Origin: Saccharibacillus endophyticus | GTDB taxonomy: Bacteria > Bacillota > Bacilli > Paenibacillales > Paenibacillaceae | Assembly (NCBI RefSeq): GCF_013185185.1 | Contig: NZ_JAAZWE010000004.1 | Span: 590,232-654,231 of the forward strand | Reading direction: 5' to 3' | Length of the DNA: 64,000 nucleotides | Shown here: piece after piece, positions 1 to 64,000 of the stretch | Layout: each line of letters starts with the position of its first letter | Position numbering within the stretch: the first letter of the stretch is position 1 | Program-made: the position numbers and the translations under genes | Notes under the pieces: model-generated | Databases searched by the model: none | What the model saw: only the letters and a program-made list of their open reading frames with translations | What the model was told of the DNA's origin: nothing

Positions 1-195
<195 letters not shown>

Positions 196-984
196 TCAGT
201 CTCCTCCTTCGGCTGCCGGAAGTTCCGACAAGCCTTCGATCGGATTTTGCGTCGCAAAGTGACCGGACCGGTTGACTTTGGTACGCAGGTATTTCTCGTT
301 GAACTCGGATACGTCGCCCCACAGCGGCGTACGTCCGGATACGTTCATGCCCGACGCTCTCAAAGCTTCCAGTTTGCGAGGGTTGTTCGTGATCAACGTC
401 ACCGGCTGCTCGCGCAGGAACTTCAGCACGCCGATCGCGCCGTCGTAGTCGCGGGTATCGTCTTCAAAGCCGAGTGCCAGGTTGGCTTCGACGGTATCCA
501 TGCCTTGCTCTTGCAGGATGTACGCCATTGCTTTGCTGAACAGGCCGATGCCGCGTCCTTCGTGATTCGCCAGGTAAAAGAGCGCACCCGAACCATGTTC
601 CGCGATCATTTTCATCGATTGGCGCAGCTGGTAGCCGCAGTCGCATCTTTTGCTGCCGAAAATATCGCCGGTGTGGCAAATGCTGTGCATGCGGATCAGC
701 GCGTCCGGCGAATTTTCGAAATCGCCGTAAACGAGCACGCTGGATTGTTGGCCTTCGGCCAGATTCATCGTCGGCAGGCTGCGGATCAATTCCTCAGCGG
801 ACATATTTTCGCCGCCTTCGGGCTGCTTCATCCAGCTGTACCAGCGGAACACGAGCGTCTCTCCTTCCAGGTTGACCGGCAGCTTGATCGGACCGACCAG
901 CACGTAGCCTTCTTTGGAATTTTGCGGAGAAGGGATATTATGAATGCTGTCTTTAAGCATGAAAGCTGCGCTGTTGTTTACCAT
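196..984 (-). CDS. ribA: GTP cyclohydrolase II (monofunctional RibA)
   Basis: The protein (262 aa) catalyses the first step of riboflavin synthesis: opening of the GTP imidazole ring with release of formate and pyrophosphate. Zinc ligands are visible in SICHTGDIFGSKRCDCG (about residues 101-117), followed by HEGRGIGL (about 141) and the LGFEDDTRDY segment holding the proposed catalytic Asp/Arg pair. The Tyr before the HEGRG motif is kept (FYLANHEGRG). That argues for a true GCH II rather than the Tyr-to-Met variant known from Streptomyces. There is no DHBP synthase (RibB) domain, unlike the RibBA fusion common in Bacilli; an N-terminal extension of about 70 residues takes its place. An AAGGA ribosome site precedes the ATG. 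ribD follows directly. Confidence 0.93.
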   Translation of the reverse strand: MVNNSAAFMLKDSIHNIPSPQNSKEGYVLVGPIKLPVNLEGETLVFRWYSWMKQPEGGENMSAEELIRSLPTMNLAEGQQSSVLVYGDFENSPDALIRMHSICHTGDIFGSKRCDCGYQLRQSMKMIAEHGSGALFYLANHEGRGIGLFSKAMAYILQEQGMDTVEANLALGFEDDTRDYDGAIGVLKFLREQPVTLITNNPRKLEALRASGMNVSGRTPLWGDVSEFNEKYLRTKVNRSGHFATQNPIEGLSELPAAEGGD

Positions 985-1234
985 GATGGCACATCCTTAT
1001 TTTCATATTGGTTAAGTCGGGCAAGCCGCCAAGCAGGAATTTTCTCCGCGGCGGTCCGTATTCGGATTCTCGGTAAAATGGACACGGCACCTGTCGGTTC
1101 CGCATCCTCGTTACCTATACGTTCGCAGCCCGGGCAAATTCGGATCATCTTCCGGCCGATTTTTTTGCCGTCCCGTTTGCCGGGCAATGCTTTTCATTGT
1201 AGCGTCTATCTGTATATTATCGTCGCTTTGAATG
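985..1234. other. Intergenic leader of ribA
   Basis: This 250-bp gap lies upstream of ribA and downstream of the convergently placed monooxygenase stop codon. I looked for an FMN (RFN) riboswitch on the minus strand and did not recognise its conserved segments. A ribA promoter should lie here but no confident -35/-10 pair was identified. Confidence 0.4.
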
Positions 1235-2326
1235 TTAAATATTAAAATTTTGAGCATAAGTCAATTCCATATCGACCTGCTCGCGCTGTCTGCGCTCCAC
1301 ATCGCCGCGACGGCGTTGTTCCAATCGATCCAACGGCTCGCCGGTATCCTGCCTGCGTTCCAGACAGGCGAGCAGCTCTTCATGCAGCACGTCCGCGTCG
1401 CGCAGAGCTTCGTTCAGTCCAAAGGCTCCCGTAGGCGTCATGGTATGCGCGGCATCGCCGATCAATACCAGACCGGGCTCCGCCCAACGCTCCGACTTGC
1501 TGCTGAAAATGTCGAGCAGCACGAAATCCTGCCAAGACGTGATATGCTCCCGCACGCTCGGTTCAAGCTTCGGAAAAGCATCGATCAGCGTCTGCGTCAA
1601 TTCTTCGAACGGCCGCTTGCGAAGCTCCTTGTACGAGTCTTCTTCGATATTCCAGCCGACCTGCACATAACCGCGGGCCTGCGTGAACAGATGAAGCTGC
1701 TGGCCGTTCTGGATAGTGGAACACATGACCGGCTCCCAGCCTTCCGGCGCAGGAATTCTCGCCCACAGCAGATCGTATCCGTGTCCTTCGGCGCTCACCG
1801 GGATTCCCGCATATTTGCGCACCGACGAATATCGGCCGTCCGCTCCGACGACCACGCTGCTGCGAATCTCCAGGTTGCGGCCTTCAGCAGTGCGGACTTT
1901 CACGCCTGTATACCGGCCGTCCTCGCCTTGCAGCAAACCGCGCACGGTCGTGCCGGGCATGTACGTAAAGTTCGGGTACTGCTTGGCTTCGTCCAGTAGG
2001 GCATGGAGTAGATCAGCCTGCGGGATATGAATGCCCACATTGCCGCCTGCCGTATCGGGCAGGATCGTTTTCACGACTTGTTGGTTGTCCCAATACTCCA
2101 GCCGAACCAACGGCAGAACGGCTTCCGGTTGAATCTTCTCCAAAATGCCGTGCTTTTTCAATACGCGCTCGCCGTCGCCGTTTATGATTTCTCCGCGGAA
2201 CGACGGTCCGGGTACCGGCTGCTTTTCGACCAATACAACGTCCACTCCGCGGCGGGCCAGCAGGCATGCCAGCAGCGTGCCGGCCGGCCCGCCGCCCGCG
2301 ATACAAATCTCCGTTTGTCGTTCCAT
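1235..2326 (-). CDS. FAD-dependent aromatic-type monooxygenase/oxidoreductase
   Basis: This is a flavoprotein of the PHBH/UbiH-like class A monooxygenase family. At the N-terminus it has the dinucleotide-binding GGGPAGTLLA motif, a mid-protein VVGADGRYSSVR (the GD fingerprint) and the second FAD motif LIGDAAHTMTPTGAFGLNEA near residue 290. The family uses NAD(P)H and oxygen to hydroxylate aromatic substrates; the substrate here is unknown. The ATG at 2326 was chosen over an in-frame ATG 27 bp upstream because GGAGG lies 8 bp before it. The gene is divergent from an HxlR-family regulator that has a YodB-like N-terminal cysteine, so induction by quinones or electrophiles is a reasonable guess. 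The last about 35 residues are unusually rich in Arg and Glu. Confidence 0.85.
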   Translation of the reverse strand: MERQTEICIAGGGPAGTLLACLLARRGVDVVLVEKQPVPGPSFRGEIINGDGERVLKKHGILEKIQPEAVLPLVRLEYWDNQQVVKTILPDTAGGNVGIHIPQADLLHALLDEAKQYPNFTYMPGTTVRGLLQGEDGRYTGVKVRTAEGRNLEIRSSVVVGADGRYSSVRKYAGIPVSAEGHGYDLLWARIPAPEGWEPVMCSTIQNGQQLHLFTQARGYVQVGWNIEEDSYKELRKRPFEELTQTLIDAFPKLEPSVREHITSWQDFVLLDIFSSKSERWAEPGLVLIGDAAHTMTPTGAFGLNEALRDADVLHEELLACLERRQDTGEPLDRLEQRRRGDVERRQREQVDMELTYAQNFNI

Positions 2327-2435
2327 CCTTCTGTCCTCCGATTTTGCTTGCATTCAAACCAACGAACATGATTGGTTTCTTTATTAGGGATAGACGCTTA
2401 TACATTGTTCGCATAAGCGATACGAGTCATAGAAT

Positions 2436-2454
2436 TACTTTATGTAACCAAGTA
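2436..2454. promoter_or_regulatory. Candidate HxlR/YodB-type operator
   Basis: An imperfect inverted repeat, TACTT-N9-AAGTA, also contains the palindromic TTACTTTATGTAA (from 2435). It lies between the divergent monooxygenase and hxlR genes, about 110 bp before the monooxygenase start. From memory it resembles the operator type bound by the B. subtilis thiol-sensing regulators YodB and CatR. The assignment is an inference. Confidence 0.4.
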
Positions 2455-2504
2455 TATTTATTTAACACATCATAGTCAAGTATTAATTATTACGAAATGT
2501 AAGC

Positions 2505-2533
2505 TTGTTTATTTTAATCACCGATTGTATAAT
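2505..2533 (+). promoter_or_regulatory. SigA-type promoter of hxlR
   Basis: TTGTTT, a 17-bp spacer and a perfect TATAAT lie about 120 bp upstream of the hxlR start codon on the plus strand. Confidence 0.7.
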
Positions 2534-2652
2534 AAAGAAGCAGCAACGCAAATGTAACCCTTTCATCGCCTGGAAATTCGGGCTTATCTTTTATAGATTG
2601 GCGAATACGTCAGCAAGAGAACAAACACGCATATATTAGGAGAGTGATCCCA

Positions 2653-2988
2653 TTGGCCGCAGAGCTGAATCAACTGTGCCCTAGATTTGAAAAAGCGATC
2701 GAAGTGCTCAGTAAGCGCTGGACGACCCTGATCATCTATCGGCTGCTGGACGGCCCGCGCCGCTTCGTGGACATCGAAAGTTCGTTGACCAACCTGAGCG
2801 GCAAAGTATTGTCGGAACGATTGAAGGAACTTGAAGAAGAAGGCATCGTGCTTCGCACGGTATACCCGGAGAAGCCGGTACGGATCGAATATTCGTTGAC
2901 GGATATGGGGCGGGATTTGGCTCCGGTGATGGACGATATTCAAGGCTGGGCGACGCGATGGATCAAGGTGAAGCAGGAGCAGGTTTAA
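2653..2988 (+). CDS. HxlR-family transcriptional regulator, YodB-like with sensing cysteine
   Basis: This is a 111-aa winged-helix protein of the HxlR family. The start LNQLCPRFEKAIEVLSKRW places a single cysteine (residue 9) just before the first helix. B. subtilis YodB has its quinone- and diamide-sensing Cys6 in the same place. The rest is typical: DGPRRFVDIE, LSERLKELEEEGIV and the wing PVRIEYSLTDMG. A TTG start at 2653 is preferred because AGGAGAG ends 9 bp upstream; the in-frame GTG at 2644 overlaps that site. The gene is divergent from the flavin monooxygenase and probably represses it and itself. A terminator follows immediately. Confidence 0.85.
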   Translation: MAAELNQLCPRFEKAIEVLSKRWTTLIIYRLLDGPRRFVDIESSLTNLSGKVLSERLKELEEEGIVLRTVYPEKPVRIEYSLTDMGRDLAPVMDDIQGWATRWIKVKQEQV

Positions 2989-3013
2989 AAAAGACACCCG
3001 CAGGGGTGTCTTT
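2986..3013 (+). terminator. Intrinsic terminator of hxlR (first of two similar hairpins)
   Basis: The hairpin AGACACCC-GCAG-GGGTGTCT is followed by TTT and starts right at the hxlR stop codon. A near-identical hairpin occurs at 3237-3257, on the other side of repeat element A. Confidence 0.75.
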
Positions 3014-3016
3014 GTC

Positions 3017-3230
3017 GAGAAAGTCACTTTGGCGAGGGAAGCGAGAAGACTGCGAGAGAAATTGCCAGCATAGGCTCCCGAAGTGCATTTCTTCGAAATG
3101 CTTCACAATCCGCTGTCTCACTTGGAAAACCTGATTAGAATTTAAGGTGTAGTTTTCCAAGTTCAAAGGCGTCTTTCACTGAATTTCTCTCTCCGTCTTC
3201 TCGCTTCCAGTTACGTTGGACTTTCTTGAC
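3017..3230 (+). repeat. Dispersed structured repeat, copy A
   Basis: An intergenic element of about 214 bp. The outer arms 3017-3063 and 3181-3228 are imperfect inverted repeats containing GGAAGCGAGAAGAC and its complement. The inner stem pairs 3120-3130 (ACTTGGAAAAC) with 3152-3162 and is followed by TCAAAGGC. A small palindrome, GAAGTGCATTTCTTCG..., fills 3080-3104. The arms match copy D (44866-45049, opposite orientation) closely. The small palindrome is identical in copies B and C. It has no coding potential. It lies between convergent hxlR and the SMR genes and is flanked by two terminator-like hairpins. Confidence 0.8.
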
Positions 3231-3236
3231 ACGTTG

Positions 3237-3262
3237 AGACACCCATGAGGGGTGTCTTTTTT
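3237..3262 (+). terminator. Second GACACCC hairpin terminator
   Basis: AGACACCC-ATGA-GGGGTGTCT followed by six T. The stem matches the hairpin at 2992-3011, so element A sits between two copies of nearly the same terminator. Confidence 0.8.
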
Positions 3263-3322
3263 CATGCTCCGGCTATTTTAAACTAGATTTGGAATAGGAT
3301 CTTCATGTTGGGGATTGTTCCT

Positions 3323-3640
3323 TTACCCGCTCACCAACTTCAATCCCACCGCCGAACCAAGCACCAACGCAATGCACAGAATCCGCATGACATTCTTCGA
3401 TTCCCCATAGAAAATCATGCCGAGAATCGCGCCGCCGGAGGCGCCGATGCCGGTCCAGACGGCGTATGCGGTGCCCATCGGCAATGTCTTCATCGCGAGC
3501 GACAGAAAAATAAAACTCAAGCCGAAGCCGCCTGCCATCATCATAAACGCTTTGATATTTTTATCTTGGTGCAGTTTATTAATCATCAGCACGCCGACCA
3601 TTTCGAAAATCCCCGCCAGAATCAAAAATGTCCAGTTCAT
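3323..3640 (-). CDS. SMR-family efflux subunit, second gene of guanidinium exporter pair
   Basis: This 105-aa, four-helix small multidrug resistance protein begins MNWTFLILAGIFEMVGVLMI, so the membrane-embedded Glu14-equivalent of the family is present in the first helix. Other SMR hallmarks are MGTAYAVWTGIGASGG in helix 3 and a GLKLVSG end. It starts 2 bp after the stop of its partner at an ATG with GGAGGGG 9 bp upstream; an earlier in-frame TTG is less likely. Paired SMR genes form heteromeric exporters. The guanidine-I riboswitch upstream points to guanidinium as the substrate. Confidence 0.88.
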   Translation of the reverse strand: MNWTFLILAGIFEMVGVLMINKLHQDKNIKAFMMMAGGFGLSFIFLSLAMKTLPMGTAYAVWTGIGASGGAILGMIFYGESKNVMRILCIALVLGSAVGLKLVSG

Positions 3641-3642
3641 CG

Positions 3643-3984
3643 TCAAGCCCCTCCTTTTTCTTCAGTTTTACCGTGACTCAGCAACTTCAAGCCGATCACG
3701 CCCAGCAGCAGCGTGCCGATCATCAACAGCTTGGCCAATTGAATCTCGGCTCCGAACAATACGATCTCCGCGATGACCGTACCCGCCGTGCCCAAGCCCA
3801 CGAACACCGCATACACCGTGCCGACAGGCAGCGTACGCGAAGCGGCGATCATCAGGTAAAAGCTGACCACGATCGCAACGAACGTTCCGGCCCATTCCCA
3901 GACTCCCGACGCGTGTTTCAACCCGATCACCCAACCTACCTCGAACAACGCGGCGATGACGACGGACATCCAAATTTTATTCAT
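3643..3984 (-). CDS. SMR-family efflux subunit, first gene of guanidinium exporter pair
   Basis: This 113-aa, four-helix SMR protein opens [20 protein letters not shown], with the conserved acidic residue in helix 1. [19 protein letters not shown] in helix 3 and GVIGLKLLS at the C-terminus are family signatures, and a short charged tail (HGKTEEKGG) follows. It is the first gene after the riboswitch and terminator and is followed after 2 bp by its partner. Riboswitch-linked SMR pairs of the YkkCD/Gdx type export guanidinium in antiport with protons. The role here rests on that context. Confidence 0.9.
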
Positions 3985-4025
3985 GATTTCATTTCCTCCT
4001 TTTTTGATTCAATCGACATGAACGC

Positions 4026-4077
4026 AAAAAAGCCCGGGAGAATAAACCGCTCTTCGCAGTTCATCTCCCGGGCTTTT
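4026..4077 (-). terminator. Riboswitch expression-platform terminator
   Basis: On the minus strand, AAAGCCCGGGAG pairs with CTCCCGGGCTTTTTT across a 24-nt loop. The 5' arm overlaps the last conserved segment of the ykkC aptamer (CAAAAGCCCGGGAGA). Guanidine binding would therefore compete with terminator formation and switch the SMR genes on. Confidence 0.9.
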
Positions 4078-4152
4078 GTCCCTCCGTGGCACGGCGCACG
4101 CCGTGAGTTTTCTCTCGGACCTGTCCGGCCTTGCGGCCGCGGAACCCTAGAA
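4060..4152 (-). ncRNA. Guanidine-I (ykkC) riboswitch
   Basis: The minus-strand leader of the SMR pair carries the conserved ykkC landmarks in order: CTAGGGTTCCG, a GC-rich hairpin, CAGGTCCGAGAGAAAAC, a hairpin containing ACGGCGTGCGCCGTG, then ACGGAGGGACAAAAGCCCGGGAGA. This class binds guanidinium and usually controls guanidine exporters or carboxylases. Here the exporter genes directly downstream fit. The match is from recognition of the consensus; a covariance-model scan was not run. Confidence 0.93.
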
Positions 4153-4180
4153 AACATTCGCTCATGTAATTGTTCCCTTC

Positions 4181-4208
4181 ATTATACACAGCAGAGATCA
4201 GGGGTCAA
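4181..4208 (-). promoter_or_regulatory. Promoter of the guanidine riboswitch and SMR operon
   Basis: On the minus strand TTGACC, a 16-bp spacer and TATAAT precede the aptamer by about 30 nt. Confidence 0.65.
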
Positions 4209-4356
4209 GTCAGGCAAAAAGATTTCGGCGTGCTGCTTTCGACGATGCCGGGCGACTCTCCTCCCTCGCGTGCCGGCCGCAACGAACTGGGCACGGCCCC
4301 GCGCAAGATGTACAATCGGAAGACAACGAAATCGGATTTCGAAGGAGGCCTATGCA

Positions 4357-4749
4357 TTGGAAACGGTAAAAGTGTACAATACCGCAGTCGAAGCAACGCT
4401 CGAAGTGATCGGAGGCAAATGGAAACCGATCATCCTGTTCGTGCTGACGTTCGGCAAAAAGCGTAACGGCGAGCTGATGAAGCTGCTGCCTTCCGCGATT
4501 ACCCAAAAGGTGCTGACCCAACAGCTCAAAGAATTGGAGCGCGACGGAATCGTCCGCCGGATCGCCCATTCCACCGTGCCGCCGAAAGTCGAATACGAAC
4601 TGACGGATTACGGATGGAGCCTTAAAGAGATCCTGCACGCGCTTTGCCGCTGGGGCGAAAATCACGTCGAGCAAATCTACGGCAAACGCGCCGAGATCGC
4701 TTCTCCCGGCTCTTTTCTCGCGGCATCTTCCGCATTCAAGCCGGAATGA
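4357..4749 (+). CDS. HxlR-family transcriptional regulator lacking the redox cysteine
   Basis: This is a 130-aa winged-helix regulator with EVIGGKWKPIILFVL, LTQQLKELERDGIVRR and the wing PPKVEYELTDYG. The cysteine usually found just before this core (CPV...VIGGKW) is replaced: the sequence reads YNTAVEATLEVIGGKW. A thiol switch at that position is therefore absent, and the only cysteine is late in the protein. A TTG start at 4357 with GGAGG 8 bp upstream was chosen. Its 3' end overlaps the 3' end of the convergent reductase gene by 14 bp. Its target is not obvious from the sequence. Confidence 0.82.
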   Translation: METVKVYNTAVEATLEVIGGKWKPIILFVLTFGKKRNGELMKLLPSAITQKVLTQQLKELERDGIVRRIAHSTVPPKVEYELTDYGWSLKEILHALCRWGENHVEQIYGKRAEIASPGSFLAASSAFKPE

Positions 4750-5800
4750 TGCCGCGCTGACGAAAATCGTCGAAGATGCCGAAAAACATCGCTTCGGTAT
4801 CGACGAATTCGTGGAACCCGAATCGCCGCGCCTTGCTGCCGTCGGCGAAAAAATCGTAATCCCAACCGAAAACGAAATCGCCGAAGCCCCACGACGATAC
4901 GTCCGCGTACGAAAAGGGAGCCAGCCCGTAACGCTCGACCATATCGTTCCACAGAGGTTCTTTATCCCGCATGGTCTCGCCGAGCGGCATCGGAAGCGGG
5001 TCGGCCGCCTCGAGTCCGAAATAAGCGGCGATCTTCGGCCACAACTCGCTCCAGCGGAACAAATCGCCGTTCGCGATATTAAAAGCCTGATTCGCGCAGC
5101 TCGGCTCGGTCGCCGCCCATACGGTCGCTTTCGCCAACAGCCCCGCATCCGTCATCTCAAGCAGGCTTCGGTACGCGCCGGGTTTGCCGGGAAAGCGAAG
5201 CGGAATGCCGAGTTCTTTGGAAAACGAGGCATAAACGGCGATCACCGCCGCCAAGTTCATCGGATTGCCCAAACCGAAGCCGCAAACGACCGACGGACGC
5301 AGCGCGGACCACGTCCACCCGCTCTTCTTCGCCCTTCGCTCCAAAAATTGCTGCTGTTCGATATTGAATTCGGGCGGCATATGGCGGTCGTCGCTTTCTT
5401 TGGCCGGCGTTTTGAACGGACCGAGATGCGCGCCGTACACCTTGTAGCCCTGCATCAGGCTGATGTGCCGCAGGCGGCGGGCAGCAGGCTCGACGGCATC
5501 GACCGCGTTGACCAGCATCGCCAGATTCGGCTGCACCAGTTCGGCCCAAGTCGGACGGTCTTGATAAGCGGCGTAAAACAGATGCGTCACTTCGCTCAAG
5601 CCGCTCAGCGCTTCCTTGGAAGCGTCGGCGTCCAGCAGATCGACCGGGATATACCGTACGTTCTTCGAAGATTCGCCTCCCCGCCGGGATACGCCGATGA
5701 CGTTCCAGTCCGGCAGTTTTGCCAAATGCTCGATCAGATTCCCTCCGATCACTCCGTTCGCGCCGATCACCAACGCCGTTTTAGTTTCGTTTGCGTTCAT
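4736..5800 (-). CDS. PRISE-like NAD(P)-dependent SDR reductase
   Basis: This 354-aa Rossmann protein of the atypical/extended SDR class looks like the progesterone 5-beta-reductase/iridoid synthase-like (PRISE) group. It has an N-terminal IGANGVIGGNLIEHL nucleotide motif, SRRGG after strand 2, DLLDAD, LMQGYKVYGAHLGP in place of the catalytic loop, and ALRPSVVCGFG. PRISE enzymes reduce enones. The bacterial substrate is unknown. The ATG at 5800 follows AGGAGCAGGAAC and is preferred over an upstream in-frame start at 5830. It is convergent with and overlaps the HxlR gene, and may be that regulator's target through an antisense arrangement, though nothing proves this. Confidence 0.8.
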   Translation of the reverse strand: MNANETKTALVIGANGVIGGNLIEHLAKLPDWNVIGVSRRGGESSKNVRYIPVDLLDADASKEALSGLSEVTHLFYAAYQDRPTWAELVQPNLAMLVNAVDAVEPAARRLRHISLMQGYKVYGAHLGPFKTPAKESDDRHMPPEFNIEQQQFLERRAKKSGWTWSALRPSVVCGFGLGNPMNLAAVIAVYASFSKELGIPLRFPGKPGAYRSLLEMTDAGLLAKATVWAATEPSCANQAFNIANGDLFRWSELWPKIAAYFGLEAADPLPMPLGETMRDKEPLWNDMVERYGLAPFSYADVSSWGFGDFVFGWDYDFFADGSKARRFGFHEFVDTEAMFFGIFDDFRQRGIIPA

Positions 5801-5990
5801 GTTCCTGCTCCTGCTCCTCCCGCGATGCACAAGTAGCCGGTCTTATCTCGGCTCTTGCTCTATTCTGGCGAGACGAAGCGGAACTGAACAGTACGCACTT
5901 CGAAGTTCCATAAGCACTTTAAAGTCACAAATGGACAGCCGCAGGGCTGCCCGTCGCTTGGAATCTTTATGATTTTTGCATCAATCGAAT

Positions 5991-6686
5991 CTACTTCGCC
6001 GCTTCCGGATGGAATCCGCGATTATCCGCGTATCCCTCAATACTCCACACGCCCAGCTTTTCTTGTTTGGCCTTGTCTTGAATCTTCCGGAACTCGTCGA
6101 TATATTTGTCGTTCGGTTGATATACCACGACGCGTGCCAAGCCCTGTTCCAGCAGCTGCTCGTTGACCATGTCGCCGTCGAGATAGACGTAAGCCAGCAT
6201 TCGGTCGTACTGGTCGCGCTGCTCTTCGTCGAACTCCAGCTCAACCTGTTTCCCGCCCAGCAGCTTTTTCGTATACTCGCTCGCTTCCGGGCCGAACGGC
6301 TGTACCGGGGTTCCTTCCTTTTTCGTTTCCGGCGTATCCAGCAGCAGCATGCGCACCCGCTCGCGGCTGCCGTCCTCAAGAATCGCGATAAACGTATCTC
6401 CGTCGACGGTGCGCTCTACGGCAGCCGAGACGCGTCCGTCAACCGAAGCAGCGTCTTCCGAAGTCTTGTCGCCACCTGCCGCGCTTCCTTGCGTATCCGT
6501 TTGCCGACTGCTCTCCGTTGGCGTGGTTTCGTCCTGATCGAGCAGATTTCCCAACATCTCCCGACCCGGCCCCGTAAAAAGAAGCAGTCCTAATACAACA
6601 ACGGTCGCGATGATCGAGAGCACACTTCGCTTCGGCCCTCCGCCGGGATTTCCATTTTGCGGATTGCGCTGTTCTGGTGATGTCAT
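5991..6686 (-). CDS. Membrane-anchored thermonuclease-like (SNase) protein
   Basis: This 231-aa protein has a short cytoplasmic N-terminus, a transmembrane anchor at residues 21-38 (VLSIIATVVVLGLLLF), a low-complexity Thr/Ser/Gly linker and a C-terminal staphylococcal-nuclease OB-fold. Catalytic residues are visible: VDGDTF, RVRMLLLDTPETK (Arg35 and Glu43 equivalents) and QYDRMLAYVYLDG (Arg87 equivalent). It is predicted to degrade DNA or RNA outside the membrane in a calcium-dependent way. The ATG has GGAGG 7 bp upstream. A weak GC hairpin follows the stop (about 5935-5955). Confidence 0.9.
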   Translation of the reverse strand: MTSPEQRNPQNGNPGGGPKRSVLSIIATVVVLGLLLFTGPGREMLGNLLDQDETTPTESSRQTDTQGSAAGGDKTSEDAASVDGRVSAAVERTVDGDTFIAILEDGSRERVRMLLLDTPETKKEGTPVQPFGPEASEYTKKLLGGKQVELEFDEEQRDQYDRMLAYVYLDGDMVNEQLLEQGLARVVVYQPNDKYIDEFRKIQDKAKQEKLGVWSIEGYADNRGFHPEAAK

Positions 6687-6797
6687 GTCCGTTCCTCCGA
6701 TTCCTCATACTGCGTATTCCTCTGTCTTGCGCACCATTGTTCATACCCGTTTTTCTTGCAAAAAGCAAGCCGCCCCTCCCGCCGCAGTCCGATTTCT

Positions 6798-6826
6798 TTG
6801 CCATTGCGCGTCAAGTTCGTTACAAT
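6798..6826 (+). promoter_or_regulatory. SigA-type promoter of the nucleotidase-like gene
   Basis: TTGCCA, an exact 17-bp spacer and TACAAT on the plus strand, ending 60 bp before the start codon. Confidence 0.65.
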
Positions 6827-6886
6827 GCAAGTATCCGCGTTTTCAGGAAATCAACAACGCTTTTTCAAGCAATAGGAGAGATTGTC

Positions 6887-7459
6887 ATGAGCAAAAAAAT
6901 CGTAGCCATCGACATGGACGACACGATCTGTCATCTGGTGCCGAAAGCCATCCACTACCACAACGCCTCTTATCCGGACCTTCAGTTGAGTATCGATCAG
7001 GTAAGCAGCTTCGACCTGAGCACCATCTGGCATCCGGATTGCAACGAGGAGATTTTCTTCGGACGGCCGAAGTTATATGAAGAACTCGAAATTTTCGACG
7101 AGCATACGATCGAAGAAGTGCGCCGCATCAGCGAAGAGCACGACGTCATCATCGTCACGGCGGCCCGACCTTCGGCGGTTCCGGAGAAATGGAATTGGCT
7201 TCAGCAGCATATGCCGTTTATCCCGTTCGAAAACTTCTTCGTCGCCAAGCGCAAATACCTGCTGGAATTCGATCTGCTGATCGACGACGGTCCGCATAAT
7301 TTGCTGGCCGCGCGCGATGCCGGTAAACGTACCATCGGCATCCCGCGTCCGTGGAACCTGCCCCTGCAAAACGATTTCCTCATGAAGGATTCGTGGGACG
7401 GCATGGGCGAACTGGTGAATCGGGTGCTGTCAGGACCTGGTTTCCCGGTAAAAGGCTAG
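6887..7459 (+). CDS. HAD-superfamily 5'(3')-nucleotidase-like protein
   Basis: This 190-aa protein of the 5'-nucleotidase, deoxy (NT5C) HAD branch contains the nucleophile motif VAIDMDDTI at residues 6-14, the second motif IVTAARP near 85 and the acidic motif LLIDDGPHNL near 130. The family removes phosphate from deoxynucleoside monophosphates or related small phosphates in the cytoplasm. An AGGAGAG ribosome site and a canonical promoter precede it, and a strong terminator follows, so it is a single-gene transcript. Confidence 0.85.
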   Translation: MSKKIVAIDMDDTICHLVPKAIHYHNASYPDLQLSIDQVSSFDLSTIWHPDCNEEIFFGRPKLYEELEIFDEHTIEEVRRISEEHDVIIVTAARPSAVPEKWNWLQQHMPFIPFENFFVAKRKYLLEFDLLIDDGPHNLLAARDAGKRTIGIPRPWNLPLQNDFLMKDSWDGMGELVNRVLSGPGFPVKG

Positions 7460-7484
7460 CGCCGAGCTGAATCGATTCTACGCA

Positions 7485-7535
7485 AAACTCCCGCAGCAAC
7501 GAACGCTTAGGCGCCGTTGTTCCGGGAGTTTTTTT
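7485..7535 (+). terminator. Intrinsic terminator
   Basis: AAACTCCCG pairs with CGGGAGTTTTTTT around an inner GCAACGAA...GTTGTT stem. It terminates the nucleotidase-like gene. Confidence 0.85.
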
Positions 7536-7550
7536 AGTGAGCATTCGAAG

Positions 7551-7685
7551 TTAAGCCTCGTCTTTATATACCGTGTTCTCAAGCTTTTTGAGTCGTTTGG
7601 AAAAGGAAATCACACCGAACGCGACTGCCGCAATCCCGACCAAGCCCAATATTTGCGAAGCTACGGTTTCCCACACAATATGCAT
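7551..7685 (-). CDS. Small single-pass membrane protein (44 aa)
   Basis: This short gene reads MHIVWETVASQILGLVGIAA, continues through a hydrophobic stretch (residues about 10-28) and ends in a basic segment SKRLKKLENTVYKDEA. It has a textbook AGGAGG ribosome site 7 bp before the ATG, which is the main reason to believe it. It is predicted to sit in the membrane with its charged C-terminus in the cytoplasm. It resembles the many short membrane proteins of Bacilli with unknown roles; no family is claimed. It runs towards the preceding terminator, which could act in both directions. Confidence 0.7.
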   Translation of the reverse strand: MHIVWETVASQILGLVGIAAVAFGVISFSKRLKKLENTVYKDEA

Positions 7686-7794
7686 CAAAAAACCTCCTTA
7701 GGCTTGGGCAAAATACAACAAAACCCTGCCTCACTTGCCAGCGTACCACACCTTCCAGTTGTTATCAAATACAGATAATGATTTCCTGAACCCC

Positions 7795-8616
7795 TTATAA
7801 CTGCTTCGCAAATTCATTTAACTTCAGCGCCATTTCGCGAATTTCTTCGATCATCGAAGACAACTGCTCCGTCGACTGCGCCTGATCTTGTCCGGTGTCG
7901 GCGATACGCTCGATCGAACCGCTCATTTGGGCCGTCAGCTTTTTGAACGTGCCCAATGTCTCGCGGATGCTGTTCGTCGATGTCACGGTCTGACCGGACA
8001 GTTTGCGAATTTCCGAAGCCACGATACCGAAGCCCGCGCCTTTTTCGCCCGCATGCGCCGCTTCGATCGCCGCATTGATCCCGAGCATATGCGTCTGATC
8101 CGCCACTTCCTTGATCATCCGCACGACGCCGTCCGCGCCGTAGGCATTTTGCTCGGCTTGCTTGGACAGCTCCAGCAGTTCGCCCGACGCGTCGGCCAAG
8201 CCGCCCGAACCTTCCGCGATATGCGTGATCCGTTCATTGGCGTTCGACAGCGCGCTCGCGATCCGGTCCGCGATTTCGATCAACTCGCTATGCCTACGTA
8301 CCTGCACCGCAATGCCGCCAATAACACGACCGCTGGCATCTTTCACGGGCGTTGCCGTTCCGGTAAAAGCAAATCCGTAAAATTCCGCAGGAACTTCGGC
8401 GCGCAGCGGTTCGTCGTTGCGGATGGCCATAAGCAGAGGTTCGCCTTCTTGCAGACGCTGTCCGGTTTTGATTTTCAAATCGATATGGTTGCCCGGCCAA
8501 TAAGCGGTGAATTGCTCCATATCACATAGCGCAATCGAAATGTCCACCGGGAGCGCGGTTTTGAGCAAGGGGATGACCGCTGCCAGCGTATCGAGAGAGT
8601 CGATTCCTTTTGTCAT
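7795..8616 (-). CDS. Soluble methyl-accepting chemotaxis protein (YfmS-like)
   Basis: This 273-aa chemoreceptor has no transmembrane helix and no HAMP domain. Residues 1-115 form a PAS-like input domain ([20 protein letters not shown], then a [12 protein letters not shown]-like end of the sheet). Residues 120-273 form a short MCP signalling coiled coil with the hairpin tip [20 protein letters not shown]. It should signal to CheA/CheW from the cytoplasm in response to an unknown small molecule, possibly redox or energy state. The ATG at 8616 has GGAGG 8 bp upstream; the reading frame extends further but without a ribosome site. Confidence 0.9.
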
Positions 8617-8768
8617 GATCTGTTCCTCCAGGGGGTCTTTTTGGTCATTGTCTGTTATATCGGTCAGGCGGCAAGGACGACTAAGCAAGACAGTCAGAGG
8701 ACGAAAAAGCCGAGTAGGCGCGTCAAGCAAGAAGATCAGGTTCGAATTTCCCGATACGTCGAAAAAAT

Positions 8769-10463
8769 TTATTCGTAAGCACCCAGACTGGGCTTGCCGT
8801 CGGCGGACTTTCCGCGAGGCTTGCCGTCAAGGTCCGGCGCAGCGGATAAGATCTTGTCGGGCATGCCGGATACGGAAGCCGGAGAGCCGGATTTTAGGCG
8901 ATAATCGCTTTTTGCATCAACGAATTCGGGATCGGCGAAGATGGAGTCGGCGTCATTCCCGCTGCCTTTGCGATAAGCGGAAAAGCCTTTGTATTCTTTG
9001 CCTTTCCAAGTCCAGACCGCCTCGTTTTTGTCAGGAGCAAAATATAGGTTACCGTCGACTTGGTTGCGCGTGTTCTCGGCGTATTCGTTATGGATCAGCA
9101 CATTAGAGCCGGAAACCGAAAAAATATTATTGCGGATCGCGTTATCACGGGTGTCGAATTGGATGTACAGCTGTCCGGTTCCCCACTCCAGCGTATCGTT
9201 ATAGGCTACCGTATTCCCGGTGATCGTGCTGCCTGTCGTGGAACCGCGCTCGTCGTCATAGCCGCCCATCGCGATTCCGGTCAGGGCATTGCGAACGACC
9301 AGATTGCTGCGGACGATGATTCCGGAGGTCGAACGACCGCTATGCTCGGATGCGATTTCGATGCCGATATCGTTGCTTTCGCTTATATTGCGTTCGACGA
9401 CGATGTCCCGTCCTCCGTCGATATAAATGCCGCCGGCGGAATAGCTGCCGTTCGGAATTTTCCGGCCGTAAGACGGATTGCGGGAAGACGTGCTTCCGGT
9501 GATCCGATTGCCCCGGATCACGCCGTCGCGGGCCTGATCGTATTTCGCATTTGGCGAAGTGCCTTCGAAGCCGATCGCGTCGATCCCGATATTGTCGTTG
9601 TCATGGACGTCATTGTTCTCCACGACGAATTTCTCGACGTTGCCGTTCAAAACCAAAGCTTCGCTCGATCCGAGGATCAAGTTGTACACTTCATTGCCCG
9701 AGACGGTCAGATCGGAGATCGAAGCCGGGGCTTCGGTGCCGTAAACGGCAATGCCGTGGGCATCCCGGCCTGCAAGATCGCTGCCTTTCGGCGAAGAAGT
9801 ATTGCCGATATCATGAACTTTGTTGTCCAGGATGCGGATATCCGATCCGGCGCCGTGGACATAGATGCCGATCGGCACGCTGCCGGAGGTTGCGGTCTTG
9901 TAGTTGCGCAGTTCCAGGCCGCGGACGGTGACGCGGCTGGCGTCATGCAGCTCGATCAGGCTGCCGGTGTCTTGCACGGACAGGCCCTTGCCGTCGAGCA
10001 CCGCCGTCTCCGACGGATAGCTCGCGACGGTCAGGCGCGCCGCGGAGCCGGCGGCGCCCGGGGTTCCGGCCAGCTTCAATTGCTGGCTGTAGACGCCGCC
10101 GCGCAGGTAGACGGTGCCGCCGGTCTTCATGGCGGCATCGGCTGCGCGCTGCACGGTCTTCCACGGGCTGCTTTCGGAGCCCGTGCCCGTGGTGTCGCTG
10201 CCGCTCGGAGCGACGTAGTAGTAGGGCTTGGCGTCCGCCTGCGCGGCGGCGGGGGACGACTTGCCCGCGTTCGAGGCAGGAGAAGCCGGAGAAGCTGACA
10301 ATACCGCCGATGTTGAGGTAGATACAGAGAATGACGGCAGTTCAACGTTATTTTCTGCTCTTGAAGCTTCATTTGCTTGTGTCGGCGAAGTACAGGCAGA
10401 TAATGATGCAGTAACTACAATTATGCTTGTGGCCATATAGAGAGGTTTCAAGATGTTAAACAA
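8769..10463 (-). CDS. Secreted parallel beta-helix lipoprotein (DUF1565/polysaccharide lyase-like)
   Basis: This 564-aa protein has a lipoprotein signal (lipobox LSAC at about residues 20-23), a Ser/Ala/Pro-rich linker to about 75, then a right-handed parallel beta-helix. [14 protein letters not shown] and [13 protein letters not shown] are the usual opening of DUF1565/PL9-like helices, and repeated VRGN/VENN/IRNN turns run to the end. Such proteins bind or cleave acidic plant polysaccharides; no catalytic residues can be assigned with certainty. The TTG start at 10463 lies 1 bp after the helicase stop, and its GGGAG ribosome site is inside the helicase's last codons, so translation is coupled. 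The first about 150 bp are AT-rich like the helicase; the rest is GC-rich. Confidence 0.82.
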
Positions 10464-10464
10464 G

Positions 10465-13266
10465 TTATGTTTCTCCCTTCTTCATTTCATATGTTCCAAA
10501 AGCTCGGTTCAATACTTCTCGAATTGAAGCTTCATCGCAAATCTCATTTGTTTTATATCTTTTTAACGTCAACCCATAATGTTCAAAAATGTGATCCTTC
10601 ATTTTATCTTTTAAAAGTTGAGATGGGTTATTATCATGACTTGCAAATCCATCGACTTCAATAGCCAGTAACGGTTTTTTGTCCAGTTTATGATAAATAA
10701 CGAAATCAACTGAAGCCCGGTTCTTGATGTATCGTTGTTCGTCTTTTGTTAACTTCTCTGTATTCTGAAACAAATTTTTCAAATAAATCTGCTCTGTGTA
10801 CTCCATTATGTGATACTGATCTTCTACAAGAATTTCTGACAATAAAGTATTCATAATTTTTTCCGTTTTATAACGGGACTTCCCATGGACTCTGGATTCA
10901 AGTGAATTTAATTTATCTGAGTAATCCTTATACAGCAGGTCAAACACAGAAACAATTTCACTTTCTACAATATGTTCATCCATTGTGTTGTATTCCATAT
11001 ACCGGATTAAATCGCCAACTTCACTCCGCTTTTCTAAAAACATCGAATGTCCGGTAACTAAAATGAATTTATTCTGTGCACGTGACACAGCAACATTCAG
11101 CATTCGTGGATCATTAACAAACTTCAATCCCATGTTACCCTGCCTTGTCTTATCAATGACTGTTGACATAATCATTGTGCCTTTTTCACGACCTTGATAT
11201 TTGTGTACTGTATCACACTCAATTTCTTCATCAAATTGTTCGGTTGCATGATCAGCTTGTTTTCGGTAAGGTGTAACAAAACCAAGATCGGTATTCTTGC
11301 GCACAGCATGATCCAAATCAACAAGGACTTCCTTTTCAATCACATCAAGTTCTCTGCGATTAAATTTGCCCAAATCTTCGCCTTTAGTAACTTCCCTCAT
11401 ATGATTTCCTCGTACAGTTCGATAAATAAGCAACGGAACATCTTCTTTACTTTCAGTAAAAGCAATTAACTCTCCTGAATAATATTTTACATTGCAAAAT
11501 TCAATAATGCGGGGATGACACCTGTAATGTTCTCTGAGCATCGTTTTCGGAACAGACTCCGCATAAATTTCAAGTACCGAAGTTAACAAGCTATGATCAA
11601 AATATCGAAAAGCCGGATTAACTTTCTCTCCTATTTCAGCAAACTTTTGCTCAAGTTTACGGTCTACGATTTGCGGCAATTGTCGAGTATCTCCTACAAT
11701 GATTGCTCTCTTACAACAAGATAACGCAAGCGCTCCTTCGAGCAAATTAACTTGTGAAGACTCATCAATAATGACGTAATCAAAAAGAAAATTAGGGCTA
11801 GTACAACTCAAAAGCGATTGCGCTGTACTAAGTACTATAGGATATGTTTTAACAAAACGGTTTAAATTCTGCTTATATTTTTTTAGTTCTTCCTTGACTC
11901 GCTCATGTTTCTCGTATTTTTTCATTATAAGAATTTTAAAGATTTTCTCAGATATTTTTTGATGTTCATTAGTTAGATTTTCAAAATTCCCCGCTTTCAA
12001 CCGTTGGCTAATCTCTGTGATTTTCCTGTCTAATTCTTCGATTTTCAATTTGTAAAAAGCGAGTTGATACTCCAAAAGAATATCCATTTCATTTTGTTTA
12101 AGCTTTTTGAAGTTAGTAAAACCATGAAACAGCACCAATTTTACTTTCCTTATCCAGCTGTCGGACTTTTGCCCATTGCTGGATATTTTGCTTTCCACCA
12201 AAAATTTTAAAGCCGTCTCGGAAGTTTGCTGATAAAAAGAGAGCTTGCCGATCTGTTCAATATCCTGTTTTTCAAAATAATTTTGAAAGTGCTTATACTC
12301 CAGTCGATAAGCTTCAACTTTCTGCTTAAGAAGTGTACATTCATTTTCCAATCCCATCAGTTGACGAATTTGAACCGAAATTTCGAGAAGTTGCTTATTT
12401 AAGTAATTGATATCCTCCTGCTCAGCTAGTTCTTGATAAGCATCAAGTGAAACATTTGGTAACGCATCAAAAAATCTCTTTTGATTTTTAAGATTTCCTA
12501 AAGAAGCAACAAGAAAGCCGTATCCAGCAGCTTCTAACTTTTCTTTTACATTTTGCACAGCAGCGTTATTGCTGGAAACAACTGCAACACTTTTATTATT
12601 GATGACTAAGTTAGCCAAAATATTAAGAATCGTTTGTGTTTTCCCTGTTCCTGGAGGGCCTTCAATTACAGAAATAGAACTTTTCAAGGCTTGACGCACC
12701 GCTTCATATTGGCTCAAATTAAATCGAAATGGAAAAATAGATTCGTATTCTTCGGTAGAACGTGAAGAAACCTTACTTTGTGATAAATAAGTGAATAAAG
12801 GACTATCTTGATTAATAGAATTTAAATGACGCATTTGTTTTCTTAAAAAAGATTGCTCTTCATCGTGGCTATCGGGAAGACGTAGTTCTTCCGCAATGGT
12901 TTGCCAATAACGAACTGTATGTTCGATCGAATTTGTGGAAGCCTCTTTCTTTTTTATCTCAAGTCCCTTAGCAACATGTACTTGTCGGCTATTGTCTTCA
13001 AAAACAAGTCGAACATGGCTTTGGAAGTCCATCACTCTTTTCACGCCTATTGTCCGCATATTCTGTATGTAGACAGTCTGATTTTCTTCGATTTCAATCA
13101 TGCTAGGAGATTCCAGCATTATGGCTCTATCCAAAGGATAATTAAACGGTTTTTGAGTGTTTTTTTTGTAAGTAATCCGCAAGTTTTTGCCTATAGGTTC
13201 ACAAGACAAAATTTCAATAGTCTTATCTTGACCGTCTACAATTACTAAATACTTTTCTTCTTCCAT
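10465..13266 (-). CDS. UPF1-like SF1 helicase with C-terminal DUF2726-like nuclease domain
   Basis: This 933-aa AAA/SF1 helicase is of the DNA2/NAM7 (UPF1-like) type. An N-terminal beta-rich domain (1-100) is followed by Walker A EGPPGTGKTQTILNIL near 203, a long coiled-coil insertion (about 280-470), Walker B VIIDESSQVNLLEGALAL near 500, GDTRQLPQI, and the C-terminal RecA motifs HKYQGREKG and VAVSRAQNKFILVTGH near 730. Residues about 790-930 contain LLAIEVDGFASH and KRYKTNE, matching a PDDEXK-like DUF2726 endonuclease. The gene is strikingly AT-rich against its neighbours, which suggests transfer. A helicase-nuclease fusion in an acquired segment fits phage or plasmid defence, but this is inference; a housekeeping repair role cannot be excluded. 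It overlaps the ribosome site of the next gene. Confidence 0.85.
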   Translation of the reverse strand: MEEEKYLVIVDGQDKTIEILSCEPIGKNLRITYKKNTQKPFNYPLDRAIMLESPSMIEIEENQTVYIQNMRTIGVKRVMDFQSHVRLVFEDNSRQVHVAKGLEIKKKEASTNSIEHTVRYWQTIAEELRLPDSHDEEQSFLRKQMRHLNSINQDSPLFTYLSQSKVSSRSTEEYESIFPFRFNLSQYEAVRQALKSSISVIEGPPGTGKTQTILNILANLVINNKSVAVVSSNNAAVQNVKEKLEAAGYGFLVASLGNLKNQKRFFDALPNVSLDAYQELAEQEDINYLNKQLLEISVQIRQLMGLENECTLLKQKVEAYRLEYKHFQNYFEKQDIEQIGKLSFYQQTSETALKFLVESKISSNGQKSDSWIRKVKLVLFHGFTNFKKLKQNEMDILLEYQLAFYKLKIEELDRKITEISQRLKAGNFENLTNEHQKISEKIFKILIMKKYEKHERVKEELKKYKQNLNRFVKTYPIVLSTAQSLLSCTSPNFLFDYVIIDESSQVNLLEGALALSCCKRAIIVGDTRQLPQIVDRKLEQKFAEIGEKVNPAFRYFDHSLLTSVLEIYAESVPKTMLREHYRCHPRIIEFCNVKYYSGELIAFTESKEDVPLLIYRTVRGNHMREVTKGEDLGKFNRRELDVIEKEVLVDLDHAVRKNTDLGFVTPYRKQADHATEQFDEEIECDTVHKYQGREKGTMIMSTVIDKTRQGNMGLKFVNDPRMLNVAVSRAQNKFILVTGHSMFLEKRSEVGDLIRYMEYNTMDEHIVESEIVSVFDLLYKDYSDKLNSLESRVHGKSRYKTEKIMNTLLSEILVEDQYHIMEYTEQIYLKNLFQNTEKLTKDEQRYIKNRASVDFVIYHKLDKKPLLAIEVDGFASHDNNPSQLLKDKMKDHIFEHYGLTLKRYKTNEICDEASIREVLNRAFGTYEMKKGET

Positions 13267-13400
13267 AAAACATTCCTTTCTTCAAATGACAATTTTCATC
13301 AGAATGTAATGTCATAAAAATGATAACTGTTATTCAATAAGTTAGGGAATGGTTTTTTGTTTTAAATTGGATATTTAATCGACAAAACATTTTCTGAAAA

Positions 13401-13437
13401 GAAAAAAGATCAGTCTCTCAAGAGAAACTGATCTTTG
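13401..13437 (-). terminator. Intrinsic terminator after the malic enzyme remnant
   Basis: On the minus strand AAAGATCAGT...ACTGATCTTTTTTC forms a hairpin with a T-run. It separates the malic enzyme reading frame from the helicase gene. Confidence 0.85.
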
Positions 13438-13474
13438 CAGCGACTTAGGAAAGCAGATTCTAAATAGTGAGTGC

Positions 13475-15013
13475 TTAAATCAAAGCTCCCTCGCGCGCAT
13501 CCAATCGAATCGGCTTATACGTACAATCCCACATCGCGTCGCGTACCGCCGCGCGGACGTCTTCCGGATAGAAGCGCGCCGCGCCGTCTTCCATTGCCGC
13601 TTCCGCGACCGCGATCGCGACTTCTTGCGAAACGCGGCGCAGATCGCGGACTCCCGGCAGCAATGCTGCTCCGGGACGCGATAAGTCGGCCAAGCCGGCA
13701 ACAGCATCTGCTGCTGCCGCAAACATCCGCTCCGTGATCCGTGCCGAGCGGGTCACGATCGCCCCCAATTCCAGGCCCGGGAATACCAACGCGTTATTGG
13801 ATTGGCCGATCTCGACCATGACTCCGTTATGGACCACAGGCTCGAACGGACTTCCCGTCGCGATCAGCGCGCGTCCTTCCGTCCAGTTCAGCAGATCCGC
13901 CGGAACGGCTTCCGCAAGCTGCGTCGGGTTGGACATCGGCATGATGACCGGACGCTCTACATGGCTCGCCATCTCCCGTACGATCTCCTCGGTAAACGCT
14001 CCGGCAACGCCGGACGTACCGATCAGGATCGTCGGTTTGACGCGTCGGACCACTTCAAGCAGCGGAATGCGGCCGACGGCCGATTCCCCGGCTGCGCTCG
14101 ATTCGCCAACGCCGATATCGACGCTGGCCGTGCCGCTTTCTTTTTCCTTTTTCCCAACACCTTCTCGTTCCCAGTCCGCGCATTCCGCCGTTGTTCGCAA
14201 ATAAGGCCGCTGGAACTCTAACACGCCTTCCGTTTCTTCGGTCAACAATCCCCGGTAATCGTACGCCCAAAAGCGGCCGCGCGCCTCCTGCTCGCTCAAT
14301 CCCGCTAGCTCCATCGCCGATCCGCATTGCCGATACCTGCCGCGCACCCGTTCATGTCGGCAGCCCATATACAGCGGATCGGCCAGCAGCTCGCCGTTGT
14401 TCGTTCCGGCATCCAGCACGACCGCCAGCACCCGGCTCGGGTCGATTCCGGCCGCAGCCGTATATACGGCAAGCTTTCCGATCGCGATATTGATCCCGCC
14501 GACGCCCCAGTCCCCGATACCGAGAATGCTTTCCGAGTCGGTCGCGACGATCAGGTCGATGTCTCCCGGCTCTAAGCCGAGATTGCGGAACGCCTGCTCA
14601 ATTCCGCCGATATTATCGATAGACAGATAAATCCCGCCCGGCTTATGGTACGCGCGGCTGTATTCCTGAATCGCGCGTCCGACCGTCGGCGTGTACACGA
14701 TCGGCAGCATCTCGCTCGGATGCTCGGTCAACAGTCGGTAAAAAAGAACTGTATTCCGGTGCATCAAATCGCTGAGCGCGATATTTTTATGTAAATCGTC
14801 AGGCTGCTTCAAAAACTGTTCGTATACCCGCTGCACCTGTTCCTCGATGGTCAATACGCCCGGCGGCAGCAAGCCCTCCAATCCGAGCTCTTTGCGTTCC
14901 TCCGGCGTAAACGCCACGCCTTTGTTCAGCATCGGCTCGGCCAATAAGGCTCTGCCGCATAATCCCGTCTCGATCTCTCCGTCTACCATTCTATTATGAA
15001 TCCCGTGCAGCAA
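13475..15013 (-). pseudogene. NAD-malic enzyme with catalytic core deleted
   Basis: The reading frame encodes 512 aa of a MaeA/SfcA-type malic enzyme (oxidative decarboxylation of malate to pyruvate). Kept are YTPTVG (catalytic Tyr), [20 protein letters not shown] (catalytic Lys), [14 protein letters not shown], and the C-terminal IGTSG, MSNPT and SNNALVFPG blocks. Between [11 protein letters not shown] and [12 protein letters not shown] (near 14320-14340) roughly 85-90 residues of the family are missing in frame. The lost part includes the metal-binding EDF and FNDDIQGT motifs and the NAD-binding GAGxAG. There is no ribosome site at the TTG (15013) or ATG (14989) starts, and a terminator lies about 20-50 bp upstream. 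It is therefore probably inactive, although the frame is open. A sequencing or assembly deletion is the alternative. Confidence 0.75.
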
Positions 15014-15030
15014 CCAATGAAACGTATAGG

Positions 15031-15066
15031 AAAACTAACAAAGCGACTACCTAAGAGGTAGCCGCT
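15031..15066 (-). terminator. Intrinsic terminator
   Basis: On the minus strand GCGGCTACCT-CTT-AGGTAGTCGC is followed by TTTGTTAGTTTT. It lies directly upstream of the malic enzyme remnant and ends transcription from the 15.1-15.5 kb fragment. Confidence 0.8.
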
Positions 15067-15099
15067 TATGCTTATTATCTTAATAACTAAGTAGCTTTT

Positions 15100-15429
15100 T
15101 TACTTGAAGTAAGATGTTGGAAGAATAACTTCGGCTTTTGCACGGTTCAAATTTTCATAGTAAGACTCAACTCTTATTTTTTTAACTCCTGCTACATTAG
15201 TATCAAAAGATTGAACCCTATCATTACTCGAAACCCGATATGAATTTAATTGCTCGTCAGTATCATCGTTGAAAACAGTAAAGGTTGAAACCCTCGTCTC
15301 TTCATCCAAAACTGCAACTTCAAGATGAAGTGTTCGGTACCCCTTATCCGGATTAAAATACAGTTGAGCATAACCTGCGTATTTATCCGTCCTAACTAAT
15401 ACTTCTTTAAAATCTTGACTTCCGATCAT
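15100..15429 (-). pseudogene. NPCBM-like domain remnant, 5'-truncated
   Basis: This is an AT-rich reading frame of 109 aa from an ATG that has no ribosome site. Coding-like sequence continues upstream in frame (about 20 more codons) to a stop at 15499-15501 without any start codon. This suggests the C-terminal part of a longer protein. The pattern LHLEVAVLDEETRVSTFTVF ... NSYRVSSNDRVQSFD ... VAGVKKIRVESYYE resembles the second half of NPCBM-type carbohydrate-binding domains. It lies between two terminators, so it may not be transcribed. The base composition differs sharply from the flanking genes. The domain call is tentative. Confidence 0.5.
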
Positions 15430-15511
15430 TGTATACTCGGATTGCTTAGAATTATGAAAATCGTCATATTCTGGTTTTACCTTTTGAACTATGAATATTT
15501 AAATTTAAAAA

Positions 15512-15554
15512 CAAAAAAAGCAAACGGATGCCATCAAAACAGCACCTGTTTGCT
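15512..15554 (-). terminator. Intrinsic terminator of the 164-aa gene
   Basis: On the minus strand AGCAAACAGGTGC...GGCATCCGTTTGCT is followed by seven T-rich bases. Confidence 0.8.
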
Positions 15555-15569
15555 CTCATCATTTATATA

Positions 15570-16064
15570 TCAACCCCGAAACTTCAACCCGACCCGATAC
15601 GTCCCCGGCTTCGCGCCTTCGCCCTGCTCCGGCTCTACCGCCCATTGCCGCACGATCGTCGCTTGAAGCTCCTCCGCTTCTTCTTCCGTTAACGGCACGC
15701 CGCGCAGATCCAGCTCGTCCTGCACGTAATCCCGCTCTACGGCCAGCCCGTGCCGGAAATGCAGCAGACGTCGCAGCGCGCCGACATGCAGGAACTTGAA
15801 CGTATAGCCTTCGTACAGCGCACGTTCCCAATCTTCGCCCATCTCCTCCGCCGTCGCGAAGCGTTCGGCGAATTCCATCTCCGGCTCGCGCACGCGCTCC
15901 GGCAGCTTCGAGTAATCGCGGGCGTTCAGCATCTCCGCGATCTCGTCGTCCGAAAAACCGCCGCTGCGGCAGTTTTCCAGCAGCATGCCGACGGGAATCG
16001 ACAAGCGGATGCGTTCGTCAGCGGACGCCTCTCCGGCATGTTGACCTTTAAGACTCTCGCTCAT
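15570..16064 (-). CDS. Uncharacterised 164-aa acidic protein
   Basis: I do not recognise a family. The protein is highly charged and mostly helical in appearance, with no signal peptide or membrane segment. Notable segments are GGFSDDEIAEMLNARDYSKL near 35, a central aromatic stretch ALYEGYTFKFLHVGALRRLL, and VPLTEEEAEELQATIVRQW near 125. A good AGGAG ribosome site precedes the ATG, base composition matches the neighbours and a strong terminator follows, so it is a real gene. It lies next to the peptide transporter operon but is separated from it by about 130 bp with no shared reading. Confidence 0.7.
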   Translation of the reverse strand: MSESLKGQHAGEASADERIRLSIPVGMLLENCRSGGFSDDEIAEMLNARDYSKLPERVREPEMEFAERFATAEEMGEDWERALYEGYTFKFLHVGALRRLLHFRHGLAVERDYVQDELDLRGVPLTEEEAEELQATIVRQWAVEPEQGEGAKPGTYRVGLKFRG

Positions 16065-16194
16065 CTTGATCTCTCCTTTTGAAAAAAGATGCGGCTCCGA
16101 CCACTTGTCTTGTACCGTGACCGATCATAAGATCAGGTACTGGATCGAGCCAGGCTCTGCAATCGAAAACCGGAAGCCCTGCACTGTTATTCGA

Positions 16195-17211
16195 TCAAAT
16201 CGTCACGCCCGCTTCATCCATATTCCTCGGAAAATGACATGCCGCCGATTGACCGTCCGCTTTCGGCTCCAATACCGGCGTCTGCTGCTTGCAGATATCC
16301 TGCGCATACGGACAACGCGGGTGAAACGCGCAGCCGGACGGCGGGTTGACCGGGCTCGGCAGTTCGCCGGGCAGCGGTTCGCGTTTGCGGCGCAGGCGCG
16401 GATCCGGGACCGGAACGGCATCGAGCAGCGCTTCCGTATACGGATGCTTCGGCGACGCGAATAACTCTTCGCGCGAGCCGATCTCCACGATCTTGCCCAG
16501 ATACATCACCGCGATCCGGTCGCTGATATGCTTGACCGACGGCAGACCGTGCGCGATGAAGATATACGTGAGATCGAACTGCTCCTGCAAGTCTTTGAGC
16601 AGGTTCAGCACCTGTGCCTGGATCGATACGTCGAGCGCGGAGACCGGCTCGTCACAGACGATCATCTTCGGCTTGAGCGCCAGCGCCCGGGCAATTCCGA
16701 TCCGCTGACGTTGTCCGCCGCTGAATTCGTGCGGATAACGGTCCGCGTGCTGAGGGCCGAGACCGACCGCTTCGAGCAGGCTCATCACTTCGGTTTTGAG
16801 CGCTTTGCCCGAAGCCAATCCGTGCACGATCAGCGGTTCGGCGACCAGATCGTAAACGGTCATCCGCGGATTCAGCGACGAGTACGGGTCTTGGAACACC
16901 AGCTGGAGATTCCGGCGCGCCCGCCGAACCTGTTCGCCGCTGAGCGAAGCCAGATCCGTCCCGTCAAAAACAATCTTGCCCTCGGTCGGTTCCAGCAGTT
17001 GGACGATCATCTGTCCCGCCGTCGATTTGCCGCAGCCGGATTCGCCCACGATGCCCAGCGTCTCGCCCGGCATCACGTCGAAATCCAGGCCGTCTACGGC
17101 GCGAACGTATTCGTTTTTGCGGGAGAACCAGCCTTTTGCCACGGGAAAATGCTTTTTGAGACCGCGCACTTGCAGCAGCGGAGCGGCAGCGTTCATTTTC
17201 GATTCGCTCAT
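16195..17211 (-). CDS. Oligopeptide ABC transporter ATPase, OppF/DppF type
   Basis: This is a 338-aa ATPase and the last gene of the five-gene Opp/Dpp operon. Walker A GESGCGKST lies near 66, the signature SGGQRQRIGIARAL near 175, Walker B MIVCDEPVSALD and the OppF-type C-terminal cysteine cluster CAFHPRCPYAQDIC near 300. The H-loop region reads FIAHGLPSVKHISD; in most homologues it is AHDLxVV, so an Asp-to-Gly change follows the switch histidine. The ATG at 17211 has GGAGG 9 bp upstream, within the end of the OppD gene. With OppD it powers import of peptides. Confidence 0.92.
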   Translation of the reverse strand: MSESKMNAAAPLLQVRGLKKHFPVAKGWFSRKNEYVRAVDGLDFDVMPGETLGIVGESGCGKSTAGQMIVQLLEPTEGKIVFDGTDLASLSGEQVRRARRNLQLVFQDPYSSLNPRMTVYDLVAEPLIVHGLASGKALKTEVMSLLEAVGLGPQHADRYPHEFSGGQRQRIGIARALALKPKMIVCDEPVSALDVSIQAQVLNLLKDLQEQFDLTYIFIAHGLPSVKHISDRIAVMYLGKIVEIGSREELFASPKHPYTEALLDAVPVPDPRLRRKREPLPGELPSPVNPPSGCAFHPRCPYAQDICKQQTPVLEPKADGQSAACHFPRNMDEAGVTI

Positions 17212-17212
17212 C

Positions 17213-18181
<969 letters not shown>

Positions 18182-18242
18182 ACCATCACCGCCTTCTGTA
18201 ATGAGCACTCTTTTTTTCGGAAAACGTTCTTGATCTGCGTAT

Positions 18243-19172
18243 TCATCCGTTCTTGAGCTTCATTCGAGGGTCCAGCACGTCGCGCAGCCAATCGCCGAGG
18301 AAAATAACGCCCAGCACGGTGATCGTGATCGCCATGCCCGGGAACGTCGCGACCCACCAGCTTGTGGCTACGTACTGGCGTCCGTCGCTCAGCATGCCGC
18401 CCCACGAGACGTCCGGCGTCGTGATGCCGAGTCCGAGGAAGCTCAGCGACGCCTCCATGATGATCGTGGTCGCTACGTTCATGCCGGACAAGACGATAAA
18501 CGACGACATCACGTTAGGCAAAATATGCCGGAAAATGATCCTTCCGCTGCGTGCGCCGATCATCCGGGCCGATTTGACGAAATCGCGTTCTTTCAAGCTG
18601 AGCACCTCGCCGCGCACGACGCGCGCATACGAGACCCAGTTGGTGGCGCCGATAACGAAAATAAGCGTCCACATGCCCGGTCCGACGACCGCCAGCACGA
18701 CCAGCATGAGCAAAATAGTCGGAATCGCCAGCAGCGAGTCGGCCAGCCGCATGATGATCGCGTCTACCCAGCGTCCGTAGTATGCCGCCGTTACGCCGAG
18801 TACCGCGCCGATCGCGCCGGACACGAGCACGGCTCCGATCCCGACGATCAGCGACACCTGCGAACCATAGACGATCCGGCTCCAAATATCGCGTCCCAAA
18901 TTGTCGGTACCGAGCAGGTAATCGCTGCTGCCGCCTTCCAACCAAGCCGGAGGCTTCAATCGATCGATCGGGGCTACGGCGTTGGGATCGTGCGTCGCAA
19001 GCAGCGGGGCGAAGATCGCGATCAGGCATACGATCAATACGATGACCGCGCCGATCATTCCGGTCTTGCTGCGGAGCAGCTGCCGGAGTCCTTTTTTCAA
19101 CCCGCGCGCTTCACTGCGTTTCTTTGGCGGAACCGGGAGCGCTCCCGCGCCGCTTTCTGTAGGAATCGCCAC
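18243..19172 (-). CDS. Oligopeptide ABC transporter permease, OppC/DppC type
   Basis: This 309-aa permease has an N-terminal OppC_N helix (GMIGAVIVLIVCLIAIFAPL), the DNLGRDIWSRIVYGSQVSL motif near 95 and about five further membrane helices. The coupling-helix EAA-like loop is ARMIGARSGRIIFRHILPNV near 205. The start is GTG with AGGAGG upstream. It lies between the OppB- and OppD-type genes with a 22-bp gap on one side and about 60 bp on the other. Confidence 0.93.
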   Translation of the reverse strand: MAIPTESGAGALPVPPKKRSEARGLKKGLRQLLRSKTGMIGAVIVLIVCLIAIFAPLLATHDPNAVAPIDRLKPPAWLEGGSSDYLLGTDNLGRDIWSRIVYGSQVSLIVGIGAVLVSGAIGAVLGVTAAYYGRWVDAIIMRLADSLLAIPTILLMLVVLAVVGPGMWTLIFVIGATNWVSYARVVRGEVLSLKERDFVKSARMIGARSGRIIFRHILPNVMSSFIVLSGMNVATTIIMEASLSFLGLGITTPDVSWGGMLSDGRQYVATSWWVATFPGMAITITVLGVIFLGDWLRDVLDPRMKLKNG

Positions 19173-19194
19173 AGCGTCTCCTCCTTTCCTCTCA

Positions 19195-20112
19195 TTAACT
19201 GTATTTGATGCGCGGATCGAGCAGCCGGTAGACCAGATCCGTCAAAATGTTCATCAAAATGACGAAGATCGCGATCACGAACACCGCCGCCTGCACGATC
19301 GCCATATCATGCGTGTTGACCGCCGATACGAGCAATTGTCCCAGTCCCGGCCAGGCGAATACGGTCTCGGTAATCAGCGTACCGCCGATCAGGCTGGTGA
19401 ATTGCAGGCTCATGATCGTCACGACCGGAATCAGTCCGTTGCGGAAGGCATGTTTGCCGATGACGAACAGTTCGAAAATGCCTTTGCTGCGGGCGGTGCG
19501 GATATAATCCTGATTCAGGATTTCCAGCATGTTGGAGCGAATCAGCCGGGTCATTTGCGCCGCCAGGCTGACGCCGAGCGTGATCGCGGGCAAAATCAAG
19601 TGCGTAAGACCGCCTCGCCCCGATACCGGGAACCAGCCCAACATGACGGAAAAGAGCAGGATCAGCATGATCCCCATCCAGAAGTTCGGCATGGCTTTAC
19701 CCAATACCGAGATTCCCGAGATAAAAATATCGATAAACGTATTGCGCTTGACTGCCGACCAGATGCCCAGCGGAATCGCGATCACGACAGCCAGCGCCAT
19801 CGCGGCGAACGCCAGTTCAAAGCTTGCCGGAAGACGTTCCAGCACCAACGGCAGCGCCGATTCGCCGTAACGGAACGAGGTGCCGAAGTCGCCTTGGATC
19901 GCATTGGTCAAAAAGATGCCGTACTGCTGGTAAAGCGGAAGATCCAATCCCAGCTCCCGCGTCAGCGTCGCCCGGTCAGCCTCGGTTGCCGACTCCGGCA
20001 GCATCAGCGCGACCGGGTCGCCCGTTACGCGGACGAGCACGAACACGATCAGCGAGATCAGCAGCAGCACCGGAATCATTTGCAGCAGCGATTTGACGAG
20101 ATATTTGCCCAC
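19195..20112 (-). CDS. Oligopeptide ABC transporter permease, OppB/DppB type
   Basis: This 305-aa permease has the OppB N-terminus (MGKYLVKSLLQMIPVLLLIS), six membrane helices and the loop DYIRTARSKG ... FVIGKHAFRNGLIPVVT that contacts the ATPase. The start is GTG with AAGGAGGG 8 bp upstream. The solute-binding gene lies upstream, separated by 273 bp containing two stable hairpins. These may lower permease expression relative to the binding protein. Confidence 0.93.
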   Translation of the reverse strand: MGKYLVKSLLQMIPVLLLISLIVFVLVRVTGDPVALMLPESATEADRATLTRELGLDLPLYQQYGIFLTNAIQGDFGTSFRYGESALPLVLERLPASFELAFAAMALAVVIAIPLGIWSAVKRNTFIDIFISGISVLGKAMPNFWMGIMLILLFSVMLGWFPVSGRGGLTHLILPAITLGVSLAAQMTRLIRSNMLEILNQDYIRTARSKGIFELFVIGKHAFRNGLIPVVTIMSLQFTSLIGGTLITETVFAWPGLGQLLVSAVNTHDMAIVQAAVFVIAIFVILMNILTDLVYRLLDPRIKYS

Positions 20113-20269
20113 GGGTTATCCCTCCTTGCCAAAGTAGAATCAAAAGTCTTCTGAAAAGCATCATCGAAATTCGCAAGCAAGCGGCCGGAGGTTAAGCTGC
20201 CGGCCGCCTGGGAAACCAATCTGCTGCCCGATCGCGCCTAACGGATGGATACGCGCAAAAACGTCAAGG

Positions 20270-20315
20270 GTCCTTTGCGGATTCGGCCGTTTTGCATCGG
20301 CCGAGCGCAAAGGAC
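20270..20315 (-). other. Stable hairpin in the opp intercistronic region
   Basis: GTCCTTTGCG pairs with CGCAAAGGAC around an inner TCGGCCG/CGGCCGA stem. On the minus strand a T-run follows only after several bases, so it may be an attenuator or an mRNA-stabilising structure rather than a full terminator. Confidence 0.6.
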
Positions 20316-20343
20316 AGACTTGCTGCTCTCATGAAAGGAATAG

Positions 20344-20385
20344 CGAAGCGGTCTTCGTAAAGCCCACCGCCTTCGCTTCGTTTTT
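20344..20385 (-). other. Hairpin just after the peptide-binding protein gene
   Basis: CGAAGCGAAGGCGG pairs with CCGCTTCGCT on the minus strand immediately after the stop codon. It has an A-run before and only a weak T-run after the stem. It probably stabilises the 3' end of the binding-protein message or terminates part of transcription. Confidence 0.6.
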
Positions 20386-21945
20386 TTACTGGGCAGGCGT
20401 AATTTCTTGCGCGTAGAACATTTCGTCCTGACGCGGCGAGAAATCCACGCTTGCGTTGACGCCGTACACGCCTTTCATTTGGAACAGGTAGATCGCCGGG
20501 CGTTCTTCAGCCAAAATCTGTTGAACTTTTTTGTACTCGTCGGTACGGGAAGCTTCATCCATGTTCACGAGTGCCGATTGCAGCAGGTCTTCGACTTCGG
20601 CGTTGTTGTAGTCGGTCTCGCCCGCGGCTTCGGAAGCGAGGAAACGGTTATAGTTGTTCGACGCGTCGTTCATCGAGTTGCCGATGCCGATCATGTACAG
20701 CTCGCCGAACGTTTTGGACGTCATTTTTTCGCTGAACGCGCTCGGCTCCAAAATGTCGAGATTGACCGTGAATCCGGCAGCCGTCAGCATCGCGGATACG
20801 ACTTCGGCATACTCTTTGTATTGGCTGGACGAAGAAAGCGAAAGTTCGGGTCCTTTGTCGCCGTAACCCGCTTCTTGCAGAAGGGCTTTGGCTTTTTCCA
20901 GGTCATACAGCGATTGCTCGTACAGGCTCTCGTCCGAGCCGAAGTTGCCCGGCGTTACGGATGTGCGGGTCAAGACGCCGTTGCCGCCCGCAATGCTGTC
21001 CACGATGGCTTTCTTGTCGATCGCCAGGTCGATCGCTTCGCGTACTTTCGGATCGGCCGTCGGCGTGCCTTCCGTCTGACGCACGATCATTTGCAGAACG
21101 CGCTTGATCGGAGTCGTCTCGACCGACAGGTTTTCGGTTTGTTCGATACGCTCGATGTCGGTCGACGGAACGCCGGATACGATGTCCACGCCGCCGGTTA
21201 GAAGTTCGGAGACGCGGGTCGAAGCTTCAGGAACGACGCGGAATACGACTTCGTCCCATTTCGGCGCGCCGTCGAAGTATTCGTCGTTCTTTTCGAGCAC
21301 GACGCGGTCGTCTTTCGCCCACGACTTGAACTTGTAGGCGCCTGTGCCGATCGGGCTTTTCAGGAAGGCGTCGATGCCGTTTTCTTCAATATACTTGGAA
21401 GGCAGGATGCCCGCGCCCATCTTCGACAGACGGTTCAACAGCAGCGGATCGGGTCCTGTCGTCACGAACTCGGCGGTGTAATCGTCGACCGCGCGAACTT
21501 CTTCGATCGTTTTGAAATACGAATGCTGCTTGAGCGCTTCGTCGGTTGCCAAGCGTTCGAAGGTGTATTTCACGTCGGCTGCGGTAAACGGATCGCCGTT
21601 GTGGAATTTCACGTCGTCGCGCAGTTTGAACTGCCAGACGTTATCTGCCGTTTGCTCCCAAGAAGTGGCGAGGGCCGGAACTTTGTTGCCTTCGTTGTCG
21701 TTCTTGAGCAGATAGTCGAACACGTTGACGAGGATCGCTTCGCTCGCCGTGTTGTTGTTGTTTTGCGGATCGAAGCTTTCGATATCGGTACCGTTGGCGA
21801 TGGTGAGCGTGCCGTCGGATGCCGCAGGCGCGGCGGCAGTCGTGCCGGTATCGGTGGAAGTTGTTGCGCCCCCGCCTCCGCAGCCGGTTACGACCAGAGC
21901 TGCTGCGAGTAAGGCTGCGAATGTTTTGATAAGTCCGCTTTTCAT
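20386..21945 (-). CDS. Peptide ABC transporter solute-binding lipoprotein (SBP family 5)
   Basis: This 519-aa extracellular lipoprotein has lipobox VVTGC at about 19-23, a Gly/Thr linker, then a family-5 (OppA/DppA-like) binding protein. The family start is DIESFDPQNNNNTASEAILV; WQFKLRDDVKFHNGDPFTA near 115 and the VREAIDLAIDKKAI segment near 310 are hallmark motifs. It captures peptides or related substrates for the OppBCDF-type genes downstream. GGAGG lies 9 bp before the ATG. It is the first gene of the operon and is followed by two hairpins. Confidence 0.93.
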   Translation of the reverse strand: MKSGLIKTFAALLAAALVVTGCGGGGATTSTDTGTTAAAPAASDGTLTIANGTDIESFDPQNNNNTASEAILVNVFDYLLKNDNEGNKVPALATSWEQTADNVWQFKLRDDVKFHNGDPFTAADVKYTFERLATDEALKQHSYFKTIEEVRAVDDYTAEFVTTGPDPLLLNRLSKMGAGILPSKYIEENGIDAFLKSPIGTGAYKFKSWAKDDRVVLEKNDEYFDGAPKWDEVVFRVVPEASTRVSELLTGGVDIVSGVPSTDIERIEQTENLSVETTPIKRVLQMIVRQTEGTPTADPKVREAIDLAIDKKAIVDSIAGGNGVLTRTSVTPGNFGSDESLYEQSLYDLEKAKALLQEAGYGDKGPELSLSSSSQYKEYAEVVSAMLTAAGFTVNLDILEPSAFSEKMTSKTFGELYMIGIGNSMNDASNNYNRFLASEAAGETDYNNAEVEDLLQSALVNMDEASRTDEYKKVQQILAEERPAIYLFQMKGVYGVNASVDFSPRQDEMFYAQEITPAQ

Positions 21946-21979
21946 GAGTGAAATCCTCCTTAAAGGTGAGTGGGAAAGG

Positions 21980-22202
21980 CCTATTCGTTGGGGAAAGCCG
22001 GGGCGAAGGGAGAAATTATAAGCATATGCTTCCGAAGTGCATTTCTTCGAAATGCTTCACAAGACGCTGTTTCGCTCGGAAAACTGAATGAATTTAAGTA
22101 GGAAGTTTTCCGAGCTCAAAGGCCAACATCTCAACGCATGTTACCGCAGGCTTTCTACGAAAGCCTGTAGTTCACTGAATTTCTCCCTGCGCCAAGCTTC
22201 CT
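21980..22202 (+). repeat. Dispersed structured repeat, copy B
   Basis: An intergenic element of about 223 bp upstream of the peptide transporter operon. The outer arms end AGGGAGAAATT (about 22006-22016) and AATTTCTCCCT (about 22178-22188). The inner stem pairs 22074-22085 (GCTCGGAAAACT) with 22104-22115 over 12 bp without mismatch and is followed by CAAAGG. The small palindrome GAAGTGCATTTCTTCG... at 22034-22058 is identical to that in copies A and C. A second one, CAGGCTTTCTACGAAAGCCTG, lies at 22147-22167. The left end shares CCTATTCGTTG with copy C. Confidence 0.78.
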
Positions 22203-22524
22203 CAAAGGATAGGGCTTTCTTGGGTATGTGGATGGGCAAGGCTTACTTCGCCTGGGTTTGGCTTCGTAATTATGGATGGGCGCTTTGCTTTTCAAAGTTC
22301 GTAAGCAGGACGTCCGGGCAGACGCGTTGGCGCGACTTTTGTAAAATAAGCAGTGTAAGTATGTTGATGAATTTAGTATGAATTAGGTTGCAGGAATCCC
22401 TTTGGCGGGAAAAGAAGCAGATGTCGTCTCCTTTTCGGCAAAGGGGAGGTGCAAGGATGCGCAGGCCCGGGATAAAGCAGATCCGGGCAAAGGCGAGAAC
22501 GGATGTCCGGCGCTGCGCGTCCTT
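22203..22524. other. Intergenic region downstream of copy B
   Basis: These roughly 320 bp lie between repeat copy B and the GntR-type gene. I see no convincing gene. CTCCTTTTCGGCAAAGGGGAG near 22429-22449 can form a hairpin that might end the regulator's transcript; otherwise nothing is recognisable. Confidence 0.4.
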
Positions 22525-23262
22525 TTAATCTTCGAAGCTTTCGTCGGCGAAAACGCGGGCGCGGATCGCTTCGGCGGAGTGTTCGATGTGCCGGTACATG
22601 ATGTCTCGAGACCGATCGGCGTCGCCGGCTTCAAGGGCGGCGATCAGGTCGCGGTGGGCCTCGTAGTTGTTGACTTTGACGCGATCGCTGTACGGCATAA
22701 GGTCGAGCGCCGGATTGATCTTGGTTCGGATCTGTCTGACGGCATGGTCGAAGTACGCATTGCCGGAAGCTTTAGCCACGCTCAGATGAATGCGGACGTC
22801 GATCGAGCGGAACGCCTCGCGGGTACAGTCCGGTTCGATGCTCGCCGTCACGTAATCGCGCAGCTGCTGAAGCTCTTCCTTTTTGATTCGCTGCGCGGCG
22901 AGATAAGCGGCTCCCGGCTCGACGACCATGCGATATTCGAATACTTCGATCATCGAATCCCAATTCCGGCGCATTTCGTCGCGATTGCGCAGATGCGAGT
23001 TGCGCGTAATCGGAAGCACGAAAGTGCCGCCTTTGGCGCCGACGCGCTTTTCGACCAGGCCGAGCGATTCCAGACGGGCCAAAGCTTCGCGCACGGTGAT
23101 CCGGCTGGCGTTGAAGATCGTCGCCAAATCGCGTTCCGACGGAAGCTGCTCATCGCTCATGAATTCCTTCAGAATGATGGCTTCCTCAAGCCGATCGAAG
23201 ATAAAATCGCTGACTTTCTTGGGTGATACCTGCTCCAGATTCATTGCAGGCTTGATCAGCAC
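22525..23262 (-). CDS. GntR/FadR-family transcriptional regulator
   Basis: This regulator of about 245 aa has an N-terminal GntR winged helix (LPSERDLATIFNASRITVREALARLESLGLVEKR near 50) and an all-helical FCD-type effector domain. Conserved metal- or ligand-binding residues are probably in the DVRIHLSVAKASGN helix and EAHRDLIAALEAGD. GTG at 23262 is preferred because GGAAGGA lies about 10 bp upstream; starts at 23298 or the Met at about 23244 are alternatives. Such regulators respond to organic acids or sugar acids. Its targets may be its own gene (see the operator at 23317) or the neighbouring transporter or oxoprolinase operons. Confidence 0.85.
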   Translation of the reverse strand: MLIKPAMNLEQVSPKKVSDFIFDRLEEAIILKEFMSDEQLPSERDLATIFNASRITVREALARLESLGLVEKRVGAKGGTFVLPITRNSHLRNRDEMRRNWDSMIEVFEYRMVVEPGAAYLAAQRIKKEELQQLRDYVTASIEPDCTREAFRSIDVRIHLSVAKASGNAYFDHAVRQIRTKINPALDLMPYSDRVKVNNYEAHRDLIAALEAGDADRSRDIMYRHIEHSAEAIRARVFADESFED

Positions 23263-23316
23263 CGTTCCACATCCTTCCCGACGGGTGTTCTTCAACACTT
23301 TAATTCAAAAAAGATA

Positions 23317-23332
23317 TAAGGTATAGACCTTA
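23317..23332. promoter_or_regulatory. Candidate GntR-family operator
   Basis: A perfect inverted repeat TAAGGT-ATAG-ACCTTA lies about 55 bp upstream of the GntR-type regulator start, a typical place for autoregulation. Confidence 0.5.
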
Positions 23333-23720
23333 AACCATTCAATCAGGCAAAAAAATTTGTTCGCCGTGTCGGGCGTTCAAATTTCAGATAACCAAGTTTA
23401 ATGGTCGACATTACGTAAATATGGTTTCCACTATAATTCGACGGCATTCGTCTGTCAATAGATTTTATCTCTTGCTGCCGGGGAAAAGAAAAGCGGGGGC
23501 ATCAAACAGCTTTCTTTGCGAGAATGATTTTGAAGATTTCGATTATTGACGTTTTGCATACCTTTTACGATTTTGAACGACTGATTTTTAAAAATGATGA
23601 TGAAACCTCAGCATTTCCAAAAAAAGTTCAAGGTATGAGCCTGGGGCGCGAATGCAACACAGTCGGAGAACTCGCGGATGGCGGTTGTGCGCGAGTCATG
23701 ATTGTTGGCCGTGTGCTCGC
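23333..23720. other. Intergenic region between the regulator and pxpBC
   Basis: These roughly 390 bp include an AT-rich promoter zone for the regulator. A hairpin ACTCGCG...CGCGAGT near 23670-23698 lies just past the pxpBC stop codon. A plus-strand reading frame (23524-23796) has no ribosome site and overlaps pxpBC, so it was not called. Confidence 0.35.
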
Positions 23721-25664
23721 CTATCCGTTCCTCCATAAGCGCATTGAAATACGCAGACGCAATAACTCCCGCTCCTGTTCGATATATAAATATTGAGCTT
23801 CTTGTAAAGACACTTCCGCAAAGGTCAGCGTCTGCCCGGGGCGGAGTTGGGCAATCAGGCGCAGATCGGCTGAAATAATTTGCGCGATGCGCGGATAGCC
23901 GCCTGTCGTTTGCCGATCCGCCGTCAAAACGATCGGGTTGCCGTCGGGAGGAACTTGAACCGTGCCGGGAGCCACGGCTTCGGAAATCAGCTCCTGCGGT
24001 TGCTCCAAACGCAGAGCGGGACCCGACAGGCGACAGCCCATGCGGTCGGACTGCGGCATGATGCGAAAAGCTGCGTTTAGCAGCGCTTCGCGGCTCGGCG
24101 CGTCGAACAGGCCGAAATGCGTGCCTCGGGTAAAACGGACGATGACGTCAGCGTCCGAGTCGGCCGGCGGCGAAGCTTTCGGCCGTTCCGGCTGGGCAGA
24201 GCCGGAAAAGTTCAGGTCGCCCCAGTCCGGGCGACCTGCGACGTAGCCGTGCGCGGCGTGCCACGGCGCGGCGGCGAAGTCGGCGCTTGGCGCGATGCTG
24301 CGCAGCGGGCCGAAGGCGCGCTCGGATGTGCGCGCCTTGCTTTGCGACGTCCGCGCGTGCAGGACGTCGCCGGCGCGCAGCGCCCGGCCTTCGAGCCCGC
24401 CCAAGCCGGCTCGAAGATCGGTGCCGCGGCTGCCCAGCGCCGCGGGCACGGCGAAGCCGCCGGCCAGCGCGAGATACGCGCGGCAGCCTTCGCGGGCCGG
24501 GCCGAATTCCAGCACGGCCCCGGCACGGACACGGACGGGCCGCCACATCGGCAGCGGCACGCCGCCGATCGAAGGCGCGAAATCAGCGCCGGCGAGCGCG
24601 ATCAGCGTCTCGCGCTCGAAGCGCAGCGCAGGTCCCGCCAGCGTAATCTCCAGCGCGGCTTCGCTCTCGGCATTGCCCGCCATCAGATTGGCGGCACGCA
24701 GCGCATAAGCATCCATCGCGCCTCCGGCTGTAATGCCGTACTGCTGGTAGCCAGGACGGCCGAGGTCTTGCAAAGTAGTCAGCAGCCCGGGTTTCAAGAC
24801 CAAGACAGACGGAGCCGCCGTCTCTTCTTTACGATCATTCCGGCCGTCTTCACCGACTCTGCCTGCACGATGTCCCGCCAATCGACTATATTCTTCCATC
24901 GTAATCGAACGAAATCGAACTCGGTCACCCGCTCGAAGCAGGCTCGGCGGAATCTGATTCGGTTGGAACAACGCGATCGGCGTCCGCCCGATCAGCCGCC
25001 AACCTCCGGGCGTGTATACGGGATATACGCCTGTCTGAGCACCTGCGATTCCGACGGTTCCCGCCGGAACGGATAATCGCGGCGTCTCCAGTCTGGGCGC
25101 AGAGATCGTCGTGTCCATTCCGCCCAAATAAGGAAATCCGGGCGCAAAACCAATCATGTACACCGGATATTCCCGCTCGGTATGAACGGCGACCACTTCC
25201 TCCGCGCTCAACCCGGCATGCTGAGCAACGAAGCTCAAATCCGGCCCGTGCTCTCCGCCGTAAAACACCGGGATTTCAATCACCCGCGAACGGCTCTCCT
25301 TTTCAGCAGTGTCCGTCATTAGAAGACATTGAAGCCAATCGGTCGCGTCCTGCATAACCGTGCGGCTTCGACCGCCCGACAACTCCTCCGCTACCTTCAA
25401 CGGATCGAAAAAAATCGTCAAGACCGCAAAAGACGGAACCGCTTCGATCATCCCCGGCATCGGTCGTTGCTCCAGTAAATCCGCCAGCTTCCGAACTTCA
25501 TGGTTGGTTTCCGGCGAAATATCCGTACCGAAAACAACGCGAATTGCCGTTTCGTTAAGAGGTTCGATCAATGGCCTATGGATAAAATGATGCGCGCCGA
25601 ATGTCTCGTTCCGATCCTTCGTTCCTTTCGCCGTCTTCATGCCTGTTCTTTTTGCTTTCTCCAT
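23721..25664 (-). CDS. pxpBC: 5-oxoprolinase PxpB-PxpC fusion (KipI/KipA-like)
   Basis: This fused protein of about 647 aa joins two subunits of the ATP-dependent 5-oxoprolinase, which opens pyroglutamate to glutamate. Residues about 25-240 are the PxpB/KipI part, with MIGFAPGFPYLGGMD and LSVPAGTVGIAGAQTGVYP. Residues about 275-640 are the PxpC/KipA part, starting LKPGLLTTLQDLGRPGYQQY and ending GGYPRIAQIISADL. In most Bacilli these are separate genes. ATG 25664 is preferred because GGAGG lies 8 bp upstream. It follows pxpA by 33 bp in the same operon. The centre (24200-24500) is very GC-rich with an Ala/Gly/Arg-rich insertion. Confidence 0.9.
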   Translation of the reverse strand: MEKAKRTGMKTAKGTKDRNETFGAHHFIHRPLIEPLNETAIRVVFGTDISPETNHEVRKLADLLEQRPMPGMIEAVPSFAVLTIFFDPLKVAEELSGGRSRTVMQDATDWLQCLLMTDTAEKESRSRVIEIPVFYGGEHGPDLSFVAQHAGLSAEEVVAVHTEREYPVYMIGFAPGFPYLGGMDTTISAPRLETPRLSVPAGTVGIAGAQTGVYPVYTPGGWRLIGRTPIALFQPNQIPPSLLRAGDRVRFRSITMEEYSRLAGHRAGRVGEDGRNDRKEETAAPSVLVLKPGLLTTLQDLGRPGYQQYGITAGGAMDAYALRAANLMAGNAESEAALEITLAGPALRFERETLIALAGADFAPSIGGVPLPMWRPVRVRAGAVLEFGPAREGCRAYLALAGGFAVPAALGSRGTDLRAGLGGLEGRALRAGDVLHARTSQSKARTSERAFGPLRSIAPSADFAAAPWHAAHGYVAGRPDWGDLNFSGSAQPERPKASPPADSDADVIVRFTRGTHFGLFDAPSREALLNAAFRIMPQSDRMGCRLSGPALRLEQPQELISEAVAPGTVQVPPDGNPIVLTADRQTTGGYPRIAQIISADLRLIAQLRPGQTLTFAEVSLQEAQYLYIEQERELLRLRISMRLWRNG

Positions 25665-25697
25665 TTCATTCACCTCCCGGCAACATGCGCGACGACT

Positions 25698-26606
25698 TTA
25701 CTCAAAAGGCTTCACTGTAACTCCGGCAATCTGACAAGCCTCCGCAATCTGACGGGCGAACGCCAACGCATGCTCGTTGTCCCCGTGCAAACAGACGGTA
25801 TCCGCGCGCACCTCTGCATCTTCGCCGTCCGGCGTGGATACGCGGCCTTCCAGCGCGATCCGCACCACGCGCGCGGCCGCCGTCTCCGCATCATCAATTA
25901 ATGCGCCGGGAAGCCCTCGCGGCACCAAAGAACCATCCGCCAAATAACCGCGATCCGCAAATGCTTCATGCGCGGCGCGCAGGCCGATTCGCTCAGCGGC
26001 GCGGGTCAGTTCGCTGTTCGCCAACCCGAATAACGTCAACGCCGGATCGACCCGGTATACCGCTTCGGCAATCGCCTCCGCCAGATTTGCCCGAGCCGCC
26101 GCCATATTATACAAAGCCCCATGCGGCTTAACATGCTTCAATGTTCCTCCCTCGGCGCGTACGAAAGCATCCAGCGCCCCGATCTGGTATACCGTCATGG
26201 CATAGACTTCGCTTGCCGAGACGTCGATCGTTCTGCGACCGAACCCGGCCAAGTCGGGCAGGCCCGGATGCGCGCCGATCGCCGCGCCTGCTTCCATCGC
26301 CAGCTTTACGGTTCGCTGCATGACGGACGGATCGCCCGCATGGAAACCGCAAGCGATATTCGCCGATGTCACATACGGCAAAATTTCGGCATCCCGCCCT
26401 AACGTATACGCCCCGAAGCTCTCGCCGAGATCGCAGTTCAGGTCGATGCTCGCTTTGCGTTTTTCGCGAGAGGCTTCGATCAATTCCGATGCAAGCTTTA
26501 CCAAATCCCCGTGTCTCGACGCGCCGGCTTGAGATTCGTTCGGAATAGGCGTTATTCCTTGCCGGCCGTGCGGTTGGGTCTCGCTACCTCTGGTTTCTCG
26601 ATTCAT
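25698..26606 (-). CDS. pxpA: 5-oxoprolinase subunit PxpA (LamB/YcsF family)
   Basis: This 302-aa protein has an atypical N-terminal extension of about 50 residues before the family start [12 protein letters not shown]. Other hallmarks are [58 protein letters not shown] and [10 protein letters not shown] near the end. PxpA works with PxpB and PxpC to hydrolyse 5-oxoproline, a toxic cyclisation product of glutamate, glutamine and glutathione precursors. The GGAGGAGG ribosome site lies in the 15-bp gap after the HxlR regulator, so hxlR-pxpA-pxpBC probably form one transcript. Confidence 0.93.
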
Positions 26607-26621
26607 TGCGCTGCCTCCTCC

Positions 26622-26975
26622 TCACGGGTTTCGCCGATCCAAGATCGCGCGCTCATGCTCCATCCCCCAACTTTTCATCAGATTAATGATCGGGATCAGC
26701 GTACGCCCGAATTCGGTCAGGGAATATTCCACCTTGGGCGGAACCTGACGATAAATTTCCCGATGAACCACGCCGTCCCGTTCCAATTCCCGGAGCTGCA
26801 ACGTCAGGATTCGCTGCGTCGTCTCGGGCATCATTCTTCGCAGCTCGTTGAAACGCACAGGTCCGTCGATCAAGTGGTACAATACGATCCCTTTCCATTT
26901 CCCTCCGATCACGTCGACCGTAACCGCCACGGGACAGGTATACGGGGTCGCGACTTCTTTTTTGCATTCTTCCAT
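26622..26975 (-). CDS. HxlR-family regulator with N-terminal cysteine pair
   Basis: This is a 117-aa winged-helix regulator. MEECKKEVATPYTCPV places cysteines at residues 4 and 14 before VIGGKWKGIVLYHL; the second is in the usual redox-sensing position. LTLQLRELERDGVVHR and the wing VPPKVEYSLTEFG follow. The ribosome site is weak (GGGG). The gene is divergent from a nitroreductase with a palindrome between them, recalling the YodB/HypR control of nitroreductases in B. subtilis. It also leads directly into pxpA, so the same regulator may control 5-oxoproline use. Confidence 0.85.
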   Translation of the reverse strand: MEECKKEVATPYTCPVAVTVDVIGGKWKGIVLYHLIDGPVRFNELRRMMPETTQRILTLQLRELERDGVVHREIYRQVPPKVEYSLTEFGRTLIPIINLMKSWGMEHERAILDRRNP

Positions 26976-27054
26976 ATCTCAAAACCCCATTCTCTCAGGA
27001 TCAAAATAGATACTATCCCACAAAATTGTGCGTACTTCTCTGTTTGGATATCTC

Positions 27055-27070
27055 TATAGTACTATATAGT
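27055..27070. promoter_or_regulatory. Palindromic operator between hxlR and nitroreductase
   Basis: Overlapping perfect palindromes TATAGTACTATA (27055-27066) and ACTATATAGT (27061-27070) lie in the 133-bp divergent gap. They sit where the nitroreductase -10 region is expected. The likely ligand is the adjacent HxlR regulator. Confidence 0.5.
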
Positions 27071-27108
27071 TCGACGATAATAGTAAACAGAAAACGAGGT
27101 CGATCTTT

Positions 27109-27780
27109 ATGAATACGACGGAAAAAAAGAACGCGATTTTGGAAGCTTTCCATACCCGACACGCCACGAAGTCATTTGATCCTTCCAAAAAGATCAGCGA
27201 TGACGACTTTCATTTCATCTTGGAAACGGCCCGACTTTCTCCCAGTTCCCTCGGCTATGAACCGTGGAAATTCTTGATCGTTCAAAATACGGAGTTGCGG
27301 GAAAAGCTCAAAAAAGTCAGCTTCGGCGCTCAAGGACAACTGTCGACCGCAAGCCACTTCGTTATTATTCTTGCCAAAAGCAACGCCCGAACCGACAGCG
27401 ATTACGTGCAAAGCCTGATGACCGACACCAAAAAAGTTCCGAGCGAGACGCTTCTGCAAATGAACCAAGCTTATCGAAATTTCCAGGAGAACGACCTCAA
27501 TTTATTCGAAAACGACCGTGCGCTTTTCGACTGGGCCAGCAAGCAAACCTATATCGCGCTCGGCAATATGCTGACGGCGGCCGCTCAGATCGGAATCGAC
27601 TCCTGCCCGATCGAAGGCTTCAATTACGAAAAAGTGAATGAAATTCTCGACCGGGAAGGACTGCTTGAAGATCGATCGTATCAAGCGTCCGTCATGGCTG
27701 CTTTCGGCTATCGAATCGATGAACCGAGTCGGGTCAAAAGCAGACGGGAATACGATTCGGTCATCCAGTGGATCAAGTAA
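27109..27780 (+). CDS. Nitroreductase-family NAD(P)H oxidoreductase
   Basis: This 223-aa FMN-dependent nitroreductase resembles NfsB/YfkO-type enzymes. It has the N-terminal FMN-phosphate motif RHATKSFDPSKKIS, SPSSLGYEPWKFLIV near 45-59, and IGIDSCPIEGFNYEKVNEIL near 162. It reduces quinones, nitro compounds or related electrophiles in the cytoplasm using NAD(P)H. A GAGG ribosome site precedes the ATG. It is a single-gene transcript divergent from the HxlR gene and closed by a strong terminator. Confidence 0.9.
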   Translation: MNTTEKKNAILEAFHTRHATKSFDPSKKISDDDFHFILETARLSPSSLGYEPWKFLIVQNTELREKLKKVSFGAQGQLSTASHFVIILAKSNARTDSDYVQSLMTDTKKVPSETLLQMNQAYRNFQENDLNLFENDRALFDWASKQTYIALGNMLTAAAQIGIDSCPIEGFNYEKVNEILDREGLLEDRSYQASVMAAFGYRIDEPSRVKSRREYDSVIQWIK

Positions 27781-27876
27781 AAAATCGATTCGTTAGCTGC
27801 TGAAAATCACACGTTCGACAGCAGTCGGATTTAACGGATCAAGATGCGTTCCGTTAAGTTCAAAAAACGCAATAAA

Positions 27877-27917
27877 AGGGGATGTAACGGACATGCGATC
27901 CGTTACATCCCTTTTTT
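27877..27917 (+). terminator. Intrinsic terminator, bidirectional
   Basis: AAAAGGGGATGTAACGG pairs with CCGTTACATCCCTTTTTT. It lies between the nitroreductase and the convergent GH43 gene. A second small hairpin, TTAACGGA...TCCGTTAA, lies just upstream (about 27832-27858). Confidence 0.85.
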
Positions 27918-28028
27918 ATAAAGCTCCCAACAGATCCGGAAGTTTTGAAGACAAGTCCTAACGAAAGAATCGAGCCGAGCCTGTCCCTTATTCTCCGCTT
28001 TTCTTGCCGTTTGCCTAACGATCCCTAT

Positions 28029-29018
28029 TTATCCTTTCCGATTCGCGGTTTCCTTGCTCGTCGATCCCCAGCGCTTCTCCACCGCTTCATACTCCCTTTG
28101 CGTAATCGGCAGCACCGACCCGTGCCTTTTTTTCAACGCGCCGAAATCATACTCCCCAGGCTCCGCGATTCGCCAGGCGGCTCCGGTCGTATCGCCGATA
28201 TCCGTCGTGACGATCGGCAGGTACCCGCCTTGCGTCGAATAACGATCCACCAGCAGCACCCACCGCTCTTCGCCGTTCAGTTTGAAAAACTGCGGCCCTT
28301 CCGCGTCTTTGCCCGTCAGCTTCAGCCCCAGCGATTCCAGCGTGGACAGCTTCTCCCACTCGCCGTCCAGACGGCTGCCGCGTTCGAGCGTAATCTGTCC
28401 GTCGCCGGAAGCCCGGTAATACCGGTCGCCGACCACAATCATCGTGGTATCGATGATGCTCGCATTTTCCCCGCGCGAGATATAGGGCTCGGCGGGCGTA
28501 AATGTTCGAAAATCGACGGTGCGGCTGCCATAAATATGCAATCCTCGTTCGCCGCCGTTTTGCGCATCCCGGCTTGACGCCCAAAAAACCAGATAGTCTC
28601 CTTGCTGCTCATCATAGATAGCCTCCGGCGCCCAGGCGCAGCCTGCTTCTTCGGGCGCAAGCTCGATCAATCGCGGCTCTGACCAGTTCACAAGGTCTTC
28701 CGATTCCCAGATCACGAGCGATCGGCTTCCGGTCAGCGTCGCTTCGGCCGAGCTCCAGCCTCCGCGTCCGTAGATGCTGAGATCCGTCGCCAGCAGGTAA
28801 AAGCGTTCTCCGTCCGCGCTGCGCAGCAAGTAGGGATCGCGTACGCCGCGCTCGCCGACCGAAGACGTCAACGCGGGCTGTTCCCGATTGAGATCCTTCC
28901 AATGCATCCCGTCCTTGCTCAACGCAAAATAGATTTGCTCGCCGCGCGCTTCGCTTTCCCCTATAAAATGAATGAACAAGTAGCCGTACAATTCTTCCGT
29001 TCCCGCCGGCATTGGCAT
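28029..29018 (-). CDS. Intracellular GH43-type glycosidase (arabinosidase/xylosidase-like)
   Basis: This 329-aa five-bladed beta-propeller glycosidase lacks a signal peptide. The GH43-like acidic triad is visible: VRDPYLLR near residue 60, WAPEAIYD near 130, and AEGPQFFKLNG near 245. The family hydrolyses alpha-arabinosyl or beta-xylosyl linkages. ATG 29018 has GGAGGG 7 bp upstream; a longer frame overlapping the upstream gene has no ribosome site. It is the last gene of the permease-permease-binding protein operon, so it probably cleaves the imported oligosaccharide. Confidence 0.82.
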   Translation of the reverse strand: MPMPAGTEELYGYLFIHFIGESEARGEQIYFALSKDGMHWKDLNREQPALTSSVGERGVRDPYLLRSADGERFYLLATDLSIYGRGGWSSAEATLTGSRSLVIWESEDLVNWSEPRLIELAPEEAGCAWAPEAIYDEQQGDYLVFWASSRDAQNGGERGLHIYGSRTVDFRTFTPAEPYISRGENASIIDTTMIVVGDRYYRASGDGQITLERGSRLDGEWEKLSTLESLGLKLTGKDAEGPQFFKLNGEERWVLLVDRYSTQGGYLPIVTTDIGDTTGAAWRIAEPGEYDFGALKKRHGSVLPITQREYEAVEKRWGSTSKETANRKG

Positions 29019-29124
29019 GAATCCCTCCGTTTCTTCCCGTTCATCACGAACAGGGAGGAGCGCAATTTCTCGCGCTTCCTCCCGATTTTCACGCCCAGCT
29101 TGCAGAAATGCCCACCAACTATTG

Positions 29125-30765
29125 TTACTTATACTGACCCGCGTCGATCGCTTCCTGTTTCTCGTCCAGAATCTCTTGGTAGCCCGCGTTGAGGTACTGC
29201 GTTTTCGCTTCCTCGTACAGCTGATCGAATTGATCTTCCGGCGCAAGCACGATCTTCAGGTACAGCTCTTGGAACAAGACGTTCAGGTCGGCTTTGTAAT
29301 CGTTGACGTTTTCCAGCACGACCGTATACAAAGCATCCGGCGTGCGGAATTCTTCGGTTTCGTCGTAATATTTGATCATGTCGTCGGCCAGGTATTCGTG
29401 ACCCGGAGGCGACCAGTTGCGTTTGTTGGCGGCCAATGTCGTTTCGGGATCCGGGTACTGCGCCGTTTCCGTCACGAGCGCCCAATAGTCTTTGTTGTTG
29501 TTTTGCGCCAAGACGGACTCGCCTTTGAATTCCGGATCGCGTACGGCAACGCCTTCTTCGTCCAGCGTGTAGTTTTCGCCTTCGACGCCGTTTTGCAGGA
29601 AGAACAGATTATCCGGTTGGCTCATCCACTCCAGGTACATCCAGACCGCTGCGCGTTCCATCTCGGTCGACTCATAGTTGATGCCCATGATGAAGCCGAA
29701 CGGCCAGTAGGCGCGTCCCTGCGGCTCGCGGCCTTCCGGCACGCCCGCGTAAGGAGGCATGATCGCGAACTCGGCATCCGGATTGTTTTTGAGCGTGGCG
29801 TCGATGACGTCCGTGTTATTGGTCAGATACGTGCCGAACGTGCCCGTTTTGCCCGCGACGAACTCGGCTTTGATCTTCGGCTCGTCGGAACGCAGATAGA
29901 ACTCGCGGTCGACCAGGCCGTTATTGTACTGGTAGTTCAGGTTGCGCAGATAACGTTCCGTGTCTTCCGTCGTCAGATCCGCTACCGACAGATCGGAATA
30001 CAGCGCGCGGTACTTCTCGTCGAACGGCCAATCGCGGAACGCGTAGTTGTAGTTGAACGAATTCTGAATCAAGCTGCCGCCCGTGGTGCCCAGGCCCGCT
30101 TCCTTCCATTTGACCAGCATTTCGTTATACTTTTCGAGCGAAGTCAGGTCTTCCAGCTTCATGCCGACTTTCTCTACCCAGTCTTTGCGGATAATGGTCG
30201 TGAAGTTGTCCACGTTCGGACGGGAAGCGAAGAAGAACGTCGGCTTTTCGTCGATCGTGCCGTACTGCTCGATCGTCTCGCCCATGTTCGCCCAGTATGT
30301 AGGCGCGTAGTTTTTGATCTCTTCGTGATTCAGCTCCTGCAGCACTTCTTCCCCGTAATAAGCCAACGCTTGCGGCATATCGTAGTGGAAAATGATGTCC
30401 GGCGCTTTGCGCGAAGCCAGCAGCTGCTCGAAGTCGGTCACTTCGCTGGCGCGGGTAATCGGAACGAAGTTAACGCTTACATTATACTTGTCGCCGAATT
30501 CCTTTTGAATCCACCGGGTGTAATAGTTGTCCGTGACGTTCCAACCTTCGAAAGCGCGCTCGTAAACGGGAATATCGAGCTGCACTTTTTCCGGAAATCC
30601 TTTCGAGTAATCCGCAAAGCCTTCCGCAGCCGTCGCGGGCGTATCGCCCGATGCCGCCGAACCTCCCGCTTCATTCGTGCTTCCTCCGCCGCCCGTACAT
30701 CCGGCCAACAAACTGACAAGCGCAAGTCCGGTTACCCATAACGAAGCTTTTTTCTTTTGACTCAT
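29125..30765 (-). CDS. Carbohydrate ABC transporter solute-binding lipoprotein (LplA-type)
   Basis: This 546-aa extracellular lipoprotein has a signal with MSQKKKASLWVTGLALVSLL and lipobox LAGC, then the large family-1 binding fold found in Paenibacillus LplA-like proteins. It has the typical opening PEKVQLDIPVYERAFEGW and NYYTRWIQKEFG, a long length (over 500 aa) and a KQEAIDAGQYK end. Together with the two permeases upstream it should import oligosaccharides. No ATPase is encoded here; such systems use a shared MsmX-type ATPase encoded elsewhere. ATG 30765 follows GGGGGACTAGGA. Confidence 0.9.
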   Translation of the reverse strand: MSQKKKASLWVTGLALVSLLAGCTGGGGSTNEAGGSAASGDTPATAAEGFADYSKGFPEKVQLDIPVYERAFEGWNVTDNYYTRWIQKEFGDKYNVSVNFVPITRASEVTDFEQLLASRKAPDIIFHYDMPQALAYYGEEVLQELNHEEIKNYAPTYWANMGETIEQYGTIDEKPTFFFASRPNVDNFTTIIRKDWVEKVGMKLEDLTSLEKYNEMLVKWKEAGLGTTGGSLIQNSFNYNYAFRDWPFDEKYRALYSDLSVADLTTEDTERYLRNLNYQYNNGLVDREFYLRSDEPKIKAEFVAGKTGTFGTYLTNNTDVIDATLKNNPDAEFAIMPPYAGVPEGREPQGRAYWPFGFIMGINYESTEMERAAVWMYLEWMSQPDNLFFLQNGVEGENYTLDEEGVAVRDPEFKGESVLAQNNNKDYWALVTETAQYPDPETTLAANKRNWSPPGHEYLADDMIKYYDETEEFRTPDALYTVVLENVNDYKADLNVLFQELYLKIVLAPEDQFDQLYEEAKTQYLNAGYQEILDEKQEAIDAGQYK

Positions 30766-30797
30766 TCCTAGTCCCCCTTCGTTTTTTGAAATAGCAG

Positions 30798-30829
30798 CTT
30801 GTCTCACTTTAATATCAGGTTGAGACAAG
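30798..30829 (-). other. Intercistronic hairpin between permease and binding protein
   Basis: CTTGTCTCA pairs perfectly with TGAGACAAG around a 14-nt loop in the 72-bp gap. No T-run follows on the minus strand, so it probably protects or processes the downstream binding-protein message. Confidence 0.65.
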
Positions 30830-30837
30830 TCGCCGAA

Positions 30838-31734
30838 CTACTCTTTCACCGCGCCGAGCATCGTGCCTTGAACGAAATACTTCTGGACGAACGGATAGAT
30901 GCAGATGATCGGAAGCGTGGCGAACACGACGACGGCGGCTTTCATGACCTCGGGATTGCTGAGCGTCACTTGGGTCGCTTCCAATTGGAAGCTTTCGCTC
31001 GCCTGAACGATCAGGTAGTACAACTTCAATTGCAGCGGACGCAGATCGACATTGTGCTTGATGTAAAACAACGCGTCCTGATAAGCATTCCAGCGGCCTA
31101 CCGCGTAGAAAAGCGACAGGGTTGCCAAAATGGGTTTGGACAGCGGAAGCACGATACTCCAGAGAATTCGGAAGTGACCGGCTCCGTCGATCCGCGCGGA
31201 TTCCTCCAGGCTGATCGGCACGCTGTGGGTAAACGTCGTTTTCATGATCAACAAGTTGAACGCGCTGAACGATAGCGGCAGTATGAGCGACCAAATCGTA
31301 TCCAGCATGTTCAGGTTGTTGATGAGCATGTATTCCGGAATGATCCCGCCGCTGAAGTACATGGTGAAGAGGAAAATGAAGGTCAGCGTCGAGCGGCCTT
31401 TCAATTGTCTGCGGGACAGCGGATACGCCGCACAGATCGTGACGACCATCCCGAGTATCGTGAACAGCACGGTGACGATCACGGATACGTAGAGGGAACG
31501 CAAAATGCTGGCGTCGGCGAAAATTTTGGTGTAAGCCTCGATATTGAAGCCTTGCGGCAGCAGGTAAACCTTGTTCGCGATGACGTAGGCATCTTCGCTG
31601 AACGACTTGGCGACGATATGCAGGTACGGCAGAAAACAGATCAGGGACACGACGACCAGCGCCGCATGGATCACGAATCCCCAGATATCAAAGCGTTTTT
31701 TGCTGCCGACCGGAGCGTTGCTTACGGCTTTCAT
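30838..31734 (-). CDS. Carbohydrate ABC transporter permease, LplC/YtcP type
   Basis: This 298-aa permease has six membrane helices. The N-terminus GSKKRFDIWGFVIHAALVVVSL and the motif LPQGFNIEAYTKIF near 65 are typical for the MalG-like LplC subfamily. The coupling loop is ESARIDGAGHFRILWSIVLP near 190, and it ends FVQKYFVQGTMLGAVKE. AGGAGG precedes the ATG. It pairs with the LplB-type permease 12 bp upstream. Confidence 0.93.
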   Translation of the reverse strand: MKAVSNAPVGSKKRFDIWGFVIHAALVVVSLICFLPYLHIVAKSFSEDAYVIANKVYLLPQGFNIEAYTKIFADASILRSLYVSVIVTVLFTILGMVVTICAAYPLSRRQLKGRSTLTFIFLFTMYFSGGIIPEYMLINNLNMLDTIWSLILPLSFSAFNLLIMKTTFTHSVPISLEESARIDGAGHFRILWSIVLPLSKPILATLSLFYAVGRWNAYQDALFYIKHNVDLRPLQLKLYYLIVQASESFQLEATQVTLSNPEVMKAAVVVFATLPIICIYPFVQKYFVQGTMLGAVKE

Positions 31735-31746
31735 GTTTTTCCTCCT

Positions 31747-32709
31747 TTACAGCAGGCCGTCTTCGCCCATTTTTTTGGCGATCCGGTCGGCCGTCAGTAC
31801 GAGTACCAGTCCGATCAGCGCCTGGAACAATCCCAAAGCGGTCGCGCGGCTGATGTCTCCGCCTTCGATGCCCCACCGGTATACGAGTACCGGAATCGTA
31901 GTCGTGAATTCGGTCGTGGCTCGGTTAAGCAGCGCGTAGATCCGTTCGAACGAACCGCCCATGACGCCGCCCAAGCTCATGATAAGCAGGGTCACGATCG
32001 TCGGCCGGATCGAAGGAAGCGTGATATTCCACATTTTGCGCCAGCGGCTCGCCCCGTCGACGGTTGCCGCTTCGTACATTTCCGGATTGATGCTGCTCAT
32101 CGCGGCCAGGTAAATGATCGTGCCCCAGCCCATGCTCTGCCAGATCCCGATCGCCAGATAACTGATGAGCCAATTGGTATCCTGCTGGAGGAACGGTATT
32201 CGCTCCGCGCCCAGCGTCACGAGCAGGTTGTTGATCATCCCGTTGCCTTCGCCGAGCAATTGGTACGCCATCGCCCCGATAATGACCCAGGACAAGAAGT
32301 GCGGCAGATACAGCATCGTCTGATTGACCCGCTTGAACAGAACGTTTTTGACTTCGTGCAGCAGCAGGGCCAAGAAGATCGGCACCGTGAAGCTGAACAG
32401 CAGATCCAGCACGTTCAATAACAGCGTGTTGCGCACCGCTCTCGCGAAGTCCGGCTTGGCGAACAGTTCTTGGAAAATCTCCATGCCGACCCATTCGCTT
32501 CCCCAGAACCCTTTCGCGATCTTGTAATCCTTAAAGGCGAGGACCAGTCCCGCGAGCGGCGTATATTTGAACACCAACACCAGCACCAGCGGAAGAATCA
32601 GAAGCGTGTACAACTGCCAATCGCGCCGTAAATAATAGAGCGGACCGTAACGACTCTCTTTCAGTAAAGCGGTTTCATTTTTGCTTTTGGCTACGCTGAT
32701 TCCCTTCAC
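31747..32709 (-). CDS. Carbohydrate ABC transporter permease, LplB type
   Basis: This 320-aa permease has six helices. RRDWQLYTLLILPLVLVLVF starts the first, FKDYKIAKGFWGSEWVGMEIF follows, and the coupling loop is EAATVDGASRWRKMWNITLP near 225. The GTG at 32709 was chosen because GGGAGG lies 7 bp upstream; an ATG 30 bp earlier lacks a ribosome site. First gene of the sugar-uptake operon; the AraC-type membrane regulator lies just upstream in the same direction. Confidence 0.92.
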   Translation of the reverse strand: MKGISVAKSKNETALLKESRYGPLYYLRRDWQLYTLLILPLVLVLVFKYTPLAGLVLAFKDYKIAKGFWGSEWVGMEIFQELFAKPDFARAVRNTLLLNVLDLLFSFTVPIFLALLLHEVKNVLFKRVNQTMLYLPHFLSWVIIGAMAYQLLGEGNGMINNLLVTLGAERIPFLQQDTNWLISYLAIGIWQSMGWGTIIYLAAMSSINPEMYEAATVDGASRWRKMWNITLPSIRPTIVTLLIMSLGGVMGGSFERIYALLNRATTEFTTTIPVLVYRWGIEGGDISRATALGLFQALIGLVLVLTADRIAKKMGEDGLL

Positions 32710-32810
32710 CTTGCCACCTCCCGTCTCACTTTTTCCCATCCGTCGCCGGACATGTGCCTATCATAGCCGCGGCTTTCGGGATCGGTAAACGACGAGTGTT
32801 GATGCTGGTG

Positions 32811-32892
32811 GTCATTTTTGATTCAAGCCCCGGTTTTACAGGGAAAATAAGGGTTTGGAAGATCATTTCCGGTGGTCGGAATCAAAAATGAC
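32811..32892. repeat. 14-bp perfect inverted repeat upstream of the sugar transporter operon
   Basis: GTCATTTTTGATTC (32811-32824) and its exact complement GAATCAAAAATGAC (32879-32892) lie 102-183 bp upstream of the LplB-type start and just past the AraC-regulator stop codon. They could be paired operator half-sites for the regulator or a long-loop terminator; no T-run follows the stem on the minus strand. Confidence 0.6.
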
Positions 32893-32931
32893 ACCTGCGC
32901 AAAACGGGAATCCGGCAGTCGAAAGCTTGGT

Positions 32932-35199
32932 TCAAGAAGTGCGATATTGCGTCTTGTAAGCACTTGGCGCCATGCCTTCGTATTTGTGGAAAAAGCGGTT
33001 GAAACTGCGCGCGTTTTCATAGCCGACGGCGGAGGCAATCTCCGTAATGGTTCGTTCGTTTTCCAACAGCAGCTGCTTGGCCTTCTCGATTCTAAGCTTG
33101 TTGAGCGAGTCGATCAGGCTGGAACCGTTCATCTCGTACACGATTTTCCGCATGTACGAATAGCTGATCCCGATCTCTTTCGCCATATCCTCGAACACGA
33201 CATCCTCGCAGTAATGCTCGCGCAAATAATGCATGATCCGGTCCGCGTGAGACCGACTTTCTTCGTTCGCCGGCTTCATCGCTCCGACGATCCCCGCATA
33301 GAAATCATGAATGTACGTCTGCAAGTCGTCCAGCGTATCCAGCGACGCAATCGTCGAATAGACGCTGCCTCGACCGGCAACGGTTCGGGCCGCCCGGCTG
33401 TCCGTTTCCTGAAGATGCTTGATCGTGACGCCGACCAGCTGATTGTAGATGAACAGGATATTGTCATGGGAAATGTAATCGGCAGAGCGGATATCTTCGG
33501 CGATTCGCTCCAGCTCGGCATCGATTTTGTCCAGATCGCCCGCATCGAGGAAGTTGAGAATCCGGCGCTCGCTGCAATCCGGATACATGTACTTCATTTC
33601 GCGATTTTCTTCCTCCTCGCTGTAATGAATGCCTCCGCTGCCCGCGATCATGCGTTTTTTGACGGCTTCCAGCGCTTCGGCTGCCAGGTCCGGAATGCTG
33701 GTCGTCCGTTTCGCGCGCCTGCTGACGCCGATCGTCACCGTATGTTCCAGCAGCTCGGCTGCCTTTTCCCGAACCCGCTCGATATATTGGTGAATCTCGT
33801 CGCGGCGTTCCTTGCTTTCTTCTTGGCCGTCGTTCAGAACCAACGTGAAGTAGCCGTCGCCGCGATACAAAAACTGCCCGATTAGCCCGTCTTCGAACAA
33901 ACTGTCGCAATAGGCGCTCAGCAGATGGCGGTGGTAGCTTCGGGTCTCGGAATTATGCTTGCTGGAATAACCCCGATAGCCGTCGATCGAGATCGCCACG
34001 ACGAGCAGATAGGTATAGGGAAACACATGCGAAGCCGCTTCATCCGCTTCTCCGCGCAGCAATCGCTGAACCGTCAAGCTGCGCGCGTCCCGCTCCCGTT
34101 CCCGCAGCAGTTCGTGCAGCTTGGCCTCCTCGCCCTGCATCCGGCGGAACGCCGTTTCCAAAAACGCGAATTCGTTCTGGCCGGGCACGCCCAGATAACC
34201 GCGCAGCGTCAGCGTACGCACCAGTTCGCGGGCCGGCTTGGAGAACCATGCGGCCAGGAACAAGGTAGCGAAGGCTCCGATAAAGATCACGATCACGGTC
34301 AGCACGATGATGCCCCGCTGCTGCGTATGGGTTCGGGTTAACAATTCCTGCACGGAGTAGGTACTGAGATGCGTCCAGCCGAGGGCTTCGGAATTCGTCC
34401 AGGCATAAAGCACCCGATCCCCGTCCGTTTCTCCGAACGAATAACCGTCCACGGAGACTTTTTCCCTCAGCACGTCGAAAAAAGGCAGCACGTCGGCATC
34501 GTTCAACAGCAGGCTTTTATCGGCATGGGAAATCACTTTGTTTTTCGAATCGATCAGCGCATAGTTCGTATTCGCTTCATTCGAAGACGACAAATAATCT
34601 TCCAACTGACTCTCGCGCAAATTGACGACGATCGTTCCCCGGGTCGTCGTCGATAATCGGCTGAGCGGCAGCACGTAGGAAACGACGGGTACGCCGGATT
34701 CCAACTTGCGCGGATACCAGATGCCTTCTATCCCCCGCTGTTCCTTCAGCGCATCCTCAAGCCAGTCCATAGGCTCGTATCGGCTCAAGGTCGTGATGCT
34801 TCTGTCGGTAGAGACCACGTAATCGGAATCTTCCAGATAGAAAAAAGACGAAGCCACGCCTTCCGCCCGGCGATTCAGGTTGGTCAGCTCCCGCATGATC
34901 GCCATCGCGCGGCTGATATTGCCGTAATCCGCGCTCAATGCTTCATAAGTGGGAAAAGGACGAATCCGGTCGAACGTCCCCGTAGCCGACAAACGGACCG
35001 TGTCCTGCGACAGGCTGTTGAGCGCGCTCTCGTTCAACCTGCGGCTGGCCACGAGCTCCGCAAGCGAAGAATCGGCAATCTCACGTTCGGAATTGCGTAG
35101 GCTCTGCTCGCTGCTATACCAAGTCAGGATACTGACGGGAATGACCATCACAATAAATAAAATGCAGGCTAACTGCAGTGTCATCGGGAAACGTTTCAA
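32932..35199 (-). CDS. Membrane-bound AraC-family regulator with extracellular sensor
   Basis: This 755-aa protein begins with a transmembrane helix (about 8-25, LQLACILFIVMVIPVSIL). An extracytoplasmic Cache-like sensor of about 270 aa follows, then a second helix (IIVLTVIVIFIGAFATLFL near 300), a HAMP-like and helical linker, and a C-terminal double AraC helix-turn-helix (about 655-750: YCEDVVFEDMAKEIGISYSY and ITEIASAVGYENARSFNRFF). This arrangement is common beside sugar transporters in Paenibacillus and is thought to sense extracellular oligosaccharides. A TTG start at 35199 is supported by GGAGG 7 bp upstream. A cre-like site lies 39-53 bp before the start. It probably activates the downstream transporter/GH43 operon. 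Confidence 0.9.
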   Translation of the reverse strand: MKRFPMTLQLACILFIVMVIPVSILTWYSSEQSLRNSEREIADSSLAELVASRRLNESALNSLSQDTVRLSATGTFDRIRPFPTYEALSADYGNISRAMAIMRELTNLNRRAEGVASSFFYLEDSDYVVSTDRSITTLSRYEPMDWLEDALKEQRGIEGIWYPRKLESGVPVVSYVLPLSRLSTTTRGTIVVNLRESQLEDYLSSSNEANTNYALIDSKNKVISHADKSLLLNDADVLPFFDVLREKVSVDGYSFGETDGDRVLYAWTNSEALGWTHLSTYSVQELLTRTHTQQRGIIVLTVIVIFIGAFATLFLAAWFSKPARELVRTLTLRGYLGVPGQNEFAFLETAFRRMQGEEAKLHELLRERERDARSLTVQRLLRGEADEAASHVFPYTYLLVVAISIDGYRGYSSKHNSETRSYHRHLLSAYCDSLFEDGLIGQFLYRGDGYFTLVLNDGQEESKERRDEIHQYIERVREKAAELLEHTVTIGVSRRAKRTTSIPDLAAEALEAVKKRMIAGSGGIHYSEEEENREMKYMYPDCSERRILNFLDAGDLDKIDAELERIAEDIRSADYISHDNILFIYNQLVGVTIKHLQETDSRAARTVAGRGSVYSTIASLDTLDDLQTYIHDFYAGIVGAMKPANEESRSHADRIMHYLREHYCEDVVFEDMAKEIGISYSYMRKIVYEMNGSSLIDSLNKLRIEKAKQLLLENERTITEIASAVGYENARSFNRFFHKYEGMAPSAYKTQYRTS

Positions 35200-35237
35200 G
35201 GTGACACCTCCGCTTCTTAACAGGTTGATTAACCTTT

Positions 35238-35252
35238 TGGTAACGCTTACAA
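35238..35252 (-). promoter_or_regulatory. Candidate cre (CcpA) site before the AraC regulator
   Basis: On the minus strand TTGTAAGCGTTACCA matches every defined position of the cre consensus WTGNAANCGNWNNCW. It suggests carbon catabolite repression of the regulator and thereby of sugar uptake. Confidence 0.65.
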
Positions 35253-35437
35253 ATTTGCTTTTGTTAATGACTACCTTATATATTAATTTATGACCCTCTG
35301 GTTTGTCCACGTATGAATTCTTTGATTTGGCCTGTTTTTTGTGGTTAGGTGATCGAGATTTGTTTTTAAAATACAATCCGGATAACTTTTACAGGATTTT
35401 TCCCATTCGACGAGTAAGTATTAAAAAGGAGTTGAGC

Positions 35438-36325
35438 ATGGCTTGCGACGCCCATATTTTTGAAAAGGATGATTTGATGAACCTTCCTGCCGAACATCGC
35501 TTCAACGTTGCCAGACCTCAAGATACACCGGACTTCCCCGGTAACGCCCAGCCCTGGGCCGACGCTTTGATTCCGTTCTCGCTTTCCGGCGAGGAAGCCG
35601 AAGAACGGTTCCGCGCTTGGAGCAAAAGTCGACGTTTTACGCCGCGTTCCTTTGTTCGAGAAGCCTCCCTCAGTTCTGCGACTCCCGTATTCCTGCCGTT
35701 CTGGTCATTTTCGATGGGAACGCGTTCAACTTATACGGCAGAACGCGGAGACGACAGCACGAACTATAACACGCATACCCGAACCGATTCGAACGGTAAC
35801 ACCGAGACTTATACGGAAAGCACGACGGTAACGAATTATCATGCGGTAAGCGGAGATCACGAACAAATTTTCGAAGCCGTGACGGTCCCGGCTTCCGCGC
35901 GTTTCGACATTAAACTGATCGACAAATCGGCAGCATTCGATTTTTCCGCGCTTTCTCCTTGCTCTCCCGGCTACATGCGAAGCTGCGTGCTTGCGGCACC
36001 CGAAGTCGCTTTCCCGCAAGGCTGGGAAAGCGGCAAAGCACGTATCGGGCGTACCCTGAAAGACGCGATCACGCGAAAAATCGGCGGAAATTCCGTAAGG
36101 GATTTGAAGATTCAAACGGATTATGCAGGCCCGCGTTTTCGACGCGTGCTGTTACCTTTTTACGCCTTCCAATACGAATACCGCGGAAAACGCCTGGCCG
36201 GTCTGGTTAACGGTCAAAACGGCACGGTCGCCGGGGATGTGCCGCGCAGCGGGATGAAGATTTTGACAACGATTCTGATCAGCATGGTTATAGCAGCTTG
36301 GATGTTGTATTTGCTTGTTCGCTGA
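35438..36325 (+). CDS. TFIIB-zinc-finger-type membrane protein lacking its zinc ribbon
   Basis: This 295-aa protein belongs, by pattern, to the bacterial family with an N-terminal zinc ribbon, a duplicated beta-rich region and a C-terminal membrane helix. Visible motifs are ALIPFSLSGEEAEERFRAW, RFTPRSFVREASL, TPVFLPFWSF, FSALSPCSPGYM, a YAFQYEYRGKRLAGLVNGQNGTVAGD block and a final helix ILISMVIAAWMLYLLV. The usual CxxC...CxxC ribbon in front of this core is missing: the N-terminus has a single cysteine (MACDAH). The ATG at 35438 has AGGAG 6 bp upstream. Function of the family is unknown. A single-gene transcript with its own terminator. Confidence 0.72.
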   Translation: MACDAHIFEKDDLMNLPAEHRFNVARPQDTPDFPGNAQPWADALIPFSLSGEEAEERFRAWSKSRRFTPRSFVREASLSSATPVFLPFWSFSMGTRSTYTAERGDDSTNYNTHTRTDSNGNTETYTESTTVTNYHAVSGDHEQIFEAVTVPASARFDIKLIDKSAAFDFSALSPCSPGYMRSCVLAAPEVAFPQGWESGKARIGRTLKDAITRKIGGNSVRDLKIQTDYAGPRFRRVLLPFYAFQYEYRGKRLAGLVNGQNGTVAGDVPRSGMKILTTILISMVIAAWMLYLLVR

Positions 36326-36359
36326 ACAAGAAATTTGCAGGCACGACCCGACAAAAAAA

Positions 36360-36407
36360 ACGCCGCTTGCCCACAAAGGGCGAACGACGGTCTTCTTTTT
36401 TCTGTCG
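36360..36407 (+). terminator. Intrinsic terminator
   Basis: CCGCTTGCCC-ACAAA-GGGCGAACGACGG is followed by TCTTCTTTTTT. It lies between the convergent genes at 36325 and 36414. Confidence 0.75.
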
Positions 36408-36413
36408 GCATGC

Positions 36414-36737
36414 CTATTCCGCGCGCATATCCGTCACCCGCATGTTCCGGCTGAACACCGCGCCGTCGCTGGACAGCTTGAACGACGGGTAATCCCGGTC
36501 CGCTTCCAGCTTCATCACCGGATCGAACTGCTGCTCCTGCTGGCGGTCAGTCCAGACTTCGAACGACTCCGACTCCACCGCGATGTCCGTGTCCCACGGC
36601 TTGTCCGCGATCTGAAGCGTCACGACGCCGTTGCAGCCGCAGTTGATCGTATCGTACACGAGCCGCAAGGTGCCGGGACGCTCGCCGATTTTTTCTTTGA
36701 TTTTGCTTTCCGTGTAATCGTCCATTTGAAGGCGCAT
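36414..36737 (-). CDS. YqkB-like iron-sulfur cluster biosynthesis family protein
   Basis: This 107-aa protein of the HesB/IscA-related family resembles B. subtilis YqkB. The hallmark is LRLVYDTINCGCNGVVTL near residue 23, with the CGC cysteines. The C-terminal half, YPSFKLSSDGAVFSRNMRV, matches the family end. It may bind iron or an Fe-S cluster in the cytoplasm, but the role of this branch is not established. AGGAGG lies about 10 bp before the ATG. Confidence 0.8.
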   Translation of the reverse strand: MRLQMDDYTESKIKEKIGERPGTLRLVYDTINCGCNGVVTLQIADKPWDTDIAVESESFEVWTDRQQEQQFDPVMKLEADRDYPSFKLSSDGAVFSRNMRVTDMRAE

Positions 36738-36776
36738 GAATGGTTTCCCTCCTAGTATTGTGACTGTTCTTTTATT

Positions 36777-37613
36777 TTACCCCTTTTTCCGATAAAAAAG
36801 CGGCGCCTGCCCCGTCACTTCCTTAAACACCCGTCCGAAATGCGTCACGCTCCCGAATCCGACTTTCCGCGCGATGACGTTCACCTTGAGCGACGATCCC
36901 AGCAGCAGCGTGATCGCTTCCTTCACCCGCACGCTGTTCACGTATTCCACGAACGTGAACCCCGTCGCTTCTTTAAAAGAACGGCTGATGGAATACGGAC
37001 TCACGTACAGCCGCTCCGCCAAACGCTCCAGCGTCAATTCCTCCATATAATGCTCGTTAATGTACCGGACCACCTCGAAGATTCGCTCGTGCATCGGATT
37101 CGACGCCGCCGGCTGCTCCTCCGTCTCGACCGGAAGCTGACGGCAGCAGGCGATGAGCAGCTGCACCGTCAGCGCCCGCGCGTAGTCTTCGTATCCCGGC
37201 TGCTCCTCCTTCATCTCGCGCATCATCTGCTCCGCCAACGCGTCGATCGCGGCGGAAGCGTAGGTCCCTTTTTTCAACAATACATAATCCCGCTCGAACA
37301 ACGGACGCAGCCCTTCGGCTCTCGAAGGACCGTCCGCGGTCAAATACCTCTCGTGCACGTTGACCACCAACCGCTCGTAATCCGGCGTCTCCGCGTGGGT
37401 CGTCCGGTGCAGTACGTTCGGCGCCACGACGACGATATCGCCTTCTTCGATTACGAACGTGCGGTCTTTGATAAAAAACTTCCGCTCTCCGTCCATCATG
37501 TAAAAAAACTCGTACGTCGCATGGAAATGGCTGGTCGTCATCCGATAACTCGGCCCGTTCCGGTAATGCACCAAAAAAGTCTCGTTTCCGTTATCGTAAT
37601 ACAGTTCTTCCAT
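36777..37613 (-). CDS. AraC-family regulator with cupin sensor
   Basis: This 278-aa cytoplasmic regulator has an N-terminal cupin domain (SHFHATYEFFYMMDGERKFF near 28, IEEGDIVVVAPNVLHRT near 57). The C-terminal AraC domain contains MEELTLERLAERLYVSPYS and VNVIARKVGFGSVTHFGRVF. The ATG at 37613 follows AGAGG; an earlier in-frame start is weaker. It is divergent from the GH105 gene with a 188-bp gap holding a cre-like site, and probably activates GH105 in response to a sugar or uronate. Confidence 0.9.
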   Translation of the reverse strand: MEELYYDNGNETFLVHYRNGPSYRMTTSHFHATYEFFYMMDGERKFFIKDRTFVIEEGDIVVVAPNVLHRTTHAETPDYERLVVNVHERYLTADGPSRAEGLRPLFERDYVLLKKGTYASAAIDALAEQMMREMKEEQPGYEDYARALTVQLLIACCRQLPVETEEQPAASNPMHERIFEVVRYINEHYMEELTLERLAERLYVSPYSISRSFKEATGFTFVEYVNSVRVKEAITLLLGSSLKVNVIARKVGFGSVTHFGRVFKEVTGQAPLFYRKKG

Positions 37614-37741
37614 GCGCGCGCCTCTTTCCGTTTCCGACTTTCTTTCCATTATAACGGTCCGGCGCATGATCGCAAGATCCGAGAAGAATTCGCGAATTCA
37701 CGCAAAATATGTACAGTTCGTTGTGCTACGATAATCGCATA

Positions 37742-37756
37742 TAAGAACGCTTACAT
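37742..37756 (-). promoter_or_regulatory. Candidate cre site between AraC and GH105
   Basis: On the minus strand ATGTAAGCGTTCTTA matches the cre consensus with one mismatch. It lies 46-60 bp before the GH105 start and shares GTAAGCGTT with the site at 35238. Confidence 0.5.
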
Positions 37757-37801
37757 CCTAACGGACAATCCCCCAAATTCAATGAAAACGGAGCGAAGAC
37801 A

Positions 37802-38953
37802 ATGAAGCTAAAGACGGAAAAGGTTGACCTGAACGTGCTGATCGAACGCGTGACCGACTACACCCTAGACATGGATCTGACCTGGGATTGGCCTTGCGGC
37901 GTCGCCTATTACGGCGTCAGCCGGGCTTACGAAGCGACGGGCAATAAACGCTACCTGGAGCGCATGGTCGCTTGGGTGGACGAATATATCGAAGCGGGCC
38001 TGCCTCCGGTCTGGACGGTCAACGCCTGCGCGATGGGCCATATGCTGCTGACGCTGTACGCCGAGACGAAGGAGCAGAAATATCTGGACCTGATCCTGAG
38101 CAAAATCGAATATCTGGAAAAAGACGCGCTGCGCTTCGGCGATGGAGTGCTTCAGCATACGGTATCGGCGAAAAACGATTTCCCCGAGCAGGCTTGGGCG
38201 GATACGCTGTTCATGGCGGCTTATTTCCTGCTGCGCGCGGGCGTCATGCTGGAGCGCAAAGACCTGATCGACGATGCGCTGCATCAGTATTTCTGGCATA
38301 TCAACTACCTTCAGGACGAAGAAAACGGGCTTTGGTACCACGGCTACAACAACATCAAGCAGGATCATATGTCCGGCCTGCACTGGGCGCGGGCGAATGC
38401 GTGGGGCGCGTACACGATGGCTCGCGCCGCGCGCGGCCTGCCCGAAGCGTATCTGTATCCGCCGATGATGCATATCTGGAGCTCGCTGCGCGACCAGTTG
38501 GCCGCGATCAAAAAGCTGCAAAAAGACGACGGACTCTGGGGCACGGTGCTTGACTATCCGGATGCGTACGGCGAAGTGTCCGCCACCGCCGGAATCGCCG
38601 CAGCCATGGTGCTTCAAGGCAATCCGCTGCACGGCAAGTACGTGCAAAAAGCGCTCGACGGCGTTATCGCCAACATCACGGAAAAAGGCCGCGTGCTGAA
38701 CGTCTCCGGCGGCACCGCCGTCATGAACGATATCGCGGGTTATCTCGGCATCGACCGCAAATGGGCGCAGGGCTGGGGCCAAGGACTCGCATTGGCGCTG
38801 CTCACGGCCGTGTTGGAAAATCAGGAGCAGGAGCGGAAGATCGCGGAGAATCGGAAGAAAGCCGCGTCCGATGCAGACGAAAGCGCCAAATCGGAGGATA
38901 CATCGGAAAAGACGCCTCAGGCCGCAGCAAGCGGTTCGAAAACGGATAAGTAA
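37802..38953 (+). CDS. GH105 unsaturated rhamnogalacturonyl hydrolase (YteR/YesR-like)
   Basis: This 383-aa (alpha/alpha)6-barrel enzyme has no signal peptide. WDWPCGVAYYGVSRAYEATG near 20, QHTVSAKNDFPEQAWADTLFMAAYFL near 118 (with the catalytic-type Asp in WADTLF), LWYHGYNN, GLHWARANAWGAYTMAR near 195 and KWAQGWGQGLALALL near 320 match the family. It removes unsaturated galacturonate from rhamnogalacturonan oligosaccharides made by lyases. The last about 45 residues are a low-complexity Glu/Lys/Ala/Ser tail not typical of the family. Single-gene transcript with a terminator 60 bp downstream. Confidence 0.92.
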   Translation: MKLKTEKVDLNVLIERVTDYTLDMDLTWDWPCGVAYYGVSRAYEATGNKRYLERMVAWVDEYIEAGLPPVWTVNACAMGHMLLTLYAETKEQKYLDLILSKIEYLEKDALRFGDGVLQHTVSAKNDFPEQAWADTLFMAAYFLLRAGVMLERKDLIDDALHQYFWHINYLQDEENGLWYHGYNNIKQDHMSGLHWARANAWGAYTMARAARGLPEAYLYPPMMHIWSSLRDQLAAIKKLQKDDGLWGTVLDYPDAYGEVSATAGIAAAMVLQGNPLHGKYVQKALDGVIANITEKGRVLNVSGGTAVMNDIAGYLGIDRKWAQGWGQGLALALLTAVLENQEQERKIAENRKKAASDADESAKSEDTSEKTPQAAASGSKTDK

Positions 38954-39012
38954 AACGAACATATTCCTGGTTCTGCATCCCTGCCCAATAGCTTGACCGA
39001 GCCAATAGAAGA

Positions 39013-39057
39013 AAGAAGCCGAAGCCGCTCAAAAGAAGTGGTTTTTCGGCTTTTTCC
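39013..39057 (+). terminator. Intrinsic terminator of GH105
   Basis: AGAAGCCGAAGCC and TTTTTCGGCTTTTT form a hairpin with a T-run just downstream of the GH105 stop. Confidence 0.8.
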
Positions 39058-39205
39058 CGTATGCGAATGTTTGCGCGAAGCGCGACCGCTGCGCTGTCGG
39101 GCGGCGCGGCGAATAGGTTTGAACGAAACTTGCATTTGCGGGAGCGGCATAGCAATCCTCCTTAATCAGCATGCCGACCACGGAACTTTTTCGAAAAAAA
39201 TACAA

Positions 39206-39241
39206 TCGGCGGCGTTCTTATACGTAATGAACGCCGCCGCA
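39206..39241 (-). terminator. GC-rich hairpin, terminator-like on the minus strand
   Basis: CGGCGGCGTTC pairs with GAACGCCGCCG; on the minus strand ATTGTATTTTTTT follows. No minus-strand gene was identified just upstream of it, so its role is unclear. Confidence 0.5.
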
Positions 39242-39367
39242 TGGATTTAGTTGTAAATATTAGCTTTCATTTGATAATATAAATAAGCTAAGTTGCTTTA
39301 TACAAATAAACCATAAATCATTTTTATGCATATATTATAGATTTTAAACGAGAAGAGGAACTTGGAA

Positions 39368-39679
39368 ATGCAATGGACAAACTGTCCTCGATGCGGGAGC
39401 AACAGAGTCGCATTCCGACATAGAAAAGCAAAAAAGCCTGCTTATGGCTGTTTAAGCCTCTTACTGATCTTTCTATTGTTTATCCTTCTTTCCGTGTTTT
39501 CGGAATCTTCAATTCCTTTCGCTTCTTCACTTATTCCTCTTCTATTTGTCCCCTTCAGCGTCTTCATTTTCATTTATTTAAAAAACAGAGCGGACCGACA
39601 AAAAAAAGCTTTCCAGGAAGCCAATACTTATTTATATTGCAAAGATTGCGAAAACTTATTTCGAGCAAAAAAGCAATAA
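39368..39679 (+). CDS. Zinc-ribbon membrane protein, uncharacterised
   Basis: This 103-aa protein begins MQWTNCPRCGSNRVAF, with one CxxC pair, followed by two adjacent membrane helices (about 26-47 and 52-70) and a cytoplasmic tail with the second pair, YCKDCENLFR. The two CxxC pairs could form one zinc ribbon in the cytoplasm. The gene is AT-rich compared with its neighbours. ATG 39368 lies 9 bp after GAGG; a TTG 6 bp upstream is too close to that site. No function is known to me. Confidence 0.7.
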   Translation: MQWTNCPRCGSNRVAFRHRKAKKPAYGCLSLLLIFLLFILLSVFSESSIPFASSLIPLLFVPFSVFIFIYLKNRADRQKKAFQEANTYLYCKDCENLFRAKKQ

Positions 39680-39705
39680 GATGTGCCTTTGCAAAAAATT
39701 CTCCT

Positions 39706-40410
39706 TTACTCGCAAATGTTCCGTATCGTCTTCGCTGCCGAATCTCCTGCGCGAAGCGTGATATCCGGCTTAACCCCGTCTTCCGGAATTTCCGTGCCTC
39801 GGCGGTCGATCCAGATCGCTTTCCAGCCCGCGCCTTTCGCGCCGACGATATCATTCGCGTAGGAGTCGCCGATGTAATACGTATTCTCCGGTTCGATGCC
39901 GAGCTGCTGCTCGACATGACGGAAAATCCGCACGTCCGGCTTCATGAACGCCAACTCGCCGGACACGACGACGTCCTCGTACTTGATCCAATCGTAGATG
40001 CCGAGCTGCCGCACTTTTTTGCGCTGGTGCTCTGCCGGGCCGTTAGTGATTACTCCGAACTTCAGTCCGTGGTCCCGGCAGTAGTCCAGGGCTTCCCGCA
40101 TATCCGGCGCAGGCTCGAGTTCCCCTTGCGCCGACGCGTAATCCTGTTGGAATCGCAGCGCTTCTTCGCGGGAAATCTCGACGCCCATCACGCGAAACGC
40201 CTCCGTGATCCGATACGCGTGCATGTCTTCGAGCGACATCTCGCCGCGCACGGTCTGCTCGAACACTTCGTCGCTGAAATGCCGGTTGTGCCGATACAGA
40301 TCGTCCAGCGACAACTCCGCATAACGTTCGAAGTTGCGGTCGAATGCTTTTTTAAAAGGAATAATCTGATCGTAGATCGTATCGTCGATATCGAAAATAA
40401 AGTTGTACAT
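39706..40410 (-). CDS. HAD-superfamily phosphatase (YjjG-like)
   Basis: This 234-aa HAD hydrolase has nucleophile motif FIFDIDDTIYD at residues 4-14, a helical C1 cap, GVITNGPAEHQ near 119, the Lys in AFMKPDVRIF near 152 and YYIGDSYANDIVGAKGAGW near 173. YjjG-like enzymes dephosphorylate nucleoside monophosphates or other small phosphates. GGGAG precedes the ATG. It is convergent with the zinc-ribbon gene. Confidence 0.88.
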   Translation of the reverse strand: MYNFIFDIDDTIYDQIIPFKKAFDRNFERYAELSLDDLYRHNRHFSDEVFEQTVRGEMSLEDMHAYRITEAFRVMGVEISREEALRFQQDYASAQGELEPAPDMREALDYCRDHGLKFGVITNGPAEHQRKKVRQLGIYDWIKYEDVVVSGELAFMKPDVRIFRHVEQQLGIEPENTYYIGDSYANDIVGAKGAGWKAIWIDRRGTEIPEDGVKPDITLRAGDSAAKTIRNICE

Positions 40411-40541
40411 CGAACATTCTCCCTCCAGCCAAACTTTTCTTTTTATTTATTCTACTACAGCCGAGCGCATCGCCTTCTCCTTTTCAACTTTAATCAAAGA
40501 TGCGACGACGATCAATTCACGTTGCTAGATCCGCCCAAGTA

Positions 40542-40588
40542 AAAACCATGCCGAAAGATCGCCGGGATCTCTCTGCATGGTTTTTCTT
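40542..40588 (-). terminator. Intrinsic terminator of the first MATE gene
   Basis: On the minus strand AAAAACCATGC...GCATGGTTTTT with an inner AGATC/GATCT stem, followed by T-rich sequence. It lies just downstream of the stop at 40606. Confidence 0.8.
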
Positions 40589-40605
40589 TTCATATAATCC
40601 GATTC

Positions 40606-41997
40606 TTAAATCAATTTATGCCGATACCATTTCCGTCCCATGAACCGCCAGATGAAGATGCCGCCGCGAATCGCCCATTCGGCGTTCATCGCGAGCCATA
40701 CGCCGAGGATGCCCATATTCAGCACGATGCCGAGGATATAGCCGAGCACGACGCGGAACAACCACATCGACAGCATCGAGATCAGCGAGGTGAACTTGGC
40801 GTCTCCTGCCGCTCGCAGCGCCGACGGGATCATGAAGCTGATCGACCAGAGCGGAATCTGCGCGATCGTATTGATCAGCACGATCAGGAAGATGTCGTCC
40901 ACGATCTCCGCCGGAGGATTGAACATGCTGATCAGCGGATGGAACAGCGGCAAGATGATCAGACCCATGATGACGTAGAAAAAGGAGCCCAGGATCACGA
41001 ACGATTTGGTCAGCTTTTTCGCGTCTTTCACGTCCCGGCGTCCCATGCACTGGCCGACGACCGTGATCAGCGTGAGCGACAGCGCGTTGGCCGGAATCTG
41101 CATCACGCCCGCCAAAGCGCCGCTGATCGCGTTCGTCGCGATCGCGTACGTGCCCATGCTGACGATGAAGATCTGGGTCAGGATTTTGCCGCCGTTGAAA
41201 AACATCTGCTCCGCCGCGAACGGCATGCCGATGGTGAAGATCCGTTTGAGCATATCGAAGCCGACCGTGAAAAAGTCCCGAATGCGTATCCGCAGCTCGG
41301 CATCGATCTTGATCAAGTAATAGACCGCGCACGCCGCCGCAAAATAACGCGAAATATTGACCGACAACGTCATGCCGAACACGCCCATATCGAGCACGTT
41401 GATAAACAGCAGATTAAGCCCGACATACGGAAGGTTCATCACGAGCGACAGCGCGAGCGAAGCGCGGGAACGGCCGATGCCGCGCAGCGCGCCGCAGACC
41501 GCTTCGACGAACGCGAGGCCCAAGTACGACAAGCCGCTGCCGATGATGTAGGTGCGCGCCAGCTCCATCACCGCAGGCTCCGCCGAACCGAACAGCACGT
41601 TCAGCAGCGGATTGTGGAACACGATCATGACGATCCCGATGATTGCCGCAAGCAGCGACACCGCCGAAGCCGACCCTGCCGTCGCTTTGGACACCATGAT
41701 CGAGTTGCCGCTGCCTTTGTACTGCGCGACGACGACCGTACCGCCCGTTGCTACCGCGACGAAAATGCTAAGCAGGAACACGTTGAGCGAATCGACCATA
41801 TTGACCGCGCTGACCGCATCCACGCCCGCCGAACTGATCATGGCCGTATTGACCAGGTTCAGCCCCACGATAAAGATCTGATCCACCAGCAGAGGAATGA
41901 ATAACGCGATAATCTGCCGGTAATCGATCGATCTGCCCGAGAGGTATTTCTCCAGCAGCGCATTCCCCCGTTTGATTCGTATGTTGCTTTCTGCCAT
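40606..41997 (-). CDS. MATE-family efflux transporter
   Basis: This MATE antiporter of about 463 aa has 12 hydrophobic helices in two six-helix halves. N-half landmarks are ALFIPLLVDQIFIVGLNLVN and VDSLNVFLLSIFVAVATGGT; the C-half starts FTIGMPFAAEQMFFNGGKIL and has ANALSLTLITVVGQCMGRRD. It exports toxic organic cations or secondary metabolites using proton or sodium gradients. The ATG at 41997 is preferred over a TTG 6 bp upstream because AAGGG lies 6 bp before it. A terminator and a structured leader lie upstream, so it may be controlled separately from the second MATE gene. Confidence 0.92.
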   Translation of the reverse strand: MAESNIRIKRGNALLEKYLSGRSIDYRQIIALFIPLLVDQIFIVGLNLVNTAMISSAGVDAVSAVNMVDSLNVFLLSIFVAVATGGTVVVAQYKGSGNSIMVSKATAGSASAVSLLAAIIGIVMIVFHNPLLNVLFGSAEPAVMELARTYIIGSGLSYLGLAFVEAVCGALRGIGRSRASLALSLVMNLPYVGLNLLFINVLDMGVFGMTLSVNISRYFAAACAVYYLIKIDAELRIRIRDFFTVGFDMLKRIFTIGMPFAAEQMFFNGGKILTQIFIVSMGTYAIATNAISGALAGVMQIPANALSLTLITVVGQCMGRRDVKDAKKLTKSFVILGSFFYVIMGLIILPLFHPLISMFNPPAEIVDDIFLIVLINTIAQIPLWSISFMIPSALRAAGDAKFTSLISMLSMWLFRVVLGYILGIVLNMGILGVWLAMNAEWAIRGGIFIWRFMGRKWYRHKLI

Positions 41998-42071
41998 CTC
42001 CAACCCTTCTTTTTCCCGAAATTTTAAACATGCAAATACTGACTATCCGACTTTGAACCTCTCAATACAAA

Positions 42072-42190
42072 ACAAAAAACGCTCTGCGCGGTCTTGGCGA
42101 CCGGAGAGCGTGGCTGACTATCGTAATCGTTTGTTGCGTTTTTCGCGGGTACGACCCAAGTGCCGAACAGGCTTTTGCAGCCTTTTTCGA
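42072..42190 (-). ncRNA. Structured leader or 3' UTR ending in a terminator, upstream of the first MATE gene
   Basis: On the minus strand this stretch can form a closing stem CTGAC/GTCAG enclosing the hairpins AGGCT-GCAAA-AGCCT, GGGT-CGT-ACCC and GCG-AAAAA-CGC. A strong intrinsic terminator follows: CGCTCTCCGGTC...GACCGCGCAGAGCG then TTTTTTG (about 42074-42110). The ATG of the MATE gene follows 80 nt later. This could be an attenuated leader of that gene or simply the 3' UTR and terminator of the upstream MATE gene. It does not match a riboswitch class I know. Confidence 0.4.
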
Positions 42191-42274
42191 CCCTATGTCA
42201 GTTCTGTCAGTTCCGCCACGTCCGCCAATATATCATGATTCCCCGGAAAAGACAAGGCGCTGCGGGCCATTCGG

Positions 42275-43663
42275 TTACGCCGGAAGCCCTTCCGGTTCCG
42301 CTTGCCGCGCGTTCAGTTTCCGGTTGAACGGAATGAACAGGATCAAGCCGAGCAGGCAGGTAATCAGCTCCGTGACGGTCATCGACCAGATCACGCCGTG
42401 CATGCCGAACGTCGCATGCAAGACGATGATCGTTGGGATGTACAGCACGCCCTGCGTAATGGACATGATCATCGTCGGCGTGCCTTGACCGGAAGCCTGG
42501 AACAGCGTGAGGAACAATCCGGTGAAGCCGTTGAACAGCGCCGAGATCAGCATCGCTCCGAGAATATACCCTCCGACTTCAAGCACTGCGGGATCGCTGG
42601 AGAACAATCGCAGAACCGGGTCGCGCAGCAAATACACCAATCCGACAAAGACGATCGCCACGCCCCCGATGATGCCCGCCGCGGCTTTGAAGCCGGCTTT
42701 GAAACGAGCGATATTCGAACCGGCGTAGTTAAAGGCGAAGAACGGAATCAAACCGATAAACAGCCCCATCGCGAGGAATTCCGGAATCTGCACGATGCGA
42801 AGTCCGATGCCCGCCCCGGCCAGCACCTGTGCGCCGTATTCGATCATGTAATGGTTGAACAGCAGCGTGGTCACGATCATGAACGCGGATTGGAACAGCT
42901 CGGACACTCCGATTTTGTATACTTCCAGCTGATCGCGAATCGACAAGCGAAAATGACTCATGAAGCCGCGCAAATGATCGCTTTTCTTCTGTAAAAAATA
43001 AACGTAGTAAAGCGCAGAGCTCGCGTTGGCCAGAATCATGGCGAGAGCCGCCCCCATGACGTGCATATCCAGTCCGAGAATGAGCAGCGGATCGAGAATC
43101 AAGCTTAGCCCCGTGCTGATAAAAATGCCATACATCGATTGTCTGGACGCGCCTTCCGAACGGACGAGTTGTTCCAGCGTGAAGTTCATGACGATCACGA
43201 ACCCGCCGCCGATCAGCGTCATGGCGTAAATTTTCGTATAGTCGTGGGTAGAGGCGTCCGCGCCGAGTCCATTGACTAAAGGACCGATAAACAGGAAGGA
43301 AATCAATGCGATCAGCAGCCCGGCGATCAAGCTTCCGTAAAAGGCGTAACCGGCGATCCTTTTCCCTTTTTCGGGCGTTCCTCCTCCGACGAGCCGGGTG
43401 ATAAAGGTGCCTGCGCCGACTCCGAACACATTGCCCGCCGCCATCAACACGGTGAAGATCGGCAGCCCCAGCGTGATCGCGGACAGCATGGACGTGTTGT
43501 GCAGCAAACCGATAAAGTACGCGTTGATGACGTTGTACACGGTGCCGACTGACATGCCGAGCATCATCGGAATCGAGAGATGCGCGACAGCGCGTCCGAT
43601 CGGCGATTTTTCCAGGTAGTATTGATTGGATTTCTTACCGTTTGCGGTTTCTGTAGTACTCAT
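42275..43663 (-). CDS. MATE-family efflux transporter linked to MarR regulator
   Basis: This 462-aa MATE antiporter starts KSPIGRAVAHLSIPMMLGMSVG, the usual first-helix pattern. It continues VMAAGNVFGVGAGTFITRLVGGG and has a second half starting VYKIGVSELFQSAFMI with FGMHGVIWSMTVTELI near the end. It resembles the MepA-like branch and has about 12 membrane helices. GGAGG lies 8 bp before the ATG. The MarR gene lies 148 bp upstream in the same direction, a common drug-pump arrangement in which MarR represses both. Confidence 0.92.
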   Translation of the reverse strand: MSTTETANGKKSNQYYLEKSPIGRAVAHLSIPMMLGMSVGTVYNVINAYFIGLLHNTSMLSAITLGLPIFTVLMAAGNVFGVGAGTFITRLVGGGTPEKGKRIAGYAFYGSLIAGLLIALISFLFIGPLVNGLGADASTHDYTKIYAMTLIGGGFVIVMNFTLEQLVRSEGASRQSMYGIFISTGLSLILDPLLILGLDMHVMGAALAMILANASSALYYVYFLQKKSDHLRGFMSHFRLSIRDQLEVYKIGVSELFQSAFMIVTTLLFNHYMIEYGAQVLAGAGIGLRIVQIPEFLAMGLFIGLIPFFAFNYAGSNIARFKAGFKAAAGIIGGVAIVFVGLVYLLRDPVLRLFSSDPAVLEVGGYILGAMLISALFNGFTGLFLTLFQASGQGTPTMIMSITQGVLYIPTIIVLHATFGMHGVIWSMTVTELITCLLGLILFIPFNRKLNARQAEPEGLPA

Positions 43664-43811
43664 GGCGAATGCCTCCGTTTAATATGATTACTTGCACAAT
43701 TATTCATATATATGAGTTGAACGGCGGGCTCGGCGATCTTGCTCGTTATTCTTGCACTTGTTTAAGGTGTGCATCGAATGATCAAACAGGCCGATTCCCA
43801 CGCGTTATTTT

Positions 43812-44297
43812 TTAAAGGTTGTCGCGGACTTTCTCCAGCAGACGGAGCAGCGTATCCGCTTCTTCGGGTGTCAGGCCTGCCGTTACGCGATGCTCCAGTT
43901 CAAGAAAGACGTTATCGAACTCGGCGATCAGCGGCGCGGCTTGTTCGGTAACGTACACCATTTTTTTGCGTTCGTTGCCTTCGGGCACGACACGTTTGAC
44001 GTAACCCTTTTTCTCCAAGCCTTGCAGCATGCTGGTGATACTCGCGTTGGTGCGGCTGAAGCGCTTAGCCAAGTCGTTTTGGATGATGCCTCGCTCTTGG
44101 AACATGTAGATGTAGCCGAGCATTTGGCCCTGCTGCGGGCTCAAGCCGAGTTCCGATAGACGGTTATCCGCGGAAGGTTTCATGCGGATCGCGATGTCGC
44201 GGAATAAGTTGGAATACGGAGTGGCTGCGCGTTGACGCTCGTCGACTTCCTGAAGAGCTTCGTTCGGCGTTGCTTCGTTGTTTCTTTTGTCGGGCAT
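43812..44297 (-). CDS. MarR-family transcriptional regulator
   Basis: This 161-aa winged-helix protein has a helical dimerisation N-terminus, LSPQQGQMLGYIYMF near 65, the recognition helix region GIIQNDLAKRFSRTNASITSML near 82, the wing VVPEGNERKKMVYVTEQA and a C-terminal dimer helix. The ATG at 44297 has GGAG 8 bp upstream. Two copies of a 14-bp palindrome lie in its own promoter (44329-44380), a strong sign of autorepression. The downstream MATE pump is the expected target. Confidence 0.92.
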   Translation of the reverse strand: MPDKRNNEATPNEALQEVDERQRAATPYSNLFRDIAIRMKPSADNRLSELGLSPQQGQMLGYIYMFQERGIIQNDLAKRFSRTNASITSMLQGLEKKGYVKRVVPEGNERKKMVYVTEQAAPLIAEFDNVFLELEHRVTAGLTPEEADTLLRLLEKVRDNL

Positions 44298-44328
44298 GAT
44301 GGGTGCTCCTTTGTTTGAATATATAACT

Positions 44329-44380
44329 GTTAGAGTTCTAACCATGAGATTACTATAATTGTTAGAGTTCTAACTGTCAA
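44329..44380 (-). promoter_or_regulatory. MarR promoter with two identical operators
   Basis: On the minus strand TTGACA (44375-44380), an exact 17-bp spacer and TATAGT (44352-44357) form a near-consensus SigA promoter. GTTAGAGTTCTAAC occurs twice: at 44361-44374, which fills the -35/-10 spacer, and at 44329-44342, just downstream of the expected transcription start. MarR binding at either would block RNA polymerase. Confidence 0.88.
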
Positions 44381-44439
44381 TAGTCTAAGTGTGAAAAGTT
44401 GAAATGAAAAATAGACCTGTATTAAGGTCTGAGGGTAGA

Positions 44440-44675
44440 TCCTATTCGTTGATTGGCTTCGCGGGACGCTGCGGGAGGAATTCGTTAGCGGATGCTTACG
44501 AAGTGCCTTTCTACGAAAGGCTTTAGGTCGCGTGTTGTATTTGGGAAGCTGGATTGAAATTTTATAAGGAAGCTTCCCAAATACAAAGGCGAACTATAGC
44601 ATAGGCTTCCGAAGTGCATTTCTTCGAAATGCTTCAGCTCCTACACTGAATTCCTCCCTCCGCTAGGTCGCTTAA
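44440..44675 (+). repeat. Dispersed structured repeat, copy C
   Basis: An element of about 236 bp upstream of marR. The outer arms end GCGGGAGGAATTC (about 44471-44483) and GAATTCCTCCC (about 44648-44658). The inner stem pairs 44537-44550 (GTATTTGGGAAGCT) with 44571-44584 over 14 bp and is followed by CAAAGGCG. Small palindromes occur on both sides: GAAGTGCCTTTCTACG... at about 44500-44524 and GAAGTGCATTTCTTCG... at 44611-44635. Upstream of the inner stem GGTCGCGTGTTG matches copy D. Confidence 0.78.
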
Positions 44676-44820
44676 AGTGATTAGAGCTTCATAACATTAA
44701 TATTTTCAAAAAGTATTATTTCACTTCGTTATTATTCTAGTAAGCAGCACGTAAATACAGCTATAGAAGACTTCGTATAGGTTTTACTTATTGGTTTTTA
44801 GCTGTTAAGGTCAAACGCAT
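44676..44820. other. AT-rich spacer between repeat copies C and D
   Basis: AT-rich sequence with no reading frame or recognisable signal; it separates copy C from the long perfect hairpin and copy D. Confidence 0.4.
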
Positions 44821-44863
44821 AGCCGCTTAGCCCGCCACTTTGAAAGTGGCGGGCTAAGCGGCT
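44821..44863. repeat. Perfect 21-bp palindromic hairpin
   Basis: AGCCGCTTAGCCCGCCACTTT is followed by one base and its exact complement. No T-run follows on either strand, so it is not a standard terminator. It directly abuts repeat copy D. Confidence 0.85.
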
Positions 44864-44865
44864 TG

Positions 44866-45049
44866 AGAAACTCCACCGTAGCTGGAAGCGAGAAGACGGA
44901 GAGAGAAATTCAGTAAAGGAGCGTTAGCGATCGCCTTTGAAATTGAGAAATAACCTTATAAAAGTTAAATCATCATTTCTCAATTTCAACACGCGACCGA
45001 AACGAATTTCTCTCGGAGTCTTCTCGCTTCCCACGCCAACGTGACTTTC
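44866..45049 (-). repeat. Dispersed structured repeat, copy D (inverted)
   Basis: An element of about 184 bp in the opposite orientation to A-C. The outer arms 44866-44911 and 45004-45049 match copy A closely (GGAAGCGAGAAGAC, GAGAGAAATTC). The inner stem pairs 44937-44951 (TTGAAATTGAGAAAT) with 44975-44989 over 15 bp without mismatch; its sequence is unrelated to that of copy A. Read on the minus strand, GGTCGCGTGTTG precedes and CAAAGGCG follows the inner stem, as in copy C. It lacks the small GAAGTGC palindrome. Confidence 0.8.
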
Positions 45050-45124
45050 GAAAGCTGCCTTAGCCTGTAATTTTTAAAGCAGCAGGCTATTAACGACATT
45101 CGGTTAAATAAAGTATATGTTTTG

Positions 45125-46132
45125 TCAAATGCGAGTAAGCTTATCATCAGCCAAAATCAGATACAGTTCACGGATACGAAGGTTATCGTTAGCGGATTCT
45201 TCGATTAGAAAGCATAGGGTCGCCATGACTTGGTCGCCTTGGCGGAATACGAGTTGGAGTTCGCCTCCGAGTTGCTCGAAGGAAGGGGTCCATTCTCGCA
45301 AATGGGCAAAGATACGTCGTGAGGTGAGCAAAGCCAATACGCCTTTGCGGCCGACCATCGGGCGGACGACGGTGCGGAGTTCCCGGCCGCCGCCGTCGGC
45401 GGTGAAGACGGGCTGTTCGGCGAGCAGGTCGATCATGCCGCTTATATCGTAGGTCGCGAACGCGTCGACGAAGCGGCGGAGAAGGTTGGCGCGGGACTCT
45501 CGGGATTGTTCGGTTCGGCGCGAAGGGGCTGCGGTCACGGCGGGTTCGGCTTCGAGAGAGCGCTTGACCCGACTGTAGAGTTGTCTGCATCCGGCTTCGG
45601 TGCGTCCGGTCATCTCGGCGATCGCCGCATAGTCGTACCGGAAAGCTTCGCGCAGCACGAACACGGCGCGTTCGCCGGGCGAAAGCCGGTCCAGCAGCAC
45701 CATGTAGGCGTAGCTTAACATATCGCGCTGCTGCGCGACGGCTTCGGGATCTTTTTCTTCGCCGCTGATCGGCTCAGGCAGCCATTCGCCGATATAAGTC
45801 TCTTTCCGGCTGCGTGCGGAATTCATCGTGTTGATGCAGGCATTCGTGATCATGCGGGCAATATAAGCCTTCATATTATCCACATTCCGCGGCTTGCGTC
45901 GGTGCAGTTCCGCAAAGCAATCCTGCACCGCATCCTCTGCTTCTTCCGCCGATCCCAACATTCGATAGGCGATAGCAAACGCATATTTGCGGTACTGGGC
46001 ATACAACGTCTCCAAAGGCGGCATTGCGGTGCCGGTTTCTACCGCTTCCGGTTCCGATGATTGTTCCTGCACGGTCATCGGCTTGCTTCCTGCCGATTCT
46101 TGCTTCTTTTGCGTCGTTTCCGTGGTTTTCAT
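45125..46132 (-). CDS. ECF sigma factor with SnoaL-like C-terminal domain (SigJ/ECF41-like)
   Basis: This 335-aa sigma-70 family protein has an unusual acidic and Gln-rich N-terminal extension (1-35). It continues with region 2 (AFAIAYRMLGSAEEAEDAVQDCFAEL), region 4 (LSPGERAVFVLREAFRYDYAAIAEMTGRTEAGCRQL) and a C-terminal SnoaL-like domain from about 210 (LLRRFVDAFATYDISGMIDLL), which in this class acts as a built-in regulator in place of an anti-sigma factor. The usual partner gene (a carboxymuconolactone decarboxylase, oxidoreductase or epimerase) is not adjacent. The start has a modest ribosome site (GGGGAA). Confidence 0.9.
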   Translation of the reverse strand: MKTTETTQKKQESAGSKPMTVQEQSSEPEAVETGTAMPPLETLYAQYRKYAFAIAYRMLGSAEEAEDAVQDCFAELHRRKPRNVDNMKAYIARMITNACINTMNSARSRKETYIGEWLPEPISGEEKDPEAVAQQRDMLSYAYMVLLDRLSPGERAVFVLREAFRYDYAAIAEMTGRTEAGCRQLYSRVKRSLEAEPAVTAAPSRRTEQSRESRANLLRRFVDAFATYDISGMIDLLAEQPVFTADGGGRELRTVVRPMVGRKGVLALLTSRRIFAHLREWTPSFEQLGGELQLVFRQGDQVMATLCFLIEESANDNLRIRELYLILADDKLTRI

Positions 46133-46242
46133 CCTACTTTCCCCTCTCCCTCTCCGGCCCGATACGCCTTATTCTATAGACCGTTTACTCCGACCGAACG
46201 TGACGAAAAATCGCCAAGACTTTACCGGAATCCGGATAAACG

Positions 46243-46287
46243 AAAAAAGACCCGAGCCTCTGATCAAAGTCAGAAACTCGGGCCTTA
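46243..46287 (-). terminator. Intrinsic terminator of tRNA-Leu
   Basis: On the minus strand GGCCCGAGTTTCTGA...TCAGAGGCTCGGGTC is followed by TTTTTT, 16 nt after the tRNA 3' end. Confidence 0.9.
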
Positions 46288-46302
46288 ATGACGAAATAAG
46301 GA

Positions 46303-46386
46303 TGCGGTCGAGAGGACTCGAACCTCCACGGTATTGCTACCACACGGACCTGAACCGTGCGCGTCTGCCAATTCCGCCACGACCGC
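46303..46386 (-). tRNA. tRNA-Leu (anticodon CAG)
   Basis: This is an 84-nt class II tRNA. The acceptor stem is GCGGTCG/CGACCGC, the D-arm is GGCGGAATTGGCAGACGC, and the anticodon stem-loop CACGG-TTCAGGT-CCGTG gives CAG. The variable arm is GTGGTAGCAATACCGT and the T-arm GAGGTTCGAGTCCTC. Position 73 is A and the 3' CCA is not encoded. It reads CUG codons. No integrase or second att copy is visible nearby. Confidence 0.96.
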
Positions 46387-46463
46387 ATATCTTGATGTTC
46401 GCGATTACCTCGCGAGCACAAGAAATAATATATCATGATCCTACGAAGTTGGCAAGAATTATT

Positions 46464-46691
46464 TCACGCTTTTTTTAAAATTTCATCGATTTCTTTTTGC
46501 AGGACAAGATAACGATGGGTGCTGCGCATGATCGCCACCTTGGTCAGCTTGTTTTTATCCACGTATACCTTCATTTGGTCTTTGTTCAGTCCCAGCAAAT
46601 GTCCCGCTTCCGTCACGGTCAATACCTGCTCGTTGCTTGTCTCGTTAAACGTCTTTTTCACTTTCAAATTCCAATCTTGGAACATGCTCAT
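46464..46691 (-). CDS. Small excisionase-type helix-turn-helix protein
   Basis: This 75-aa protein has an N-terminal stretch of about 20 residues followed by a MerR/excisionase-like winged helix: VLTVTEAGHLLGLNKDQMKV (helix-turn-helix) and KLTKVAIMRSTHRYLVLQKE (wing). A perfect AGGAGG lies 7 bp before the ATG. Such small domains can bind DNA as excisionases or regulators. It lies next to a tRNA gene but no integrase or phage gene is present, so a mobile-element role is only a possibility. Confidence 0.75.
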   Translation of the reverse strand: MSMFQDWNLKVKKTFNETSNEQVLTVTEAGHLLGLNKDQMKVYVDKNKLTKVAIMRSTHRYLVLQKEIDEILKKA

Positions 46692-46781
46692 AGACGTACC
46701 TCCTGATTTCGCTCACGTAAACGCCGAGTGCGAATCTTTCCATTATATCACACTTTAACGTTATACAGGACTAAAACAAAA

Positions 46782-46820
46782 AAGCAGAATAAACGCCCAA
46801 GCCCCGTTTATCCTGCCCTT
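46782..46820 (-). terminator. Intrinsic terminator of the arabinanase gene
   Basis: On the minus strand GCAGGATAAACG...CGTTTATTCTGC is followed by TTTTTTG, about 30 bp after the stop codon. Confidence 0.88.
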
Positions 46821-46848
46821 CAATGCTGAAAACGGCCTTGCTTGATGT

Positions 46849-49368
46849 TTACTCCGCCAGCTCGGCCGCCTGCGCCGGCGTCAATGCGCCTTCATACACG
46901 CGCAGCTCGTCCAGTTGTCCTTTGAACGGCGCGTCCCACCAATTGACGCCCAGCGCGAACGTGCCGTTTACGCCTTCGGCGAACAGATCCGGGAAGCCGC
47001 TTCCCGAGAATTTGCGTTCGCCGTTCACATAGACCGTCAGCGTGCCTTCATCCACGGAGAAGGATAGGTGCGACCATTGTCCGGCCGGAATTTTTACGCC
47101 GGTCACGCCGTCATACCAGCTCGTACTGCCTGCCCAAAGCATGGTCTGATCGCCTACCGAGCCTTTCGGCAGCAGGCTGAGCCAATGGGTATCGTCTTTG
47201 GCTCCGAAGAAAGTCGTCGTGTACGCGTTCAGCTGTTCCGGCTTCATCCACAGCGCCACCGAATACGACGAGCTTTGGATCAGGTTATCCGGCAGCTTCA
47301 CGCCCGAGGCGCCGTCGAACACGACCGCTTGCCCTGCTTTTCCGGCCGCGTAACTCAGATTTCCGCCTGTTTTGCCGATGCGGTCGCCGGTCGCGCCGCC
47401 TTCCGCAAACGCGCCTTCGCTGTCCTTCAGATCGTTTTCAAAAGCGTAATGCGCCGTCAGGCTCGCGCTTTCGTAAGGGAGCACGGTCACTTCGAACGTT
47501 ACCGTTTTCTGCGCGCTTCCCTTCACGATCTTCGCCGTCAACGTCGCTGCCGCGGCAGGTTGTCCTTCTTCCGGACGGGTGACTTTGCCCTCAGCCGAAA
47601 CGACGTTCTCGTTCGAACTGCTCCAAGCGATCTGCGCATGACGGCTGCCCGTCGCCGGCAGCGTCAGATCCGCCGTTACTTTGCTCGTGTCGCCCAAAGT
47701 TAATCCCGATGCGACATTTTCAACAACTTGCTCGTCGCTCAGATCCGCCAGGCGCGTGCCCCAAGCCGCTTCGCCGGATCCGGACACCGCGGTAAAGGTC
47801 ATGACGTTCGACTGCGAAACCGGGTCCCACTGACGCAGGAATACGCCGTCGAACTCTTCTTTGCCGATCGTGATCTTCGCCTGATTGCTTGCGTTTTTGC
47901 GCCATTTCCCTTCCAACGCCCCTGTTACGGTTCCATTTGCGTTCAGACGGATAAACTGCGTTTCTTCGATATCGCCGGAATAGGCTTTGCCGTGATTCAC
48001 GTAAGCGTAATCGCCAGCGATATCATCCTTTTTCACGGTGGACAGCTTCTCGCCCGTATAGCGGTAAGGCGCCACGACCGGCCAGCCGTCTTTGTTCATG
48101 AACATCTGGTGGATGCGCAGCTCGTGCGTCTCGCCCTGCTGCGGGAAGCGCGCGTGGAACACCAACAGCATCTGCCCCGTTTTGCTGTCCGTGTAGACCG
48201 AGTTATGGCCCGCCGACAGATACCCGTAGCCGATGCCTGTTCCCGGATCGCCCGCTTCGCGTTCGAACAGGAAATTGCCGATCAGCTTGTTGCCGTATTC
48301 GGTATTTTCGGTTCCGGCCGGCAGCACCGCGTTTTGGCCGAGCGAGTCGGTGTACGGTCCGTCGATGTTTTTCGAACGGTACACGCGCATGTTGTAACCG
48401 CCGGTCGCGCCGAGCCCGCCGTACGTTTCGTACAGGTAATAATATTTCGTGCTCTTATTGTATTCGATATAAGGACCTTCGCCGGACTTGCCGTAGCCGC
48501 CCGCGATTTTGGTGCCGAAGTAACGGTCGATCATGCGTCCGTCCTTCGTGATGCCGTCTTTGCCCGGGAAGATCGGTTCGCCGGTCTTCTTGTCGATCTC
48601 CAGCAGGAAAATGCCGCCCGACCATGAACCGTACGTCATCCAAAGCTTGCCTTTGGTGTCATAGGACAGCGCCGCATCGATCGCGTTCGGATACTGCTGG
48701 TTGTTGTACGAACCGTCCGCGTTAAACCAGTTTTCGTTTTCGCCCGTCAGCTTGCCGTCGTCGATCAGCTCGTCGATGCCGGTGTTCGTCCACTGCTTGT
48801 TCACTTTGCTGTTGGCGTCATACGCTTCGTTTTCCGTAAACCCGGAATACATCACCGTGCCGCCGTACTCGTACGGGCCTTCGATGTTTTGCGATACCGC
48901 GTACCCGATCGCCGAACGGATATACGTGGAAGAAGCGCTGTAGTAGATCATGTACGCGCCTTTCGAGCCGTCTTCGTTCACATAGTCTTTGTTCCAGAAC
49001 ACGTCCGGTGCCCAAACGGAAAATCCGCCTTTGCTGTCGGAATCATTTTCGCCCGCCCATTCGAACGAGCCTGCCAGATTTTTCGACAAATCGCCGTACA
49101 GCGTATTTCCAGGCGTAGTGTAACCGTTTGCAAAAGAAGTCCAGTTCATGAGGTCTTTCGATTTTGCGGCCGCGATATGCGATCCGAACACGTAATACGT
49201 ATCGCCTTCTTTGACGATCGAAGGATCGTGGACGGAGACGTTCGAGAACGTCGGGGGCGTATCGGATGCCGCGGCATTAGCTTCGCTTCCGCAGCCGGAC
49301 GCCAGCGGAGCGAGCAGTACGAGCGATAACAACAGCGAAGAGCTGCGAATGAACTTGCGTTGCTTCAT
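46849..49368 (-). CDS. Secreted GH43 endo-arabinanase with Ig-like and LamG modules
   Basis: This lipoprotein of 839 aa has lipobox ASGC at residues 23-26. GH43 beta-propeller residues about 40-440 carry the acidic triad in SVHDPSIVK (Asp48), VWAPDVFWNKDY and GEGPYIEYN. An arabinanase C-terminal beta-barrel spans about 445-540 (GDYAYVNHGK...), then an atrophied bacterial Ig domain (about 545-635, IAWSSSNENVVSAEGKVTRP) and a LamG-type sugar-binding domain (640-839). It resembles AbnB-like alpha-1,5-arabinanases with added modules. It should act at the cell surface on plant arabinan. ATG 49368 follows GGAGG by 11 bp. A cre-like site lies upstream. Confidence 0.9.
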   Translation of the reverse strand: MKQRKFIRSSSLLLSLVLLAPLASGCGSEANAAASDTPPTFSNVSVHDPSIVKEGDTYYVFGSHIAAAKSKDLMNWTSFANGYTTPGNTLYGDLSKNLAGSFEWAGENDSDSKGGFSVWAPDVFWNKDYVNEDGSKGAYMIYYSASSTYIRSAIGYAVSQNIEGPYEYGGTVMYSGFTENEAYDANSKVNKQWTNTGIDELIDDGKLTGENENWFNADGSYNNQQYPNAIDAALSYDTKGKLWMTYGSWSGGIFLLEIDKKTGEPIFPGKDGITKDGRMIDRYFGTKIAGGYGKSGEGPYIEYNKSTKYYYLYETYGGLGATGGYNMRVYRSKNIDGPYTDSLGQNAVLPAGTENTEYGNKLIGNFLFEREAGDPGTGIGYGYLSAGHNSVYTDSKTGQMLLVFHARFPQQGETHELRIHQMFMNKDGWPVVAPYRYTGEKLSTVKKDDIAGDYAYVNHGKAYSGDIEETQFIRLNANGTVTGALEGKWRKNASNQAKITIGKEEFDGVFLRQWDPVSQSNVMTFTAVSGSGEAAWGTRLADLSDEQVVENVASGLTLGDTSKVTADLTLPATGSRHAQIAWSSSNENVVSAEGKVTRPEEGQPAAAATLTAKIVKGSAQKTVTFEVTVLPYESASLTAHYAFENDLKDSEGAFAEGGATGDRIGKTGGNLSYAAGKAGQAVVFDGASGVKLPDNLIQSSSYSVALWMKPEQLNAYTTTFFGAKDDTHWLSLLPKGSVGDQTMLWAGSTSWYDGVTGVKIPAGQWSHLSFSVDEGTLTVYVNGERKFSGSGFPDLFAEGVNGTFALGVNWWDAPFKGQLDELRVYEGALTPAQAAELAE

Positions 49369-49730
49369 GTGGATCGGTTCCTCCTTTGAAGTTGCGAGAA
49401 ATGGGCAGACGGCATGAGCATCTTTCGTGTTTCTCCTATCCATTTCGCCGCAATGTTTCGTTCTCCTTCATGTTTTTAAAAATAAATAACAAAAACATTA
49501 ACTAAATAAGCCTGTAAGTTCAGCAATGGTAGCGTTTTCTTGAATACATGTAATTCAAATTAACATTATGATTCAGCATCCGTCTCTGCTTTTTGTTCTT
49601 TTCGCTTTCGATCGTCGGCGTGTTGCATGGTTGACGCCAGAGGTGTACGGTGGTGGATAAAGCATTCGTCTATTGAAAAACGGATGAAGCCGCGTCTGAA
49701 CATGCGTCTTCGTCACAGGAGGAAGTTGTC
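49369..49730. promoter_or_regulatory. Divergent promoter region of arabinanase and GT2 gene, with candidate cre site
   Basis: A 362-bp AT-rich gap between divergent genes. On the plus strand at 49526-49540, ATGGTAGCGTTTTCT matches the cre consensus with one mismatch, about 160 bp before the arabinanase start. No other clear signals were found. Confidence 0.45.
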
Positions 49731-50723
49731 GTGAATAAGCTGTATCTGGTCATTCCCTGTTATAACGAGGAGGAGGTGCTGAGCGAGACCGCCAAGCGGC
49801 TGAAAGCGAAAATGAACGCATTGATCGCAGCAGAACGCATCTCCCCGGCAAGTCGGATCGTGTTCGTCGACGACGGCTCCCAAGACGGAACCTGGACGAT
49901 GATCGAGAAGCTGCACGCATCGGATCCTCTGTTCGCGGGCATCCATCTGGCGCGCAACCGAGGACATCAAAACGCGCTCTTGGCAGGCCTGATGCAGGTC
50001 AAAGAACATGCCGACGCCGTCATCTCGCTCGATGCCGACTTGCAGGACGATATCGACGCGATCGACGAGTTCGTGGCGCGGCACGACGAAGGCTTCGACA
50101 TCGTGTACGGCGTGCGCCGGGTGCGGGAAAAAGACTCCCGGTTCAAGCGTACGACGGCTCAAAGCTTTTACAAGCTGATGCGTCTGATGGGCGCGGAACT
50201 GGTCTACAACCATGCGGATTATCGCCTGATGAGCCGCCGCGCCTTGGACGGACTGGCCGAATTCGGCGAAACGAACTTGTTCCTGCGCGGCATCGTGCCG
50301 TTGATCGGGTATCCGTCTACCGCCGTCGAATACGAGCGCAACGAACGGTTCGCGGGAGAATCCAAGTATCCGCTGAGAAAAATGTTATCGTTCGCCTTGG
50401 AGGGCATCACTTCGTTCAGCATCAAGCCGATCCGGATGATCACGACGCTCGGCTTTCTTATTTTCGCGGTCAGCCTGGTCATGTTGGGGTATTTCCTGTC
50501 TGTTCACTTCGCGGGTCGCACGGTGCCGGGCTGGACGACGATCGCGATCTCGGTCTGGGCGATCGGCGGCCTGCAATTGCTCGGAATCGGCGTGATCGGC
50601 GAGTATATCGGGAAAACGTACCTGGAAACCAAAGCGCGTCCCAAATTTATCGTGGAACGCATGATCGGGGTGTCGGATCATCGGGAGTTCTCCCGGGAAC
50701 ATGCGGATTCCAAACGGGCGTGA
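49731..50723 (+). CDS. GT2 glycosyltransferase (DPM1/GtrB-like, membrane-anchored)
   Basis: This 330-aa family-2 glycosyltransferase has an N-terminal GT-A domain with LVIPCYNEEEVL, VFVDDGSQDGTW near 43, ISLDADLQDDIDAI near 99 and VYGVRRVREKDS near 128. Two C-terminal membrane helices follow (about 232-256 and 268-290). GtrB-like enzymes transfer a sugar to a polyprenyl phosphate on the inner membrane face for cell-wall or teichoic-acid decoration. The flippase partner is not adjacent. GTG start with AGGAGG 8 bp upstream; single-gene transcript with a terminator. Confidence 0.92.
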   Translation: MNKLYLVIPCYNEEEVLSETAKRLKAKMNALIAAERISPASRIVFVDDGSQDGTWTMIEKLHASDPLFAGIHLARNRGHQNALLAGLMQVKEHADAVISLDADLQDDIDAIDEFVARHDEGFDIVYGVRRVREKDSRFKRTTAQSFYKLMRLMGAELVYNHADYRLMSRRALDGLAEFGETNLFLRGIVPLIGYPSTAVEYERNERFAGESKYPLRKMLSFALEGITSFSIKPIRMITTLGFLIFAVSLVMLGYFLSVHFAGRTVPGWTTIAISVWAIGGLQLLGIGVIGEYIGKTYLETKARPKFIVERMIGVSDHREFSREHADSKRA

Positions 50724-50753
50724 CCACTAACTCCCGCACATTCCAATATTCAA

Positions 50754-50855
50754 AAAAAGTGCTGCCGAACCGCTTTCTTTTAGCCGCAAACGGTATGGAT
50801 CGTACACCGTTCGGGCGCAAAGGCAGCGGATTCGTGCAGCACTTTTTCTTTTGCT
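50754..50855 (+). terminator. Large terminator hairpin after the GT2 gene
   Basis: AAAGTGCTGCCGAACCGC pairs imperfectly with GCAGCGGATTCGTGCAGCACTTTTT. The loop contains a nested AACGGT...ACCGTT stem and a T-rich tail follows. Confidence 0.8.
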
Positions 50856-50897
50856 GGCGATCAATTATTTAAAACAAAGTTGTGCAGGTCCTTTCGT

Positions 50898-51821
50898 TCA
50901 TTGTTTCAAACGCTTGACCGGACGCAGCACCGCATATCCATACCCTTCTGGAAAGTGGCGCTGGTAATTGTACAGATCGGCATCTTCGTTCCACGCATAG
51001 CCCAACTCGGACGGATCAAAATTCCACGCGGTCTGCTCGACGACACGCTGAACATCGCCATTTTGTTTCAGATAATCATAGGGCGGATGGAAAAAGACCA
51101 AGTAATCGGAGGCTGGAATGTCTTTTCGTTCCATTCCTTCGGGCACTTCGTCTTCATAATCCGCCGCGACCGGGATGCCGTACAGATAACCGCGTGGCCC
51201 TTCTCCGGTGTTCCCTGCTTCGATCCACCCCGCCGTATGCCCGATCTGCCCGGGAAGCGTTTCGTGCGACAGGCTCTCGATCGTGCCGCTTACTTCGTCG
51301 CAGTCATGCCCGTTTTTCCAAAAGTCTCCGTAATTATTCACCTTCGCATCCCAAATCCCGATAAACCGATGGGCCGGAATAGACTCTACCTTAATCTCTG
51401 CCTGCCGCGAACGAACTTCGCTCATACGCCCTCGCTCCTTTATCAGATAATGATAAGGAGAGAACACTTCCGGACGAACAGCCAGCCGGATCGGCTTCGG
51501 ACACTTCCGGTAAGCCTGCGGCGTGACGCCGAAAGCCCGGAAAAACGCGCGCGTCATCGCCTCATGCGACGAAAATCCGTAGTCTACCGCAATGTCCAAT
51601 ATCCGGCGATCACTGTCCCGCAGCTCCAGCGCAGCCAGGCTTATCCGCCGAAAACCTACATAATCGCGCAAAGTCACGCCCGTCAGTCGATGAAAATGTC
51701 GGGTGCAGTAATAAGGCGAATAGCCCAACTTTTCGGACATAAGCGGCAGTAAAGGCGTTTCCCCGACATGCGTGTCGATCCAGTCGATCATCTCCTGAAC
51801 CCGCTCGTTCCATTCATACAT
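50898..51821 (-). CDS. AraC-family regulator with GyrI-like effector domain
   Basis: This 307-aa regulator has its DNA-binding domain first: residues 1-105 contain PLLPLMSEKLGYSPYYCTRHF and ILDIAVDYGFSSHEAMTRAF. Residues 135-300 are a GyrI-like (SOUL/Rob-type) small-molecule binding domain with SIPAHRFIGIWDAKVNNYGD and a YLVFFHPPYDYLK strand. This architecture is found in multidrug or antibiotic-responsive regulators. It is divergent from the M50-like membrane protein gene. Confidence 0.9.
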   Translation of the reverse strand: MYEWNERVQEMIDWIDTHVGETPLLPLMSEKLGYSPYYCTRHFHRLTGVTLRDYVGFRRISLAALELRDSDRRILDIAVDYGFSSHEAMTRAFFRAFGVTPQAYRKCPKPIRLAVRPEVFSPYHYLIKERGRMSEVRSRQAEIKVESIPAHRFIGIWDAKVNNYGDFWKNGHDCDEVSGTIESLSHETLPGQIGHTAGWIEAGNTGEGPRGYLYGIPVAADYEDEVPEGMERKDIPASDYLVFFHPPYDYLKQNGDVQRVVEQTAWNFDPSELGYAWNEDADLYNYQRHFPEGYGYAVLRPVKRLKQ

Positions 51822-51960
51822 GGCGCCCCCTCCTTTCTCGTTTATCGTATCCGAATCCGCACAGGCTCATTTGATCCCGGTTGCACAGTTTTTTCAGAGC
51901 AACGCCAAACGGGTATTTTACACCTTAGAACAGAGATCGATGCAAAAAGGAGTGGAGACG

Positions 51961-52686
51961 ATGTTCGGACTGTCCGACCTGCTCTCGTTGATCGTATCGG
52001 CATTTATCATTTTGCCTGTCGTGGTGTTTTTCCGGGAAGCGGGGTATCTGATCGGCAGCGTGTTGTTCGGCGCGGTGAATCCGCGGGTTACGCTCGGTTC
52101 CGGACCGCGGTTGTTCAAAATAGGCATCCTCGACGTACGCCGATATTATCATTTGTACAGCTGGTTTTCGTATGACGAGTTGAAAAGGGAAAGCCGCTTC
52201 GCTTATGTCTGTCTGTATGCGGGACCGATCTTGGCGAATTTGGGATTGGCTTTCGTCATTAATATGCTGCTGGCCAACGGCATCATCGACTGGCGGGAAA
52301 CGTTTTGGAATCGGCTGATCTTTTATGCGTTCTACTATGCGTTGTTCGATATCATACCGATGCGCACGACCAACGGCAAACCCAACAACGGGAAAATCAT
52401 CTATGACATGCTGCGCTACGGGCGCCGGACCGACTACAATCACGAGCCTTTCCTTCCCTCCACGAGCGAAAGCGAAAAGCTTTATTTGCAAGAGATGGAA
52501 GCGATCCAGAAGCAGGAGGAAAGCGATCCGATTCTGAAAGAGAAAAAAGCGCGGCGCATCAAAACGAAGGAGCGCTTCGGACGGCTCGGGCAGCGGATTT
52601 ATCCGAAAAGAAAAGTTAAGCCCGGCGTGCAGCAGCAGGAAAAAGTCGCATCCGCAGAACAGGACTGCGATCAAAAAAACACGTGA
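51961..52686 (+). CDS. Degenerate site-2-protease-like (M50) membrane protein
   Basis: This 241-aa membrane protein has a first helix SLIVSAFIILPVVVFFREAG, where M50 proteases have the HExxH zinc motif; here it reads REAGY, so both histidines are absent. VNPRVTLGSGPRLFKIG matches the family segment after that helix. AYVCLYAGPILANLGLAFVI and FDIIPMRTTNGKPNNGKIIYDML resemble the C-terminal NPxPxxPLDGGR region without its Asp. The last about 80 residues are a basic, charged cytoplasmic tail. The ATG at 51961 has AAAGGAG 8 bp upstream. It is predicted to be a non-catalytic M50 relative; the role is unknown. Confidence 0.65.
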   Translation: MFGLSDLLSLIVSAFIILPVVVFFREAGYLIGSVLFGAVNPRVTLGSGPRLFKIGILDVRRYYHLYSWFSYDELKRESRFAYVCLYAGPILANLGLAFVINMLLANGIIDWRETFWNRLIFYAFYYALFDIIPMRTTNGKPNNGKIIYDMLRYGRRTDYNHEPFLPSTSESEKLYLQEMEAIQKQEESDPILKEKKARRIKTKERFGRLGQRIYPKRKVKPGVQQQEKVASAEQDCDQKNT

Positions 52687-52690
52687 ACGT

Positions 52691-52737
52691 CAAACGACCC
52701 CGCCTTCCGCCGAGCAGCGGAAACGAGGTCGTTTTTT
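52691..52737 (+). terminator. Intrinsic terminator
   Basis: AAACGACCCCG...CGAGGTCGTT with an inner CCGC/GCGG stem and seven T follows the M50-like gene. The convergent GH51 gene ends about 20 bp beyond it. Confidence 0.82.
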
Positions 52738-52758
52738 TATGGGCAAATCCCAGTATGA

Positions 52759-55700
52759 TCAGCCGAGGCGGTTTAATACGGCTACGCTTACCGAGTTCGC
52801 GGGCAGCTTCAGCACGGTCGTACGGCCGTTCGTACCGTCTTCAAGCGTAAACCCGCTTTCCGCAGGCACGACCTGCTCCGCGTTTTTCTTGTTCACGTTC
52901 GGCATGTTCAGCAGCGAAGCGTCGCCTGCCAGCGTCACGAATTTGGCGTCGGCGGAAACGTTCAATCCGTCGAGATTCAGGCGCGTCTGCTTGTCCACCA
53001 CGTCCGCGTTGACCAGCTTGATATACACATGTCGCGCATCCGCCGTTACCGAATGGAAAATGTCGCGGTTGTAGGCTTCCAGCTTGTAATCCAGCACTTT
53101 GCTGGTCCAACCGGCTGCCGGATCGGCATAGGAACAGATCAGACGGCGTCCGTCGCCGCCGCCGTAATTGACGGTGATCGTATAGTCGCGACCGTCTTCA
53201 AGTGCTTCATGGCTCGCTGCGCGCAGATTGCCTGCCGCCGTGCTGGACGAGTAATCGCCGAGCGTATAGCCTTCGACGCCCTGCTTGTGCACCTTCACGC
53301 CGGTGGCGCTGCCGCCGTAGCCGATCGCGTATTCCAGCACGTCTTTGTTGTCCGGCGCGATGTCGGTCAGGCCGACGCCGACGTAGAAGCCGTCTTCGCC
53401 GGAGGATTTGGATGCGACGACTTCGACCGTGTAATCCGTCCATTCGTCATTTGATACATATAGTCCGTTTAGCCCTGCGCTTTGCGGCTTCAACACCAGA
53501 CCGCGTCCTTGCTCCAGCGTATAGCCTGCCGAGCCGGGGATGACCTGCCAGATCGGATTCAGGCCGGAAGCGATCGCCGCGAAGTCGGTCTCAAGTAGCA
53601 CTTGGCCGTCTTTGTTCGATGTAACTTTGACGCTTCTCACCGTCACTTCCGCGTTACCTGCCGCGATCTCGATCCCCCCGCGAGGAATCAGATCCACCGG
53701 CCTGCCGCCGCGGTACGTGGAGAATGACGTCGGCAGTACTTTGTCGCCCAGGTATTTCGCGTACATCTGCTGCACGTAATAGTTCGGCGTGAACCAGACG
53801 CTCTCGTCGTCGAACCAGATGCAGTCCGGCGTCCAGCGGTAGGTGCCGTCGGTCAGCACTTTGTTGAACAGCGGCGCGTAAGCGGCCAGGCGCACGACGT
53901 CGGCGTTATTTTCGAATCCGGTCATGATCGCTGCTTCCGCTACGGCGCCTGCCAGCGTATTTTTATCCGTGGACGCATACTCGCCGACGAATACTTTCGA
54001 CGTCTCTCGCCAGTTGATGCTGCCGTCTTCGTTTTTTGCCCGGAAATAGTAATTGTAGCGATCCGCGTTGTTCAGCAGATAGTCGTTCGAACGGTAATAA
54101 TGCTCGTCCGCGATCGTATCCATGTAATTCGGCTGCTTGGCGTACCAGCTCACCTGCTCCGAAATGACCTTGTCCCGATCCGCGAATTCCACTTGCGCCG
54201 AGCCTTCCAGATTGCCGCTCAGGAACTTCCAGCCTTGCTGATACGCGTCGTCGTCGGCCTGCGCGCCTACCGTTGAGATAATATGCAGTTCATGCTCCGG
54301 ATAATGCTTTTCCATATATTCGTCAATGCGCGTTTTGAATACTTCGAAGTTGGCGAAAAACTCGCTGCCCCAGTTCTCGTTGCCCACGCCCAAGTAGCGC
54401 AGGTCGAACGGCGCTTCGTGCCCCATTTTCCGGCGCATCGCGGCCCATTCGTTGCTTTCGAAGTCCATGCTGATCGCAAAGTCGATCAAGTCCGTGAAGT
54501 TCTGAATATAGTAATCGCGCAGTTCGCCGCCCGCCGGATGCGCATAGTCGGAACGGGCCTGACACAGCACGCCGCACGCCATGACCGGAAGCGGAGTCGC
54601 ATTCAGGTCTTCGGCCAATTGGAAATATTCCATGTAACCGAGGCCCATCGTCATCATGTAACCCCAGACGTTGAAGTTTTCTTTGCGCAGCTCGATATCG
54701 TCCACGGAGTCTTTCCAATCGTACACGTTATCCCAAATAAACGAGCCTTCGGAAATGCAGCCGCCCGGGAAACGCAGGAACTTCGGATGCAGCCCCGCCA
54801 GCGCTTGTACCAGATCGCGGCGCAGACGGTAGTTGGGGTTGCCCGCGTAGTTGGCGTGCGCGGACGGCGAATTCGTTTCCTCGGCTGCTCCCCAGACATC
54901 GCGCGGCGTCAGGGACACCAGCTCGATCGAAATCTCGCCTTCGAAGGTCAGCGCAAGTTGACCCAGGACGTTTTGCGAACCGGTGAGTACCAGCGACGAA
55001 GTCGTAACGCCGTTCGCCGGATAAGGGACGCCGTACTTTTTCCACGTACCGCCGCCTTCGATGTTGACCGTGACGATATCGCTCGCCGCTTCGCCCGACG
55101 GATCTTGCAGCTGCAGCGTGATAATTCCTTCCTGCTCGGCTTTGGCCCAGATCGTGAAGTCGTACTGAGCACCCTGACGAATATTCATCGCGTAACCGCC
55201 GTTGGTATCGTTGAAGCCGCGGTTATAGATCGTCGCTCCGTCCGCCACGGTGACGTAGTAGCTGTTCACGTCCGGATCGGAGGAACCGAGGAATTGACCT
55301 AGCGTATCCGTGTTTCGCGGCGTCATCTTGTCGATATCGCCGTACCACCACAGCAGCGGCTGGCGGTTGCGTCCGGTCGAGCAGCCGCAAGCGCCGGAGG
55401 CATGCGAGTAGGTATCGAATTCGAACGCTTCGAACGAACGGTTCTGCACCATTTCCGCATAAATCCCGCCGTCTGCCGCATTATTGATGTCCTCGTAAAA
55501 GAGTCCGTACATCACTTCGCTGACGTCCACGACGCCTTCGACTTGTTCTCCGCCATGCACGGTGATCGTGTACGGAGGCAGCTCGGACGGAAGAACGGAG
55601 ACGTCGAAGCTGCGATCTGCCCGGCCCGTTCCGACGATGAGCGCTGCCGTGAGCGTGGCGGCTTGAGGTTCTCCCGCGCCTTGCGGCCATACTTTACCTT

Positions 55701-56565
55701 CGTGCGATACGGCTTCCGGTCGGCTCGATTGCCAGCTTACGTTCACTTTCCCGCCCATCAGCGACGTCGGCAGATCGATATCGCTTGTTAAAATGCGGGT
55801 CGGGAACACCAGATACTTGTCTGCCGCCAAGCGCACGATCTCTTCGTCCGTCAGCGATTCGCACATCACTTCGATGATTTCGTCGGCCGACAGGCCGGCC
55901 GCGTACACGCGGAAATCGGAGACGGAACCCGCGAAATCGTCATCCGTCGCAAACTGCGAACGCCCGATATAGTTGCGGCTATAATTGCCTTCGTCCGCGA
56001 AAGTATCAAACCAACGACGAAGCTGCGCGTAGTTCCCGCTCGACGTCTGGCTGATCGAGCCGTCAGCCGCCGCTTCGCCGTTCACGTAGACGATCGGCCC
56101 AGCGCTGCTGAGCGTGCCGCCTTCCGTTCCGATCACGCTCATCGCCACGTGCATCCATTCCCCGCGCACGAAACCGCGTCCCGGATCGGCAACCAAGTCG
56201 CCGCCCGCCGACAACGTGGCGCGCATGGCACGGGTCAGGAACAAAGACGGCGCGCCTTCGCTTTTGCCGAAATCGCAGATGCGTTCCCAGACGCTGGTTC
56301 CCGCGTCGAAGCGAACCCAAGCGGTAACCGTCACTCCCGTGTGATCGCTTACATTTTGCAGCAGATGACTCGGCAGTTCCAGGTAAGAAGAGCCGCTTCG
56401 GCCTCCGCCGAACGTCGCCGCGGATCGGCCCGCGACGTTAGAGACGACCGGAAGCGAACTGCCGGACGGTGCCGCGTTCAGTTCCCGGCCCGAGTAATCC
56501 CGTCCGATGTCCGAAGCTTCGTCAAACTTGTACCATGCAATAAGTTGATCGCGAAAAGAAGTCAT
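52759..56565 (-). CDS. Giant multidomain GH51 alpha-L-arabinofuranosidase
   Basis: This 1268-aa protein has no signal peptide. Residues about 1-235 are a LamG/concanavalin-like domain (LIAWYKFDEASD...), 240-330 an atrophied bacterial Ig domain like that of the secreted arabinanase (VSWQSSRPEAVSHEGKVWP), and 345-1010 the GH51 (alpha/beta)8 enzyme. The acid/base is in GVGNENWGSEFF (about 727) and the nucleophile in VFVGEYASTD (about 860). Residues 1010-1268 are a beta-rich C-terminal region. It releases arabinose from arabino-oligosaccharides. Typical GH51 enzymes are about 500 aa, so this one is more than twice the usual length. AGGAG lies 7 bp before the ATG. Confidence 0.92.
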   Translation of the reverse strand: MTSFRDQLIAWYKFDEASDIGRDYSGRELNAAPSGSSLPVVSNVAGRSAATFGGGRSGSSYLELPSHLLQNVSDHTGVTVTAWVRFDAGTSVWERICDFGKSEGAPSLFLTRAMRATLSAGGDLVADPGRGFVRGEWMHVAMSVIGTEGGTLSSAGPIVYVNGEAAADGSISQTSSGNYAQLRRWFDTFADEGNYSRNYIGRSQFATDDDFAGSVSDFRVYAAGLSADEIIEVMCESLTDEEIVRLAADKYLVFPTRILTSDIDLPTSLMGGKVNVSWQSSRPEAVSHEGKVWPQGAGEPQAATLTAALIVGTGRADRSFDVSVLPSELPPYTITVHGGEQVEGVVDVSEVMYGLFYEDINNAADGGIYAEMVQNRSFEAFEFDTYSHASGACGCSTGRNRQPLLWWYGDIDKMTPRNTDTLGQFLGSSDPDVNSYYVTVADGATIYNRGFNDTNGGYAMNIRQGAQYDFTIWAKAEQEGIITLQLQDPSGEAASDIVTVNIEGGGTWKKYGVPYPANGVTTSSLVLTGSQNVLGQLALTFEGEISIELVSLTPRDVWGAAEETNSPSAHANYAGNPNYRLRRDLVQALAGLHPKFLRFPGGCISEGSFIWDNVYDWKDSVDDIELRKENFNVWGYMMTMGLGYMEYFQLAEDLNATPLPVMACGVLCQARSDYAHPAGGELRDYYIQNFTDLIDFAISMDFESNEWAAMRRKMGHEAPFDLRYLGVGNENWGSEFFANFEVFKTRIDEYMEKHYPEHELHIISTVGAQADDDAYQQGWKFLSGNLEGSAQVEFADRDKVISEQVSWYAKQPNYMDTIADEHYYRSNDYLLNNADRYNYYFRAKNEDGSINWRETSKVFVGEYASTDKNTLAGAVAEAAIMTGFENNADVVRLAAYAPLFNKVLTDGTYRWTPDCIWFDDESVWFTPNYYVQQMYAKYLGDKVLPTSFSTYRGGRPVDLIPRGGIEIAAGNAEVTVRSVKVTSNKDGQVLLETDFAAIASGLNPIWQVIPGSAGYTLEQGRGLVLKPQSAGLNGLYVSNDEWTDYTVEVVASKSSGEDGFYVGVGLTDIAPDNKDVLEYAIGYGGSATGVKVHKQGVEGYTLGDYSSSTAAGNLRAASHEALEDGRDYTITVNYGGGDGRRLICSYADPAAGWTSKVLDYKLEAYNRDIFHSVTADARHVYIKLVNADVVDKQTRLNLDGLNVSADAKFVTLAGDASLLNMPNVNKKNAEQVVPAESGFTLEDGTNGRTTVLKLPANSVSVAVLNRLG

Positions 56566-56695
56566 GGATAGTCTCCTGTCATGAATAGATTTCTGAATTA
56601 AGTTAATAAAAAAGTTAATTAATTTAATTTATTATATTATATAGTTAATCATATCGTGTTGTACGTACATGTTCAAGCTTAAATCGTCGCAATGA

Positions 56696-56748
56696 AAAAA
56701 GCCTTGAAAAGAGAACGTCGAGCGTCCCCGTTTGGCAAGGCTTTTTTT
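56696..56748. terminator. Bidirectional intrinsic terminator
   Basis: AAAAAAGCCTTG...CAAGGCTTTTTTT. It can act on the plus strand and, through the A-run, on the minus strand after the 56808-57131 gene. Confidence 0.8.
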
Positions 56749-56807
56749 AAAGTCTATTGTTTTGATGTCATATTGAATCACATGAACAAAAATCCTTAAC
56801 GATCCGG

Positions 56808-57131
56808 TTATTTTCGCTCCGCTTGCAGTTGTTCGAGCACCGATATGGTTGTTTGCGTTCGGACATGCTCGTCACGATCGTTTTCCAGGCTTTTTTCCAT
56901 CTTGAGGACGGCTTGAAGCGTGACTTCGTTTTCCGGCTTTTGCAGATTTTCGCCCATTAACGTACGTACTTTGTTAATCGACTGCTCCGTATTGTCGATG
57001 CTGCGCTTCAAGCTTTCCCGCTTTAGCTTCTGCTGCTTGAGCTGCCCCGCGATCGTATCCGGCGAATCCGACAAGCTGACGGTTCCTTTTTCCGTCAACG
57101 AATACGTTACGCCGGCGATCGCTTCGGCCAC
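56808..57131 (-). CDS. Uncharacterised coiled-coil protein (about 107 aa)
   Basis: I do not recognise a family. The protein starts MAEAIAGVTYSLTEKGTVSL if the GTG at 57131 (with GGCGG 7 bp upstream) is used; a GTG at 57158 lies in the arm of a hairpin and has no ribosome site. Residues 30-107 are a long heptad-rich coiled coil (LKQQKLKRESLKRSIDNTEQ...). The reading frame ends before a terminator. It may be a small cytoplasmic structural protein or the tail of a larger lost gene. Confidence 0.5.
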   Translation of the reverse strand: MAEAIAGVTYSLTEKGTVSLSDSPDTIAGQLKQQKLKRESLKRSIDNTEQSINKVRTLMGENLQKPENEVTLQAVLKMEKSLENDRDEHVRTQTTISVLEQLQAERK

Positions 57132-57161
57132 CTGCGTTCCGCCGAGAAAAATCAGCACGGC

Positions 57162-57202
57162 AAAGGGAGAGCGTCACATCGAATGCGACCCTCTCCCTTT
57201 AT
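57162..57202. other. Hairpin downstream of the GH3 gene
   Basis: AAAGGGAGAG pairs perfectly with CTCTCCCTTT around a 19-nt loop just past the GH3 stop codon. On the minus strand only three T follow, so termination may be weak. Confidence 0.65.
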
Positions 57203-57225
57203 AAGCAATCTCGAAAACCAGCTTC

Positions 57226-60009
57226 TTAAACCGCCTTAAACTCTACCGCGCCCAATTGCAGACCCGGCTTCGTGAATTCGACTTCGAGCTTGTACGTGCC
57301 CGTCTCCAGCTCGATCGTCGCCAGACGCTGCTTCAGCCAGCGGCCCTGCGTGCCGTTCATTTGCACGGTCGTCAGGATTTTGCCGTTCAGCAGCAGGTTG
57401 CAGGCGCTTTGCGCAAGTTCCGGCTCCATCGACATCGCGTTGACCGCTACGCGGTAAACGCCCGGCTGCTCGACTTTGAAGTAAACCGGCGCATCGACGG
57501 AAGGCTGAACTTCGCCTTCTCCCGACAAAGCTTGCGCGCTGTCGATCTGCGCGACGCCTTGCGGCGCGAACTTCTCGATCGACTCTTCGGCGCGTTCTCT
57601 GGAGAAGACCGGCGCGTTCATGATGAATTTGCAGATGTTTTTCGCGCAGCGCTGCAGCTCTGCGCGCGTCACTGTGCCGTTTTCCAACGATTCGATGGTG
57701 TTGTCGCCCCAAACGTTGGTCTCCGCGCCGTAGTTCATCACGACCATGTAGAGATCGTTTTGCGCGCGCACCATGAAGTTGGTGTTTTTGCGATCCGCTT
57801 CGCCGCCGCTTGCCGAATCGTTCATGATCGCCCACCAGTCGGTCATCACGATGCCGTCGAAGCCCCATTCGCCGCGCAGGATCGTCGTGTTGAGGTCATA
57901 GTTCGACGCCGCCCAATGGCCGTTGATCGGGTTGTACGAAGTCATGACCGAGTTGGCGCCGCCTTCGCGGACCGCGATCTCGAAGCCTTTCAGATAAATC
58001 TCGCGCAGGGCGCGTTCGGAGACGACCGCGTTTACTTTGGTGCGGTACTGCTCCTGGTTGTTGCAGGCAAAGTGCTTCATCGTGGCGTTGGAGCCGCCTG
58101 CCATGATGCCGCGGATGCAGGCTGCCGCGAATTCGCCGGAGATGATCGGATCTTCCGAGAAGTACTCGAAATTGCGTCCGTTCAGCGGGCTGCGGCGGAT
58201 GTTCAGGCCAGGTCCGAGCAGCGTGTCCACGTTGTTGAGCACCAGCTCTTGGCCTTCCAACACGTACAGTTCTTCGATCAGCGCCGTATCCCATGTCGCC
58301 GCCAGCAGCGTGCCGATCGAGACCTGCGTCGCTTGACCGCCGCTGTCCATCCGGATGCCCGAAGGGCCGTCCGCCGTACAAGCGACCGGAATGCCGTAGC
58401 CGAGCAGAGCGTCGCTAACGCCGCCGAACGCGGATGCCGTACCCGACGTAACGAGCGGACTGCTCATGCCTTCGCCGCGGACCAGCGTGGCCAGTTCTTG
58501 GTTGCTGAGCTGCGCGACGAAGTCGTCCATCGTCGCCGTGCCGTTTTTGACGTCCTGCAGCTTGATACCTTTGTCCCCGGTCTCGCCGAGCGATTGCGGC
58601 AAACGATCCTGAATGCGCTGCGCCATATCGACTTTGCGGGTCGGCACGCCTTCGTTCACCAGCTCGTACGTGCCGTTCTCGTTGCGCGAACCCGGCTTGA
58701 TGCGGGAGAACTCTTCCACCGGCGCCATCGCTTCTTCGAGCTGCTGCACGACGCGCAGTTCGTTCACGATATAACCGTCCGCTTCGTCGACCTGCACGGC
58801 TGCCAGCTGCTTGACGCTCGAGCCGACATGAAGCACGTACGTCCCTTCTTCCAGCACGTAAGCATGGGCATGGCCCGTCACGCCGGAATCGTCGTACGAA
58901 GCCAATTTATCGGTCGGGAAGCTCAGCACCAAGCGTTCCGATTCGCCCGGTTTGAGCGATTTCGTTTTGCCGAACGTGACCAGCTTGAATACCGGTTGTC
59001 CGAGGCGTCCTTGCGGCGCTTCGACGTACAGCTGCACCACTTCTTTGCCTTCGAACGTATCGCCGATGTTCGTGACGGTTACGCCGATTTCGACATGCTC
59101 GGCGCCGTCTTTTCGGATCGTTTTTGCCGCTTCCGGCGCTTGGCTGAAGGTCGTGTACGACAGGCCGAAACCGAATTCATATTGAACCTTCTCGGGACGA
59201 AACGTTTCGAAGTAACGGTATCCGACGTAGATATCTTCTTCATACGTGCTTTTGAACTCGTTGCCGTAATTGCTGGTGGACGGGTAATCGTCGATCGAAT
59301 ACGCGATGGTATCGGTCAGTTTACCGCTCGGGGTCACGTCGCCGGACAGCACGTCCGCAATCGCGTTGCCGCCTTCCATCCCGCCGTGCCATGCATAGAT
59401 GACCGCCGCGATCGGGTGCTTGTGGGAAGACTCTTTGACCCAGCTCATGTCTACGATGTTCGAGACATTCAGGACGACGATCGTCTTCTCGAAATGATTC
59501 GTGACTTGCGTCAGCATGTCCAACTCTTCCGGCGTCAGACGGTAGCTGCCCGGCGCGTCCGCGTTATCCTGATCTTCACCGGCTGTACGGCCGATCACCA
59601 CGATCGCTTTGGAAGATTGAGCGCGTGCGCCCGCAACCAGCTCGTCCGTCAAAGGCATTTCTTTCTGGTGCCACGGTTCCGCCGCCCAGCCGCCTCCGCC
59701 GTTGTCGAACGGATTTTCTTCGATCCATTTTGTATACACGCCGGCCAGTTCTTCGTTTACTTGAACCGACGGTTTGCTCCGCAGTCCGTCCAGCAGGTTG
59801 GTCGTATGCGAAACGTGCACGCTTCCGCCCGATCCCGTACCGCTGCGGTAATAGTTAAGCTGCACGCGCCCGAAGATCGCGACATTGTCGCTTTCTCGGA
59901 TCGGCAGCGCCTCTTTTTCGTTTTGAAGCAGTACGGCGCCTTGAGCGGCTACCTTTCTGCTGAATTCCGCGAAGCCCTTCAGAGGTCCTCCGATATTTGT
60001 TTGGCTCAA
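57226..60009 (-). CDS. GH3 beta-glycosidase with permuted domain order
   Basis: This 927-aa protein has no signal peptide. The GH3 C-domain comes first (about 15-290: VAAQGAVLLQNEKEALPIR, LDMLTQVTNHFEKTIVVLNV, YEFGFGLSYTTF), then a fibronectin-III-like domain (310-390). The GH3 TIM-barrel domain follows (about 480-800) with the nucleophile Asp in DGIVMTDWWAIM (about 722), and last a CBM6-like beta-sandwich (830-927). The usual GH3 order is barrel first; this permutation is known in a subset of the family. Likely a beta-glucosidase or xylosidase acting in the cytoplasm. A TTG start at 60009 is supported by GGGAGG 7 bp upstream. Confidence 0.92.
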   Translation of the reverse strand: MSQTNIGGPLKGFAEFSRKVAAQGAVLLQNEKEALPIRESDNVAIFGRVQLNYYRSGTGSGGSVHVSHTTNLLDGLRSKPSVQVNEELAGVYTKWIEENPFDNGGGGWAAEPWHQKEMPLTDELVAGARAQSSKAIVVIGRTAGEDQDNADAPGSYRLTPEELDMLTQVTNHFEKTIVVLNVSNIVDMSWVKESSHKHPIAAVIYAWHGGMEGGNAIADVLSGDVTPSGKLTDTIAYSIDDYPSTSNYGNEFKSTYEEDIYVGYRYFETFRPEKVQYEFGFGLSYTTFSQAPEAAKTIRKDGAEHVEIGVTVTNIGDTFEGKEVVQLYVEAPQGRLGQPVFKLVTFGKTKSLKPGESERLVLSFPTDKLASYDDSGVTGHAHAYVLEEGTYVLHVGSSVKQLAAVQVDEADGYIVNELRVVQQLEEAMAPVEEFSRIKPGSRNENGTYELVNEGVPTRKVDMAQRIQDRLPQSLGETGDKGIKLQDVKNGTATMDDFVAQLSNQELATLVRGEGMSSPLVTSGTASAFGGVSDALLGYGIPVACTADGPSGIRMDSGGQATQVSIGTLLAATWDTALIEELYVLEGQELVLNNVDTLLGPGLNIRRSPLNGRNFEYFSEDPIISGEFAAACIRGIMAGGSNATMKHFACNNQEQYRTKVNAVVSERALREIYLKGFEIAVREGGANSVMTSYNPINGHWAASNYDLNTTILRGEWGFDGIVMTDWWAIMNDSASGGEADRKNTNFMVRAQNDLYMVVMNYGAETNVWGDNTIESLENGTVTRAELQRCAKNICKFIMNAPVFSRERAEESIEKFAPQGVAQIDSAQALSGEGEVQPSVDAPVYFKVEQPGVYRVAVNAMSMEPELAQSACNLLLNGKILTTVQMNGTQGRWLKQRLATIELETGTYKLEVEFTKPGLQLGAVEFKAV

Positions 60010-60210
60010 AATATTCCCTCCCGAATTCTGTGTATGGGGTGTTTCCGGTACGCGCGTGCCCGCTTTCGTGCGACAACCCGTCATGCTTTTGGTCGCGCTT
60101 TCCGAAAACATTTTCGTAAACATCAAGACAACGCCGCGCATCTTTCTCCACTATAAAGAATTGCGGAAAAAGAAGCAAAGCTTTATCTGGAAAAAGAGGG
60201 AGGGGCGCAT
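60010..60210. other. Leader region of the GH3 gene
   Basis: The 200-bp upstream region of the GH3 gene contains an in-frame extension without a ribosome site. No convincing cre site or operator was found. Confidence 0.4.
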
Positions 60211-60243
60211 AAAAAATCGGCAGCGCGGAGGCTGCCGATTTGG
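60211..60243 (-). terminator. Intrinsic terminator of the sigma/anti-sigma operon
   Basis: On the minus strand AAATCGGCAGC-CTCCGC-GCTGCCGATTTTTT forms a perfect 11-bp stem followed by a T-run, about 70 bp after the anti-sigma stop. Confidence 0.9.
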
Positions 60244-60314
60244 AAATGAATTGGAAAACTGACGATACAGATTTACACTTACCCATTTGGCGCTTAATCC
60301 ATATTGAATATCGT

Positions 60315-61361
60315 TTATTTATTAAGCGGGATTGCTTCGCCCAATTCCATTCCCTTGGTTCCATCATACGGGATAAGCGAGTAATTTTTTTCAGATAAAT
60401 CAACGTCCATAAAACGACTATACCCCATTCCCTCGGCAGTCCAGGCGCCTTCAATTTCTTGCACGTCTTCGCCGCTATCCGATACCAGGTGAAAACCATA
60501 CATCCAAAGCTTCGAGTCTTCGTCCGGTTGCAGAGTTCGATCATAATAAACCAAAGTCGATATAGGACCCGAAACGACTTTTTCAATCATGATACGCTCA
60601 CCGTTAATCAGATCAACCGTGCGATTCACTTCGATGGTATGGGTTTGCGCCAGAAGTGCAGCACGCGAAGTCTCGACCTCGAATGTCCAGGGTTCGGACG
60701 GCACTCTAGGCATATTTTCCGAGTGCCACCACGACATCTGATTATATTCAATCTTAATGTGGAGCTGATCACTGTCCGGAATCTCACTGAGCGGGATACT
60801 CTGATAGGTCGTATAAACGCCGTTTTCCCCATCCGATCCAGATCCACTGCCGCCGCTGTTTTCCTGCAAATCGCTTCGTCCGTTTATCGTGATTTTCGCA
60901 TTCATCCAAAGCACATTATCTTCTGCAATCTTGAGTTTACCGGAAGGTTCCAGCGTCGAAGTGATCAGCAGTCGGTCCGTATCCACGATGATTTCGTTCA
61001 GCGTCAGCTTACCGAACTCATTTTCCGTCGTCTCCCCAACCTGCGTCTTGTAAGCGGAATAATCGACGTCTTGCCCATAACCGGCAAACCCTTCGAGTAA
61101 ATTCGCTACAAAAGGAAGCTTCGCCAAGGCTTGCTGCCCGGCAGGAAGAGTAGCTCCGATAATCAAAACCAAGGCTGCGGCCGCCGCCGCAATTCCTCGC
61201 ATTTTCCGCTTTCGAGCGCCTATTGTACCGGTTTTCGCCGAATGCCCCAACTTTTTCCCGATACGCTTCGCCCATCGTTTCCGCTCCATCTCCGTTAACG
61301 GCTTTTCCTCGTACTCCGCCAAATCCAGCTTTACATCATTCAACTCATCGTAAATGCTCAT
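60315..61361 (-). CDS. Transmembrane anti-sigma-type protein (DUF4179-like)
   Basis: This 348-aa protein has a cytoplasmic N-terminus of about 45 residues (MSIYDELNDVKLDLAEYEEK...), one membrane helix (about 50-72, IAAAAAALVLIIGATLPAG) and a DUF4179-like extracytoplasmic part starting LPFVANLLEGFAGYGQDV. It rests directly after an ECF sigma gene: its ATG overlaps the sigma stop codon (ATGA). Proteins with this arrangement usually hold the sigma factor inactive at the membrane until an envelope signal arrives. A strong terminator follows. Confidence 0.85.
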   Translation of the reverse strand: MSIYDELNDVKLDLAEYEEKPLTEMERKRWAKRIGKKLGHSAKTGTIGARKRKMRGIAAAAAALVLIIGATLPAGQQALAKLPFVANLLEGFAGYGQDVDYSAYKTQVGETTENEFGKLTLNEIIVDTDRLLITSTLEPSGKLKIAEDNVLWMNAKITINGRSDLQENSGGSGSGSDGENGVYTTYQSIPLSEIPDSDQLHIKIEYNQMSWWHSENMPRVPSEPWTFEVETSRAALLAQTHTIEVNRTVDLINGERIMIEKVVSGPISTLVYYDRTLQPDEDSKLWMYGFHLVSDSGEDVQEIEGAWTAEGMGYSRFMDVDLSEKNYSLIPYDGTKGMELGEAIPLNK

Positions 61362-61927
61362 TCCCCGTGCACCTCTTTTCCCGCAGTCCAAAGCCGCTTC
61401 AACTTCTTGCGTCCGCGCGAAAGCTTGTTGTGAATCCAGGATTCCCGCACGTCCATGTCTTGCGCGAGCTCTTTGGCCGGAACGCCTTCGATATAATAAC
61501 GTTCAAACAACTTGCGCTCGTCCTCCGGTAATTTCGACAATACGTCTTCCGCATCTAAGACCGCCGACGCAAGCCTTTCATCCGTACGATTTAACCGATC
61601 GGGGTCAAGTTCCTCGCCTATGCGACGCTCCCGTTCCTTGATCCAGCGCCGTTGATAGTCGATCGCCCTGTATTTCGCGACGGCCGCGATCCACTGTTTG
61701 AACGAATTCCGCTCTACATCAAACGATTCAATATGATTCCATACCGCAAGCAGCACGTCGTCCAGACACTCCTCGCGATCCTGCAAACTGCCGGGCAGAT
61801 GCCGATATACGATCGCTTTCAGCAGCCCGCCGTGCAGATCGATCAGCTCGCGCAGCGCCTGTTCTTCCCTGTTACGGATACGCCGTACGATTTCCTGTTC
61901 GCGTGCGTCTCTATGTTCCTGTTCCAA
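61358..61927 (-). CDS. ECF RNA polymerase sigma factor
   Basis: This 189-aa group IV sigma-70 factor has region 2 (LKAIVYRHLPGSLQDREECLDDVLLAVWNHIESFD, about 35-70, then FKQWIAAVAKYRAIDYQRR) and region 4 (LPEDERKLFERYYIEGVPAKELAQDMDVRESWIHNKLSRGRKKL, about 132-175). A TTG start with AAGGAGG 10 bp upstream. It is translationally coupled to the DUF4179-like protein. A TGAAAC lies about 80 bp upstream and CGTA 22 bp after it, which is too long for a standard ECF promoter, so autoregulation is not shown. Confidence 0.9.
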   Translation of the reverse strand: MEQEHRDAREQEIVRRIRNREEQALRELIDLHGGLLKAIVYRHLPGSLQDREECLDDVLLAVWNHIESFDVERNSFKQWIAAVAKYRAIDYQRRWIKERERRIGEELDPDRLNRTDERLASAVLDAEDVLSKLPEDERKLFERYYIEGVPAKELAQDMDVRESWIHNKLSRGRKKLKRLWTAGKEVHGE

Positions 61928-62000
61928 TCGCCGGACGCCTCCTTCCTTGTGCCGATGTCGATACCGACATTGTATAGTACGAAGCGCGAGCTAGGATTCT

Positions 62001-62234
62001 ATCGTTTCAGTATCGAAAAATGAAGAAATCATTCAAAGCCCGAAGATCGCCAAGTATTTTTCGAGCGGACATCCGAACTTTTCCGTTGTTTTTCGCATCG
62101 AAAATCCCGAGTCCGTAAGTCGCTTTGAACTGCACGCGAATAACGAAAAAAACGCCGATCCCGTCTACCGTCAGTGGTATTACGCCGAAAATGACGAAGC
62201 ACTTGGCGAACCTTATGTGGAAGAAAACAAATAA
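62001..62234 (+). pseudogene. 5'-truncated gene remnant
   Basis: An open frame after a TAG at 61993-61995 encodes about 78 codons ending in TAA at 62232-62234, with protein-like sequence (EEIIQSPKIAKYFSSGHPNF, then VVFRIENPESVSRFELHANN and YRQWYYAENDEALGEPYVEE). It contains no ATG, GTG or TTG start and no ribosome site. A terminator on the same strand follows 22 bp later. It therefore looks like the C-terminal end of a gene whose 5' part was lost next to the ECF sigma promoter. I do not recognise the protein. Confidence 0.6.
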
Positions 62235-62255
62235 CATGTTCGATTACGCATCGAA

Positions 62256-62292
62256 AAAAGCCGTCAGTCGGGGACTGAACGGCTCTTTTTAA
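62256..62292 (+). terminator. Intrinsic terminator after the gene remnant
   Basis: AAAGCCGT-CAGTC-GGGG-ACTG-AACGGCTCTTTTT. Confidence 0.82.
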
Positions 62293-62341
62293 TAAAACTT
62301 CTGCTATGACCTCTTCTGAAAAATCCTCCAGCATGGATATC

Positions 62342-64000
62342 TTATTTCTCCCGCTGCACCAAATAATCCAGCAAATGCTTCAAAAACCGCAAACTCTCCG
62401 GCAGTGCCCGTACCGCGTCCGACGCTTCGCAATAATGATTCCACATCTCCCGTTTGGCGCCGCCGAGCCCCAGTACCGTCACGAACGTCGAGCTTCCGTT
62501 GGCCTCGTCCTGCCCCGCCGGTTTGCCGAGATTGAGCGCTTCGCCTTCCGCGTCCAGCAGGTCGTCCCGAATTTGGAACGCGATCCCCGCATGGTAAGCA
62601 AACTTTTTCATCAGCTCAAGCTCGGCTTCCGGCGCGTTCGCGAGCATGGCCGGCATAATGAGACAGGCTTCGAACGCCACGCCTGTTTTATAGAAACAAA
62701 TCTCGTTCAACCGCTCCAGGCTCAGCAATTGCCCGCGGGATTTAAGGTCCAGAGCTTGTCCCATACACAGTTCTTCCGCTTTGCGCGCCGAGTAGTGCAT
62801 CAGCGCCAGCACCGTCTCGGCCTTAAAACCTTGCAAAGAAGACTGTTCGCGCACGCCTTGTTGGATCAGCAGCAGGCCCGACAGTTCGGCCGTCGCGCTG
62901 TCATAACGGGCGTGCAGCGTTTGACGTCCTCGCCGGGTATCCGCATTATCCTGCGACGGCAGATCGTCGAAGATCAACGAGGCGGTATGCAGGTACTCCA
63001 GCGATGTCAGCATCGGACGCACGGCCTTTTCGTCCAAACCGTAACCTTCCGTCGCCACAAGCCTCGCCAAGATCGGACGCAATCTTTTACCGGAGCCTGC
63101 CAGACTGTAGTTTGCCGCCTCGATCAGCGAATCTCCGACAGCCGGAACGGGCGAGTCGGTCGCGATCGGCAGCGCCTGTTCGATCTCCGCGCGAATATCG
63201 TCCAGCAACGTTCGAAAGCGTTCGCGGTCTTCCCGGTCTTTTTTCATCTCGGTCAGCATTCGGTCGCGCAGCAGCTTGTCGAAAAACTCGACGTCCTCGG
63301 CCTTTTTCACCATCTTCTGGACGATCGCGTTTAATTCCGGCATGCCCGAAGTCAGCATATCCATCAACTCTTCGTAGCGAGGAATGCCCAAGCGCTGACG
63401 CGCCCTTTTCAACCCGTTAATCGCCCGATCCAGCAGTACCTCGCGCGTGTTGGGGTCGCTGTCGTACACATCCCGGATCAGGTACGCGATAACGGCCCAA
63501 TACATCTCGAACGGGTTCGGCAAATCCGGACGCTCGGCGCGGTATTTCCAATAATACGTATACGGAGTCACCGCTCCCGCTTCCAAATCGTCGAATAGAT
63601 CCGCAAAGTCGTCGGCGAGCTGGTTATAGATCCCGTAGTAAAAGGTTCTCCGCTCAAAGCCGCCGTCCTTGTCCGCTTGTCCGACCGAGCGGGCGATCAG
63701 GCGGGAACCGGAGGACTTGAGAATGACGGGTACGTACAGTTGGGCGGCCGTATACTCGTTAGCCTCGAGCCGCTTGTTCCGATCCGCGTCCTGCGACTCG
63801 AAAAAGACGTAAGCCTGCTCGAAAAAGACGCTGCCTCCTCCGCCTGCCTGCCGTCCTTTGATATATTCGAACGCCTCGCCCAGCTCGCTGTGGATATAGC
63901 GGATCAGCGCGAAGTTCTCGGCATGCCCGCTCTCGAACGCGCCGCTCCACGCATCCCATTCCGGCACGGTTCCGGTCAGCAGCGCGCTTCGGATCAGGTC
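62342..64000 (-). CDS. Polyprenyl diphosphate synthase with long N-terminal isoprenoid-synthase-like domain (cut by window edge)
   Basis: The frame stays open to the right edge (about 552 codons visible; a GTG at 63967 is internal). The C-terminal about 290 residues are a trans-prenyltransferase: GSGKRLRPILARLVA, the first Asp motif LIFDDLPSQDNADTRRG, KTGVAFEACLIMPAML and the second Asp motif FQIRDDLLDAEGE. They condense isopentenyl diphosphate units. The preceding about 250 residues are not usual. They contain FYYGIYNQLADDFADLFDDL and a following TPYTYYWKY that look like the second Asp-motif region of another isoprenoid-synthase fold. The whole may be a two-domain prenyltransferase or terpene synthase fusion. 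No downstream gene is linked. Confidence 0.78.
   Translation of the reverse strand, partial: DLIRSALLTGTVPEWDAWSGAFESGHAENFALIRYIHSELGEAFEYIKGRQAGGGGSVFFEQAYVFFESQDADRNKRLEANEYTAAQLYVPVILKSSGSRLIARSVGQADKDGGFERRTFYYGIYNQLADDFADLFDDLEAGAVTPYTYYWKYRAERPDLPNPFEMYWAVIAYLIRDVYDSDPNTREVLLDRAINGLKRARQRLGIPRYEELMDMLTSGMPELNAIVQKMVKKAEDVEFFDKLLRDRMLTEMKKDREDRERFRTLLDDIRAEIEQALPIATDSPVPAVGDSLIEAANYSLAGSGKRLRPILARLVATEGYGLDEKAVRPMLTSLEYLHTASLIFDDLPSQDNADTRRGRQTLHARYDSATAELSGLLLIQQGVREQSSLQGFKAETVLALMHYSARKAEELCMGQALDLKSRGQLLSLERLNEICFYKTGVAFEACLIMPAMLANAPEAELELMKKFAYHAGIAFQIRDDLLDAEGEALNLGKPAGQDEANGSSTFVTVLGLGGAKREMWNHYCEASDAVRALPESLRFLKHLLDYLVQREK

What the first reader, a model, noticed from the sequence alone, without database searches (positions are those of the whole stretch)
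10465..13266. AT-rich helicase-nuclease gene in a foreign segment, possible defence gene
A 933-aa UPF1-like SF1 helicase with a coiled-coil insertion and a C-terminal DUF2726-like PDDEXK domain has base composition very different from its surroundings. It lies beside a broken malic enzyme and a truncated AT-rich fragment. Single-gene helicase-nuclease fusions are a recurring form of phage defence, but this architecture is not one I can assign to a named system.
Basis: partly seen in the sequence, partly recalled or inferred. Interest (0 to 1): 0.55.

Follow-up and report, generated by a model that had tools for sequence, protein, structure and literature searches.

The report
Solitary mobile helicase-nuclease, probable phage defence
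A single foreign gene in this bacterium encodes an enzyme that probably runs along DNA or RNA and cuts it with an attached restriction-type nuclease; relatives are scattered over many bacterial groups, some of them right beside known anti-virus genes, so it is probably an anti-virus gene, though I found no test of it.

Summary
Confirmed: window 10465-13266(-) is an intact 933-aa UPF1/IGHMBP2-like SF1 helicase with a helical insertion after Walker A and a C-terminal DUF2726 nuclease. GC is 35.1% against 54.8%, -8.7 SD. The closest relative lacks it in an otherwise collinear region, as do all 15 other genus genomes held. The nuclease folds like Vsr and I-Bth0305I (Z 8.2-9.5); its five acid/His residues are all kept in 99 of 103 relatives. 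Relatives are patchy: 32 of 394 family genomes, 643 of 5426 E. coli genomes, at least six phyla. In 8 of 106 loci a McrB and/or McrC (DUF2357) type restriction gene lies within 6 kb, more than chance under a simple model. It is not Mokosh. The closest described architecture is the CnuH helicase-Vsr fusion of Type III-B CoCoNuTs (PMC11090510), but the window gene has no McrBC partner and another N-terminus. Best reading: a stand-alone CnuH-like helicase-nuclease acting in defence. Activity, substrate and trigger are inferred.

The parts
10465..13266 (-). helicase-nuclease gene, 933 aa
12949..13266 (-). N-terminal all-beta module, aa 1-106, fold not identified
   Evidence: AlphaFold2 model; barely covered by the structure search
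12637..12660 (-). Walker A GPPGTGKT, aa 203-210
   Evidence: G206, G208, K209, T210 present in 101 of 103, gap in 2
11911..12411 (-). helical (coiled-coil-like) insertion, aa 286-452
   Evidence: model
11752..11766 (-). Walker B / motif II DESSQ, aa 501-505
   Evidence: E502 in 103 of 103, D501 in 102 of 103
11053..11598 (-). second RecA-like domain (AAA_12), aa 557-738
   Evidence: core aligns with IGHMBP2, UPF1 and Dna2
10510..10869 (-). Vsr-like / DUF2726 nuclease domain, aa 800-919
10606..10707 (-). nuclease active-site stretch, D854...E870-V-D872-G...H877...D887
   Evidence: invariant in 55 of 55; all five kept in 99 of 103
10299..10464 (-). AT-rich first 55 codons of the downstream gene (8769-10463) and its junction; left end of the foreign tract
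13267..13480 (.). AT-rich spacer upstream of the gene, with a hairpin and T-run visible on the minus strand after the malic enzyme; single match in the genome; right end of the foreign tract
13475..15013 (-). neighbouring malic enzyme with 89 codons missing (context, not part of the enzyme)

Best explanation
A horizontally acquired, single-gene defence enzyme: a stand-alone relative of the CnuH helicase-Vsr fusions. Proposed mechanism: the UPF1/IGHMBP2-like motor loads on single-stranded nucleic acid of an invader (replicating, recombining or transcribed DNA, or RNA), moves along it with ATP, and the tethered Vsr-type nuclease cuts the track, destroying the invader or killing the cell. The N-terminal beta module and the helical insertion are the likely places for recognition and for holding the nuclease off until triggered. 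Shown by sequence or model: helicase and nuclease folds, conserved active sites in both, foreign origin, patchy and usually solitary occurrence, association of some relatives with McrBC-type restriction genes. Inferred: polarity (5' to 3', general knowledge of the UPF1 group), substrate (DNA somewhat more likely than RNA; the odds here cover both), trigger, and the defence role itself.
For: Helicase core: IGHMBP2 4b3f Z 24.6, rmsd 2.5 A over 436 residues; UPF1 and Dna2 rows Z about 22-24. Nuclease model: 3hrl Z 9.5, I-Bth0305I Z 9.2, BstEII Z 8.5, Vsr Z 8.2; the best PDB sequence hit is also I-Bth0305I, but weak (E 0.17). DUF2726 is called an REase-fold DNase, fused to an AbiJ N-terminal domain, in PMC3710099 (passages). 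Residue constraint: 99 of 103 keep all five nuclease residues. Patchy: 32 of 394 family genomes, 15 of 398 phylum genomes, 643 of 5426 E. coli. Empty site in the closest relative. Gene GC lower than its flanks in 91 of 98 loci, the window the most extreme. Decay: 5 of 32 family copies broken, 1 cut by a contig end. McrBC association: McrB-like genes by PDB match in L055, L058, L078; DUF2357, the McrC N-terminal domain (PMC11090510, passages), next to them and in L126 and L131; a DUF2357-like piece in L181; EVE/AAA_5 and McrC genes directly before the helicase in L148; an McrBC pair in L179. DUF2357 is in 151 of 384 family genomes; 13 of the 31 other helicase carriers show it and 3 have it within 6 kb, where a simple model expects 0.04 (P 8e-6). 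Other restriction neighbours: Type I HsdR two genes away in L108, Type III Res in L176, HsdS/HsdM and GmrSD in L154, Type ISP in L056, N-6 methylase and TIR protein on a Parabacteroides plasmid.
Against: No defence assay exists here. The window gene's two neighbours are not defence genes, and the other window genes were not scanned. In 98 of 106 loci no McrB/McrC-type gene was found with the profiles used (several loci are short). L078, L126 and L131 belong to one clade, so the 8 loci are not 8 independent events. The PADLOC tallies do not separate near from far or random genes (105, 44, 42 models at 1e-20, each inflated by many models hitting the same proteins), and non-defence families recur near the gene too (HAMP 4, Acyl-CoA dehydrogenase 3). 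The 20 neighbours annotated one by one were hand-picked. The Vsr-like fold also includes RNA-associated proteins (FASTKD4, mitoribosome chains), so the DNA target is open.
Confidence: 0.67

Rival explanations
1. An accessory DNA or RNA repair/processing enzyme (like Dna2 or IGHMBP2) that helps the host with replication or damage and merely moves between genomes.
For: The core is about as close to Dna2, a replication nuclease-helicase, as to UPF1 (Z 22-24), and Vsr is a repair nuclease. Many near neighbours are ordinary metabolic or signalling genes.
Against: Presence in under a tenth of the family, broken copies (5 of 32), AT-richness and McrBC/restriction neighbours are not typical of repair genes.
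Confidence: 0.16
2. A selfish or mobile-element gene: the nuclease spreads its own reading frame, or the gene belongs to a mobile element's replication module.
For: A nuclease close to the homing endonuclease I-Bth0305I; mostly solitary gene; an empty site exists; integrase-type genes within three genes in several loci (cluster of 7 of 106 loci); E. coli copies lie among IS elements and degraded genes.
Against: No single insertion site recurs across the family, although some related genomes share flanks, and no common flanking motif was seen by eye in 26 loci. In the window the foreign tract replaces about 550 bases and 55 codons of a neighbour, unlike precise homing. Helicase and nuclease residues are equally conserved.
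Confidence: 0.1
3. Sub-case of the best explanation: an RNA-targeting immune effector. The UPF1-like motor tracks on RNA and the nuclease degrades invader or host transcripts, as proposed for CoCoNuTs.
For: Top structural hits of the helicase are RNA helicases; PMC11090510 predicts RNA targeting for CoCoNuTs and notes that their nucleases, including the Vsr-like one of Type III-B, can degrade RNA; RNA-associated proteins share the nuclease fold.
Against: The solved catalytic relatives (Vsr, BstEII, I-Bth0305I, TnsA) cut DNA (general knowledge). No known RNase domain such as HEPN was found.
Confidence: 0.25

Closest known systems
CnuH of Type III-B CoCoNuTs (PMC11090510; passages and section 9 part 1 read)
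   Same: UPF1-like SF1 helicase, large helical insertion after Walker A, Vsr-like nuclease fused directly to the helicase; some relatives of the window gene lie beside McrB/McrC-type genes
   Different: The window gene has no McrB/McrC neighbour; its genome has no PF10117 match and one DUF2357 gene on another contig with no McrB-like gene beside it. N-terminus modelled as all-beta, not the wHTH described. Most relatives are without such partners nearby
Mokosh (MkoA/MkoC)
   Same: UPF1-like helicase core; MkoA is the best PADLOC hit, 199 bits over aa 91-762. Type II joins helicase and nuclease in one protein (recalled)
   Different: DUF2726/Vsr-like instead of the PLD-like domain given for Mokosh in PMC10952713 (passages); no kinase or NERD found; MkoA matches in the family reach 807 bits over nearly the whole profile, and this family's profile gives those loci only 24-61 bits
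DUF2726 (PF10881)
   Same: C-terminal domain is a member, 42.4 bits
   Different: No function in Pfam; of 5 papers holding the word the one looked into for function calls it an REase-fold DNase fused to AbiJ-NTD3
Dna2
   Same: UPF1-group helicase joined to a restriction-fold nuclease (core match)
   Different: Dna2's nuclease lies at the other end and is of RecB type (recalled)
Hachiman (HamAB; abstract in listings)
   Same: A sensor helicase restrains an effector nuclease; model for the proposed logic
   Different: Two proteins; its helicase is of superfamily 2 (recalled)

Membership tests
CoCoNuT Type III-B (CnuH) | UPF1-like SF1 helicase core | tested here: met
CoCoNuT Type III-B (CnuH) | large helical insertion after Walker A | tested here: met
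   helices between aa 286 and 452
CoCoNuT Type III-B (CnuH) | Vsr-like nuclease fused to the helicase | tested here: met
   Vsr Z 8.2, I-Bth0305I Z 9.2
CoCoNuT Type III-B (CnuH) | N-terminal wHTH fused to the helicase | tested here: not met
   model of aa 1-106 has strands and no helix of 4 or more residues; the module was not folded or searched alone
CoCoNuT Type III-B (CnuH) | McrB/CnuB and McrC/CnuC genes with the helicase | tested here: not met
   not met for the window gene: neighbours are other genes, no PF10117 in the genome, the one DUF2357 gene is on contig 11. Met in up to 8 of 106 relatives' loci
Mokosh | match to the whole MkoA profile | tested here: not met
   only positions 526-1102 of 1112 at 199 bits, against 7-1109 at 807 bits and 42-1107 at 615 bits in two family genomes
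Mokosh | PLD-like nuclease | tested here: not met
   no PLD family in Pfam up to E 0.1
DUF2726 (PF10881) | profile match above the curated cut-off | tested here: met
   42.4 bits, cut-off 24.7
Vsr / EDxHD-like nuclease fold | restriction-endonuclease fold of the Vsr branch | tested here: met
   Z 8.2-9.5; model pLDDT 84
Vsr / EDxHD-like nuclease fold | conserved acidic and His active-site residues | tested here: met
   all five kept in 99 of 103; the residue-by-residue match to EDxHD is my reading, with only a weak alignment behind it
Vsr / EDxHD-like nuclease fold | nuclease activity on DNA | not testable with these tools
   needs purified protein
Anti-phage defence gene | enrichment beside defence genes | tested here: met
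   for McrBC-type genes: 3 of 13 other carriers in the family within 6 kb, 0.04 expected, P 8e-6; general tallies weak or undecided
Anti-phage defence gene | protects against phage | not testable with these tools
   needs plaque assays

The most novel reading that the evidence does not exclude
A widespread, undescribed single-protein immune system: CnuH-like UPF1 helicase-Vsr fusions that can work apart from the McrBC (CoCoNuT) machinery, with the helicase itself as sensor and the nuclease as effector, spread over at least six phyla and present in 12% of complete E. coli genomes.
Probability: 0.4. Interest if true: 0.65.

Novelty: new variant of a known kind. Interest (0 to 1): 0.5.

Why it matters
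If it is immune, one gene would suffice to sense and cut, a compact model for how UPF1-like helicases (shared with eukaryotic RNA surveillance) serve in bacterial defence. It would also show that the helicase-nuclease part of McrBC-linked systems can act without the GTPase. The E. coli branch makes a direct test in laboratory strains easy.

Tried and rejected
Housekeeping gene: rejected, absent from all 15 other genus genomes held. Mokosh membership: rejected. CoCoNuT membership: rejected for the window gene, kept as nearest architecture. NCBIfam: no family reaches its cut-off; ProA, PLuB and Hhe match the helicase part below theirs. PF10117 (McrBC) is found in 8 of 26 other carrier genomes that I chose by hand; this misses DUF2357-type McrC (for instance L131's genome), so it does not count genomes without McrC.

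No operon partner recurs in most loci: the widest neighbour cluster is in 7 of 106. On that account the odds of the best explanation went from 0.60 to 0.67, the repair rival from 0.20 to 0.16, and interest from 0.48 to 0.50. The first DUF2357-type gene tried had no PDB sequence match. Shared flanking motif: none seen by eye in 26 loci. Donor of the AT-rich start of the downstream gene: no good match in 11 genus loci. The first genome-contig scan with the single protein found nothing. PHROGs: three matches, the best of unknown function.

Literature: DUF2726 is held in 5 papers. The listings showed no paper naming this architecture other than the CoCoNuT paper; most listed papers were not opened. 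DefensePredictor (PMC13092281, passages) validated 42 E. coli systems, 13 of 31 in one group with PD-(D/E)XK domains; 'DUF2726' and 'helicase' do not occur in its main text as held, and supplements could not be read, so the E. coli relative may already have been tested. No structure search was made for aa 1-106 alone (both folding jobs used).

Rows dropped: six loci (L106, L107, L109, L113, L127, L135) as duplicates in neighbour counts; ORFs under 600 aa; loci with under 5 kb of flank (98 of 106 kept). Near sample 126 of 292 eligible proteins, far 145 of 336, random 135 of 279. The random control is Paenibacillaceae-type genomes only, while the near set spans phyla. In one search the list of 25 was cut among 2-member families, so 2-member restriction families could be hidden there. 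One search covered 384 genomes, one search covered 394; the carriers with DUF2357 are those seen in the list. The chance model assumes random placement and an average of 1.2 copies, and its second figure (8 of 106 loci, P 8e-9) assumes one system in every genome and independent loci, which is not so; I do not lean on that figure.
Full report
Observation. The 933-aa ORF at 10465-13266(-) is intact and single-copy in its genome. Pfam finds AAA_11, AAA_12 and DUF2726 above their cut-offs. Base composition is extreme: GC 0.351, 8.7 SD below the rest of the window, and the largest deficit against flanks among 98 loci measured.

How it got there. The closest relative held (G386, locus L051) is about 92% identical and collinear on both sides, but has 554 unaligned bases (8441-8994) between the two neighbour genes where the window has the helicase. 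The foreign tract also takes in the first 55 codons of the downstream gene, which suggests recombination with an AT-richer donor rather than a precise insertion (inference). No donor was found in 11 genus loci. The neighbouring malic enzyme lacks 89 codons compared with L051, and the sequence just upstream of it (14985-15568) differs as well, so this place has seen several events.

Anatomy. The AlphaFold2 model from 55 sequences has mean pLDDT 89.3. The core aligns with IGHMBP2 at Z 24.6 (2.5 A over 436 residues) and with UPF1 and Dna2 at about Z 22-24. Between Walker A and motif II lies a helical insertion (aa 286-452). The first 106 residues form an all-beta module that was barely tested in the structure search. 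The C-terminal domain, folded alone (pLDDT 84), aligns with a Neisseria endonuclease-like protein (Z 9.5), I-Bth0305I (9.2), a mitoribosomal protein (8.6), BstEII (8.5) and Vsr (8.2). D854, E870, D872, H877 and D887 are invariant in the 55 aligned sequences and all present in 99 of 103 proteins of 600 aa or more, the window included; two of the other four have gaps there and two differ at D872. The pattern resembles the EDxHD class of homing endonucleases described in PMC3943268 (passages); the assignment residue by residue is my reading.

Distribution. 32 of 394 genomes of the bacterial family, this one included, match at E 1e-40 or better; none of 15 other genus members does. In the phylum sample it is 15 of 398 at 1e-60, this one included. 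A pattern scan of genome contigs kept the best 80 of 458 relatives, by their titles from Bacillota, Actinomycetota, Bacteroidota, Pseudomonadota, Campylobacterota, Bacteriovoracaceae and Melainabacteria. A relative is in 643 of 5426 complete E. coli genomes, there only on chromosomes, though two E. coli plasmid records also carry it among seven plasmid records in all. The tree groups partly by phylum, with some cross-phylum neighbours such as a Pedobacter bin beside a Bacillus bin; both are metagenome bins, so mis-binning is possible, and its 'Cyanobacteriota' label for a Rhodococcus is probably a name clash. Of the 32 family copies, 26 are full length, 5 broken and 1 cut by a contig end.

Context. 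Most copies have no recurring partner. The exception is McrBC-type restriction. McrB-like genes, by match to solved McrB, lie upstream in L055, L058 and L078, each followed by a gene with DUF2357, the N-terminal domain of McrC (PMC11090510, passages). L131 has helicase, McrB-like and DUF2357 genes in a row on one strand, L126 a weaker pair, L181 a DUF2357-like piece at a contig end. L148 has an EVE/AAA_5 gene and McrC directly before the helicase, and L179 an McrBC pair 3.3-5.5 kb away. That is 8 of 106 loci, three of them (L078, L126, L131) in one clade of the helicase tree. DUF2357 is in 151 of 384 family genomes. Of 31 other helicase carriers 13 show it, and 3 have it within 6 kb, against 0.04 expected under random placement (P 8e-6). 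Other restriction neighbours: HsdR two genes away (L108), Type III Res (L176), Type ISP (L056), and L154, where the helicase ORF runs in frame from an HsdS, with HsdM, another HsdS and an integrase before it and GmrSD after it; these were picked by hand. A Parabacteroides plasmid has an N-6 methylase, SNF2 protein and TIR protein before it. In sampled tallies Mrr_cat, HNH, integrase (3 each) and N6_Mtase, DNA_methylase, ResIII (2 each) recur among 126 near neighbours, not among 135 random proteins and not at 3 or more among 145 far ones; HAMP and acyl-CoA dehydrogenase recur near as well, and the PADLOC tallies do not separate the sets.

Comparison with known systems. PADLOC's best hit is MkoA at 199 bits over positions 526-1102 of the profile; four MkoA matches among 148 family genomes score 331-807 bits, and this family's profile gives those loci 24-61 bits. 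No PLD nuclease or kinase is present. The best architectural match is CnuH of Type III-B CoCoNuTs: a UPF1-like helicase with a large helical insertion after Walker A and a Vsr-like nuclease fused to it (PMC11090510). The window protein lacks a wHTH in its model and has no McrB/McrC neighbour; its genome has no PF10117 match and one DUF2357 gene on another contig, with no McrB-like gene found beside it. So it works like, and may derive from, a CnuH, but the window gene is not part of a CoCoNuT.

Verdict. Most likely a stand-alone helicase-nuclease used in defence against phages or other invaders (0.67; raised from 0.60 in the draft because of the McrBC association). A repair role and selfish mobility remain possible, and DNA or RNA as target is open. 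It is a new variant of a known kind. The defence role is unproven, and the E. coli relative may already have been tested in work I could not read in full.

Noticed in passing
window 13475-15013: Malic enzyme lacks 89 codons in its middle relative to the closest relative; two deletions together keep the frame, and the matching pieces overlap by 7 bases at the larger one. Assembly error is not excluded.
   Followed up: partly
window 14985-15568: AT-rich stretch with a 109-aa ORF (weak NPCBM match) stands where the relative has about 1160 other bases, directly upstream of the malic enzyme.
   Followed up: partly
window 4210-5996: About 1.8 kb, including a 364-aa ORF at 4736-5830(-), is absent from the closest relative, where 30 bases stand instead.
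   Followed up: no
L154:8738-12709: In Colidextribacter sp. OB.20 the helicase ORF is in frame with an upstream HsdS, inside a Type I restriction locus with an integrase and a downstream GmrSD gene.
   Followed up: partly
L148:5313-12556: In a Bacteriovoracaceae bin an EVE/AAA_5 gene, McrC and the helicase-nuclease follow one another on one strand, with 4 bases between McrC and the helicase ORF.
   Followed up: partly
L131:9992-17184: In Halobacillus the helicase-nuclease, an McrB-like gene and a DUF2357 gene stand in a row on one strand, 263 bases between the first two.
   Followed up: partly
L255:7435-9315 (G000 contig 11): The window genome has a DUF2357 (McrC-type) gene without an McrB-like gene in the 16 kb read; all 15 other genus genomes have a DUF2357 match too.
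   Followed up: partly
L083, L195, L196, L197: The E. coli relative lies among IS elements, degraded genes and, in some, PAPS reductase/IbrB-like genes; several O157:H7 rows list a second hypothetical gene under the match, as if the ORF were split.
   Followed up: partly
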